Below, piece by piece: positions 1 through 44,262 of a DNA stretch of 44,262 nucleotides. The position numbers and the translations under genes are program-made. The DNA is from Bernardetia sp. (GTDB lineage Bacteria; Bacteroidota; Bacteroidia; Cytophagales; Bernardetiaceae): the NCBI RefSeq assembly GCF_020630935.1, contig NZ_JAHDIG010000024.1, forward strand, positions 14,272-58,533, given 5' to 3'. Every line of letters begins with the position of its first letter. Position 1 is the first letter of the stretch. Under the pieces are notes generated by a model. That model saw nothing but the letters and a program-made list of their open reading frames with translations. It was not told the DNA's origin and did not search any database.

Positions 1-54
1 GCAGAACAGCGGTTTTTGGTACCGTTAGTTGAGGTTCGAGTCCTTGCGGGGCAA
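1..54 (+). tRNA. tRNA-Gln (TTG), 3' part only
   Basis: The window opens inside a tRNA. An anticodon arm is visible, with stem GCGGT/ACCGT around loop TTTTGGT, giving anticodon TTG. It is followed by a T arm (30-46, loop TTCGAGT) and the 3' acceptor strand CGGGGCA (47-53) with discriminator A at 54. The 5' acceptor and D arm lie before base 1. CCA is not encoded. A Rho-independent terminator follows directly. The glutamine identity rests on the anticodon. Confidence 0.85.
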
Positions 55-64
55 CTAGACATAC

Positions 65-98
65 AAACCTTTATTTCACTTGAAGTAAAGGTTTTTTT
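65..98 (+). terminator. Rho-independent terminator of the tRNA-Gln transcript
   Basis: The stem AAACCTTTATTTCA pairs with TGAAGTAAAGGTTT (one wobble pair) across a two-base loop and runs straight into a T tract. It lies 10 bases after the tRNA. Confidence 0.85.
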
Positions 99-99
99 T

Positions 100-446
100 A
101 TGGAAAAATTCTAAAAAACATTCTAATTTTTCTATAAAAAATCGTATCTTAATAAATATTTATATTTTTTTACTTTCCTTTTGAATAACAGGTTATTTAG
201 AAATGTTTTTTCAATCAGACTGAAAAAAGCGTATTTTTAATGTCGGATATATTAGAAAAGAAGTGCGAACAGTTTTATTTTGAGCAGAGACTGTTTTTTT
301 GATAAAAAAGGAATCGTTTTTGAATTATTTTGAAATAATATGGGTTGAGTAATTGAATTTGAAGGAGTTAGAAATAGCAATCAACTACCTTAATTAAACA
401 AAACCCTTAGTTAATTGATTTATATTATTAGATATTGGATAAAATT
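100..446. other. AT-rich intergenic stretch, nothing recognised
   Basis: These 347 bases lie between the tRNA-Gln terminator and the first small ORF. They are very AT-rich and full of stops on both strands. I see no convincing TAnnTTTG promoter box, palindrome or RNA gene in them. Confidence 0.5.
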
Positions 447-761
447 ATGTTAGACCACAATGAATTTCAAGTAAATAATTTAAGTAAAGGATTTTATCCT
501 GTCTTTACTAAATTTTTTAGTGGTTTTTCTTTATTTGATAGTCTATTTAACTCAAAAAATACGCTTCAAATTCAGTTTTCTAATTTTTTGGAGGAAAAAA
601 ACTCTATAACCACAGGAAAAAATCACACAGAACAACCAACTGGTGGAAGTGAGCAATCTTTTTTTGTTCAACTTTCAGATAATTTTGGTCTTGATAATGT
701 TCTTCCAAGAGATTTTGATACATATAAACGATATTTTGTAGCCTTGAGAGCAAACTTTTAG
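447..761 (+). CDS. small hypothetical protein
   Basis: I do not recognise this 104-residue protein. The ATG at 447 is taken as the start; a TTG four codons earlier (435) is also in frame. It has no signal peptide, membrane segment or known motif. The N-terminal half is rich in Phe, Ser and Leu (around FTKFFSGFSLFDSLF), and the C-terminal half is mildly acidic, ending DTYKRYFVALRANF. It precedes the anti-sigma-like gene by 112 bases on the same strand, so cotranscription is possible. The codon use looks like that of its neighbours, which slightly favours a real gene. Confidence 0.4.
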   Translation: MLDHNEFQVNNLSKGFYPVFTKFFSGFSLFDSLFNSKNTLQIQFSNFLEEKNSITTGKNHTEQPTGGSEQSFFVQLSDNFGLDNVLPRDFDTYKRYFVALRANF

Positions 762-873
762 TGTTAGCTGTTGAGGTTTTTTATTTACCAGCTTTTTTAT
801 AAAAAAATCAGACACAAAAAGCTGTTTTAAAACGAATTTATACCTTTTCAAACCATATTATCCCATAATTATT

Positions 874-1152
874 ATGAGCAAATTAAATAAACTTCCAGTA
901 TTCAAAGAAACAGTATATTTGATATTAGACGGAGAAGCATCACACAGAGAAGAAGCAGAATTTATGAAATTTATAGCCACTTCAAGATGGCACAGAGAAT
1001 ACTTCGAAAACGAAAAGCAATTACATACGCTCATTCAGAAAAGCATAGAACGCCAACCAATGCCGTTCAACTTACAAGAACTCATACAAAGTCAAGTTCA
1101 AGAGGAATACAATAAAAATACAGAAGAAGAAAAAGTCAGAAATAATAAATAG
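874..1152 (+). CDS. anti-sigma-factor-like small protein without zinc cysteines
   Basis: This 92-residue cytoplasmic protein resembles the short anti-sigma factors (RsrA/zf-HC2 type) of Bacteroidota. The pattern LILDGEAS followed by a helical EEAEFMKF segment, a YFENEKQLHTLIQKSI segment, then MPFNLQELIQSQV matches that family's helical layout. The family normally carries a His-x3-Cys-x2-Cys zinc site in the middle. Here that stretch reads RWHREYFE and the protein has no cysteine at all. No sigma-factor gene is adjacent; the ECF sigma gene of this window is 13 kb away. The C-terminus is charged and probably disordered. The family assignment is by pattern only; a partner is not inferable. Confidence 0.5.
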   Translation: MSKLNKLPVFKETVYLILDGEASHREEAEFMKFIATSRWHREYFENEKQLHTLIQKSIERQPMPFNLQELIQSQVQEEYNKNTEEEKVRNNK

Positions 1153-1170
1153 AAATATTATAACAACGCA

Positions 1171-1217
1171 AAAAAACTCTTAATTCAAATTATAATTTAC
1201 TGAATTAAGAGTTTTTT
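1171..1217 (+). terminator. strong Rho-independent terminator
   Basis: A perfect 17-bp stem (1171-1187 with 1201-1217), built on ACTCTTAATTCA/TGAATTAAGAGT, ends in a T run. It lies 19 bases after the stop of the anti-sigma-like gene. The A/T-flanked stem could also work on the minus strand. Confidence 0.85.
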
Positions 1218-1267
1218 ATTCTTTAACTTTTTGGCTCTACTGAACTTTCTAGCAGAAAATAACTTAT

Positions 1268-1417
1268 GCTTCACTTCTACGGAGCTGACATTTTTAGACA
1301 TTTTCTCCATCTACCAATGGAAAGCTCTTACAGAGCTATTTTGTAGCCTCATTAGAAGCAAGCCACTGGTAGAAATAAATCAAATTATGTTGTAATTGAG
1401 TTCCATAGGAACGAGCC
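1268..1417. repeat. dispersed ~150-bp repeat, copy A (TACGGA ends)
   Basis: This non-coding block matches 35786-35933 along its length. Shared blocks are the 5' end with CTACGGAGCT, then CTACC-ATGGAA, CTTACAG-GCTATTT, AGCCTC, GGTAGAAAT and the 3' end TAGGAACGAGCC. The two ends are approximate inverted repeats of each other, about 20 bp. This copy is more diverged than copy B. It fills most of the 317-base gap between the terminator at 1217 and the phosphatase gene. Confidence 0.75.
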
Positions 1418-1469
1418 TAATTATCCATAATAAATCAGTTTGAAGAACCAATAATAAAAATATTATTCT

Positions 1470-2873
1470 TTATTTCCTTAAATCCTCCTCTTTAATAGCA
1501 AGAGAATACAAATCTTTTCCATCCTTATCTTTATACGTAATTTTCAATACTCTTGACTTTCGTTTGCCTTCTATTTCAATAACTGCATAGTTGTGCTTTT
1601 TAGCAATGAAAGAATCCTTGAGAGCTGTCGGATTTTCGTCCTTATAACGAGAAGAAGAACCTGCCGTTAGTGAAGATGATGTAAAATCATACAAGGGATA
1701 ATTATTTTCTCTTTCCATTTTTGTAATTACGCTATGATGACGGTCGCCAGTAAGGAAAATTACACCTTCAATATTTTGCTCTGCAATCGCATCTAAAAGC
1801 CTTTTACGTTCCTCTGAATACGTAGCATAATTTTCAAAAATAGCACTCTCATTCAATACTTGCGCTCCCATTACTACAAACTTAAAGGTAGCATGGCTAG
1901 AAGCTAACGACTCAATAAGCCATTGTACTTGCTTCTCACCCAAATAATCTTTGTTTTCAGCTTCATAATCTTGAGACTGTCTGAATGTTCGATTGTCTAG
2001 CATAAAAAATTGAGCATCTCCCCACGAAAAAACACTTACAATATCATTTCCTCCCTCTATTTGATTGGTATTCTGATTGCTCCAAAAAAGATTGAAGGCT
2101 TCTGTTGTGATGTCTTTGTTCCAAAATGTATAATCAGAGTCATTTGGTCCAAAATCGTGGTCGTCCCAAGTAGCATAATTATGAACTGTTCCTAAAAGAG
2201 GTTGCATTTCTGGCAGCGAACGAGTGTGCGTATAACGGTGCATAATGCCCGAACGACTGCCCCAGTCTGGTTCACGTAAGTAGGTATTATCTCCTCCCCA
2301 CACCATAAAATCTATATTTTCCTTATAAATTGAAGTAAAAATTTCATATTCACTTCCATATCCATCCCCAGCTCGGTCGTCATTTTTTTCATTCACATAG
2401 GTACAAGAACCAAATGCAAATTTTATTTTTGGTGGGTCAGTACGCCACTTCCAAAGCACTTGAGTTTGACATTTCAAATTATATTCAAAAGGAATTTCTT
2501 TACCATCTATAATGACTTTGTACTCATATTTTGTAGAATGTTCTAGGTAAGGCAGTACTGGTTTGGCTACAAAAGCTGTCAGAGCGTTGGTTTCGATAGG
2601 CTCTGTAAGTTGAAAAGCAGTACCTGAAATAGTTTCGCCTGTAGATAAGTTCATCGTAGGACGGTAAGCAATCTGTACTTTTGCAGCTTTTTTTGTCTGT
2701 ACCCACAATCCAATTTCTTTCATTTCAGAATAGCCTACCATAGGTCCTGACTGAATGAGTTCTGATTTTAAATTGTCTTGAGCAAAAGAATAAGAAGGTA
2801 AAAAGACCAAAAGACAACAAAACAAGCAAGCAACTGAAATTATATTGGGAATTTTTCTTGTGTCAAAATTCAT
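1470..2873 (-). CDS. PhoD-like alkaline phosphatase/phosphodiesterase, secreted
   Basis: This 467-residue protein is a PhoD-like metallophosphatase (PF09423 type). Residues 1-31 form a signal peptide ending SYSFAQ, so it acts in the periplasm or at the surface. Residues 40-140 look like the beta-sandwich N domain. The catalytic domain shows GSC (155-157), GGDNTY (193-198), WDDHDFGPND (236-245), DNRTFR near 293 and TGDRHHS (375-381), which are the metal-binding and active-site blocks of the family. The family hydrolyses phosphate mono- and diesters, probably for phosphate scavenging; the substrate is not known here. It is a single gene with no Pho-type promoter recognised. Confidence 0.87.
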   Translation of the reverse strand: MNFDTRKIPNIISVACLFCCLLVFLPSYSFAQDNLKSELIQSGPMVGYSEMKEIGLWVQTKKAAKVQIAYRPTMNLSTGETISGTAFQLTEPIETNALTAFVAKPVLPYLEHSTKYEYKVIIDGKEIPFEYNLKCQTQVLWKWRTDPPKIKFAFGSCTYVNEKNDDRAGDGYGSEYEIFTSIYKENIDFMVWGGDNTYLREPDWGSRSGIMHRYTHTRSLPEMQPLLGTVHNYATWDDHDFGPNDSDYTFWNKDITTEAFNLFWSNQNTNQIEGGNDIVSVFSWGDAQFFMLDNRTFRQSQDYEAENKDYLGEKQVQWLIESLASSHATFKFVVMGAQVLNESAIFENYATYSEERKRLLDAIAEQNIEGVIFLTGDRHHSVITKMERENNYPLYDFTSSSLTAGSSSRYKDENPTALKDSFIAKKHNYAVIEIEGKRKSRVLKITYKDKDGKDLYSLAIKEEDLRK

Positions 2874-2970
2874 TTTGAAAAGATTTTATGTAATGAGATA
2901 TTATTTTGAACGTAAAAATACATATCTTTTCAAGAATGAACGGATAAATTTACTTTAATAAATCTTTATT

Positions 2971-4419
2971 TTAATGGTCATTCGTTGCTGTTACAATTTT
3001 ACAGATAACTTGGTCTAACGACTCTACTTCGTGTTGCAAATGGTTTAAATAGTGTAGTATATACTCTTGATTTATTTCTATTTTAATCAAATTCATTAAC
3101 CCTAGGATAGTAGCAACTGGTCTTCTGACTTCATGAGATTGTTGCCAAGCAATTTCTTTGAGGCGTTCGTTTTGTTCTTGTATCTTGATTTCCTTCTGTT
3201 TCCTTTCTGTAATATCAATAACCATCAAAACAAAAGATTCTATTTCTTCTGCTTCGTCTTTTATAGGAGATATTTTCGTCAAATATACTCGCTCTTTGTA
3301 AGTTACTTCATACGAGATAGACAACCCTCGCCAAACTTTAGGTATAACTTCTTGAAGTCTGCGATATAATCTAGGCAAAATCATTGCGCTGACGTGTTTT
3401 CCAAAAAATTGCTTTGGGTCAATATCATACACTTTGTAACCTTGCCCGCCTGTATAAAGAACGGTCAAGTTTTTATCTATTAACGATATTGAGCCATCTG
3501 GAAAGTTTTGAGCAAGAATATCCAGATTTTGTTGAAGTGTTTTTGCTGTTTGTTGTATTTCTCTATGTTGAGTAATATTTTCTACACTATGTGATATGCC
3601 AATGATATTTTGTTTTTTGTCATAGACAGGAAATAGTATAAATCTCCACCAATTCTTGTTGTCATGCTTTTCAATTTCTATCCTTTTTCCTTGCAAAACC
3701 TGCTGATAATATCCTTCAAATTCACTTCTGTATCTAGGCAAAACAAAATCTAATGCAGCATCATATTTTTTTGGAACTCTATCAAATATTTTCTTACAAA
3801 TGCTTCTAACCATTTTATTACTATAAATAATTTTCAAATCATTATCTATAAAACTCTTTGCATAATTACTACTCTCATAAATAGAATCTAATATATTAAG
3901 TGTACTTTCTTGCTCTTTTATGGCTTCTATCGCTGAAAGGCGAAGTTCTAACTGCTCTGTAACTAAATATGCCAATGATTTGAGTCTCTCTTGTTCCTTT
4001 GCCGTAAGACGGCGAGGCTTTTTATCAATGATACATAATGTACCTAAGCTATACCCTTCTTTTACACGAATAGGAACTGCAGCATAAAAACGTAGTCCAA
4101 ACTCTCCTCTTACTAAAGAATTATTTAATGTTGCAGGATTTTCAATCGCATTTTGTATCTCATAAAATTCGTCTGCGAAAATAGCAGATGAGCAAAGCCC
4201 TGTTTCTTTGGGCATCTCTCTTATATCTAACCCTTGAGCAGATTTAAACCAAACTCTATCTTCATCAACTAAAGAAATAATAGAGATAGGAACATCAAAT
4301 AAGTCTGCAACGAGGCTTGTAATTTTATCAAAAGCTCCATCTTTAGGAGTATCCAATATTTGATATTTTTTCAAAGTACTCAAACGCTTTTGCTCATAGT
4401 CTGTATCTACATAAAACAT
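2971..4419 (-). CDS. GAF-PAS-PAS sensory protein with H-box but no ATPase domain
   Basis: This is a 482-residue cytoplasmic signalling protein. Residues 10-165 form a GAF domain of the type that begins ...RLSTLKKYQILDTPKDGAFDKIT, with GLCSSAIF and GTLCIIDKKPR inside. Two PAS domains follow, about 180-285 and 300-410, the second ending in DITERKQKE. The C-terminus has a coiled linker and a HisKA-like helix with QQSHEVRRP (His about 429). It stops at residue 482 without any HATPase_c domain. Such H-box proteins without a kinase core are common in Bacteroidota and may serve as phosphotransfer or dimerisation modules, or be inactive. No response regulator is nearby. Confidence 0.8.
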   Translation of the reverse strand: MFYVDTDYEQKRLSTLKKYQILDTPKDGAFDKITSLVADLFDVPISIISLVDEDRVWFKSAQGLDIREMPKETGLCSSAIFADEFYEIQNAIENPATLNNSLVRGEFGLRFYAAVPIRVKEGYSLGTLCIIDKKPRRLTAKEQERLKSLAYLVTEQLELRLSAIEAIKEQESTLNILDSIYESSNYAKSFIDNDLKIIYSNKMVRSICKKIFDRVPKKYDAALDFVLPRYRSEFEGYYQQVLQGKRIEIEKHDNKNWWRFILFPVYDKKQNIIGISHSVENITQHREIQQTAKTLQQNLDILAQNFPDGSISLIDKNLTVLYTGGQGYKVYDIDPKQFFGKHVSAMILPRLYRRLQEVIPKVWRGLSISYEVTYKERVYLTKISPIKDEAEEIESFVLMVIDITERKQKEIKIQEQNERLKEIAWQQSHEVRRPVATILGLMNLIKIEINQEYILHYLNHLQHEVESLDQVICKIVTATNDH

Positions 4420-4914
4420 TATAATGGTAATATTTTTAGAAAAAAAATAATAGATTTTATAAGTATTTTCATTTAACGAAACAAACCAACATTTTGTTTT
4501 ACAAACTCATTAAAACAAAATCAATATTATTTATCAATTTTTTAATACAAAAAAGAAAATAATAGAAATAACCACAAACAGAAAATATAAATATTAATTT
4601 TTGAATTATTTACAGAAACAAAACCTTTATTTTTTCAATACTTTAAAATTTACTGAGTATTATGAGAAATTTTGAGGTCATGCCTTGAAATTGTAAAATA
4701 TCTTTCAGATTCGTAACTTTGCATGTTATTGTAGCACAACACTATACTGACATTTTGGCATCTTGTTAAGCAATAGACTGTTTTTTCTTATCAATTTTGA
4801 AAAAATGAAAGGCTTTGCTCTATTTTTGACTTAACACATAAAACATCATAAGCCATAGCTGCTTCGTATAAACAGCTCATAATTAGCAAATAATACAGAA
4901 CTATATAAAATACT
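4420..4914. other. intergenic region upstream of secA
   Basis: These 495 bases separate the divergent GAF-PAS gene and secA. They are AT-rich and contain one good Bacteroidota promoter for secA (4691-4721). No repeat family or RNA gene was seen. The small minus-strand frame inside is not supported. Confidence 0.5.
4691..4721 (+). promoter_or_regulatory. Bacteroidota-type promoter for secA
   Basis: TTG at 4691-4693, a 20-base spacer and TAACTTTG at 4714-4721 match the phylum's -33/-7 consensus (TTG, TAnnTTTG). A start near 4728 would give a leader of about 185 bases before the secA ATG. Activity is inferred. Confidence 0.6.
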
Positions 4915-7900
4915 ATGTTTAATTCAATTACAAATGTGGTTGCTAAAGTTTTCGGTACAAAATCGGAGCGAGACCGCAAGAAACTTATTCCTTACGTAGA
5001 GCAAGTAAATAAAGAATATAAAGAACTTCACGGACTGACAGATGAGGAGTTGAGAGAAAAAACTCGTAGCGTAAGAGCAGAGATAAAAGAATATACTTCA
5101 GAGATAGATAATGAAATAGCGACGCTCAAGCAGCAAATTGCAGACGACCCAGAAATGGACATCAGTACGAAGGAAAAAATATTTGTACAAGTAGATAAAT
5201 TAGAAAAAGACAGAAACGAAAAGCTAGATGAAATATTAGACAAAGTATTGCCTTTAGTATTTGCTATTGTAAAAGACACAGCCAGACGTTGGACAGAAAA
5301 TAAAAAAATTACGGTAAAAGTTACTGACCACGACCGTAGAATTATTCAGAAAAGACAAGCAGAAGGTCGCTTCAATGATGAAATAGAAATTAGTGGAGAA
5401 GGAGATAATGCAACTGTTACATGGCACAACAAATGGATGGCTATGGGACAGGAAGTAAAATGGGAGATGATTCACTACGATGTTCAGATTATGGGTGGCG
5501 TAGTTCTCTACCAAGGTAGGATTTCAGAAATGGCGACAGGTGAGGGTAAAACATTGGTGGCAACGCTTCCAGCCTTCTTGCGTGGTTTGTCTGGAAAAGG
5601 TGTACATGTAATTACGGTAAACGACTATCTAGCAAAACGAGATTGTGAGTGGGTTGCTCCAATTTTTGAGTTCCACGGAATGAATGTTGATTGTATTGAC
5701 AAACATCATCCAAACACAGAAGCACGTCGAAGAGCTTACGAAGCCGATATTACTTACGGAACAAACAATGAGTTTGGTTTTGATTATTTGCGTGATAATA
5801 TGGCTCGTGATACAGAAGAACTCGTACAACGTGGTCATTATTTTGCTATGATTGATGAGGTAGATTCTGTTTTGATTGACGATGCTCGTACGCCTCTTAT
5901 TATTTCAGGTCCTGTACAGAATGCAGGAACACAAGAATACGATATTTTTAAACCTCGTGTAGAAAAATTGGTAGGACTTCAAAGAAAACTAGCACAAGAT
6001 TTCTTGAAAGAAGCCAAACAAAAAATTAAAGACGGTAAGGAAGCAGAAGCAGGCTTATCACTTTTTAGAGCTTACCGAGGACTTCCAGAATACAAGCCTT
6101 TGATTAAGTTTTTGAGTGAGCCAGGAATGAAGGCATTGCTTCAAAAAACAGAAAACGAATATTTGGCAGACAATGCTCGTCGTATGCCAGAAGCAGATGA
6201 ACCTTTGTATTTCTTTGTAGAGAAAAAGCAAAACAAAGTTCAACTCACAGAAAAAGGAACACAAGCTATCACAAAAGACGGCGAAGACCCACGTTTCTTT
6301 GTACTTCCAGATGTAGCAACACAAATTGCACGCATAGACAATGCAAAAGACTTGGAAGACAAACAAAAATTAGAAGCCAAAGAGAAACTTCTTACAGACT
6401 ATACCAACAAAACATCTCGTATCCATACCGTAACACAGCTTTTAAAAGCCTACACGCTTTTTGAAATTGATGTAGATTATGTAGTGATGGACAACAAGGT
6501 AAAGATTGTAGATGAGAAGACAGGTCGTATTATGGACGGTCGTCGTTACTCTGATGGACTACACCAAGCCTTAGAAGCCAAAGAAAGTGTTGAGATTGAA
6601 GACCCAACTCAAACCTATGCAACTGTTACACTTCAAAACTACTTCCGTATGTATTACCGTCTTTCTGGTATGACAGGTACGGCAGAAACAGAAGCAACAG
6701 AGTTTTGGGAAATCTACAAGCTAGATGTTGTTATTATTCCTACAAACCGTCCGATTCAGAGAGACGACCGTCAGGATAAGATTTTCCGTTCGGTACGTGA
6801 AAAATACAACGCTGTAGCTGATGAAATTCAAGATTCTGTAAAGGCAGGAAGACCAGTGCTTGTAGGTACAACTTCGGTAGAAAATTCAGAGATTTTGAGC
6901 CGTATGCTCCAAATGCGTAAGATTCCACATGAAGTTTTGAATGCCAAGCAGCATCAAAAGGAAGCAGAAATTGTAGCCAAAGCAGGAGAATCTGGACACG
7001 TTACGATTGCAACCAACATGGCAGGACGTGGAACAGATATTAAACTATCTCCAGAATCAAGAAAAGCTGGAGGATTGGCAATTATCGGAACAGAACGCCA
7101 CGATTCTCGCCGAGTAGATAGACAGTTACGTGGTCGTGCAGGTCGTCAAGGAGATGTGGGTATTTCACAGTTCTTTGTTTCTTTGGAAGACCAACTAATG
7201 CGTATGTTTGGTTCTGACCGTATCGCCAAAATTATGGATAGATTAGGCTTAGAGGAAGGCGAAGTAATTCAGCACTCTATGATTACGAAATCTATCGAAA
7301 ATGCACAGCGCAAGGTAGAAGAAAATCACTTTGGTTCTCGTAAAAACCTATTGGAATATGATGACGTGATGAACCAACAAAGAGAGGTTATCTATAAGCG
7401 TCGTCGTAATGCACTTTTTGGAGAGCGTTTAGAGCTTGATATTATGCTCATCTTTGCAAAAGTAGCAGACCAATTAGTAAAAATTTATAAAGGAGATTAC
7501 GAAACATTCCATTTGGAAGTATTCTCATTGTTGGGGGTTCAGACACAGATTACAAAATCTGAATTTTCATCGCTCAATGATACTACTATTGCAGACCGTT
7601 TGTATGAAGAGGCTTACACAGCATATCGTCAGAAAAACAAAGATATTGCTGAAAAAGTAATTCCTATTTTAGAAAATATACATCAAGGACAGCCAAATGC
7701 AAGAGAGATAATCATTCCGATTACCGACCAACGTAGAATGGTTCAGATGCCAGTCAATATTCAAGAGACTATTGAGAAAAAAGGTGCAAATTTAGTGGCT
7801 ACATTGGAACAGACAATGGTACTTTCTATCATTGATAATCTTTGGAAAGAGCATTTGAGAAATATGGACGATTTGAGACAGCAAGTTCAGATGGCTCGTT

Positions 7901-8328
7901 TCGAACAAAAAGACCCATTGGTTATCTATAAAATGGAGGCTTTTAAGCTTTTCCGTTCTCTTTTAGATGAGATTAATCAAGAGATTACTTCTTTCCTTTC
8001 TCGTGCTAAACTTCACGAACCAGACCCAGAAGAATTACAGGCTCTACAAAATGCTCAACGCAGACAGTTAGAAATGAGACAACGCCAAGAGCAAGAAGCA
8101 AGAAAGCAAATGGCAGCTAACCGTACAGAAGACGTAGATACAACTAGCGATAATGAAAAAGCACATGGAACACAGCAAAATGTTGCTCCAACTGCTCCTA
8201 GAACGGTAGCCAAAGAACCGGGAAGAAACGATGTAGTTACAGTGCGTTATCAGAACGGACAGGTAAAACAGGCAAAATACAAAAGTGTAATGTCTGATGT
8301 TCGTAGTGGAAACTGTGTAATTATCTAA
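4915..8328 (+). CDS. secA: preprotein translocase ATPase SecA
   Basis: SecA drives Sec-dependent export through SecYEG using ATP. Visible features are the Walker A motif ATGEGKT (207-213), Walker B region DEVDSVLIDDARTPL (about 314-328), the preprotein-binding region, and NBD2 motifs GTTSVENSE, NMAGRGTDIK and RQLRGRAGRQGD. At 1137 residues it is about 230 longer than the E. coli protein, with an N-terminal insertion near 50-110 and extra sequence after NBD1, as in other Bacteroidota. The C-terminal tail is Gln-rich and then ends GRNDVVTVRYQNGQVKQ...CVII. The usual zinc motif CxCx8C(H/C) of the SecB-binding tail is absent. It has its own promoter and terminator and so is probably monocistronic. 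Confidence 0.97.
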   Translation: MFNSITNVVAKVFGTKSERDRKKLIPYVEQVNKEYKELHGLTDEELREKTRSVRAEIKEYTSEIDNEIATLKQQIADDPEMDISTKEKIFVQVDKLEKDRNEKLDEILDKVLPLVFAIVKDTARRWTENKKITVKVTDHDRRIIQKRQAEGRFNDEIEISGEGDNATVTWHNKWMAMGQEVKWEMIHYDVQIMGGVVLYQGRISEMATGEGKTLVATLPAFLRGLSGKGVHVITVNDYLAKRDCEWVAPIFEFHGMNVDCIDKHHPNTEARRRAYEADITYGTNNEFGFDYLRDNMARDTEELVQRGHYFAMIDEVDSVLIDDARTPLIISGPVQNAGTQEYDIFKPRVEKLVGLQRKLAQDFLKEAKQKIKDGKEAEAGLSLFRAYRGLPEYKPLIKFLSEPGMKALLQKTENEYLADNARRMPEADEPLYFFVEKKQNKVQLTEKGTQAITKDGEDPRFFVLPDVATQIARIDNAKDLEDKQKLEAKEKLLTDYTNKTSRIHTVTQLLKAYTLFEIDVDYVVMDNKVKIVDEKTGRIMDGRRYSDGLHQALEAKESVEIEDPTQTYATVTLQNYFRMYYRLSGMTGTAETEATEFWEIYKLDVVIIPTNRPIQRDDRQDKIFRSVREKYNAVADEIQDSVKAGRPVLVGTTSVENSEILSRMLQMRKIPHEVLNAKQHQKEAEIVAKAGESGHVTIATNMAGRGTDIKLSPESRKAGGLAIIGTERHDSRRVDRQLRGRAGRQGDVGISQFFVSLEDQLMRMFGSDRIAKIMDRLGLEEGEVIQHSMITKSIENAQRKVEENHFGSRKNLLEYDDVMNQQREVIYKRRRNALFGERLELDIMLIFAKVADQLVKIYKGDYETFHLEVFSLLGVQTQITKSEFSSLNDTTIADRLYEEAYTAYRQKNKDIAEKVIPILENIHQGQPNAREIIIPITDQRRMVQMPVNIQETIEKKGANLVATLEQTMVLSIIDNLWKEHLRNMDDLRQQVQMARFEQKDPLVIYKMEAFKLFRSLLDEINQEITSFLSRAKLHEPDPEELQALQNAQRRQLEMRQRQEQEARKQMAANRTEDVDTTSDNEKAHGTQQNVAPTAPRTVAKEPGRNDVVTVRYQNGQVKQAKYKSVMSDVRSGNCVII

Positions 8329-8353
8329 TCAAATAGAAATATAGTTCTTAGTT

Positions 8354-8388
8354 AAAAAGCAACTTCATTTTTTGGAGTTGCTTTTTTT
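8354..8388 (+). terminator. Rho-independent terminator after secA
   Basis: The stem AAAAAGCAACT (8354-8364) pairs with AGTTGCTTTTT (8376-8386) and ends in a T tract, 26 bases after the secA stop. Confidence 0.85.
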
Positions 8389-8487
8389 ATGAAATATTCT
8401 GTACTATTTTAGAATTATTGGCAAACCTTAGTTACAGTGATTCACGTAAGTTTATTCAAACCTAGTCCAAACACAAAGTCCATTTTC

Positions 8488-9348
8488 ATGCTAATTTTTC
8501 TTGTTATAATTAGTTCTATTATTTTCACTCTACTTGTTATCACAAGCATTATATTTATTATTTTTAACCGTAAAACGGAATTTCAACTATTTTTAAAAAG
8601 TATTTTTTCAAGAGTATGGATTTCTCCTGTTTATCTTTTTTCATACCCTAAACATAAAGCTAAAATAAAACAGATAGTTTCTGACTTCATGTATCTTTAT
8701 AAATTAGGTGTTATAGTTAAAATTACAGAAATAGAAAATTGGTACTATGGCTCTGAAGATTTAACCTTATTATATGTGTTACTTATAGGAGAGAGAATAA
8801 AATACGAGAGAAGTAAGAAAAAAAGAGAGTATTTATACAATAAAAATCCATTCTTCAAATATGACGAAGATGATGTGTTTGTTTTTCGCCATAACTATGA
8901 ACAGACGTATATAGTAAATTCTATTTTTGAAAAAAATGAGGAACAAAGTCTATGTGTATATATTGAATGTACTTCTAGAACTAATATTACTAGTGTCGTT
9001 GATAGAGTTGCAAAAGGCTTTCCACTACAAGGAACTTTAAAGGTTGATATTTTAAATCTTATCTATGAGGATTTTGGAAAAATAAACCTTTTTGAAACAT
9101 TAATACATAGAAAAAAAGAAATAGAAGTTCTCTTAAATGAAAAAATTGACAAGAAAAAATATGCTTTTGATATTGAGACTATATCTGTGAATATAGAAAA
9201 TACAGACGAAGTCACTACATTTTTAAATAATTCTGAAAAACTTTTTAATAGAGACTTTATTCATGATTTTTCTCATATAAATCCACCATTTATCTCTGCA
9301 TACCTTGGTAAAAAAAACAGATTACGAATAGAAAGTAAACAAACATAA
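8488..9348 (+). CDS. hypothetical membrane-anchored protein
   Basis: I do not recognise this protein. The ATG at 8488 gives 286 residues; an in-frame GTG at 8437 would add 17. From the ATG the protein begins with one strongly hydrophobic segment (MLIFLVIISSIIFTLLVITSI) that looks like a membrane anchor. A basic patch follows, then a soluble domain of about 240 residues. That domain is rich in Lys, Glu, Tyr and Asn, with no Cys or His cluster. It sits alone between the secA terminator and the convergent rimK gene. Function is unknown; the composition matches neighbouring genes. Confidence 0.55.
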   Translation: MLIFLVIISSIIFTLLVITSIIFIIFNRKTEFQLFLKSIFSRVWISPVYLFSYPKHKAKIKQIVSDFMYLYKLGVIVKITEIENWYYGSEDLTLLYVLLIGERIKYERSKKKREYLYNKNPFFKYDEDDVFVFRHNYEQTYIVNSIFEKNEEQSLCVYIECTSRTNITSVVDRVAKGFPLQGTLKVDILNLIYEDFGKINLFETLIHRKKEIEVLLNEKIDKKKYAFDIETISVNIENTDEVTTFLNNSEKLFNRDFIHDFSHINPPFISAYLGKKNRLRIESKQT

Positions 9349-9399
9349 TTTATAAGTATTGTTTTTAATTTCTTTTCTAAAAAGATATGTATTACTTAA

Positions 9400-10323
9400 T
9401 TACTCTTCCTCATCTTGTAAAGGAGTAAATTGGTTCTTTCTTGCAGCCATACTCTGTTCTATGTGTTCTACTATTTTTGAAGCAATATCTACTTTGGTTG
9501 CCGTTTCGATACCCTCCAAACCAGGGGAAGAATTTACTTCCAATATCAAAGGACCACGAGAAGATAGCAGAATATCTACACCAGCCATAGACAAATCCAT
9601 TGCTTTGGCAGCTTTTATAGCTGTTTGTTTTTCTACTTCTGAAAGCTCTATAACTTCACTTTTACCTCCTCTATGAAGATTCGAACGAAATTCTCCCTCT
9701 TTCCCTTGTCTTTTCATAGAACCTACTACTTTTCCAGCCACAACAAAGGCACGCACATCTGCCCCTCCAGCTTCTTTGATAAATTCTTGAATCAGAATAT
9801 TTTCCTTCAATCCAGAAAAGGCTTCAATAGTTGATTTAGCCGACTGTTCTGTATCTGCTAATACTACTCCTAATCCTTGAGTTCCTTGTAAAACCTTTAT
9901 AACGACTGGCGTTCCTCCTACTTCATTGAGAAGCATATCCACTTCTGCATTTTTTGGATATTTTGCAAATACTGTTTTAGGTATGCCTACATCTGTTTTT
10001 GAAAGCAATTGAAGACTACGAAGTTTGTCTCTAGACTGTAAAATACTTTGAGAACTATTTACACTAAATGTGCCCTGCATTTCAAATTGACGTACCACAG
10101 CCGTTCCAAGATACGTAACAGATGCCCCAATTCTAGGAATGATAGCATCAAAATGAGAAAGCAATTTCTTTCTATGAAAAATTTGAGGACTTCCCTCTTC
10201 CATTCGAAAATGGCATTTCGTATGATTGATAACAAAGGCTTCGTGTCCTTTTTGCTCAATGGCTTCTACAAGTCTTTTTGTAGAATATAAATTCTTATTT
10301 GTAGAGAGAACTGCTATTTTCAT
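9400..10323 (-). CDS. rimK: RimK-type ATP-grasp ligase (S6 glutamate ligase)
   Basis: This 307-residue ATP-grasp enzyme of the RimK family adds glutamates to the C-terminus of ribosomal protein S6 in E. coli, or builds poly-glutamate tails. Visible are the N-terminal domain MKIAVLSTNKNLYSTKRLVEAI and the substrate region PRIGASVTYLGTAVVRQFE. ATP-grasp motifs are PVVIKVLQGTQGLGV (about 142-156), QEFIKEAGGADVRAFVVAGKVVGSM and ILEVNSSPGLEGIE. The C-terminal tail is acidic. It lies 11 bases downstream of the retropepsin-like protease gene and is surely cotranscribed with it. Whether S6 is the substrate here is inferred from the family. Confidence 0.92.
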   Translation of the reverse strand: MKIAVLSTNKNLYSTKRLVEAIEQKGHEAFVINHTKCHFRMEEGSPQIFHRKKLLSHFDAIIPRIGASVTYLGTAVVRQFEMQGTFSVNSSQSILQSRDKLRSLQLLSKTDVGIPKTVFAKYPKNAEVDMLLNEVGGTPVVIKVLQGTQGLGVVLADTEQSAKSTIEAFSGLKENILIQEFIKEAGGADVRAFVVAGKVVGSMKRQGKEGEFRSNLHRGGKSEVIELSEVEKQTAIKAAKAMDLSMAGVDILLSSRGPLILEVNSSPGLEGIETATKVDIASKIVEHIEQSMAARKNQFTPLQDEEE

Positions 10324-10334
10324 TATATATATTT

Positions 10335-10769
10335 TTATTTTTTCATCTTTGGTAGAGGCAATAAATATTTATGAGCGCAATCTACTAAGAAACGTCCACT
10401 CAAAAGTTTTCTACCAAGTAAAATAGGATAACGCATATTTCCACGATTAGTTAGAGTAAAGTCAGTTTTATAATCACTTCTACCAATACGTATAGGGGTG
10501 CGTATTTTATAACGAGTTTGTGTAATTCCGTTTGAGCTACGTACTTTTTTCTGTGAAAATTCCTCTAAGCGATATTCTTTGTCTTGGTAACTTTCGTGTG
10601 TGGGGTCTAAGATGGAAAAGCACAACAACTGTTTTCCGTCTTCTTCTTCTATTCTTATATTATGACAATGCAATGAAGAAGTATATGCACCTGTATCTGT
10701 TTTTGCATCTATTGAAGGCACTCCCAAATCGGTTAGTCCTACTTCTTCTACTCTTCCAATAATTTCCAT
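10335..10769 (-). CDS. RimK-associated retropepsin-like aspartic protease
   Basis: This is a 144-residue protein of the family named ATP-dependent zinc protease / RimB-like (PF05618). The active-site loop AKTDTGAYTSSLH carries a DTGA signature around residues 22-32, as in retropepsins. The later RYPILLGRKLLSGRFLVDC block is the family's conserved second part. It is the first gene of a two-gene operon with rimK. Family members beside rimK are proposed to trim or process the glutamate tail that RimK adds. The zinc-protease name is historical; the motif points to an aspartic-type enzyme. Confidence 0.85.
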   Translation of the reverse strand: MEIIGRVEEVGLTDLGVPSIDAKTDTGAYTSSLHCHNIRIEEEDGKQLLCFSILDPTHESYQDKEYRLEEFSQKKVRSSNGITQTRYKIRTPIRIGRSDYKTDFTLTNRGNMRYPILLGRKLLSGRFLVDCAHKYLLPLPKMKK

Positions 10770-11172
10770 ATTGCTTTTTTATTGATAAAAATTTCAAGTT
10801 TAGAATCTAAAAATAACCATTTTGTTTAGTTTTATAGAAACTTATTTTCTTGGAAGGTAATTTTTCAGTTTTTGACTTTGCACTAAAAAAACAGATAGAG
10901 TACTGGACATCAATAGGTATTTGCTGTTCTGTGAGCCACAGAACAGGGAAAAAATACCGTTGTTGGTGTTTAAGCGTAGCGACACCAACAACTTTTTATC
11001 TCATGTCCAGTACTCTAAAAAACAGATATATTTCTCTTGTTTAGTTTCAAATGCAATGGTATAGCATAATATCAATAGAACAATAGAAATTGACTTCTAT
11101 AATTTTTACTCTTTCATTCGATTTTATTAAATTCGGTAAACCATTGTCTTTTAACTATAAAAATATTATATC
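10770..11172. other. intergenic region holding a 120-bp mobile element
   Basis: This 403-base gap lies between the divergent protease/rimK operon and the methyltransferase gene. It holds the 120-bp inverted-repeat element (10897-11016) and otherwise AT-rich sequence. No clear promoter box was seen for either flanking gene. Confidence 0.5.
10897..11016. mobile_element. MITE-like element copy 1, with target-site duplication
   Basis: This is a 120-bp non-coding element bounded by perfect 14-bp inverted ends, AGAGTACTGGACAT and ATGTCCAGTACTCT. It is flanked on both sides by the same 11 bases, AAAAAACAGAT (10886-10896 and 11017-11027), a target-site duplication. Inside are two hairpins: CTGTTCTGTG/CACAGAACAG (10924-10946) and GTTGTTGGTGT/ACACCAACAAC (10959-10992). 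A second copy of identical length is at 17396-17515. It encodes no transposase, so it must be moved in trans. The 11-bp duplication would fit families such as IS4, which is inference. Confidence 0.88.
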
Positions 11173-11943
11173 ATGGCTAGAATACATTTATTTGAGTTTG
11201 AAGACCAAAAATGGTTTCCTACTTTTTTGAGAAATTATGGAACAGATTTTTTACAGTTTTTATCGAATAAAACTAAAATGTATAAACCCATAATTCCTCT
11301 TATTGAAAATCTAATTTCAAAAAATCAAACCAATCAGATTATTGACCTTGGCTCAGGAGGAGGAGGAGGATTAATTTGGTTAAATGAGGCTTTAAAGAAA
11401 AATAACCCTCATTTGAAAATTATTTTAACAGACTATTATCCAAATATCACAGCTTTCGAACACACAAAAAGTGTCGCTAAAAATTTTGATTATATACCTA
11501 CCTCAGTAGATGCAAAAAATGTTCCTCAAGATTTGAAAGGAGTTCGAACACAATTCTTATCATTTCATCATTTTAAACCTATTGAAGCGAAGCAAATATT
11601 ACAAAATGCTGTAGATGCAGAGCAATCAATTGCAATATTTGAAGCTCAAGAAAGAACTATTCCGAGCATATTAGCGATGCTTTTTTCTCCGATTACGGTT
11701 TTATTAGTTACCCCATTTATAAGACATTTTAGTATTGGAAGAATTATTTTCACCTATTTTATTCCTATTGTTCCATTATTTGTGTTATGGGATGGTGTAG
11801 TTTCTTCACTACGTACATATTCTGTGAAAGAAATGACTCAGCTTGTAGAAGAATTGAATAACAAAGAGAGTTTTGATTGGAAAATAGACCGAATAAAATC
11901 AGGTCCAGGAAGTATCTTATATTTGATTGGCACCAAGAAATAG
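11173..11943 (+). CDS. class I SAM-dependent methyltransferase, membrane-associated
   Basis: This 256-residue protein has a Rossmann methyltransferase core. The SAM-binding glycine loop IIDLGSGGGGGLIWL lies near residues 56-70, followed by an acidic strand ILTDYYPN (motif II). After FLSFHHF the C-terminal part contains two hydrophobic stretches (about 160-215, ILAMLFSPITVLLVTPF and IIFTYFIPIVPLFVLW) that probably bind the membrane. It ends with a short beta segment GSILYLIGTKK. The substrate is unknown; lipids or quinone precursors are possible given the hydrophobic part. It ends at its own terminator. Confidence 0.78.
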   Translation: MARIHLFEFEDQKWFPTFLRNYGTDFLQFLSNKTKMYKPIIPLIENLISKNQTNQIIDLGSGGGGGLIWLNEALKKNNPHLKIILTDYYPNITAFEHTKSVAKNFDYIPTSVDAKNVPQDLKGVRTQFLSFHHFKPIEAKQILQNAVDAEQSIAIFEAQERTIPSILAMLFSPITVLLVTPFIRHFSIGRIIFTYFIPIVPLFVLWDGVVSSLRTYSVKEMTQLVEELNNKESFDWKIDRIKSGPGSILYLIGTKK

Positions 11944-11947
11944 TTTT

Positions 11948-11989
11948 TTTGCTGCTCTTTTTTCCTATTAAAAAACAGCAAACTTTTTT
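11948..11989 (+). terminator. Rho-independent terminator after the methyltransferase gene
   Basis: TTTGCTG (11948-11954) pairs with CAGCAAA (11976-11982), with an inner T6/A6 pairing. A run of six T follows (11984-11989). It starts 5 bases after the stop. Confidence 0.75.
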
Positions 11990-12052
11990 AGCTTTACACA
12001 AATTCATTTTCGAAATTCTATTCAAGAAACTATTTTCTAAAGAAACTTAGCT

Positions 12053-13072
12053 ATGTCAATAAAAATATTCTCTTTCTCATCCGTTAGAACACTAATAATA
12101 TTGCTTTGCTTTATTTCTTTTAGCTGTCAAACAAAAAATAATCAAATAAGTAAAAATAGCAATTCTGATAGAATACACGACGACCTTAAAGACAAACTAG
12201 AGAGTGATATAAATATAGAAGAACAAGCTCAACAAAGTGTCAATTTAGAAGATGACAAACAAAACTTTGATGCTTTTATGCGTATTCGGAGTTCTGTAGA
12301 AGGTTTAGACAGTTCCAATCAAGCTAAGGAAAGTACCTATTACTGGGAAGGAAACATTTATTCATTCATTAATGGAGAAAAAAGTAAAAAATTAATGGGA
12401 ATGAAAGGGTTCAGTATGTCCAGATGGATAAAGACCGATTCTTCTAGGCAGCTTCTGACAAGAGAAGTCGCTCTATATACCGACCCAAAAACTGGAGAAA
12501 TTTTAGAAAAAATGAAGAATCCATTTTTAGATAAAAATGCAGATTCTATAACTGTAATCCACGTGTGGAACAATCCAGTAAACCAACGTTTTCCTTATTA
12601 TATAAACGAAAAAAATCCAGAAGAAAGCTATGTTTATGGAATTCCTTATAGCAACTTAGGAGAAGATATGGTTTGTTTTTATGCAGATATTTTCTTGGCT
12701 TACCCATCACTCATTACTCGCAAAGAGTTTCCAAACAATGTTCAAAGCGATTTGTATCAAGGTGCAGAGCTTTTCCAATTTTTCGTTCGAAAAGACGACG
12801 TAGAAAATCCAATGCTTACCGACATTCCAGCTACAATTTCTTGGACACGTATAGGACAGTGGCTGCCATTTATGGAAATGGGCGATAGAGACGGAAACCT
12901 AGTCTATCAGTGTAGAGGGTATAAAATTTTAGAAGGCTTTGAAGGCTTGCCACAAGATGTGAAAGGCTACGTTTTAGAAAAACAGCCTATTTTTCAGCAC
13001 GCACCGACAGAATACACACAACCCAATGAAACTAGTTGGTCGTATTTTAAGAAAGTAAAAATTAAAAATTAA
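12053..13072 (+). CDS. DUF1838-like lipoprotein
   Basis: This is a 339-residue protein. Its lipoprotein signal ends LIILLCFISFSC, with the lipobox Cys about residue 25, and is followed by an Asn/Ser/Asp-rich linker. The mature part resembles the DUF1838 family: STYYWEGNIYSFINGEKSKKLMGMKGFSMSRW, then a block around PYSNLGEDMVCFYADIFLAYP and a WLPFMEMGDRDGNLVYQCRGYK block. Family members are secreted or periplasmic proteins of unknown activity. The glycosyltransferase starts 8 bases downstream, so the two form an operon. Confidence 0.7.
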   Translation: MSIKIFSFSSVRTLIILLCFISFSCQTKNNQISKNSNSDRIHDDLKDKLESDINIEEQAQQSVNLEDDKQNFDAFMRIRSSVEGLDSSNQAKESTYYWEGNIYSFINGEKSKKLMGMKGFSMSRWIKTDSSRQLLTREVALYTDPKTGEILEKMKNPFLDKNADSITVIHVWNNPVNQRFPYYINEKNPEESYVYGIPYSNLGEDMVCFYADIFLAYPSLITRKEFPNNVQSDLYQGAELFQFFVRKDDVENPMLTDIPATISWTRIGQWLPFMEMGDRDGNLVYQCRGYKILEGFEGLPQDVKGYVLEKQPIFQHAPTEYTQPNETSWSYFKKVKIKN

Positions 13073-13080
13073 AAATTTAC

Positions 13081-14271
13081 TTGTATCAGATTTACTTTAT
13101 TTTTCTAGAAGTCAGTTTAGTATTACAAATTACTTTTTTTGTAGTGATATTAAAACTGTTTTTTTACAAAAAAAAATCAAAGTTACCTTCTCAAAAATCT
13201 GTCTCTGTTGTAATTGCTGCTAGAAATGAGGCTCATAATTTAGAAAAAATACTTACTTCTATTTTTCAACAGAGTTATCAAAATTTTGAATTGATTGTAG
13301 TAAACGACCGTTCGGAAGATAATTCATTAAAGATTTTAAAAAAATTTGAAGTAGAAAATCCTACTAAAAATTTCGCTGTTATTTCTATAAAAGACAAACC
13401 TCAAAACTGGAACGGAAAAAAATATGCTCTCCAAAAAGGAATAGAAACTGCTCAAAATGAAATCATACTGCTTACTGACGCTGACTGCTTACCAAAAAAC
13501 AAATTTTGGATAGAAAAAATGGCTGATTCTTTTGATGAAAATACAAATACAGTCGTTGGAATTTCATTGTATGAAAAAAGTAAGAATCCTTTTTTAAACT
13601 GGTTTATCCAAAACGAAACACTCATTACAGCACTTCAATATATTTCCTTTGCCAATATCGGAATGGCATATATGGGCGTGGGGAGAAACCTAGCATATAA
13701 GAAAAATCTTTTTTTCAGTCAAAATGAAAAAATAACAAAGCCGTTGTTAGTATCCCCACCAACGACAATATTTAAAAAAATATCTTCAAAAACTGGAGGC
13801 GATGATGATTTAATTTTTTCAGAAAAACGTTTTTATAAAAATGTAAATATATGTTTAGAAGGACAAACTAAAAGTCAAGCTCCTCAAACTTTTCAAGAAT
13901 GGATAAAACAAAAACGCAGACATTTGGCTGTCGGTGTACAATATTCATTTCGACAAAAAGTTATTTCTAGCATTTATCCATTGAGTATTATTTCTTGGTA
14001 TGCTGCCATTTTTGGATTTTTGATACAAGGGTTTTATGAAGTTTTAGGCTTTGAACTGCTTCGCCAGTTGTTTTTTTTCAGTATTTTGCGTATATTTTGT
14101 AACCAAATTCAAGATAATTCCGTTTTAGTCCGTTTTATAAAAGAAAAGTTTTGGAAAGGTTTTCTCAAAGACTTTTTTACTCGTTTTTTTGGTTTTGAAA
14201 TCGTATTTATTTTTTATTATTTCGTGGTGGGAATGGGAGCAACTTTTTTTCCTCCTAAAAAGTGGAAATGA
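13081..14271 (+). CDS. family 2 glycosyltransferase, membrane-bound
   Basis: This 396-residue GT2 enzyme transfers a sugar from a nucleotide donor. The start is a TTG; the next Met is far inside the domain. An N-terminal membrane segment (about 5-30) is followed by a GT-A fold with VVIAARNEAHNL, VVNDRSEDNS (73-82), TDADC (132-136, the DxD motif), GGDDDL (239-244) and a Q-x2-RH motif (277-281). At least one hydrophobic segment closes the C-terminus. Between the NLFF block (209-212) and GDDD there are about 20 extra residues. Residues 221-230 are encoded by a copy of the dispersed palindrome (13740-13766). The product is unknown; a carotenoid or lipid glycoside is possible. Confidence 0.87.
   Translation: MYQIYFIFLEVSLVLQITFFVVILKLFFYKKKSKLPSQKSVSVVIAARNEAHNLEKILTSIFQQSYQNFELIVVNDRSEDNSLKILKKFEVENPTKNFAVISIKDKPQNWNGKKYALQKGIETAQNEIILLTDADCLPKNKFWIEKMADSFDENTNTVVGISLYEKSKNPFLNWFIQNETLITALQYISFANIGMAYMGVGRNLAYKKNLFFSQNEKITKPLLVSPPTTIFKKISSKTGGDDDLIFSEKRFYKNVNICLEGQTKSQAPQTFQEWIKQKRRHLAVGVQYSFRQKVISSIYPLSIISWYAAIFGFLIQGFYEVLGFELLRQLFFFSILRIFCNQIQDNSVLVRFIKEKFWKGFLKDFFTRFFGFEIVFIFYYFVVGMGATFFPPKKWK
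13740..13766. repeat. dispersed palindrome inside the glycosyltransferase frame
   Basis: The arms GCCGTTGTTAG and CACCAACGAC belong to the same imperfect palindrome family as 20355-20383, 35722-35997 and the inner hairpins of the 120-bp elements. It is read in frame as PLLVSPPTTI. Its position just before the GDDD motif coincides with extra length in this family, suggesting an in-frame insertion. Confidence 0.65.
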
Positions 14272-14418
14272 TTTTGAATTAGAAAAATCATAAAAAACGT
14301 GTCAAAATGACCTTTTCTTACCTACTTCTTGTTTATGGATTGAAAATAGCTAAGTAAAAATAGATAACAATACGAGTAGTTACCAATCATACAAAAGCAT
14401 TTATTTATACCTCTATTG

Positions 14419-15081
14419 ATGAAAGATAATAAAAACACCTCCGAAAATTCAGAAGAAAACAAAAAACCTTTGGCAAATGCTGACAATAAAGAATTTTCAG
14501 ATAAAGCACTCAAAGACTTTGATTTGATAGATTTGGCAGTAAAAGGCGACCAACAGGCGTATGCTGAACTGATGAATCGTTATAAAAATTCGGTGTATTT
14601 TATGCTTCTCAAGATGGTAAAAAATACGGACGATGCAGAAGATTTGACCGTTGAAGCCTTTACAAAAGCCTTTAAAAGTCTCAAAAAATTTAAAAAAGAA
14701 TATACTTTCAGTACATGGCTTTTCCGTATTGCAACCAATAACTGTATTGATTTTATTCGTAAGAAAAAATTAGAAACCCTTAGTCTTCATACGCCGTACA
14801 AAAACGATTCGGGCGAGCAGATTCAGATGGATGTTCCAGATAAAAATCTTACACCACAAGAAGAAGCTATCCGAACACAAAAAATAGAAATTATTAGAGA
14901 TTTTGTTGACCAACTCCCACCAAAGTATAAAAAATTGGTAGAGCTTCGCTACTTCGATGAGCTTTCGTATGATGAAATTGCAACAGAGTTAGATGCTCCT
15001 TTGGGAACAGTAAAAGCACAGCTTCACAGAGCAAGAGAGCTTATGTATGACCTTGTAAAAAACAAGCGTGATGTTATTTAG
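14419..15081 (+). CDS. ECF-type sigma-70 family RNA polymerase sigma factor
   Basis: This sigma factor has 220 residues, starting at the ATG at 14419; a TTG one codon earlier is also open. A charged N-terminal tail of about 40 residues precedes sigma region 2 (DLIDLAVKGDQQAYAELMNRY to AFTKAFKSLKKF, with TFSTWLFRIATNNCIDFIRKKK). Region 4 (about 160-212) has LPPKYKKLVELRYFDELSYDEIA, a helix-turn-helix, then LGTVKAQLHRARELM. No anti-sigma gene is adjacent. The lone arrangement and charged tail suggest control by level rather than by a cognate anti-sigma factor, which is inference. It converges on ccmE across a shared terminator. Confidence 0.9.
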   Translation: MKDNKNTSENSEENKKPLANADNKEFSDKALKDFDLIDLAVKGDQQAYAELMNRYKNSVYFMLLKMVKNTDDAEDLTVEAFTKAFKSLKKFKKEYTFSTWLFRIATNNCIDFIRKKKLETLSLHTPYKNDSGEQIQMDVPDKNLTPQEEAIRTQKIEIIRDFVDQLPPKYKKLVELRYFDELSYDEIATELDAPLGTVKAQLHRARELMYDLVKNKRDVI

Positions 15082-15114
15082 ATAGAAAACTATTTCTAGT
15101 ATTTATAAAAAATT

Positions 15115-15147
15115 AATCCCTAAGATTTGATAAAAGTCTTAGGGATT
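15115..15147. terminator. bidirectional terminator between the sigma gene and ccmE
   Basis: A perfect 11-bp stem, AATCCCTAAGA (15115-15125) with TCTTAGGGATT (15137-15147), lies between the converging genes. On the minus strand it runs into a T-rich stretch (15105-15114); on the plus strand into CTTGATTTATTTTA. Confidence 0.7.
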
Positions 15148-15153
15148 CTTGAT

Positions 15154-15573
15154 TTATTTTACGGCTACTGTATTTTCCTCATACTTAGACGGACATTTCA
15201 AAAGAATATCACTTACCACAAATTGCTCATTCTCATATTTTCCAATCACAACCACTTTTTCAGAACGTTTGAAATCTGTCATTGAAGGTGGAGGTGTACT
15301 GGTAATAACACGCTGCTTTTTACCTTTTTCATCTACAAGTTGAAAAGCCATAAAATTAGCATCTGCAACAGGATTGTATTCAATTCCCATTACTTCACCA
15401 CTTGCATCTCTAGGAAGTTCGCCTACAACATGAATTTTGTTATCATTACCATCTTTAGCAAGAGAAAGAGCTGTATCAAAATCTACGTACTGACTGGCAT
15501 TTTCACTAGAACTGACAAAAATTCCGATACCCACAGCAATAATAATAAGAACAATGATATGTGAAAGTTTCAT
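15154..15573 (-). CDS. ccmE: cytochrome c maturation heme chaperone CcmE, CxxxY type
   Basis: CcmE binds heme covalently and hands it to apocytochrome c outside the cytoplasmic membrane. The 139-residue protein has one N-terminal anchor (6-21), then the OB-fold core with IHVVGEL, MAFQLVDEKGKK and EKVVVIGKYENEQFVVSDILLKCPSKY. In E. coli the heme-binding residue is the His of HxxxY. Here the motif is CPSKY, with Cys127 and Tyr131, the variant known from archaea and some other bacteria. It is the last gene of a ccmC-ccmD-ccmE run, 270 bases after ccmD. Confidence 0.9.
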   Translation of the reverse strand: MKLSHIIVLIIIAVGIGIFVSSSENASQYVDFDTALSLAKDGNDNKIHVVGELPRDASGEVMGIEYNPVADANFMAFQLVDEKGKKQRVITSTPPPSMTDFKRSEKVVVIGKYENEQFVVSDILLKCPSKYEENTVAVK

Positions 15574-15843
15574 AGTTGAATCAATTACGGATTAGAAAAT
15601 AAGCGAAGCTAACTGATTATTAGTTTAGAGTTTGTTTAATTTTTTGTTTTACTAGCAAAAATGAGAAACTTTTTGACTTATCAAGGCATTTTTTGAGAAG
15701 AATAGCGAGCTATTTGACGAAAAATAACGTAGATACAGACTAAAATTTACCATTTGTAGCTCAAAGAAATAATTTTAAACAAGCTCTTATCTTATAGCCT
15801 CTTTTAACGATGAACAGTATAAGAGAGTTGTTTTATTTTTTTG

Positions 15844-16152
15844 TTAAAGCACTTTATGTGTTTTGCCTTTATCTGCAAAAACTAAGTCTTCCAATTTTTT
15901 TACTTTGCGTTCTGTTGCTACTAAAAAAACAACGATTCCAGCAAAAATAGTTGTCAAAACAGCTACCACAACATAGATTTTCCCATCTGCTCTGAATGTA
16001 TCAGCCATTTCAACTTCTGTATTTTCATAATCTCGCTGCGTAACAGGAATTTTTCCATTTTTTGTTTGTTCTGTATTTTCAGTTTGTGCCATTACAGCTA
16101 AAGGTGAAAAAGCAAAAGAGAAAAGAAGTAGAAGGAAATATATATTTTTCAT
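15844..16152 (-). CDS. CcmD-like small membrane protein
   Basis: This 102-residue protein has an N-terminal signal-like segment ending AVMAQ (about 1-22), a short polar linker, then FRADGKIYVVVAVLTTIFAGIVVFLVATERKVKKLE. The latter is one membrane helix followed by a basic helix. This is the layout of the CcmD family of Bacteroidota, which are longer than proteobacterial CcmD because of the added signal-like segment. CcmD helps release holo-CcmE from the CcmABC complex. Its place between ccmC and ccmE supports the call. Confidence 0.78.
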   Translation of the reverse strand: MKNIYFLLLLFSFAFSPLAVMAQTENTEQTKNGKIPVTQRDYENTEVEMADTFRADGKIYVVVAVLTTIFAGIVVFLVATERKVKKLEDLVFADKGKTHKVL

Positions 16153-16168
16153 AGTGATTGATGTAACT

Positions 16169-16222
16169 CAGACTTCTAGTCTGTGTAAAAGATTATTTAT
16201 TTATAAACAGGCTGGAAGCCTA
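16169..16222. repeat. twin-hairpin repeat, copy 1
   Basis: Two short palindromes lie 24 bases apart: CAGACTTCTAGTCTG (16169-16183) and CAGGCTGGAAGCCTA (16208-16222). Each is a stem of about 6 bp with a 3-base loop, TCT in the first and GGA in the second. The same pair occurs at 22570-22637. It lies between ccmC and ccmD and may form hairpins in their transcript. Confidence 0.7.
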
Positions 16223-16232
16223 TCTTACAAGT

Positions 16233-16904
16233 TTAACCAAAAAGAGTTTTGTATTCTATTCTTCGCATTCTGACACGAAGCTGTGCCACCCAAACTCCTA
16301 AAAGTGTCCAGCCAATGATGGCAATGTAGAATACTTTTTTCAAATCATTATCATAGTCATACGCACTAAAAGCTGGATTTCCCTCTGCCCCTGGGTGCAA
16401 TGAGTTTACTAATCTTGGCAAAATATAAATGAGTGGAATATAAGTAGCAAAAGCAAAAATATTGAAGACTGCGCTTATTCTGCCTCGTTTTTCATCGTCT
16501 GGCAGTGCGCTGCGTAAGAGCAAATAGCCAAAATAAATGAGAAGAGCAATAGCAGAAGCATTTTGTTTGGGGTCGCCACTCCAAAACTGTCCCCACGTAA
16601 ATCTTGCCCACCACATTCCTGTCAAGATTCCCAAAACACCAAAGGCAATTCCAGAATTAGCAAGCTCTACAGCCCAATCGTCATGTTTTGGATTAGACGT
16701 TTTGAGATACATAATTGAATAAATCACAGAAGCAAGCAGCATCAAGACCATTCCAAACCACATTGGAACGTGAAAGAAAAGATTTCGAATAGTTTCGTTG
16801 AGAATATTGAGCCTTGGCACTTGAATTAAAAGCCCTCCAATAATTGTATAAAAGAGAATAATAACACAAGCAACTTTCCACCAATGTTTTTTGAGTAAAT
16901 CCAT
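16233..16904 (-). CDS. ccmC: cytochrome c maturation protein CcmC
   Basis: CcmC is the membrane protein that presents heme to CcmE. The start MDLLKKHWWK at 16904 gives 223 residues; a Met seven codons earlier (16925) is also open. Six membrane segments are visible. The tryptophan-rich periplasmic signature reads WWARFTWGQFWSGDPKQNASA, a variant of the usual WGxxWxWD. His residues occur before it (FFHVPMW) and after it (VNSLHPGA), as expected for heme ligands. It is the first gene of the ccm run with a good promoter upstream. ccmA and ccmB are not adjacent. Confidence 0.92.
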   Translation of the reverse strand: MDLLKKHWWKVACVIILFYTIIGGLLIQVPRLNILNETIRNLFFHVPMWFGMVLMLLASVIYSIMYLKTSNPKHDDWAVELANSGIAFGVLGILTGMWWARFTWGQFWSGDPKQNASAIALLIYFGYLLLRSALPDDEKRGRISAVFNIFAFATYIPLIYILPRLVNSLHPGAEGNPAFSAYDYDNDLKKVFYIAIIGWTLLGVWVAQLRVRMRRIEYKTLFG

Positions 16905-16956
16905 AATGTAGAATATGTAGAACATTCTGTTAGAATGTACATAAAATAATTTTTTG

Positions 16957-16987
16957 CAAAATTACAACTCAAAACACCAAAGAACAA
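16957..16987 (-). promoter_or_regulatory. Bacteroidota-type promoter for ccmC
   Basis: On the minus strand, TTG (16985-16987), a 20-base spacer and TAATTTTG (16957-16964) match the consensus. It lies about 50 bases before the chosen ccmC start. Confidence 0.55.
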
Positions 16988-17050
16988 AAATAGACAGACA
17001 AAAGAAAGGCTAAAAGTTTATAAAAACAGAAAATAAAGCGCATAAAAAAG

Positions 17051-17080
17051 CCGTTGCACATCATTCCGATAGTGCAACGG
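17051..17080. other. isolated perfect hairpin
   Basis: CCGTTGCAC (17051-17059) pairs perfectly with GTGCAACGG (17072-17080) across 12 bases. A and T runs flank it, so it could terminate transcription, but no gene ends next to it. It may be a relic of the palindrome families. Confidence 0.4.
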
Positions 17081-17395
17081 TAAAATTTTAGTTTTGTCAG
17101 AAAGCCCCCTCTCCGAAAATAACTAAATGAAAGCCTTTAAATATTTATACTCTAAAAATACTACTTAGGTTTCAAAAAAACAACTTCTGACAAATAAATA
17201 TTTTATTCTGATTCAGAATTTATTAAAAACACACTAAATCACTTGTTTACAAAGATTTACAAATAAAATAAGATTAATAACAACTTAAAAAAGTTGCACT
17301 ATTCTATCAAAAAATTTCATATTAAATTAAAAAAATAGCAAAAAACAGGCTACATTTGTTTCAATTTTGATTTATATACAGAAATAAAATCTAGT

Positions 17396-17515
17396 AGAGT
17401 ACTGGACATTAATAGCTATTTACTCTTCTGTGCGTCACAGAACAGGGAAAAGTGCCGTTCGTTGGTATTTTAGTGTAGCAACACCAACAACTTTTTATCT
17501 CATGTCCAGTACTCT
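17396..17515. mobile_element. MITE-like element copy 2
   Basis: This copy is also exactly 120 bp, with the same perfect 14-bp inverted ends (AGAGTACTGGACAT / ATGTCCAGTACTCT) and the same two inner hairpins with several substitutions. The flanks share AATCTAG on each side, next to further partial matches, so the target duplication has begun to decay. This makes it probably older than copy 1, which keeps a perfect 11-bp duplication. Confidence 0.85.
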
Positions 17516-17701
17516 AAACAATCTAGGCATTGGACAGGCTAGTATAAATCTTATTAAAAATATTTGAAAAAAATTTGTAAAACTGATTTTGAAAGTAAAA
17601 CAAAAAAATGAAGTGCTACGTTACACTTTTACAATAATTAGGTTGTCGTTTTGGTAAATCAAAAATCAGAGACAATTTCTACAAAAATGAAGCAAACTAA
17701 C

Positions 17702-17731
17702 TTGTTTAGTCTGAATAACTTATTACCTTTG
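17702..17731 (+). promoter_or_regulatory. Bacteroidota-type promoter for the DUF2795 gene
   Basis: TTG (17702-17704), a 19-base spacer and TACCTTTG (17724-17731) are a near-ideal match to the phylum consensus. The gene starts about 80 bases further on. Confidence 0.7.
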
Positions 17732-17817
17732 CAGCCTTAATTAAGAAAATCAGTTTTAGAGTAGAAAGCTGATGCAAAACTTAAAATTATCTCAACAACA
17801 TAATTAAATATAAGCCT

Positions 17818-18039
17818 ATGTATTGGACACTAGAACTTGCTTCTTATTTAGAAGATGCCCCTTGGCCAGCGACAAAAGATGAGCTAATCGATTATGGCAC
17901 ACGTACAGGTGCGCCTATGGAAGTAGTAGAAAATTTACAAGACTTGGAAGACGATGGCGAGCCTTATGAAAATATTGAAGAAATTTGGCCAGATTATCCA
18001 ACAAAAGACGACTTCTTTTTCAATGAAGATGAGTATTAA
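17818..18039 (+). CDS. DUF2795 family small acidic protein
   Basis: This 73-residue, very acidic cytoplasmic protein begins MYWTLELASYLEDAPWPATKDELIDY and continues GTRTGAPMEVVENLQDLEDDGEPYENIEEIWPDYP, ending in an acidic tail. This is the highly conserved DUF2795 form of Bacteroidota. No function is known. Its own strong promoter and terminator suggest a highly expressed single gene. Confidence 0.85.
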   Translation: MYWTLELASYLEDAPWPATKDELIDYGTRTGAPMEVVENLQDLEDDGEPYENIEEIWPDYPTKDDFFFNEDEY

Positions 18040-18070
18040 GAAACACTAATCAGAAAATAATCTGATGTAT

Positions 18071-18113
18071 AAACTCTATTTTGATTACTTTTGTAACAGA
18101 ATAGAGTTTTTTT
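18071..18113 (+). terminator. Rho-independent terminator after the DUF2795 gene
   Basis: An 18-position stem (18071-18088 with 18092-18109), starting AAACTCTATT and ending AATAGAGTTT, runs into nine T. Confidence 0.85.
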
Positions 18114-18124
18114 TTACGTAAAAG

Positions 18125-18207
18125 CCTCGTTGATGGCTGCATTTGAGCCTCAACGACGGTTTATAACTTTTAATCAACCGTCAACGAGATTAAAATCGTC
18201 GTTGAGG
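18125..18207. repeat. nested inverted repeats in the hemE leader
   Basis: Four related arms lie directly before hemE: TCGTTGATGG (18127-18136), CCTCAACGACGG (18148-18159), CCGTCAACGAG (18178-18188) and CGTCGTTGAGG (18197-18207). The second and fourth pair perfectly over 11 bp; the first and third pair over about 10. An ATG at 18133 opens a frame through this block into hemE, but the added residues are repeat-derived. Confidence 0.7.
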
Positions 18208-18222
18208 ATTTACTGTTATTAC

Positions 18223-19254
18223 ATGCAAACTTTACAAAACGACCTACTTTTAAGAACAGCTAGAGGAGAACAAACCGAGCGTGCACCTGTCTGGACGATG
18301 CGCCAAGCAGGAAGAATATTGCCAGAATATAGAGAACTACGTGGAAAATTAAGTGGTTTTATCGAACTGGTTACTACGCCACATTTAGCTGCCGAAGTTA
18401 CGATTCAGCCTGTGGATAGATTAGGAGTAGATGCTGCCATTATTTTTTCAGATATTTTGGTTATTCCAGAAGCGATGGGATTGCCTTACGAAATGGTAGA
18501 AAAAGTAGGTCCTCGCTTTCCAGAAACTATCAAAACAGAAGCTGATGTCAAAAAAATGACAACTGACGGAATTGAGGAGAAACTAAACTACGTTACAGAA
18601 GCTATTTCAATTACTAAGAAAGAACTCAACGGACGAGTTCCTTTGATTGGCTTTGCAGGTGCGCCCTTCACACTTTTTTGTTATATGATTGAGGGAAAAG
18701 GCTCAAAAACATTCTCTAAACCTCGTGGACTTCTCTACGAAAATCCAAAAGTAGCACATCAGTTACTCCAAAAAATTACCGATTCTACAATTACATATCT
18801 GAAAGCTCAAATCAGAGCAGGAGCAGATATTGTTCAAGTTTTTGATTCTTGGGCTGGCGTTTTGGGATTGGAACAATACAAAGAATTTAGTTTGAAGTAT
18901 ATTTCTCAAATTGTGGATGCGATAGATGAAGTTCCGACAATTGTTTTTGGAAAAGACCAGCACGCAGCTAGAGCAGATTTTGGAAAGCTAAACTGTAATG
19001 TTGTTGGCTTAGACTGGACAATGACGATTGAAGAATCAAGAAAACTCATTGGAGAAGATAAAGTATTGCAAGGCAACCTAGACCCTTGTGTTTTGTACGG
19101 TTCGTATGAAAGCATAGAAGCAGAGACAAAGAAAATGCTCTCATCTTTTGGAAAAGGCAAGCACATTGCTAACCTCGGACATGGCGTATATCCAGATTTA
19201 GACTTTAGAAAAGTAAAGCATTTTATTGATACAGTGAAGAGTTGGAAATACTGA
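18223..19254 (+). CDS. hemE: uroporphyrinogen decarboxylase
   Basis: HemE decarboxylates uroporphyrinogen III to coproporphyrinogen III in heme synthesis. The start is placed at the ATG at 18223, giving 343 residues of normal length and beginning [24 protein letters not shown]. Upstream in-frame ATG/TTG codons only read through an inverted repeat. The signature [18 protein letters not shown] lies at about 23-40. [12 protein letters not shown] (with the catalytic Asp), [16 protein letters not shown] and the closing [11 protein letters not shown] and NLGHGVYP blocks are all present. It is monocistronic, between two terminators. Together with the ccm genes it places heme metabolism in this part of the window. 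Confidence 0.96.
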
Positions 19255-19334
19255 TTTTAATTGATAATTAGTTGATTGCTACTCTACAGTTTCTAGTGTA
19301 TTGTTTTATAATATTCTAGGATTAGAAAACTAAT

Positions 19335-19370
19335 AAAAAATTGGAAGGTGCAACCCTTCCAATTTTTTTT
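19335..19370 (+). terminator. Rho-independent terminator after hemE
   Basis: The stem AAAAAATTGGAAGG (19335-19348) pairs with CCTTCCAATTTTTT (19355-19368) around TGCAAC. It is followed by T. Confidence 0.88.
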
Positions 19371-19416
19371 ACATCTTGACTACAAATAAGTTACTCAAAC
19401 TATAATCTCTTTTCTG

Positions 19417-20346
19417 ATGAAACCATCAATTCTTTGTAGCCTGTTAATGCTTAGTTTTTTATTTTTCACAAGTTGTAGCAAAGAGGAGGAGAAAACGACC
19501 TTCAAAAATAAATTTGAAATAAATATAAATGGAGCTAATTATAAATCTATAAATGAAGATATTTATGGAAACGAAAATTGTGATAATATTTATGTAGGAG
19601 CATCTTATGCTAATGAAAATGGCGAAACGCTATTTCATATTAGGTTTCAAATTTCTAAGACAGGTCATCTTATTGAAGCAAGATATGAAGAGTATGCTAC
19701 TCTATCAAAAAACTCTAACTACATAAACATTTTTTTAACACCTAATTTCAATCCATTAGCAACCTTCAACATTTCAAACTTCCATTATGAGCCTATTACC
19801 GAAGAGGTAGAATTTGATTTTGATGGAACAGTCTATTATGCAGATGATAATTCTATTTCTAGGAATATATCTGGTAGTATGCAAGCAACGTCCTTAAAGA
19901 ATATAGATTGTTCTGTTCCAAATACTGGACTTGAATATTTTTCTTCTGAATTGAATTTATTTAGTTTTAATAATAGTGCATCAGAATATGATAATGGCTT
20001 ACAGTTACACCGTTTTTTTTCCAACAATGGATTCCGTGTTTACTTATCTCTTTCAAAAGACTTGTGGCTACAGAATTCTGACGAAATTACTTTTGATGAA
20101 AATACTTCTTTAGATAGAGTAGATTTTTTTGAAACTATAGGTGATTTAAAAGCTGACCACTTCAAGCATATCAATGAACAGGACTGGAAGACTTATAAAA
20201 CAAGTGGAAAAATTATTATTGAAGAGAAATATGTAGAAAAAGGTAGAAATATGGTGCGTGGAAAACTTAATATACTAGTAAAAGACAATGGAAAAATAAT
20301 ATATAACCTCAACGGAATAGAATTTAGAACAAGTAGCTTTGAATAA
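19417..20346 (+). CDS. hypothetical lipoprotein
   Basis: This is a 309-residue protein with a clear lipoprotein signal (MKPSILCSLLMLSFLFFTSC; lipobox Cys at 20), then a charged KEEEK linker. The mature part is rich in Asn, Asp, Phe and Ser with alternating hydrophobic residues, so probably beta-rich. It contains two isolated cysteines (NCDN, NIDCSV). I do not recognise a family. It is a single gene between the hemE terminator and a palindrome that may terminate it. Confidence 0.65.
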   Translation: MKPSILCSLLMLSFLFFTSCSKEEEKTTFKNKFEININGANYKSINEDIYGNENCDNIYVGASYANENGETLFHIRFQISKTGHLIEARYEEYATLSKNSNYINIFLTPNFNPLATFNISNFHYEPITEEVEFDFDGTVYYADDNSISRNISGSMQATSLKNIDCSVPNTGLEYFSSELNLFSFNNSASEYDNGLQLHRFFSNNGFRVYLSLSKDLWLQNSDEITFDENTSLDRVDFFETIGDLKADHFKHINEQDWKTYKTSGKIIIEEKYVEKGRNMVRGKLNILVKDNGKIIYNLNGIEFRTSSFE

Positions 20347-20354
20347 TCAGTCTT

Positions 20355-20383
20355 GCCGTTGCTGGTGTCTTACCAATAACGGC
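20355..20383. repeat. dispersed palindrome between convergent genes
   Basis: This is a 29-base imperfect palindrome with arms GCCGTTGCTGGT and ACCAATAACGGC around GTCTT. It belongs to the GTTGTTGGTGT/ACACCAACAAC family. It sits 8 bases after one stop codon and 10 bases before the stop of the convergent gene, so it may serve both as a transcript end. Confidence 0.72.
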
Positions 20384-20393
20384 ATTTCATCAT

Positions 20394-21164
20394 CTAAAAC
20401 TCATAACTCAAAAAGTAGCTAAAACCAAGATTTACTGGTTTATCATTTTGTCCGAAGCCTGCAATGGTAGTAGGCTTAAAAAGTGAGTCGTTGGGCTGAC
20501 TTACTCGCATTCTGATTCTGAACAAATAACTCATATAAAAATGAGATAAAAATCCTTTTCTAGCCAAGTTTACTTTCATTCCTGTATTGATTTCTGCCCA
20601 ATGGAAAGTGAGGTTGTCTTCTGAAAGATTTCTAAAGAAACGAGTACGGTCATTTTCTACAGCTTCCAAATCCCAATAACGGTCATCGACATCATAAAAT
20701 AGTTTATGAGAAAAATTAGCAATCCCATATCTTGCTCCCAAAACTATCGCTTCTCTGTCTAAAAGGCGATGTAAAACATTGTATTCTACACCAACACTGC
20801 CATAAAACCCAGTATTCTGATATTGAAAGAAATTAGCAACACCTACATCTTGTGTAGAAAGAGCGTCTCCATATCCACCTTCCAATACAGCAAACCAAAC
20901 ATTATTTAGTGTAAACTCTGCATTTCCATTGAAACGTAAAATATTGAAATTACGAACATTATTGAAGAGCGACCAAACATCGGCACCCACACGCAAAGAA
21001 ACAGGCGTATATTTTACAGGAGGTTTGGGTTCTTTTTTCTTCTTGACTACTATCTGTGTCGTATCTGTTGGAGTAGTTGTTTGTGCAACTCCAATATTTG
21101 TCATTCCTAGAAAAAGACATACAATACAAAAAGTCTGAAAAAGCGATGTATAATTAATTTTCAT
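20394..21164 (-). CDS. DUF6048-type outer-membrane beta-barrel protein
   Basis: The preferred start MKINYTSLFQ (21164) gives 256 residues; a Met eight codons earlier is open. The signal peptide ends NIGVAQ. A Thr/Lys/Pro linker (TTTPTDTTQIVVKKKKEPKPP) follows, then a beta-barrel of alternating residues ending in GFSYFLSYEF with a C-terminal Phe, typical of outer-membrane insertion. The layout and its partner fit the DUF6048 family, which lies beside a DUF6452 lipoprotein in many Bacteroidota. Function is unknown. It is the second gene of a pair. Confidence 0.72.
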   Translation of the reverse strand: MKINYTSLFQTFCIVCLFLGMTNIGVAQTTTPTDTTQIVVKKKKEPKPPVKYTPVSLRVGADVWSLFNNVRNFNILRFNGNAEFTLNNVWFAVLEGGYGDALSTQDVGVANFFQYQNTGFYGSVGVEYNVLHRLLDREAIVLGARYGIANFSHKLFYDVDDRYWDLEAVENDRTRFFRNLSEDNLTFHWAEINTGMKVNLARKGFLSHFYMSYLFRIRMRVSQPNDSLFKPTTIAGFGQNDKPVNLGFSYFLSYEF

Positions 21165-21183
21165 TTGATTTATTTTTGTCTTT

Positions 21184-21265
21184 ATCAATTCTTATTTACT
21201 GTTCTGTGAGCCACAGAACAGGGATAAAACCTTACTCCTGCCATGGTTGGTGTCCCTACCGATGA
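21184..21265. repeat. decayed copy of the 120-bp element interior
   Basis: Here CTGTTCTGTG/CACAGAACAG (21199-21221) followed by GGGATAAAA and GGTTGGTGTCCCTACC matches the interior of the 120-bp elements in the same order. The terminal inverted repeats are missing. It lies between the DUF6048 and DUF6452 genes. Confidence 0.6.
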
Positions 21266-21273
21266 TAACTAAA

Positions 21274-21798
21274 CTATCTGATTATTTTGATATGAGGTAA
21301 TGGATTATCATCATTGATTTCTTTGAGTTCTGGTCTCAAAACTTCTATATCCGTAAAGGTACTATAAACAATTTCTAAATTTGTAATAGCTTCGTCATAC
21401 CCACAATCTGGAGGCAAAACCTCAACATCTACTTTGTATTTCATTATCAAAGTATCTTGAACCGTATCACGCACAGCATTTATAGTTCTGTATTTATAAA
21501 AAACAAACATGGTAGAATCTGCACGAGTAAAAATAGGTAATTCAAAGACCCTTGATTTTGTAGTTGAGTCATACAAATCTGTTGGCATTAGTTCGTTAGT
21601 GCGAGTAAAAACACCCACCACTCTATTAAAACTTGTGTCTATAGCTTGTGTACTGGCTTCATTAGCATAAAACGAAACGGCAGCAAACTGCACATTATCA
21701 CTCACAAAAGTACAGTTTTCACAACTAGAGAGAAAAAATGGCAAAAATATAATGCTATATAAAACCTTTACTAAATATTTTGAACGAAATTTTGACAT
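21274..21798 (-). CDS. DUF6452-type lipoprotein
   Basis: The start MSKFRSKYLVKV (21798) gives 174 residues; a Met ten codons earlier (21828) is also open. The lipobox FFLSSC is followed by ENCTF. The mature domain reads VQFAAVSFYANEASTQ...IDTSFNRVVGVFTR...PIFTRADSTMFVFYK and ends with a CGYDEAITNLEIVYSTF block, the pattern of DUF6452. These lipoproteins are found upstream of DUF6048 barrels, so the two probably work together at the outer membrane. That is inference from gene order. Confidence 0.72.
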   Translation of the reverse strand: MSKFRSKYLVKVLYSIIFLPFFLSSCENCTFVSDNVQFAAVSFYANEASTQAIDTSFNRVVGVFTRTNELMPTDLYDSTTKSRVFELPIFTRADSTMFVFYKYRTINAVRDTVQDTLIMKYKVDVEVLPPDCGYDEAITNLEIVYSTFTDIEVLRPELKEINDDNPLPHIKIIR

Positions 21799-21917
21799 AG
21801 AATCAAGTTTAGAATGATTTGTAGCCACAAAAGTAACAAAGACTTTCCGAACTCTCTCTAAAGTCGTTCTCTAATTTTATTTTTTTATAGAATCCTAAGA
21901 GTTAGTAGCAATTTTGT

Positions 21918-22466
21918 TTATTCAAAATCTACCTCTCTAACGTTTTTATTTGTTCTGAGTCTCTCTACTTGATGTCTTAGCTGATTTCTAAGTTCATTTC
22001 CATTTTTTATTCCTTTTATAGAAAGATTAGGATTCGTTCGGTCAGAAGAAGTAATTTCAATGATAGAAAGTCCTACCAAACGTTGTAAAAATGGCTCTAC
22101 TAAGCGAATATCTTTTACTCTATACAGCTCAATTTCATCAGTTGTGCGTGTCAATATGCCTTTTTGAATGATTAAACGTTCAGTAGTAAGTGTGTATTTT
22201 AAGAAACGGGCATCAAAGATGGTAAAAGCAATTATACTAGCAGGAACAACCATAGCAGCTATTAAAAGAACCCAAAACGTGGTATCTAACTTTGGATTTT
22301 GTACGCCAGCCGTCCACAAATAAATTATCAGAGTAGGTAGTGTTATATCCAAAATTACCCAAAAGATAATTTTTTTGATATGCAAAAGCCACGAAGGCGA
22401 ACCACTCCAAATAGTTTGCTCTGAATGTTGAGTATTTGAATTATTTGCTGGATTTGGTGTATTCAT
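21918..22466 (-). CDS. PH-domain membrane protein (bPH_2 type)
   Basis: This is a 182-residue protein. A polar Asn/Thr-rich N-terminus and the motif TIWSGSPSWLLH precede two membrane helices (about 32-50 and 63-84). A bacterial PH domain follows with YTLTTERLIIQKGILTRTTDEIELYRVKDIRLVEPFLQ, and a basic C-terminus closes it. This is the YdbS/bPH_2 layout (PF03703). The role is unknown; relatives are thought to sense membrane or envelope state. Confidence 0.82.
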   Translation of the reverse strand: MNTPNPANNSNTQHSEQTIWSGSPSWLLHIKKIIFWVILDITLPTLIIYLWTAGVQNPKLDTTFWVLLIAAMVVPASIIAFTIFDARFLKYTLTTERLIIQKGILTRTTDEIELYRVKDIRLVEPFLQRLVGLSIIEITSSDRTNPNLSIKGIKNGNELRNQLRHQVERLRTNKNVREVDFE

Positions 22467-22569
22467 AGTATAAAAAGGCTTTTTTTGGTGAAAATTAAGA
22501 CAGAATAAAATATCTTTGTAGTTGAATTATCTAAACTACAAAAAAATCATAGTTAAATAAATCTGTATA

Positions 22570-22637
22570 GCAGGCTTCTAGCCTGTGAAAAAAGAAGAAT
22601 TTTAAAAAATACGTTTTAAGACCAGTCTGGAAGACTG
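22570..22637. repeat. twin-hairpin repeat, copy 2
   Basis: CAGGCTTCTAGCCTG (22570-22584) and CAGTCTGGAAGACTG (22623-22637) repeat the arrangement of 16169-16222, with TCT and GGA loops in the same order. Stem bases differ in a compensated way (G-C for A-T). It lies upstream of trmB. Confidence 0.7.
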
Positions 22638-22694
22638 ATATACATAAAAAAATGAAGTAACACTTTGTGTTATACGTTTGAAACAACATAAAAG

Positions 22695-23354
22695 ATGGGT
22701 AGAAAAAAAATGGAGCGTTTTGCAGAAAACCTAGAACGCTATAATGTATTACAAATTGAAGATGAAAATTATTTAAAGCTAAAAGGAAATTGGAACAAGA
22801 TACATTTTCCAAGTTCGCAGCCTATTGTTTTGGAACTTGCTTGTGGGTATGGTGAATATAGCGTAGGACTAGGAAAAGTATATCCCAATAAAAATTTCGT
22901 AGGTGTAGATGTAAAAGGTGACAGACTTTGGAGAGGAAGCACGGAAGCCTTGAAAAACGATTCTCATAATATTGCTTTTCTTCGTGCAGAGATACAAAAA
23001 CTAGATGAGTTTTTTCAGGAAGATGAAGTTAGTGAAATTTGGGTTATCCACCCCGACCCACGCCCAAAGAAAAGAGATAGAAAACGCCGTCTGACAAATT
23101 CTCGCTTTTTAGATATGTATAAAAAAATATTGAAAAAAGGAGGAACTGTTCATCTCAAAACTGACGACGATGGACTGTATGACTATACCTTAGAAGAGCT
23201 TTCTAAATACAAAATTAAAAATCTGCTTCTAACAAGAGATTTACATAACTCTCCTCTCTATCCAGAGCATCATGGCATCTTGACACGCTATGAAAAACGA
23301 GCGCAAAATCAAGGGTTGAAGATAAATTATTTGCGTTTTGAATTTGAGGATTAA
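22695..23354 (+). CDS. trmB: tRNA (guanine-N7-)-methyltransferase
   Basis: TrmB methylates N7 of G46 in tRNA using SAM. The 219-residue protein starts MGRKKMERFAENLERYNVLQ. The SAM site LELACGYGEYSVGLG (about 48-62) is followed by VGVDVKGDRLWRG, the RAEI block, the family signature IHPDPRPKKRDRKRRL (about 117-132) and HLKTDDDGLYDYT. All expected motifs are present and the length is normal. It stands alone on the plus strand. Confidence 0.94.
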   Translation: MGRKKMERFAENLERYNVLQIEDENYLKLKGNWNKIHFPSSQPIVLELACGYGEYSVGLGKVYPNKNFVGVDVKGDRLWRGSTEALKNDSHNIAFLRAEIQKLDEFFQEDEVSEIWVIHPDPRPKKRDRKRRLTNSRFLDMYKKILKKGGTVHLKTDDDGLYDYTLEELSKYKIKNLLLTRDLHNSPLYPEHHGILTRYEKRAQNQGLKINYLRFEFED

Positions 23355-23355
23355 A

Positions 23356-23382
23356 CCTATAAGGTTTTCAAAATCTTATAGG
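23356..23382. terminator. hairpin between trmB and the minus-strand hypothetical gene
   Basis: CCTATAAG (23356-23363) pairs with CTTATAGG (23375-23382) just after the trmB stop. The downstream T run is weak on either strand, so termination is only likely. Confidence 0.5.
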
Positions 23383-23429
23383 CTTAAAATAACTATTCGT
23401 TTTTCAGCAGTTAAAGCAGAATTAGGTGA

Positions 23430-23669
23430 TTATTTCAACATTAAGTATTTTTCTAAATCAAGATTTTGCAACTTAGGTAAATCAATACTAAATAATTCAG
23501 CTTGAGATTTTAAAGTAGTCAAAGAATCATAATATCCCATTATCTGCCCTATGATGTAGTCTTTATCATCTTTTTCACAAGAAGAAATTTCTTGTTCTAA
23601 TTCAGATAATTTATCTAGTTGTAAATCAATAAAATCATCTAGGTAATTTTTATAGTTACTAGTATTCAT
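23430..23669 (-). CDS. small hypothetical helical protein
   Basis: I do not recognise this 79-residue protein. It is predicted mostly helical and acidic: YLDDFIDLQLDKLSELEQEISSCEKDDKDYIIGQIMGYYDSLTTLKSQAELF. It has a heptad-like pattern at 15-35 and no signal peptide. It starts 57 bases downstream of the alpha-2-macroglobulin gene on the same strand and could be cotranscribed. The small size and lack of relatives known to me limit the call. Confidence 0.5.
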   Translation of the reverse strand: MNTSNYKNYLDDFIDLQLDKLSELEQEISSCEKDDKDYIIGQIMGYYDSLTTLKSQAELFSIDLPKLQNLDLEKYLMLK

Positions 23670-23726
23670 GTTACTTCTCTTTTAAAATTCTTAATATGTT
23701 TTACTCCACCTTTGTTAAGGTTTAAA

Positions 23727-26700
23727 CTACTCTACAAATATTTTCTTAGTACCCTCATTCCCTGCAATATTCGGAAAATACATAAGTTCTACACTAGCAG
23801 GATTGAGCGTAAAGACACCAGAATAACGTGGTTCTAAGACAATTTCAAAAGTATGTGTTCCGACAGGAATTTGAGTACAGAAAATAGCTGTTTTGTGTTT
23901 GAACTCTTCTCTGTACGTTTCTATGCCTCGGTAATAGTAAAAATAATTTTGACGAAACGAATACGGATTTTTTCCATACACACAACTGGCAGGTATTGGC
24001 ACTTCGATAGCAACATATTCAGATTGCTTTGTTACAGTTAGTTCAACAGTAAGAGTAAGTTTTTTTCCTGCTTCCAAATAGACAGAGTCTAGTTTTTCCC
24101 TTCTCCCATCTTGCTCTAAATAGGTTTTGATTCGGAAACTTCCATCTATTTTTTGTTTGGGTTTTTCTTCAAAATATTCTTGCGAAAGGCTTATAAAAAC
24201 AGGTAAACTTCCCTTTTTAGAAATTTCATTTGGTAAATCACTTTTGGAGAAAGAAGCCAATTTTTCAGCTTTCCATTCTTTTCCACCCCAAAATAATTTA
24301 GTTTCAAAATCATTATCATCACTTTGAGTTTCAGATTTATTTTTATTTAAACTATACTCTTCTTCAAAATCTAGTAAAATAGTGGAAAGAATGCTTGCCG
24401 ATTCGTGTGTATTTCTCCAATAACCATTCTGATTTCTTTCTTCTAAAAAATACTGACGAACTTTTGCCAAATCAATACCCAGTTTTTCAAATTCTTTGGG
24501 TTTAGTTTTTTTAGCGTCTCTCAAAATTTGATAGGCTAAGAGTGTAATCTGATTGTTGTTTTCAAAAAGTGAATAATATCTCCAGCCATAATCCCATTCT
24601 TTCCAATATATTCCATCAAATTGAGTTTGGTTTCTATTCATTTTCAAAATATCTAAAGAATATGGCAAATCATAGAGTTGTCTAAGACGGATAATAGAAA
24701 ATAAACTATACAGCGACTTCAAATTTTGCTTGTTTTCATAATATTCTAAAGAATCAGCTATATTTTCTGCCTGTTTTTTATAGGTAGAAATTAATTTTTT
24801 ATTAGTTGCTAAACTTCTGTACAGGCTTGCTTTCTGATACAAATATGGAACATACGTATCTTTAGCTATCGCTTGTTCTGCTTTTTGTAGTGTTTCTAGT
24901 GGAATGTCAAAGCCTTTTTCTTTGGCATCATACAATACACCATAAATATAAGCTGTCATCAAAACATTTGGAGCTGACGACTCCCACCACCCCCAAAGTC
25001 CGTCGTCGTACTGTGCCTTTACAAGTTTTTTAATGAGCTTTTCTAGTTCTCTTTGCTTGTTTTTTTCAAAAGGTTTGCCTAGTTTTTCCTTGATTTCTTT
25101 TTCTAAAATATAGGCTTTTATCTTTGAGGCTTTTTGTTCATTACAGGCATACGCATAATTTTGAATATTCTCTAACTCCAAAACCATCGCTTCTAAAATA
25201 TTATCCTGTACAGTAACTTTTACTGGATTTGCAGATGAAAGAGAATCCTTGAAAGCTGATAGGTTGAGCGTCGTGTCGCCTTCCAAAATAGCAAAAAAGC
25301 CTCTTTTTTTGAGTAGTCCTTTTCTATAAATAGGAATTTTTCGTTCTTCTCCATCCGTATAAATTTGTCCTGCTTTCAAATTAGCATTCATCGCATAACT
25401 GATTTTTAATGAATCTCTGAAAATGCTCAAAGAATCTGAATTTTTATCAGAACTGAAAATAGAATAGTCTTTTGCCTTAAAACGAAGCGAATCGACATAC
25501 GAAAACAAAACATGTTGGCTTCTACCTTCCAATTTTTTATCATCCAAACTAAAAAATGTCGTCGTACTGACAGAATCACTGCTGTATGAATTTATCTTTC
25601 CAATCACTCTGACAGAATCGCCTTCCAACAAAAAACGAGGCAAGGAAAGTTCTGCTGACAGCGACAAAAAAGAGTTGGTTTGTGTGAGTGCTTGCCCATT
25701 TTTCCACTTTTTCCCATAAGCTATGGCAAATGTTTTCCAAGAAGTGATATTGTCTGGAAAAGTCGTCATGAAACTTGCCTTTCCATTTTTGTCTGTTTTG
25801 AGTGTAGGTTGCCAGATAGCATTGTCTGTAAAATAATTTCGTAACGCTTTTTTCTTTTGAGGAGCAGCATCAATTCCATCTATTTCTGGATTTTCTAAGG
25901 TAAATGAATTAAAATTTAGTGGGATTCCTATATTTTGAATTTGAACACCTGCTACCTGCCCTTGTAGAGCTGTTATGTCTGCGCTATTGACAACACTCAC
26001 AGAATAAGCCATACTGCTTTTTTTCTCTGCTGCGTACCCTGTAACTACAACAGACTCTAAAGCCTCTGTACCTTCATTCATTTGTACTTCCATGTGTGCT
26101 GAAGTTGCTTCTCTCTCCTCTATGCCGTAACCTACATAGCTAAATACCAATGTACAGCCAACGGGAGCGTAGAGCGTATAATTTCCTTCTATATCCGTAG
26201 TTGTTCCAATAGTTGTTCCCTTCGCCATTACAGTTCCACCTGGGAGAGCTTCTCCATTTTCATCGGTTAGAGTTCCTGTATAAGTTATCATTTGAGTAGT
26301 GGCATCAATTTTAAAACTGGTATAATCAAACTCTTTTTCTTTACGCTTAGAAGGAGCAAAAACATCATATTGCTTTTTCTCTTTTGTTGAACAGTTTATT
26401 CCATTTTGTGAAATATCAATTTCAATAACTTGATTTTCTTTGACTTCTACATTTTCTACTTTATCGCAACCCACTTCTTTATAAATGACCAATACAGTAT
26501 AAATTCCTGATGGAAGTTTTCCCTTGAAAGGAATCATGTTTTCAAATCGGTATTCTTTTTCAAACTCTGTACTGGTAGAATCTGTATTTTTAAAAATAAC
26601 TTCCTTCCAACGTTCACTTTTCAAAGTCAGTTGAGGAGTTTTCCAATTGTAAATGATAGGCTTGTGTTTTCTTCTTCCAAAATAAGCATAACCAATAAAT

Positions 26701-29700
26701 GGAAAAGCATAATTAGCTTTAGTAAATTCTTTTGTGCCTATTCCAGAAACATATTTTGAAGTAGGGAAAAAGTCAGATGCAGGAATATTATGATTTTTAA
26801 TAAACCCTTTTTCTTCATCAAATTCATAGCGCACAAACGGCTCAAAGTTTAGAGGATAAGATAAAGTAGTGTCGTTGGTCGTTTTACGAAATACAAAACT
26901 TCCTTTTTGTATTAACGGATATTCCCATTTATATACATAATCATTTCCTTCTCTTTTAGATTTAGAATAAATAACTTGTTTTTTCCCATTCTGCTCTAGT
27001 ATAGCGTTGCTATTGCTATAATAATTTCCATTAGTTTGAAGGATAACTTTGTGAGCCCCCAACATCATTTTTTCCTCATCAGAATATTTTCTTTCTACTG
27101 ATTTTTTGGAAACATAATTAGGCAAGTTATCCAAATCATACGATAAGACCGTTAAATGATTTTTTGGAATGGAAAGGCTATCTATCGTAATGATATAGTT
27201 TTCTGTTCGGATTTCTAACTTATGCTTTCCTTCGGAGAGTTCGATATGGTAGTCTTGATTTGGTGTTATGGCTGAATAAAAAGCTAAACTATCATCTATT
27301 TTTATCCACGTAATGCCGTCTTTTTCGCTAGGAAAATGTAAGAGTAAAGCTCCTTTCTTTCTGTTATGTCCTGCTTCAAACGCTGTAAAAAGTCTATGGT
27401 TTTGGTCTTCTATTCCATTTACTCTTGCAAGTTCTCTTTTCATTTTTGAGAGAATAGAATCATACGCAATAGAATATCTAAATCCTTCTTTTTTTGGAAA
27501 TAAAAAGTCGTAATACATTACAGAATCTAATCCAAAACGAGTTTTCCAATGTTTATAACTTCCCAAAAACAAATTATTTCTCATATCAGTATCCAAGTCG
27601 ATATATTTTTCCCAAAAACGTTTTTTCTTAAAGTTGAAACCTGATTTGTAGCGTGCATTAAGAAGAGGTTTTGTATGCTCTTCAAACTTGGAATTGGTAG
27701 AAACAACGGTTACATCAGCATTTTTTACTGGACGATGTTTGTAATCCTTCACACTAACCGTAATTTCTTCTTTGAAGGAAGGCGAAGTAACCAAAGGCGC
27801 ATCAATACCAATAAAAAGTTGTTTTTTGTTTCGCAGGAAAGCATTCTGGTTCTCATATACTTCTGCTCCATAAGTATAAGCTGTTTGCAAAACGTAGGGT
27901 TTGTTCGCTTTGTCTTTTATTGCTATTCGGATAACAGAATTAGAATCTACTTTTTGTAAAATCAGTTTATTTTTCTGAAAAAGACTATAACGAACGGCTG
28001 CTTTATGTGGATTCTGAATAGTCAGAAGCAGAGAATCTAGGCTATAATTTCCCATAACCTCTAAGCTATTGGGTACATTATGCGTTTGTGTAAGCGTGAT
28101 TTCTTCGCCGTGTAGTTTTGTTTGGAGAGCAAAATCAAATTTGGTAATGGTTAGGTTAGTGCATTGCTTGAATGGAAATGTGATAGAATCTTGTCGTTGC
28201 ACTTCTTTCACAAAATCTGCATTAGTTTTATAATTTCGAACGACGATTCCTTTTTTTGAAACAGTATCCTTTCCTTCCTTATAAACAGCATACACAAAAC
28301 CGTCCTCAAAACGAGTTTCTAAGCTAGGAATTTGCGTAAAATGATGGTATTCAACAGTTTTTTCCTTTTCTTTGGTTTCGTTGTTAGAGTTATGTAAAGT
28401 TACTTTGAGTTTGTAAGACAAATCGGCCGCAGGAAAAATAGAATCTGGAATTGTGATGAGAGTTTCTCCAAAAGGTTCAAGTTTTTGTTCGTGTTTCCAC
28501 AGGTTTTTGTATTTGTATTGTTCTAAAGAAGGTTCATAGGTGGTGTGAAAGTCAGCATTTGTCAAAGCAACGGTTACTTTTCCATCCAAAATATTGAGAT
28601 TATTAAAATCTTTTGCTGAAAGGCGTACTGAAAAAGGAGTATTTCTATACTGCTTCTCATCTGAAAGTTTCATTTCAAAATTTTTGATATTGGGTAGAAA
28701 ATAATCTTGATATTCAAATTTTGTAGCTACCAAAACTTTTCCTTTTTTATCCTTCAAAACAAGTCCTGCAAACTGCCCTAATTTTAAACTTAACGAATCA
28801 GAAAGCACAATTTCTCCCTCAAAGCCTCCTTTTCGGTAGCGTTTAAGGGTCATTATTTTTTTGTGTGTGGTAGTGCTAGTAGAGATAAAGACATCTACTT
28901 CTTTTGATTTGATAGGTTTTCCTTTTCTAGCTGCCAGATAACCTTTAAAACGAAGTGTGTCGTAAGGACGATATTTTATTTTGTCAGTCAAGAAATATCC
29001 CCATCTGTTCAACCCACGAAAATAAATGCTATTATTTTCTTCTTTCTTTTTGAAAATATTAGCAAAAAAACGAACCAAACGGAGGTCAGTAGCTTCACCA
29101 TAACGTATCACATCTACAATTTTTTTACCTTGACGATATGGCACAATCCAAAAGTATTTGATAGGAAAACTATAAATAGCTTTTTTATAAAATGGAGGTC
29201 TTCGGTGTCGGTAATCGTATCTATATTCTCTTTCTGCATAGAGGAACCACGTTTTGCCAGCATATTGTATTTCTAAACTAGCATCGTCTTTTTTATTTGG
29301 TAGTGGATAATGTTTAAATTGTTTATTGTAGGAAATTTCAATTTCTTTCTCTCTAAGTGTATTTTCATTTTCCAAAAATGCCTTTACTTTCAAGTCAGCA
29401 AGTTCATTTCCCAAAGAGTCATAGACAAGAAGCCAAGAATGATGAGCATTTTTTTGCAGCACTACATATAAAGGGACAATCGTAACGAGTTTGGTTTTTA
29501 AGAGGTCTTCTTCTGTCCAAACTATTAAGTAATATCCATATTCTGATTTTTGAGATAGTTCTAATTCATACTCTTTTGTGTATGCGCCTTTGTACTTTTT
29601 AGACAAATCAATAGAATCTACTAAAGTCAGATGGTTTTGAAGTTCAGTAAAATCTTTATCTAAGATATTACGAGTAGAATATGTTCCAAATTCGTCTCCA

Positions 29701-29849
29701 TCTGTTTTGAATTTATAGACTAAGGCAAATTTGCTATCAGTTCGACTTTCAGATAAAAGTTTGTTTTTTGAAGTAGTTTGAGCAAAAGAAGTTTGAAGAA
29801 ATGATGTAAAAAAAGTAAAAAGTAGAAGTAAAAAGTAGTTTTGTTTCAT
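23727..29849 (-). CDS. alpha-2-macroglobulin family protein with inserted carboxypeptidase-regulatory/plug-like segment
   Basis: This is a 2040-residue secreted protein with a signal peptide ending TSFAQ. It contains MG-type beta domains, including YRPYDTLRFKGYLAARKGK. The bait-like and A2M regions include NYFTDNAIWQPTLKTDKNGKA. A thioester motif CNEQ, within YAYACNEQKASK near residue 1566, is followed by an alpha-helical TED-like domain. The family traps proteases by a reactive thioester. A segment at about 1185-1305 reads like a TonB-receptor N-terminus: YTGTLTDENGEALPGGTVMA, GTTTDIEGNYTLY and ESVVVTGYAAEKK. That means a CarboxypepD_reg domain plus the start of a plug, just before the A2M domain. 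It is the largest gene of the window. Confidence 0.88.
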   Translation of the reverse strand: MKQNYFLLLLFTFFTSFLQTSFAQTTSKNKLLSESRTDSKFALVYKFKTDGDEFGTYSTRNILDKDFTELQNHLTLVDSIDLSKKYKGAYTKEYELELSQKSEYGYYLIVWTEEDLLKTKLVTIVPLYVVLQKNAHHSWLLVYDSLGNELADLKVKAFLENENTLREKEIEISYNKQFKHYPLPNKKDDASLEIQYAGKTWFLYAEREYRYDYRHRRPPFYKKAIYSFPIKYFWIVPYRQGKKIVDVIRYGEATDLRLVRFFANIFKKKEENNSIYFRGLNRWGYFLTDKIKYRPYDTLRFKGYLAARKGKPIKSKEVDVFISTSTTTHKKIMTLKRYRKGGFEGEIVLSDSLSLKLGQFAGLVLKDKKGKVLVATKFEYQDYFLPNIKNFEMKLSDEKQYRNTPFSVRLSAKDFNNLNILDGKVTVALTNADFHTTYEPSLEQYKYKNLWKHEQKLEPFGETLITIPDSIFPAADLSYKLKVTLHNSNNETKEKEKTVEYHHFTQIPSLETRFEDGFVYAVYKEGKDTVSKKGIVVRNYKTNADFVKEVQRQDSITFPFKQCTNLTITKFDFALQTKLHGEEITLTQTHNVPNSLEVMGNYSLDSLLLTIQNPHKAAVRYSLFQKNKLILQKVDSNSVIRIAIKDKANKPYVLQTAYTYGAEVYENQNAFLRNKKQLFIGIDAPLVTSPSFKEEITVSVKDYKHRPVKNADVTVVSTNSKFEEHTKPLLNARYKSGFNFKKKRFWEKYIDLDTDMRNNLFLGSYKHWKTRFGLDSVMYYDFLFPKKEGFRYSIAYDSILSKMKRELARVNGIEDQNHRLFTAFEAGHNRKKGALLLHFPSEKDGITWIKIDDSLAFYSAITPNQDYHIELSEGKHKLEIRTENYIITIDSLSIPKNHLTVLSYDLDNLPNYVSKKSVERKYSDEEKMMLGAHKVILQTNGNYYSNSNAILEQNGKKQVIYSKSKREGNDYVYKWEYPLIQKGSFVFRKTTNDTTLSYPLNFEPFVRYEFDEEKGFIKNHNIPASDFFPTSKYVSGIGTKEFTKANYAFPFIGYAYFGRRKHKPIIYNWKTPQLTLKSERWKEVIFKNTDSTSTEFEKEYRFENMIPFKGKLPSGIYTVLVIYKEVGCDKVENVEVKENQVIEIDISQNGINCSTKEKKQYDVFAPSKRKEKEFDYTSFKIDATTQMITYTGTLTDENGEALPGGTVMAKGTTIGTTTDIEGNYTLYAPVGCTLVFSYVGYGIEEREATSAHMEVQMNEGTEALESVVVTGYAAEKKSSMAYSVSVVNSADITALQGQVAGVQIQNIGIPLNFNSFTLENPEIDGIDAAPQKKKALRNYFTDNAIWQPTLKTDKNGKASFMTTFPDNITSWKTFAIAYGKKWKNGQALTQTNSFLSLSAELSLPRFLLEGDSVRVIGKINSYSSDSVSTTTFFSLDDKKLEGRSQHVLFSYVDSLRFKAKDYSIFSSDKNSDSLSIFRDSLKISYAMNANLKAGQIYTDGEERKIPIYRKGLLKKRGFFAILEGDTTLNLSAFKDSLSSANPVKVTVQDNILEAMVLELENIQNYAYACNEQKASKIKAYILEKEIKEKLGKPFEKNKQRELEKLIKKLVKAQYDDGLWGWWESSAPNVLMTAYIYGVLYDAKEKGFDIPLETLQKAEQAIAKDTYVPYLYQKASLYRSLATNKKLISTYKKQAENIADSLEYYENKQNLKSLYSLFSIIRLRQLYDLPYSLDILKMNRNQTQFDGIYWKEWDYGWRYYSLFENNNQITLLAYQILRDAKKTKPKEFEKLGIDLAKVRQYFLEERNQNGYWRNTHESASILSTILLDFEEEYSLNKNKSETQSDDNDFETKLFWGGKEWKAEKLASFSKSDLPNEISKKGSLPVFISLSQEYFEEKPKQKIDGSFRIKTYLEQDGRREKLDSVYLEAGKKLTLTVELTVTKQSEYVAIEVPIPASCVYGKNPYSFRQNYFYYYRGIETYREEFKHKTAIFCTQIPVGTHTFEIVLEPRYSGVFTLNPASVELMYFPNIAGNEGTKKIFVE

Positions 29850-30023
29850 AGTGAGTAGTTTTTTATCTTAATTTTGTTTGAGATTATTATCTATTCGTGA
29901 AAAAACTGAAATACGTTGCAATAAATGTTAAATTCATTTTACCTGTCAAAGTCAATCTGTTTGAACTACATAGTTTTTAAATAACCCTTCATATTCTAAA
30001 CTCTTCCATCAAAATTTGTATTT

Positions 30024-30614
30024 ATGTTTTTACCTCAACTTTTAAAAAATTATAAGGTCGTTTTGGGTTCTGGCTCGCCACGTAGAAAAGAGCTTTTAGC
30101 TTCTATGGATATAAATTTTGAGCAGCGTGTCAAAGAAGTCAATGAAGATATTTTACCCTCTTGGAAAACCGAAGAAGTAGCTCAAAAACTAGCAGAAAAA
30201 AAGGCTCAAGCACAGCAAAAAGAACTACAACAAGATGAAATTCTGATTACCTCTGATACGGTGGTTGTTATTGATGAGAAAATACTTGGAAAACCTCAAA
30301 ATACGGACGAAGCAAAACAGATGTTAGCACTACTTTCTAATAAAAAACATTTGGTAATCACAGGAGTTTGTATTTGTAGTAAAGATAAGTTACATAGCTT
30401 TTCAGACACTACAGAGGTCTTTTTTAAGGAATTGAGTGAAGCAGAAATTGATTACTATGTTCAGCATTATAAGCCTTTTGATAAAGCAGGTTCGTATGGA
30501 GCTCAAGAGTGGCTCGGAATGGTAGGCGTAGAGAGAATAAATGGCAGTTATTTCAATGTGATGGGATTGCCTGTCCATAAATTATACAAAGAGTGGTCTT
30601 ATTTTTTATCTTGA
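30024..30614 (+). CDS. maf: Maf-like nucleotide pyrophosphatase
   Basis: Maf proteins hydrolyse non-canonical and some canonical nucleoside triphosphates (dTTP/UTP type) to monophosphates. The 196-residue protein has the N-terminal GSGSPRRKELL (15-25), the acidic catalytic block ITSDTVVVIDEKILGKP (about 75-91), the TEVFFKELSEAEIDYYV block, and DKAGSYGAQEW, the family signature. It is normal in length and divergent from the alpha-2-macroglobulin gene with a 174-base gap. Confidence 0.93.
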   Translation: MFLPQLLKNYKVVLGSGSPRRKELLASMDINFEQRVKEVNEDILPSWKTEEVAQKLAEKKAQAQQKELQQDEILITSDTVVVIDEKILGKPQNTDEAKQMLALLSNKKHLVITGVCICSKDKLHSFSDTTEVFFKELSEAEIDYYVQHYKPFDKAGSYGAQEWLGMVGVERINGSYFNVMGLPVHKLYKEWSYFLS

Positions 30615-30941
30615 ATAGCTTTGTTTGTTCAAAATCAGTCTTCTAGCTTGCCGTAATTCGTGGTAAAAAGATACGATTAATCAACTTTACTATTTTTATT
30701 CTAATTGATTTACTATAAAGAAAAATTGTTATAAAAAACAACCATATAAATACATATTTTTTTTAAATAAAAACAGTTGAAAAACTGCAAAAAATACACA
30801 AATTGCCTTTATATATACATCAAATAAAAAAATAAAATTTGCAAAAATTACGAAAATAAGCGAATTTGCAATACATAGAGTAGTTTTGATTGCTGCTTTC
30901 TTAAAAATATCCTATCTGTTATTTCTTTAATAAAATAAAAT
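30615..30941. other. AT-rich intergenic region before the TPR gene
   Basis: These 327 bases contain one relic of the twin-hairpin repeat (CAGTCTTCTAGCTTG, 30636-30650). A TAGTTTTG box (30881-30888) could be a -7 element for the TPR gene, but the nearest upstream TTG is only 12 bases away, shorter than usual. Nothing else was seen. Confidence 0.45.
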
Positions 30942-33899
30942 ATGCCTTTCCAAAACCAACTATATGGTATATTGGGAATGTTTGTGTATCTTTTAGTAGT
31001 ACTTTTTGTCCCTTCTTCGTATGCCTTTCCCCAACATCATACGACTTTGGGCGCAACTCCACTAGAAAACACCTTCCAAAATGCCCTTACTCTTTTTGAA
31101 CAGAAGCATTATGAAGCTGCTCAAAAAACTTTTTCTTCCTATTTAGATGCTACTGGTTCTGATTTGTCCCCTCAACAAGAAATCAGTCAAACGCTAGAAG
31201 CCACGTACTATATTCGTCTGTGTGAACTCTATTTAAAAAAGCCTTATTCAGAACGCAACAGTGTCGAATTTATTTCTACCTACCAACATACGTATTTTGC
31301 CGACAGACTCACACTTGCTTTAGCCAATGCTTTCTATGAAGAAGGAAATTATCGTAAAGCTGCCTATTACTATGCTTCCTTAGAAAAATCTCGTCCTACT
31401 GAGCAAGAAGAATTGGAAATCAATTTTCGCTTGGCATATTCTTATTTTAAAATTAGAAGAACAGACAAAGCGCTTCGTACTTTTTCATCTCTACAATCGA
31501 AAAACAATGAATACTATGCACAAGCAAGTTATTATGTAGGATTTATTAATTACGAACTCGGAAACTTCGAAAAAGCCATTGAAAACCTTACTAAAGCAAA
31601 AGCAGATAAAAAATATGTAGAAAGTTCCAACAAACTCATCGCACAATCTTACTATGGCTTAAAAGACTGTGATGGATTGAGCAATTTTCTCTCTTCTATT
31701 GCACAAGAAAAGCATGAGGTTGAGCTTTTTTATTATGCTGCTCAATGTGCTTATCTCAACAATGATTTTGATTTAGCCTATGAGTGGTTTGGTCGTTATA
31801 AAAGAAACAGCAAACAGCTTTCCGATTCGGCAGCCTATCAATACCTCAATACGCTTTATGAAACTGAAAAGTACGACGAGTTTTTAGATTATGAGATGTC
31901 TTCACTTGCTGGTGGAGAATACTACTCTCCTATTTTGCTGATGAAAGCTGGTATTTATGAGAAAAAAAATAATTATAAAAAAGCAGCAACAGTTTATGAT
32001 GAGTTAGCAGCCTATAACCCATCGGGAGCAGAAAAAGCATATTTTTCTAAATTAAAAAATCTGTATTTGTCAGAAGAATATGAGTTCCTGTTTTCAGAGA
32101 GCAAAAAATTTGAAGAAAAATTTCCTCAAAGCGATTACTTGCCAGAGGTTATTATGATTACGACAAATGCTCTAACGATTGGGAAGGATTTTCAAAGTGC
32201 AATGAACTACCTCAAAACTAGAGATAGTAACAAGAAAAATATTAGAAAGAATGAATTAGATAAGATGTATGTAAACTTAGCCTTAGAAGCTATAAAAAAA
32301 CTTTTCAATCAGTCTTCTTATGATGAAATGAGAGGTGTGATGAGTGAACTTAGTAATACCGTTTCTATCAATGATTCTCTTCAAAATTTCATTCATTTTT
32401 ATACTGCTGAAGCACTTCTTCAAGAGACTAAAGTGGGAGAAGCTGAAAATATATATAAAAAGATTCCTGTATCAAGTCAGTTTTATGCTGATTCAAAATA
32501 TGGATTAGGAGTAATCAATTTTAATAAGGCGAGTTATAGCAGCCGAGCCAAACAAGATGCACTGACCTTTTTAGAAGAATATTTAAAATCTTCAAGAGAA
32601 TTGGTGGTAAAGGAAAAAGCTGTAGATGCTCTTACTCGTTTGGCGACTATTTATGCTTCAAATGGTCATAACCAAGAGGCTGAAATAAATTTTATGAAAG
32701 CTCTACAATTTGGAGATTATGAAGTTGAGTACATTAACTTTTCTTTAGGACAAATTTATTTTGTTCAAAATGATTATAACAAGGCAATAGAACGTTTTGA
32801 TTTAGTAATGCAAACGCCTAATTCTTTGTATGCACAATACTCACAACTTATGAAAGCCAAAATCTATGAGAGCAAAAGTGAGCGTAAAAAGGTTATTCTG
32901 CTTCTCAATGATTTTATTAAGCGTTATCCTCAAAGTGAAAAATTAGCAGAAGCTCTGTACAGCCGTGGAAATGCTTGGAACGGACTGGGAAATAATAAGA
33001 ATGCTATCAATGATTATACTGCCTTGATTAGTAATTATCCTACTTCTGAAAAAGCAACTCTAGCCTTGAACACATTGGAAGATTATGCAGATTTTGGTAT
33101 AACAGTAGGAAATATAGAAGAACTTAGAAATATCTATGCTAGTCATAATTCTAGTTACAACCTAGATGCTGTTACCGTTTCTGGTTCTGGGCTAGGGGAA
33201 GGTGTGAAAGAAGATTTTGAAATAGCTTTCAAACTTTATAAGAAAAATGAGTTTTCTGGAGCTATTGCAAGATTTAGAGACATCATAAGCAAAAATGATA
33301 TTGCAGGAACAGCTTATTACGACCCCATTTATTATTACTTAGGAAAAAGTTACCAATATTATGGAGACAACAACCAAGCAATAAAGAATCTACAACGAGT
33401 AGGAGGAAAGATGCAAACAGGTGCGTTGTCAGATATGGGAGATATTGAATTTGGAAGAGGAAACTACAACAGTGCCATCACACATTATAAAAGTTTGGAA
33501 AAAATTGCTCCTAACGACGATATGCGTATGTTGGCGTGGGAAAACCTTACCAAAACCTATGCTCAACAAGGCGATTATGCAACAGCAAATAATTATCTAG
33601 CCATTATTAGAAATAAAAAAGCGTTGGCAAACAATGATTTTGTCAGACTATATGAAAATAAAATTTTGGCAGGACAAGAACAGATAGACGAAGCGATTGA
33701 AGGACTTTCCAAATTAGGAAACGACAGACAGGCAAATCCAAAATATGCATCAGAAGCTCTTTATGAACTTGCAAAACTTATGCACACGATTGGAGACACA
33801 CAAAGCGCAAAATCTATCTTACAAGATTTGAGAAAAGAATTTGCTGAGCAAACAGAAGTACAAGTAAAAGCAAATAAATTGGCTCTTTTGCTTGATTAA
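30942..33899 (+). CDS. large TPR-repeat protein, exported
   Basis: This 985-residue protein has an N-terminal hydrophobic segment (about 9-29) acting as a signal or anchor. Tetratricopeptide-like repeats fill nearly the whole length, for example ALANAFYEEGNYRKAAYYYASLEK, YYVGFINYELGNFEKAIENL, FSLGQIYFVQNDYNKAIERF, YYLGKSYQYYGDNNQAIKNL and ALYELAKLMHTIGDTQSAKSIL. TPR proteins of this size are scaffolds. Its neighbour is an outer-membrane barrel, a pairing I recall from other Bacteroidota, which suggests a periplasmic role at the outer membrane. The function is not known. Confidence 0.85.
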   Translation: MPFQNQLYGILGMFVYLLVVLFVPSSYAFPQHHTTLGATPLENTFQNALTLFEQKHYEAAQKTFSSYLDATGSDLSPQQEISQTLEATYYIRLCELYLKKPYSERNSVEFISTYQHTYFADRLTLALANAFYEEGNYRKAAYYYASLEKSRPTEQEELEINFRLAYSYFKIRRTDKALRTFSSLQSKNNEYYAQASYYVGFINYELGNFEKAIENLTKAKADKKYVESSNKLIAQSYYGLKDCDGLSNFLSSIAQEKHEVELFYYAAQCAYLNNDFDLAYEWFGRYKRNSKQLSDSAAYQYLNTLYETEKYDEFLDYEMSSLAGGEYYSPILLMKAGIYEKKNNYKKAATVYDELAAYNPSGAEKAYFSKLKNLYLSEEYEFLFSESKKFEEKFPQSDYLPEVIMITTNALTIGKDFQSAMNYLKTRDSNKKNIRKNELDKMYVNLALEAIKKLFNQSSYDEMRGVMSELSNTVSINDSLQNFIHFYTAEALLQETKVGEAENIYKKIPVSSQFYADSKYGLGVINFNKASYSSRAKQDALTFLEEYLKSSRELVVKEKAVDALTRLATIYASNGHNQEAEINFMKALQFGDYEVEYINFSLGQIYFVQNDYNKAIERFDLVMQTPNSLYAQYSQLMKAKIYESKSERKKVILLLNDFIKRYPQSEKLAEALYSRGNAWNGLGNNKNAINDYTALISNYPTSEKATLALNTLEDYADFGITVGNIEELRNIYASHNSSYNLDAVTVSGSGLGEGVKEDFEIAFKLYKKNEFSGAIARFRDIISKNDIAGTAYYDPIYYYLGKSYQYYGDNNQAIKNLQRVGGKMQTGALSDMGDIEFGRGNYNSAITHYKSLEKIAPNDDMRMLAWENLTKTYAQQGDYATANNYLAIIRNKKALANNDFVRLYENKILAGQEQIDEAIEGLSKLGNDRQANPKYASEALYELAKLMHTIGDTQSAKSILQDLRKEFAEQTEVQVKANKLALLLD

Positions 33900-33916
33900 A
33901 ATATACTAACCAATGC

Positions 33917-33950
33917 AAGTTTGTTGTCGATGTATTTCGACAACAAACTT
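33917..33950 (+). other. strong intercistronic hairpin
   Basis: A perfect 14-bp stem, AAGTTTGTTGTCGA (33917-33930) with TCGACAACAAACTT (33937-33950), lies between the TPR and barrel genes. No T run follows, so it is more likely an RNA processing or stability element than a full terminator. Confidence 0.6.
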
Positions 33951-33991
33951 TATGAAATATTATCCTAAAACACACTAGCTTTATTTTACCT

Positions 33992-35713
33992 ATGAAAAAA
34001 ATAGCTACAAAAAAACACTTTATTTGCTTTTCTATATTTCTCACAATACTTTTTTTATTAAATTTTGAACAAAAATCACTAGCCCAAAATCAAGCTGAAT
34101 TAGAACAAGAAAAAGTAGAAGTAAATAAAGTAAACGAGTTTGAACTGATAGCCAAACCTCCTGTCAAAACAAAGGCTAAAGTTGCTCCACTTACTGTATT
34201 AAAGATTTCAAAAGACGAAGAGGTAGATTTTAGCAAGACAATAACCTTTAGTCGCCTCACTTTTAGAGATATTCCAAACGAACTTGCTCCAACCATTCCA
34301 AAAGAGCTTAAAGGAAACTATGTAAAGGCTGGGTTTGGAAACTATATCACACCTTATTTTGAAGGTTTTTATAGCCGTAATTTGAATGAGAATAATAAAG
34401 TTGGTGTTTTTGCTCATCATCTTTCCTCAATGAATGGCATTGTTGATAAAGAAAATTCTGCGTATGGAAATACAAATGTTTTGCTTTTCTCTGAACACAC
34501 AAAAGAAAGATTTATCTTGTCTTCTTCTGTCAATTACAATTTAGAGAGAGTACATTATTATGGCTACAATTCAGATATAGAAACTCCAAATAAAAAAGAT
34601 ATTCAACAAACCTATCACAGATTAGAAACAAAGTTAAACCTTATTTCTCTTCCTAAAAAAGACGAATTGGGAGAAATTAGTGGCAGCAAATTAGGATATA
34701 AATTTTCAGTGGGTTTCAATTATTTTGATGCAATTAATGATGTGAATGAGTGGCAAATTCCTGTTTTAGGAGAAGTAGTGTACTCATTTTCTGAAAAATC
34801 AAACTTAAAATTTGATACAGAGTTTAACCAAACACAGCAGAAAAATAGCATAGCTCTCCAAAACAATACACTTACAAATAACCGAACACTTGCCAGTTTA
34901 ACTCCTTCTTACAATTTTAATTCAGATAATCTCACAATGAATGTAGGGGCAGGTGTAGCATATAGTTCAGATTCACTTTTAGAAAATAGCACAGAGAGTA
35001 ATATCTTTTTTTATCCAGCAATAAACATTTCATATCAACTCAAAAAAGACAAATTTTGGCTCTTAGGAGAAATTGGTGGTGGAGTAAAACCTCAATTTTT
35101 GAGTATGCTTACAGTTCAAAATCCATTTTTGGCTTCTGTTCAGCCTCTTAGCCATACATTTTCACAGTTAGATGCTAGTTTTGCTCTTCAAACTAAATTT
35201 CATAAAAACGTAAAAGCCAATGCAGAAATAGGCTATGCAATGTATGACAATATGCCATTTTTCACACCTTCTTTTTCAGAGGTTTCGAAATTTAATGTTG
35301 TTTATGACAATGTAAATATATTGCGTACAGGTGTTTCGGCAGCTTATCAAAAGAGCCAGTTTAATGCTCGGCTTTCAGCGAACTACTTCAATTACTCACT
35401 TACAGACTTGAAAGTAGCACATCATCGTCCAGATATTCAAACGAGTATAAATATTAGCTATATATTTTTTGATAAGCTAACAACCGAACTTTCAATGATA
35501 CAGCTTTTCGGATTACAAACTCAAAATAGTGTTGGTGAGACTGTAAATTTAAAACCTATCCATGACCTAAGCACGAAAATTTCTTACAGATTTACTGAAC
35601 GTATTTCTGCTTTTGCCAATGGTTATAATCTCATCGGACAAAACTATGAACGTTTTATTGGCTATCCAAACAATGGAATTACAGTCGTTGTGGGAGGAAA
35701 ATTTATTTTCTAA
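33992..35713 (+). CDS. outer-membrane beta-barrel protein, TonB-receptor-like barrel without plug
   Basis: This 573-residue protein has a signal peptide ending KSLAQ (about 1-31), a Glu/Lys-rich linker and a proline-rich stretch (LAPTIPKELKGNYVKAGFGNY). From about 105 to the end, alternating beta strands typical of outer-membrane barrels run to a C-terminal VVVGGKFIF ending in Phe. No TonB box or plug domain is seen. Motifs such as LSTKISYRFTERISAFANGYNLIGQNYERFIGYP resemble the end of TonB-dependent receptors. It follows the TPR gene by 92 bases, so the two are probably an operon interrupted by a hairpin. Confidence 0.8.
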   Translation: MKKIATKKHFICFSIFLTILFLLNFEQKSLAQNQAELEQEKVEVNKVNEFELIAKPPVKTKAKVAPLTVLKISKDEEVDFSKTITFSRLTFRDIPNELAPTIPKELKGNYVKAGFGNYITPYFEGFYSRNLNENNKVGVFAHHLSSMNGIVDKENSAYGNTNVLLFSEHTKERFILSSSVNYNLERVHYYGYNSDIETPNKKDIQQTYHRLETKLNLISLPKKDELGEISGSKLGYKFSVGFNYFDAINDVNEWQIPVLGEVVYSFSEKSNLKFDTEFNQTQQKNSIALQNNTLTNNRTLASLTPSYNFNSDNLTMNVGAGVAYSSDSLLENSTESNIFFYPAINISYQLKKDKFWLLGEIGGGVKPQFLSMLTVQNPFLASVQPLSHTFSQLDASFALQTKFHKNVKANAEIGYAMYDNMPFFTPSFSEVSKFNVVYDNVNILRTGVSAAYQKSQFNARLSANYFNYSLTDLKVAHHRPDIQTSINISYIFFDKLTTELSMIQLFGLQTQNSVGETVNLKPIHDLSTKISYRFTERISAFANGYNLIGQNYERFIGYPNNGITVVVGGKFIF

Positions 35714-35732
35714 TGAATAGTGTCGTTATTGG

Positions 35733-35997
35733 TGTCCTTACCATAGTAAGGGTATTTATTGTCTTGCGTCTAAAAACTGGTGTAGGGTTCGCTCCTACGG
35801 AGCTTATCAAAATACCAATTTCTATAAACTACCTATGGAATGCCCTTACAGGGCTATTTGTGAGCCTCTTTAGAGGCAAACCGTTGGTAGAAATAGGTGT
35901 AAGAGAGTAATTTAAGTTCCGTAGGAACGAGCCGTTGTTTATATTAAGACACATTTACAGAAAAACAGATAGCCTTACGGCTATTATGTCCTTACCA
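35733..35997. mobile_element. 243-bp insertion into a palindrome, with 11-bp duplication
   Basis: TGTCCTTACCA occurs at 35733-35743 and again at 35987-35997. Removing the bases in between plus one copy restores a palindrome with arms GTCGTTATTGGT and ACCAACAACGAC, the same family as at 20355 and 13740. The insert (35744-35986) contains the dispersed ~150-bp repeat copy B and a small palindrome ATAGCC/GGCTAT (35969-35984). It has no transposase and a 65-codon frame that I consider spurious. It fills the start of the 485-base gap after the barrel gene. Confidence 0.7.
35786..35933. repeat. dispersed ~150-bp repeat, copy B
   Basis: This is the better preserved copy of the repeat seen at 1268-1417. 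The 5' end GGTTCGCTCCTACGGAGCTT and the reverse complement of the 3' end (GGCTCGTTCCTACGGAACTT) agree at most positions, so the unit has inverted ends. Its central part can be read as a short frame starting within the insertion. That frame is conserved only because the DNA is repeated. Confidence 0.75.
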
Positions 35998-36006
35998 ACA
36001 ACGACA

Positions 36007-36200
36007 AAGTTACTTTTGAATAATTTTTAAGTAGTTAGCTGGTATAATTTTGTTATTTTCAAAAGCTAGTGCAATTTTATAAAAAGTTGAATTTTAACTT
36101 TGTCAAGGGTCTTTTCGAAGAAAAAAACAGACCTTGACAATAGTTTTTATAAACTAAATTGTACTACTCAACTACTTAATTATTCATTTTTTAGTAACTT
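36007..36200. repeat. 194-bp long imperfect palindrome
   Basis: Nested complementary blocks run from AAGTTACT (36007) and GAATAATT, then TAAGTAGTT plus TATAATTT, through TTTATAAAAA and TTGTCAAGGGTC (36100-36111). They pair with GACCTTGACAA (36130-36140), TTTTTATAAA, AAATTGTAC, AACTACTTA, AATTATTC and AGTAACTT (36193-36200). The outer arm touches the stop codon of the next minus-strand gene. It could be a mobile element or a large terminator for that gene. Confidence 0.65.
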
Positions 36201-36621
36201 ATTTGTCTTTCTTAACTTTAGAATTAGCACGAATACGGAATAAGATATAAACAGGAACAAGGAGCAAAATAGCATATACATCCCATCCCATATCTTTTCC
36301 TTTGCTTCCCAAATTGATAAAAATATAGCTTACTCCTCCTAAGAGAGCAATCAAAACAAGGATAGACATATTTCCAAAAAGGGTCTTGCGCTTGTCGCTT
36401 GCTCTTCCAAACGCCCCCCTCAAAACAGAATGTTCTTGATTGTAACTACTCATTTCTTCAGCTTCTTCTTTGGCTTCCTCTTCTTCTAATTGTTTTAGTC
36501 TTTCTTCTGCTTCTGCCCAACGTTTGCGCTTATCTAAATCTTCTTTTTTTGGATTGTAATAACGAGGTTGGAAGTCAAATTTTTTATGTTTGGGCAGACG
36601 TGTTGATTTTTTGAAAAGCAT
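36199..36621 (-). CDS. small conserved membrane protein, charged N-terminus
   Basis: This is a 140-residue protein. The basic N-terminus LPKHKKFDFQPRYYNPKKEDLDKR is followed by an acidic coiled stretch (EERLKQLEEEEAKEEAEEM), then RGAFGRASDKRKTLFGN. Two membrane helices close it (about 87-105 and 115-130), with a basic tail. Similar proteins occur across Bacteroidota and are sometimes labelled riboflavin synthase beta subunit, which the sequence does not support. Function is unknown. Confidence 0.7.
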   Translation of the reverse strand: MLFKKSTRLPKHKKFDFQPRYYNPKKEDLDKRKRWAEAEERLKQLEEEEAKEEAEEMSSYNQEHSVLRGAFGRASDKRKTLFGNMSILVLIALLGGVSYIFINLGSKGKDMGWDVYAILLLVPVYILFRIRANSKVKKDK

Positions 36622-36754
36622 ATTCTATATAATTTTTACTGCAAATACAGCTATCAATAATTATCTATTTTCTCTAAGTATAACGTTCAGAATCTTGAAA
36701 AGTAACATATTCTTACAAAAATACAATATCTCTATCAAGATTAAAATTAAATGG

Positions 36755-37303
36755 CTACTGCATCAGTTCTGCTAATTTTTCAATCGTTTTCCAATTTCTT
36801 GTAGTAGCTTTTGTCTTTAGTTTCTTTTCAAAGAAGTTATTGGTCAGTTTAGAAGTATGGTATTTACCTTCGCAGAAAACAAAAACATCTTTTTCAATAA
36901 CTTCAAATTTGTCATTTATCTTCTCTTCAATTTCCTCAGCCTTTGCAATATTTTCAGTAGTTGGAATATCTCCTAAAAACGTAAGATGAAGGTGGTTAAG
37001 CAACTCTAATTTATCTTTTTCAGCCTGAATAAAAGGATTAGAAGACTGAATTTTTAATAACTCTTCTCTTGTTCTGATAATTACTGGAACTTCAAAACCA
37101 TATTTTTCTAAAATAGCTTGTTCTATTTTCTTTGTGATTTTATTTTCCTCTATATCCGTTTCAAAAATAACATTTCCACTCTGAATATAGGTTACAGGGT
37201 TTCGAAAACCTAAATTTTGATAAATCTCTTTTAAGTCTTTCATCAAGATTTTTCGCTTTCCTCCTACATTGATGCCTCTCAAAATGGAAATGTATGTTTT
37301 CAT
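36755..37303 (-). CDS. DUF1697 family protein
   Basis: This 182-residue cytoplasmic protein opens with MKTYISILRGINVGGKRKILMKDLKEIYQNLGF and continues NPVTYIQSGNVIFET, the conserved head of DUF1697. Later blocks include VPVIIRTREELLKI and a C-terminal ATTRNWKTIEKL close to the family's end (TxRNWxTxxKL). No biochemical role is established. It is preceded on the same strand by the DUF1877 gene, 61 bases away. Confidence 0.88.
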   Translation of the reverse strand: MKTYISILRGINVGGKRKILMKDLKEIYQNLGFRNPVTYIQSGNVIFETDIEENKITKKIEQAILEKYGFEVPVIIRTREELLKIQSSNPFIQAEKDKLELLNHLHLTFLGDIPTTENIAKAEEIEEKINDKFEVIEKDVFVFCEGKYHTSKLTNNFFEKKLKTKATTRNWKTIEKLAELMQ

Positions 37304-37364
37304 AGAATAGTTTTTACTATAACCAATAAATTGTTAGCTCATAATCTTCTACTTTTTTTCATTT

Positions 37365-37901
37365 CTAGCCCAAAAAGTGAAGAAGATACGTTTTATTATT
37401 CGCTGCTTTATTAAATAACTGTCTTAAAGAATCAAACCCTTCTTCAATATGCAGTCGATTATAAGCTTTATGCTTTGTTTCTTCGTTATGCCACATTTCT
37501 GGATAAATACCATTGTCATTTAGTTCTTGTGCATCATATAGAGATAAAAAAGTTTGCTTATTGACTTCACTTAGTATCTCATTGAGAAAATATACTCTCT
37601 TAGGAGGCAAATATGAAATAGCATTATCTTCAAAATCTAAGCTATCATCATATTCACCTTCCAACGAGGCGAAAAAATCTATAATACTTTCTCCTATGTG
37701 TTCATTCGGATAAAAAACTTCTGAAATATATTCCTTATACTGATTGTCAACCACCTTTTGAAGAATAAATAAAACTCCCTCAAAGTTTCCTTCAAAAAAA
37801 GCAGAATCTGTTGTCATTGATTCTTCGAAACTTGCAGGATTTTTTGCCAGTTGCTCAAATTTATCCTCACTTATTTCATATATTCCAATTCCTTGTCCCA
37901 T
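37365..37901 (-). CDS. DUF1877 (YfbM-like) family protein
   Basis: This 178-residue acidic cytoplasmic protein starts MGQGIGIYEISEDKFEQLAKNP. The middle part shows YKEYISEVFYPNEHIGESIIDFFASLEGEYDDSLDFEDNAISYLPPKRVYFLNEILSEV, arranged as in DUF1877 proteins (E. coli YfbM relatives). The C-terminus LRQLFNKAANNKTYLLHFLG also fits. No function is established. It lies between sulP and the DUF1697 gene, all on the minus strand. Confidence 0.72.
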   Translation of the reverse strand: MGQGIGIYEISEDKFEQLAKNPASFEESMTTDSAFFEGNFEGVLFILQKVVDNQYKEYISEVFYPNEHIGESIIDFFASLEGEYDDSLDFEDNAISYLPPKRVYFLNEILSEVNKQTFLSLYDAQELNDNGIYPEMWHNEETKHKAYNRLHIEEGFDSLRQLFNKAANNKTYLLHFLG

Positions 37902-37957
37902 TCTGTTTTACTTTTTTGATAAAATATTTATGTAATTAACTTTTAAAACCTATTACT

Positions 37958-39625
37958 CTACTTCACCACCTCGTCCATCACATCACTCACAACATAATAG
38001 CGAGGGTCATCAATAGAGCGTTCAATAACTTTCTCAAATTTCGGATTTGCCTTTAATAAAAGTGTAATACATTCTTCACTTAAATGTGTAAATTTAATTT
38101 CCTTTCCTAAATCCAAATAACGATTGGCTACACCTCTCAATGCTTCAATGCCTGAATGGTCGCTTACTTTAGATTCTATAAAGTCAATCTCTACTTTGTC
38201 TGGGTCAGTTTTTGGGTCAAATTTAGAACTAAATGCCTGTGTAGATCCAAAAAATAAAGGCCCCCAAATTTCATAGACTTTTGTCCCATCTTCTTTGATG
38301 CGCTTTCTAGCACGAATACGAGTGGCATTTTCCCAAGCAAAAACTAAAGCCGACATAATCACTCCTACAAAAACGGCAATCGCCAAATCTTGCCACACCG
38401 TAACAGCCGAAACAGTTATCAAAACAATCGCATCAGAAAGAGGAATTTTATGAAGAATACGGAAACTACTCCAAGCAAATGTCCCTATCACTACCATAAA
38501 CATCACACCTACGAGCGCAGCAATCGGAATTTGCTCAATCAGTGGCGCACCAAAAAGTACAAAACAAAGTAGTGCAATAGCAGCTACAACCCCAGACAAA
38601 CGTCCACGACCTCCAGATTCAACATTAATAATAGATTGTCCTATCATTGCACAGCCTCCCATTCCACCAAAAAGACCGTTTAAAATATTTGCTGTTCCTT
38701 GTGCTACACATTCACGGTTTCCACTTCCTCTAGTTTCTGTAATTTCATCTAACAAATTCAATGTCATTAGCGATTCTATCAAACCTACGGCAGCCAAAAG
38801 AAATGCAGTAGAAGCAATAAGTGTCCAGTGGTCTTTCATTGTATAAAACAGAGTAAAAATCTGATTTTGAAAAGTTGGTAAAGAACCTTCAATTCCAGTA
38901 GATTTTCCTCCACTTCCCTCTACTACAAAAGATTTTACAGTACTGACTTCTAATCCTCCAAAAATAGTAATGGCAGCTACTACCACAATTGCCACAAGCG
39001 CAGAAGGAATTTTTTTAGTCAGTTTTGGTAGTCCAAACATAATTCCCATCGTCAAAGCAACTAAAGCAACCATAATGTAGAGTTCATTTCCGTGTAACCA
39101 AACCTTTTGAACTTCATCACCAACCATTATTTTCTCCTTAAAGAAGTCTATCTGAGCTAAAAAAATCACAATCGCAAGTCCATTTACAAAACCCATCATT
39201 ACAGGATGAGGAATCAGACGCACAAACTTACCCAAACGGAACACTCCAGCCAAAATTTGAAAAACTCCCACCAAAAGAAGCGTTATAAAAAGCCATTGTA
39301 GGCCTAAGTAGTCATTTGCCATTCCTAAGGTTTCTCCCACTTTATTTCCTTCAATAATCAAGTGGGTACTCACAACAACAGCAGCCATCGCACCTGTCGC
39401 TCCAGAAATCATCCCAGGTCGCCCTCCAAAAATTGCTGTAACAATTCCCATCATAAATGCGCCGTACAGACCAACAATAGGGTCAAGTCCAGCTACAAAG
39501 GCAAAAGCAATCGCTTCTGGAACAAGTGCCAAAGCTACAGTAAGTCCAGAGAGAACATCATCTTTAGGATTTTGAGTAAAGGTTTGAGAAAAATTTTGAG
39601 TAAAGTTTTTGAATATCGAAGTCAT
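37958..39625 (-). CDS. SulP family inorganic anion transporter with STAS domain
   Basis: This is a 555-residue SLC26/SulP transporter. The N-terminus DDVLSGLTVALALVPEAIAFAFVAGLDPIVGLYGAFMMG carries the family's first two transmembrane segments and the PEAIAF signature. GMISGATGAMAAVVV and the later GGMGGCAMIGQSIINVESGGRGRLSGV are also typical. About 10-14 membrane segments end near residue 425. A C-terminal STAS domain (about 440-545) has KVEIDFIESKVSDHSGIEAL. Substrates in the family are sulfate, bicarbonate or other anions; the one here is unknown. No carbonic anhydrase gene is adjacent. Confidence 0.92.
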   Translation of the reverse strand: MTSIFKNFTQNFSQTFTQNPKDDVLSGLTVALALVPEAIAFAFVAGLDPIVGLYGAFMMGIVTAIFGGRPGMISGATGAMAAVVVSTHLIIEGNKVGETLGMANDYLGLQWLFITLLLVGVFQILAGVFRLGKFVRLIPHPVMMGFVNGLAIVIFLAQIDFFKEKIMVGDEVQKVWLHGNELYIMVALVALTMGIMFGLPKLTKKIPSALVAIVVVAAITIFGGLEVSTVKSFVVEGSGGKSTGIEGSLPTFQNQIFTLFYTMKDHWTLIASTAFLLAAVGLIESLMTLNLLDEITETRGSGNRECVAQGTANILNGLFGGMGGCAMIGQSIINVESGGRGRLSGVVAAIALLCFVLFGAPLIEQIPIAALVGVMFMVVIGTFAWSSFRILHKIPLSDAIVLITVSAVTVWQDLAIAVFVGVIMSALVFAWENATRIRARKRIKEDGTKVYEIWGPLFFGSTQAFSSKFDPKTDPDKVEIDFIESKVSDHSGIEALRGVANRYLDLGKEIKFTHLSEECITLLLKANPKFEKVIERSIDDPRYYVVSDVMDEVVK

Positions 39626-39728
39626 TTTAATTTATAGTTTAAACACACGACTGTGCGCTTGTACGATTATATTTCAGAAAGTTATCTAGTTGTAGCTCTG
39701 TGTGATGAGGTCATTTTTTTTGAGAGTG

Positions 39729-39736
39729 CAAAGGTA
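39729..39736 (-). promoter_or_regulatory. possible -7 box for the sulP gene
   Basis: TACCTTTG on the minus strand is an ideal -7 box, about 100 bases before the sulP start. No TTG lies at the expected 17-23 base distance, so this is only a candidate. Confidence 0.35.
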
Positions 39737-39773
39737 CGACTTTTAAAATTGAGGTAGGGTATAAAGTCAATAA

Positions 39774-39808
39774 AAAATCCATTCCTAAACAGATTAGAAA
39801 TGGATTTT
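39774..39808 (-). terminator. terminator after the DUF6314 gene
   Basis: On the minus strand AAAATCCATT (39799-39808) pairs with AATGGATTTT (39774-39783), followed by TTTATT. It begins 24 bases after the stop of the gene at 39833. Confidence 0.7.
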
Positions 39809-39832
39809 AAAGAAATCATTAAACTATTTGAT

Positions 39833-40288
39833 TTAGACTTTTAAGTAAATAGATTGAATCTCTATATTGGAATCTTTTCCTGTGATAGTATATTCAGTAG
39901 TAAAAGAAGACTTATCCTTAAAAAAGTATTTTCCATTATGTCTATCTAACCTGCAAATGTGTTCTGTACCAATAAAACTATTTTCACTTTCTAATGGAAT
40001 AAGAGTTTGAAATAGCTTTCCTTTAGTAACTCCATCATCTAAGAAAATATGAATAGCATTGTTTTCTAAGAAATAAACATATTTTCTTTGAAAGTTTATC
40101 TGTTTTGAACTTTTAGCTAAAAGTAAAATACCTTTTTCTTGATAGAATAATTTGTTAGTCTCTGCTTTTGAAACTACAAAAGAAGCATTCCCCCTTGCAG
40201 TATCTAAATTTTGAGTCTTTCTATCATAAATTTTTCTCTCAAAAGACCAGTTTCCTACCAAATTATCAAAGATTTCTTTTAAAAACAT
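39833..40288 (-). CDS. DUF6314-like small lipocalin-type protein
   Basis: This 151-residue cytoplasmic protein starts LKEIFDNLVGNWSFERKI. Its alternating beta strands fit a small barrel: GNASFVVSKAETNKLFYQEKGIL, FQRKYVYFLENNAIHIFLDDGV, LFQTLIPL, HICRLDRHNGKYFF and a closing FTTEYTITGKDSNIEIQSIYLK. The order of the blocks (NWSFER, YQEKG, RKYVYF, FLDDG, HxCRxDxxxGxYxF) fits DUF6314. Function is unknown. It lies 41 bases downstream of bioB on the same strand. Confidence 0.7.
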   Translation of the reverse strand: MFLKEIFDNLVGNWSFERKIYDRKTQNLDTARGNASFVVSKAETNKLFYQEKGILLLAKSSKQINFQRKYVYFLENNAIHIFLDDGVTKGKLFQTLIPLESENSFIGTEHICRLDRHNGKYFFKDKSSFTTEYTITGKDSNIEIQSIYLKV

Positions 40289-40329
40289 ATTACTTCATGT
40301 ATTTTATTCATTCTAAAGAACGAGCTACA

Positions 40330-41316
40330 TTAATTTTCATTCTTAAATGCCTGACGTGGCTTTATTTGAAGAATTTGGAATAACTCTTTATCCGATTTAT
40401 AATCTGGATTTGGCGTTGTGAGGAGTTTGTCTCCAGCAAAAATAGAGTTTGCACCTGCCAAAAAGCAAAGAGCTTGCTCTTCTACACTCATTCTGACACG
40501 TCCAGCCGACAAACGAACCATTGCTCTAGGCATAATAATTCTTGCTGTCGCTATCATTCTGACCATTTCCCAAACCGAAACTTTTTCTTGCTCTTCTAAT
40601 GGCGTTCCCTCAACAGGCACAAGTGCATTTACAGGCACAGATTCTGGATGCTCTGGAAGCGTTGCAAGCGTATGAAGCATTCCTATACGGTCTTCTTCTG
40701 CTTCTCCCATTCCGATAATTCCACCCGAACAAACTGAAATTCCACTCTTACGAACATTTTCTAACGTATCCAAACGATTAGAATAATCTCTAGTACTGAT
40801 AATTTTGTCGTAATATTCTTCGCTCGTATCCAAGTTGTGGTTGTAAGCATAAAGCCCTGCATCTTTGAGTTTTTGGGCTTGTTCTTCAGTAAGCATTCCA
40901 AGCGTACAACACACTTCCATTCCCATTTCGTTAATTTCTTTAACAGCATCAACAACTCTGTCAAACTCTCTTCCGTTACGTACTTCTCTCCAAGCTGCCC
41001 CCATACAAAAACGTGTACTACCAGATTCTTTGGCTTCTTTAGCTTTTGATATAATTTCTTGATTTTTTAAAAGACGGCTTGCCTCTACGTCAGTATGATA
41101 ACGTGCAGCCTGTGGACAATACGCACAATCTTCTGGACAGCCTCCAGTTTTGACAGACAAAAGCGTACAAACCTGTACTTCTGATGTTTCATGAAATTTA
41201 CGATGAACACTTGCTCCTTTATAAATCAATTCTAATATAGGTGTATTATAAATTTCTGCAATCTCTTGGCGTGTCCAATTCGTCTTGATAAGATGTGCTA
41301 GTGGTGTTTCAGACAT
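40330..41316 (-). CDS. bioB: biotin synthase
   Basis: BioB is a radical-SAM enzyme that inserts sulfur into dethiobiotin as the last step of biotin synthesis. The 328-residue protein carries the cluster motif [12 protein letters not shown] with Cys60, Cys64 and Cys67. The second-cluster residues lie in [16 protein letters not shown] and [10 protein letters not shown], and the conserved Arg in [16 protein letters not shown] and [12 protein letters not shown] are further signatures. No other bio genes lie in the window, so the pathway must be completed elsewhere or by uptake of precursors. Confidence 0.96.
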
Positions 41317-41849
41317 GTGTGTATATTTTTATATGAATGAGTTTTTAAATTCTAATTTATAAGAGATGAAAACCAATAAATTATTTTTTCATAAATCACA
41401 AACTATCGATAATAAATCATAACTGACTTCGCAAAGCTATCAGTTATCGTAACTGCTTTGATAAATCGTAATTTTTAATTCGTAATTGACTTTGTCGTCT
41501 TTCAGTTCGTAATTATTTCTCAAGTTACGCAAAAATAAAAAAAACAATTCCTAAATAAGGTTTCTGTACTTAAAATCCTTTTAAAATAGCCTTACAACAG
41601 GCTTTATTTTGTGTTTTTTAGAAAGGATTAAAAATTTGATAAAAAAAGACTAAAATCTATAAGCAAAATTGTGAAATCTTTAAAGATTAATTTCAATAAT
41701 TACGAAATACATAAACTTTAATTAATTTCATTAAAAAATTTGCAACAAAAGAATACTTTCCTTTACTTTGTATCATCAGAAAGGGAAAAACGTTATGAAT
41801 TTGTCAAAGCAATTTTCTCTAAATAATAAGATAGAATAAGGCAAGACAG
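41317..41849. other. intergenic region between bioB and the tRNA-like pair
   Basis: This 533-base stretch holds ATAACTGA/TCAGTTAT (41419-41426 and 41440-41447) and several repeats of the words AACTG and TCGTAATT, a degenerate repeat area. At the right end is a promoter-like pair (41740-41770) that would drive the tRNA-like genes. No coding frame is supported. Confidence 0.5.
41740..41770 (+). promoter_or_regulatory. probable promoter of the tRNA-like pair
   Basis: TTG at 41740-41742, a 20-base spacer and TTACTTTG at 41763-41770 match the phylum consensus TAnnTTTG at all but one position. It is about 187 bases before the first tRNA-like gene. Confidence 0.45.
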
Positions 41850-42090
41850 AAAAGTTTGCTTGTCTAATTAAATAAAAGTAGTAATCAATAAAAAACGAAC
41901 AGTAAAAAAATGATGCAGTCATTTAAAACTGGAAACTGATAACTGCTAACTGAAAATGTAGGATGGTGAAATTTTTGGCAGCCACGCCCCTCGGTCTCAG
42001 GGGTGAAGGTTTTGGGATAAATCAAATGACTATTCATAAATAATCATCTGACTAACTACTTCGTGAAGGTTCGAGTCCTTCTCCTACAGC
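41850..42090 (+). repeat. tandem repeat unit 1 (tRNA-like plus leader)
   Basis: This 241-base unit is repeated at 42103-42343 with a single difference (T at 41879, C at 42132). It contains a 107-base leader, which includes AACTGATAACTGCTAACTG, followed by the tRNA-like gene. Twelve unique bases separate the units. Confidence 0.93.
41957..42089 (+). tRNA. aberrant class II tRNA-like gene, copy 1
   Basis: Acceptor strands TGTAGGA (41957-41963) and TCCTACA (42082-42088) pair perfectly. The T arm GAAGG-TTCGAGT-CCTTC (42065-42081) is canonical. The D arm resembles tRNA-Leu (TGGTGAAATT...GGCAGCCACG). The anticodon stem CCCCT/AGGGG (41987-42003) encloses the loop CGGTCTC. This has no T at position 33, and the formal anticodon would be GTC (Asp), in conflict with the Leu-like body and the G discriminator. 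The variable arm (stem GAAG/CTTC) is extended by a 30-base hairpin (42022-42051), making the RNA 133 nt. It may be a tRNA-derived RNA, a pseudogene or a special-purpose tRNA. Confidence 0.65.
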
Positions 42091-42102
42091 TAAACAAGTA
42101 AA

Positions 42103-42343
42103 AAAAGTTTGCTTGTCTAATTAAATAAAAGCAGTAATCAATAAAAAACGAACAGTAAAAAAATGATGCAGTCATTTAAAACTGGAAACTGATAACTGCT
42201 AACTGAAAATGTAGGATGGTGAAATTTTTGGCAGCCACGCCCCTCGGTCTCAGGGGTGAAGGTTTTGGGATAAATCAAATGACTATTCATAAATAATCAT
42301 CTGACTAACTACTTCGTGAAGGTTCGAGTCCTTCTCCTACAGC
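42103..42343 (+). repeat. tandem repeat unit 2
   Basis: This is the second copy of the 241-base unit, offset by 253 bases from the first and 240/241 identical. It is followed directly by a terminator. Confidence 0.93.
42210..42342 (+). tRNA. aberrant class II tRNA-like gene, copy 2
   Basis: This copy is identical to copy 1 over all 133 bases, including the odd anticodon loop (42245-42251) and the variable-arm hairpin (42275-42304). The identity means that pairing in one copy cannot be tested by covariation with the other. Confidence 0.65.
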
Positions 42344-42350
42344 AACTATT

Positions 42351-42390
42351 AAAAGGCTTTTAGGTAAAAATTACCTAAAAGCCTTTTTTG
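42351..42390 (+). terminator. terminator of the tRNA-like transcript
   Basis: A perfect 17-bp stem (42351-42367 with 42371-42387), built on AAAAGGCTTTTAGGTAA, ends in T's, 8 bases after the second copy. It indicates that the pair is transcribed as a unit. Confidence 0.88.
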
Positions 42391-42477
42391 ATAAAAAAAA
42401 TATTACAATTATTCATCTGATTATCAACAGATTAAATTTTTATCTTAACTTTTTATTAAAAAAATATGGAGTAGAGT

Positions 42478-42507
42478 TTGCATATTCAAAAAAAGAACGT
42501 ACCTTTG
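42478..42507 (+). promoter_or_regulatory. Bacteroidota-type promoter for tRNA-Phe
   Basis: TTG (42478-42480), a 19-base spacer and TACCTTTG (42500-42507) closely match the consensus. The tRNA begins 111 bases downstream. Confidence 0.7.
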
Positions 42508-42617
42508 CATCGCACTAAGGGAAACAAAGACACTTCAAAAACAAAATATTTTTTTGATTTTGAACTAAAACTTTCCAAAAGTTGTAGTTGGTGTATCAGC
42601 CATCAAAAAATAAAAAT

Positions 42618-42690
42618 GGTGATGTAGCTCAGTTGGTAGAGCGTCGGACTGAAAATCCGTGTGTCGGTGGTTCGAGCCCACTCATCACCA
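42618..42690 (+). tRNA. tRNA-Phe (GAA)
   Basis: This is a complete 73-base tRNA. The acceptor GGTGATG/CATCACC has discriminator A; the D arm contains AGCTCAGTTGGTAGAGC; the anticodon loop CTGAAAA gives GAA; and the T loop is TTCGAGC. CCA is not encoded. Its 3' end faces the recombinase gene, so it is a likely attachment site. Confidence 0.96.
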
Positions 42691-42778
42691 CAAAAGTCAT
42701 ATTTTAGAGTAAATTTGGCTTATAGCGAGAAATAAATAAGTGTATTTCAGATTAGAAGTAGCTTACAAAAGTTTATTT

Positions 42779-42823
42779 ACCAAGTATTTATATAATTTAC
42801 ATTATATGGGTACTTGGTTTTTA
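42779..42823 (+). terminator. terminator after tRNA-Phe
   Basis: The stem ACCAAGTA (42779-42786) pairs with TACTTGGT (42811-42818), extended inside by TATATAAT/ATTATATG, and then a T run. Confidence 0.8.
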
Positions 42824-42928
42824 TCTTTATAGGTATCTCATATTTAAAGAGGTATCTTAATTAAGAACTTCAACCATTCCAAGTTTTGAATGACATTTAC
42901 TAATTGTTAAACATTCAAAATAAAGTAA

Positions 42929-44119
42929 ATGGTTATTAAAAAATTTAATCAGTTGCACGTTAATTTCTTTGCACAAAAATTATCTTCTGGCAGACTGTCC
43001 ATTAGGGTCAGAATAACAATACAAGGACAGAGGCAAAATATTGTTACTGGAATTGTGATTGATGAGCAAAAACAATGGAATAACCCTACAATCCGTTATC
43101 ATAAGCAAGCAAAGCAATATAATGATAGGCTTACGATAATTCACAATAATATTTTAGAGTGTTTTAACCGTTTAGAGAATTTAGGTCAAGAACCAACAGC
43201 TCTCATGGTTAAAGAAACATACAAAGGGAAAACAACACCTCCTATAACTGCTTTACAAATAGTTTATGATTACTTAGAAATCAAGAAACAGGAAAAAATA
43301 AGCGATAATACATTAGAGAAATATGATGTATTATGTAGAGATTTTGAAGCCTTTTTGATAAAGAACAACCTCAAAACCCTTTCTGCAAACGATTTTAAAA
43401 AAAATCACGCATACGACTTTTTCCTATATTGCAAATCAAGTCCAATTTCGGGCAAACCTAATTCAGATTTAGTTGCAAAACGTAAAGTATCTGCAATAAA
43501 AACAGCTTTAGAAATAGCCTTTGATAGAGAAAAAATACAGAAATACAATCTAGGTTCTACTTTAAGGGATATTAAAGTCAAGAGAAAAAAAGAAGAGATT
43601 ATTTTTCTTACACCAGAAGAAATACAACGACTACAAAATAAAAAAAACTTAGTTCAGCGTCTTGAAGAAGAAAGAGACGTTTTTTTGTTTCAATGTGCTA
43701 CTGGACTTGCTCATTGTGATGTTGTTTTGTTTAATCAAAATCCACACACAAAACTCATCAAGAGAGATGTGCAAGATTGGATTTTCTTTACAAGAGGCAA
43801 AAATGGTAAACGTATAGAAGTCCCCTTATTCTCTACAGCTAGACAGATTTTGGAAAAATATGACTATGTTTTACCAATAAAATCAAATGGAAAAAGAAAT
43901 GCTTATCTAAAAGAGATAGCAGACCTTTGTAGAATAGATAAAAACCTTACCACCCATGTAGCTAGACGTACATTTGGAACAATTTTACTTTGTTTCGAAA
44001 AAGTAAGTCTGCCTGTGGTTTCTAGGTTATTATCTCACTCCAGTATTTCAGTAACTCTTAAACATTATGCTGCTATACTTCCAGATTTTGTTGTAAAAGA
44101 GGTAAAACACCTACTGTAA
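42929..44119 (+). CDS. tyrosine recombinase / phage-type integrase
   Basis: This is a 396-residue site-specific recombinase of the type found on Bacteroidota conjugative and integrative elements. Residues 1-95 form an arm-binding domain, and 105-200 a SAM-like core-binding domain (ITALQIVYDYLEIKKQEKISDNTLEKYDVL). The catalytic domain has box I as TGLAHCD (258-264), where the usual first Arg is Ala261. It then has THVARRTFG with His343 and Arg346, His370 and the nucleophile Tyr380 in HSSISVTLKHY. Loss of the first Arg is known in this group (IntDOT-like, TGLAY type) and need not mean inactivity. It starts 238 bases after tRNA-Phe. Confidence 0.92.
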   Translation: MVIKKFNQLHVNFFAQKLSSGRLSIRVRITIQGQRQNIVTGIVIDEQKQWNNPTIRYHKQAKQYNDRLTIIHNNILECFNRLENLGQEPTALMVKETYKGKTTPPITALQIVYDYLEIKKQEKISDNTLEKYDVLCRDFEAFLIKNNLKTLSANDFKKNHAYDFFLYCKSSPISGKPNSDLVAKRKVSAIKTALEIAFDREKIQKYNLGSTLRDIKVKRKKEEIIFLTPEEIQRLQNKKNLVQRLEEERDVFLFQCATGLAHCDVVLFNQNPHTKLIKRDVQDWIFFTRGKNGKRIEVPLFSTARQILEKYDYVLPIKSNGKRNAYLKEIADLCRIDKNLTTHVARRTFGTILLCFEKVSLPVVSRLLSHSSISVTLKHYAAILPDFVVKEVKHLL

Positions 44120-44169
44120 TATGATGAATTTATTTTGTGTACACTCCCCCTCTGTACACTTTTTTACAC

Positions 44170-44200
44170 AAAAAAAGCTACATTTTTTCAAACATAGCTT
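44170..44200 (-). terminator. minus-strand terminator at the right edge
   Basis: On the minus strand AAGCTA and TAGCTT (44195-44200 and 44175-44180) form a short stem followed by seven T. It lies 9 bases after the stop codon of the truncated frame at 44210. Confidence 0.5.
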
Positions 44201-44209
44201 CTTCATCTT

Positions 44210-44262
44210 TTATACTCTTCTATCATAGGTAGTAACTACTGTATCTGGATAGAAATAGACCA
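44210..44262 (-). CDS. possible C-terminal end of a gene beyond the window
   Basis: The minus strand is open from the window edge to a TAA at 44210-44212, reading VYFYPDTVVTTYDRRV. A terminator-like hairpin follows at once. Only 16 full codons are visible, so the call rests mainly on the stop-plus-terminator arrangement. No family can be named. Confidence 0.35.
   Translation of the reverse strand, partial: VYFYPDTVVTTYDRRV

Follow-up and report, generated by a model that had tools for sequence, protein, structure and literature searches.

A conserved tRNA-like RNA family with an aspartate-type anticodon loop in Bacteroidota genomes and in phages

We analysed a 44,262-nt stretch of Bernardetia sp. 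DNA (hereafter the window) that carries two copies of a class II tRNA-like RNA. The RNA belongs to a real, conserved family, with a common structure, recurrent gene contexts and a distribution nested inside that of GatB. Judged by its sequence, the family is unlikely to serve in ordinary decoding. Our leading reading, which we hold tentatively, is that the RNA is processed like a tRNA and does not decode, is probably aspartylated and perhaps amidated, and is used outside normal codon reading. An RNA that is conserved in a major bacterial phylum has no entry in Rfam 15 and is not called by ARAGORN, though phages carry it and some of their stretches show no other tRNA-like gene. Its identity elements predict aspartate and then perhaps asparagine; if this is right, an aminoacyl-RNA would be used outside decoding, and otherwise the family would be a decoding tRNA that breaks the rules of its class.

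The two copies are each 133 nt long, with an offset of 253 bp. They and their surroundings comprise the following features.

40330–41316, minus strand: bioB-like gene (Radical_SAM and BATS), the divergent neighbour of the RNA in the window genus
41739–41770, plus strand: promoter-like sequence, TTTG (41739–41742), 21 nt, TACTTTG (41764–41770), read from the sequence
41957–42089, plus strand: tRNA-like RNA copy 1, U1 to G73, with C74 at 42090
41957–41963, plus strand: 5′ strand of the acceptor stem of copy 1, TGTAGGA, pairing with 42082–42088 (covariation)
41966–41985, plus strand: D arm of copy 1, stem GTG/CAC, loop with GG (covariation)
41987–42003, plus strand: anticodon arm of copy 1, CCCCT CGGTCTC AGGGG, loop at 41992–41998 (sequence and loop tallies)
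42005–42062, plus strand: long variable arm of copy 1, base stem GAAG/CTTC
42065–42081, plus strand: T arm of copy 1, GAAGG TTCGAGT CCTTC (sequence and covariation)
42210–42342, plus strand: tRNA-like RNA copy 2, identical in sequence to copy 1
42351–42389, plus strand: terminator-like inverted repeat and T run 3′ of copy 2, read from the sequence
42618–42691: tRNA-Phe (ARAGORN, Rfam), downstream of the copies
42929–44119: integrase (tyrosine-recombinase) gene, beside tRNA-Phe and downstream of the copies

The 7-bp acceptor stem, T arm, Leu-like D arm and anticodon arm described in the first-pass annotation are all present in both copies. The acceptor strands TGTAGGA and TCCTACA form 7 of 7 pairs, the D loop is of the Leu type, and G73 is followed by C at the 3′ end. 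The variable arm of copy 1 holds the conserved segments GGATAAA (42015–42021) and CTAAC (42052–42056) with an AT-rich hairpin between them. Copy 1 scores 136.6 bits with covariance model R1 (window 41957–42090). Elsewhere in the window, the tRNA-Phe followed by the tyrosine-recombinase gene (42618–44119) possibly marks an element integrated at tRNA-Phe, towards the contig end, and the window start holds the end (window 1–54) of a repeated tRNA-Gln sequence around an N run (G000:C24:14127–14325).

Structure and distribution of the family

Folded alone, one copy (131 nt) is unexceptional (z −0.87, with 35 of 200 shuffles equally good). The beyond-chance evidence for a folded RNA is comparative. 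The first-pass annotation had proposed testing the arms for covariation, and all five helices covary. Across 79 distinct sequences, in an alignment fitted to the covariance model, 99.3% of cells are paired against a shuffled mean of 91.1, and 15 of 25 pairs are changed on both sides, as happens in 0 of 500 shuffles; when the partners are slid by 1–3 columns, pairs changed on both sides fall to 2–4. A plain MAFFT alignment of 31 sequences gives 12 of 25 such pairs.

The variable arm measures 28–120 nt inside its base stem. In 54 RNAs selected for the GACCAC motif and thus for an extended variable arm, that arm contains covarying stems of its own, and GACCAC is invariant; the corresponding part in the window genus is a simple AT-rich hairpin. 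A 77-nt form without the long arm is found in one genome (G021), and phage forms of 85–123 nt exist, which shows that the RNA can do without the large variable arm. The G021 form and some phage forms without the variable domain keep G73 and the loop.

A BLAST search recovered the RNA from 27 of 59 genomes, with 1–4 matches per congener, and a covariance model built from 31 sequences found it in 44 of the same genomes. Both sets include the window genome and all six congeners searched, and absence from close relatives is what the first-pass annotation had said would count against the locus. The 44 carriers comprise 41 at 80 bits or more, two matches cut by contig ends (G005, G023) and the short form of G021 (69.9 bits). 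No further match exceeds 62 bits; those that follow are, by length only, classed as class II tRNAs, being about that long. In 296 genomes of the phylum, with 11 candidates scored per genome so that some members may be missed, members occur in the window's order, in families f23, f24 and f27 of its class and in family f66 of another class. A pattern scan of named genomes matched at least 120 stretches, and the 80 matches listed are labelled as Bacteroidota, for example Chitinophaga, Dyadobacter, Spirosoma, Cyclobacterium, Algoriphagus and Saprospiraceae. Tandem arrays reach six copies (L028).

The family is absent from Rfam 15 and from ARAGORN calls, and is in that sense new to the catalogues used. 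ARAGORN missed both window copies and called a single tRNA in the window, the tRNA-Phe. At the gathering score of Rfam 15 neither copy matched, tRNA-Phe again being the sole match in the window, and 12 family loci matched no family. At relaxed E the copies reached 14.5 bits against tRNA, and nothing relevant was found for the copies and further family sequences. PLSDB held no match to a window copy, so plasmid carriage is unsupported, and a literature search that covered few subscription papers found no description of such a family.

Other unusual tRNA-like genes were seen alongside. Default ARAGORN missed L048 (C2:2051–2169) and L047 (C63:23812–23936) of the window genome (G000) as well as L278–L283. 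All of these carry related insertions of ~45–60 nt in the anticodon arm with a conserved GGTCAA...TTACTTCT; besides the window genus, insertion-bearing genes of this kind occur elsewhere in its family and in a second family. Small tRNA introns are unusual in bacteria; L047 and L048 matched no Rfam intron family. A tRNA cluster with AT-rich acceptors, L051 (G000:C19:36100–37400), contains one tRNA whose anticodon seems to have 4 nt (gcag) and another, with short arms, that is read as Leu (caa).

Loop, acceptor and predicted aminoacylation

Loop positions were counted in 78 full-length host RNAs fetched without the loop pattern. T35, C36 and C38 occur in 78/78 and G34 in 70/78. Position 33 is T in 52, G in 16, A in 8 and C in 2, and position 37 is T in 69, C in 6 and G in 3, never A. 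The G33 singled out in the first-pass annotation is real in the window copies but local. Across the family the loop is mostly GUCUC, while the sequence of the anticodon stem is highly variable; AUC, CUC or UUC is read in some members. Viral scans blind to the loop gave 47 distinct RNAs, of which 41 have GUCUC or GUCCC though the stem is rewritten (one of these loops was read by eye). The other six, all 74–85 nt, read GUU (Asn).

The six GUU RNAs (L592:10069–10144, L565:2191–2266, L588:7632–7707, L585:1971–2055, L580:1624–1698 and L558:1378–1451) share the family acceptor, and three also share its Leu-type D arm. The loop tally has 305 distinct rows, with 30 left out (incomplete rows, ordinary phage tRNAs and three with a changed end pair), and it contains three misparsed loops, two from hosts and one viral. 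The 80 genome and 80 viral stretches drawn from a GTCTC-containing pattern cannot prove that loop, and the 71 viral stretches drawn from a pattern with 3′ acceptor letters cannot prove the acceptor.

The acceptor end is nearly invariant. U1-A72 is present in 169 of 170 full-length distinct host RNAs, and G2-C71, G73 and C74 in 170/170; in 60 phage RNAs, found by a pattern without acceptor letters, U1-A72 occurs in 58 and the other elements in all (three incomplete rows were left out of the position and acceptor counts). That U1-A72, G2-C71 and G73 are so well kept speaks for a function as an acceptor. According to the part of the source available to us, aspartate identity resides in G73, G34, U35, C36 and C38 with a minor contribution of G2-C71; U1-A72 confers amidation of Asp-tRNA-Asn, while G1-C72 with U20a prevents it in tRNA-Asp; and for leucine A73 is crucial, the G73 of tRNA-Ser acting against LeuRS (PMC9976931). 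Because it matches these identity sets, as far as that part of the source gives them, the RNA can be described as a Leu-type body that bears the loop of tRNA-Asp and the first pair of tRNA-Asn. The Asp set G34, U35, C36, C38 and G73 is complete in the window copies.

Our leading reading would run as follows. The RNA would be transcribed from its own promoter in cells and from tRNA operons in many phages, and would be cut out as tRNAs are. AspRS would aspartylate it via G34-U35-C36, C38, G73 and G2-C71, and the U1-A72 pair would open the aspartylated RNA to the amidotransferase GatCAB. The charged RNA would then be used outside normal codon reading, its supply probably being linked, in many cells, to a neighbouring regulator of the Lrp/AsnC type. 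Against charging with aspartate, the RNA lacks the G1-C72 of bacterial tRNA-Asp, and G34 is replaced in 8 of the 78 host RNAs; the long variable arm may also hinder AspRS.

The same elements could belong to a working minor tRNA that decodes the Asp codons GAU and GAC, with an odd class II body and with the G33 of the window genus tolerated. The GUC anticodon is kept in most members, U33 is present in 52/78 host and 56/60 phage RNAs, so that decoding is possible in U33-keeping lineages, and phage copies lie within arrays that hold as many as 25 tRNAs and in some cases a tmRNA. Decoding tRNAs have a purine at position 37. The family shares their cloverleaf (7-bp acceptor, D, anticodon and T arms) but not U33 and purine 37 as family features: 26 of the 78 host RNAs lack U33, and 75 have a pyrimidine at position 37. 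The same phage arrays, moreover, hold a normal tRNA-Asp(gtc) (L335, L347, L357, L368 and L374), 52 of the 59 genomes have a tRNA-Asp motif, including all seven of the window genus (in the window genome one such motif lies at a contig start and one within a gene with an insertion), and the members with AUC, CUC or UUC depart from the anticodon itself. We therefore consider an Asp-decoding tRNA unlikely, and the loop counts and the coexisting tRNA-Asp motifs support the earlier suggestion that the RNA is probably not an ordinary decoding tRNA.

Gene contexts in cells and phages

A gene for an Lrp/AsnC-type helix-turn-helix protein adjoins the RNA in 78 of 139 fetched loci, some of which are re-fetches of one place or too short to show the neighbour. 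It is divergent in 78/78, with a gap of 111–262 bp. Among 59 genomes, 43 have both the RNA and this Lrp subfamily, 11 have neither, 4 have Lrp only and 1 has the RNA only (p 5e-8, not corrected for kinship; the Lrp cut-off of E 1e-12 was set by us). By hand count from coordinates, the two are adjacent in 25 of the 43 genomes with both, and not in the window genus. The sole carrier without the Lrp subfamily is L031 (G014, 319–437, minus strand), in which the variable arm is degenerate and its CTAAC part missing. Of 126 loci, 70.6% have the box TAnnTTTG upstream of the RNA, compared with 17.6% after shuffling; the promoter-like box of the window is one base short of it and so falls outside the family pattern. 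Strict terminator-like sites occur 3′ of 37 of 132 family loci, against 0–2 in five shuffles.

Since U1-A72 predicts use of an amidotransferase, carriers are expected to have GatCAB. GatB is present in 44/44 RNA carriers and 9/15 RNA-free genomes of the 59 relatives, and in 18/18 carriers versus 3/43 RNA-free genomes of the same class (Fisher p 1e-12, not corrected for kinship). The genomes of families f23 and f24 divide into 13 with RNA and GatB together and 4 that lack the two. Outside the class (223 genomes, 11 candidates scored in each) GatB is found in 214 and the RNA in 2. The distribution of the RNA is nested inside that of GatB. Some observations count against the leading reading: GatB is common without the RNA outside the class and is present in 9 of the 15 RNA-free relatives, and Lrp is adjacent in just the 25 genomes mentioned, not in the window genus, and was found in none of the 80 phage stretches. 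GatCAB in RNA hosts may act on tRNA-Gln only.

In IMG/VR, an exact pattern that includes GTCTC matched 115 stretches, and 80/80 of those fetched contain a member. A second pattern matched 71 viral stretches, of which 62 newly searched gave 55 members (at least 75 bits), six GUU RNAs and one with nothing, bringing the verified viral stretches to 135. A loose variable-arm pattern in viral contigs matched mostly by chance (2 of 86 newly searched stretches with a member). In 48 of the 80 phage contigs a tRNA or tmRNA is found no more than 1 kb from the RNA, and in many the RNA is ~5 nt from a same-strand tRNA, a spacing that fits tRNA-type processing; stretch L335 holds the RNA with a tmRNA and 25 tRNAs, Asp among them. 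No other ARAGORN tRNA is present in 32 of the 80 fetched stretches, and around ten lone copies the ORFs on both sides look phage-like by eye. In LR756504.1, a 636-kb uncultured phage record, the RNA sits between tRNA-Thr and tRNA-Arg; in a search for annotated phage records, one query matched only this unannotated record and another matched none. Six further tRNA-like phage sequences of 99–149 nt have an AGTCAGG...CCTGACT-A acceptor (L317:6142–6262, L317:7682–7830, L323:4587–4706, L323:9979–10112, L325:4907–5050 and L596:12281–12379), all with weak model scores.

It is possible, if rather doubtful, that the RNA is a dedicated non-decoding adaptor, which AspRS would charge with Asp and GatCAB would amidate under AsnC-type control; the amino acid on this tRNA mimic would feed asparagine supply, sensing or transfer apart from codon reading, with phage copies keeping the route open.

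Some of the same contexts would suit a regulatory RNA that is never charged, in which the tRNA fold is protective, the loop or variable arm binds a protein or RNA, and expression is coupled to the divergent Lrp/AsnC gene. The invariable divergence of that gene in the linked loci and its co-occurrence with the RNA (uncorrected for kinship, as above) favour such a role, as do the loss of the CTAAC part in the Lrp-free L031 and the elaborate, covarying variable-arm domain with GACCAC in many members. No Lrp gene was found beside the copies in the 80 phage stretches, however; G021 and some phage copies dispense with the variable domain and retain G73 and the loop, and the kept acceptor elements argue for an acceptor role. 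On balance we doubt that the RNA is solely regulatory.

Phage carriage raises the further idea of a decoy or replacement against host defences that attack tRNAs, the host gene being the target of such defences. The two patterns' 115 and 71 viral stretches (80 and 55 verified), the 32 stretches without another tRNA call and the copy in the 636-kb record are in keeping with it. Because numerous hosts have the gene in their chromosome, frequently accompanied by a promoter box and a neighbouring regulator, decoying is unlikely as the first function, and we rate this explanation as quite improbable. A decayed tRNA-Leu gene or integration site, which the Leu-type D arm and the nearby integrase gene might suggest, can be set aside in view of the covariation, the deep conservation, the intact tandem copies and the position of the integrase gene next to tRNA-Phe. 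Of the first-pass proposals, the regulatory RNA and the decoy thus keep a low probability. That of a decayed gene is contradicted by a sequence conserved, and helices covarying, in several orders and in phages, and that of an attachment site finds no support at the window copies, where the integrase gene adjoins tRNA-Phe, or in the examined phage copies, which are surrounded by phage-like ORFs or belong to tRNA arrays.

Comparison with known RNAs

Compared with the genomes' own tRNA-Leu genes, the family RNA shares the D arm, the cloverleaf, a long variable arm directly after position 44 and two unpaired bases before the T stem. It differs from them in G73 (170/170 host, 60/60 phage RNAs) instead of A73, in having no Leu anticodon and in the length of its variable arm. 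With tRNA-Asp (loop CUGUCAC, against CUGUCUC here) it has in common G34, U35, C36, C38, G73 and G2-C71, whereas its class II body (except in the 77-nt G021 form), U1-A72, pyrimidine 37 and frequent loss of U33 set it apart. U1-A72 and G73 are also those of tRNA-Asn, the amidotransferase substrate, and the acceptor pattern caught the six GUU phage RNAs as well; the family has C36 rather than U36, and a class II body.

Like tmRNA, the RNA has tRNA-like ends, and 8 of the 80 phage stretches hold both. tmRNA lacks an anticodon arm and has G3-U70. The family RNA, in contrast, has an anticodon arm, its pair 3-70 is U-A in 77 of 78 sequences, and tmRNA coexists with it in relatives. The Rfam tmRNA models gave no match to the window copies. 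A ribosomal rescue RNA was considered and rejected, since 55 of the 59 genomes, including all six congeners, have a separate tmRNA that scores above the cut-off; the window genome assembly (G000) has no tmRNA over the cut-off, probably owing to an assembly gap. Y RNA (YrlA), a tRNA mimic, was considered as well, and no Rfam match was seen.

tRNA-Sec and allo-tRNAs have an unusual cloverleaf and a long variable arm as well, with longer acceptor stems than the 7-bp acceptor and 5-bp T stem found here, to judge from the portion available of PMC7609411. Another parallel is tRNA-Other of Bacillus cereus, a tRNA-like element that the accessible part of PMC3399842 reports as non-functional in translation. 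That element is described there from one strain, beside an island and within longer transcripts, whereas the RNA described here forms a covarying family across orders and phages.
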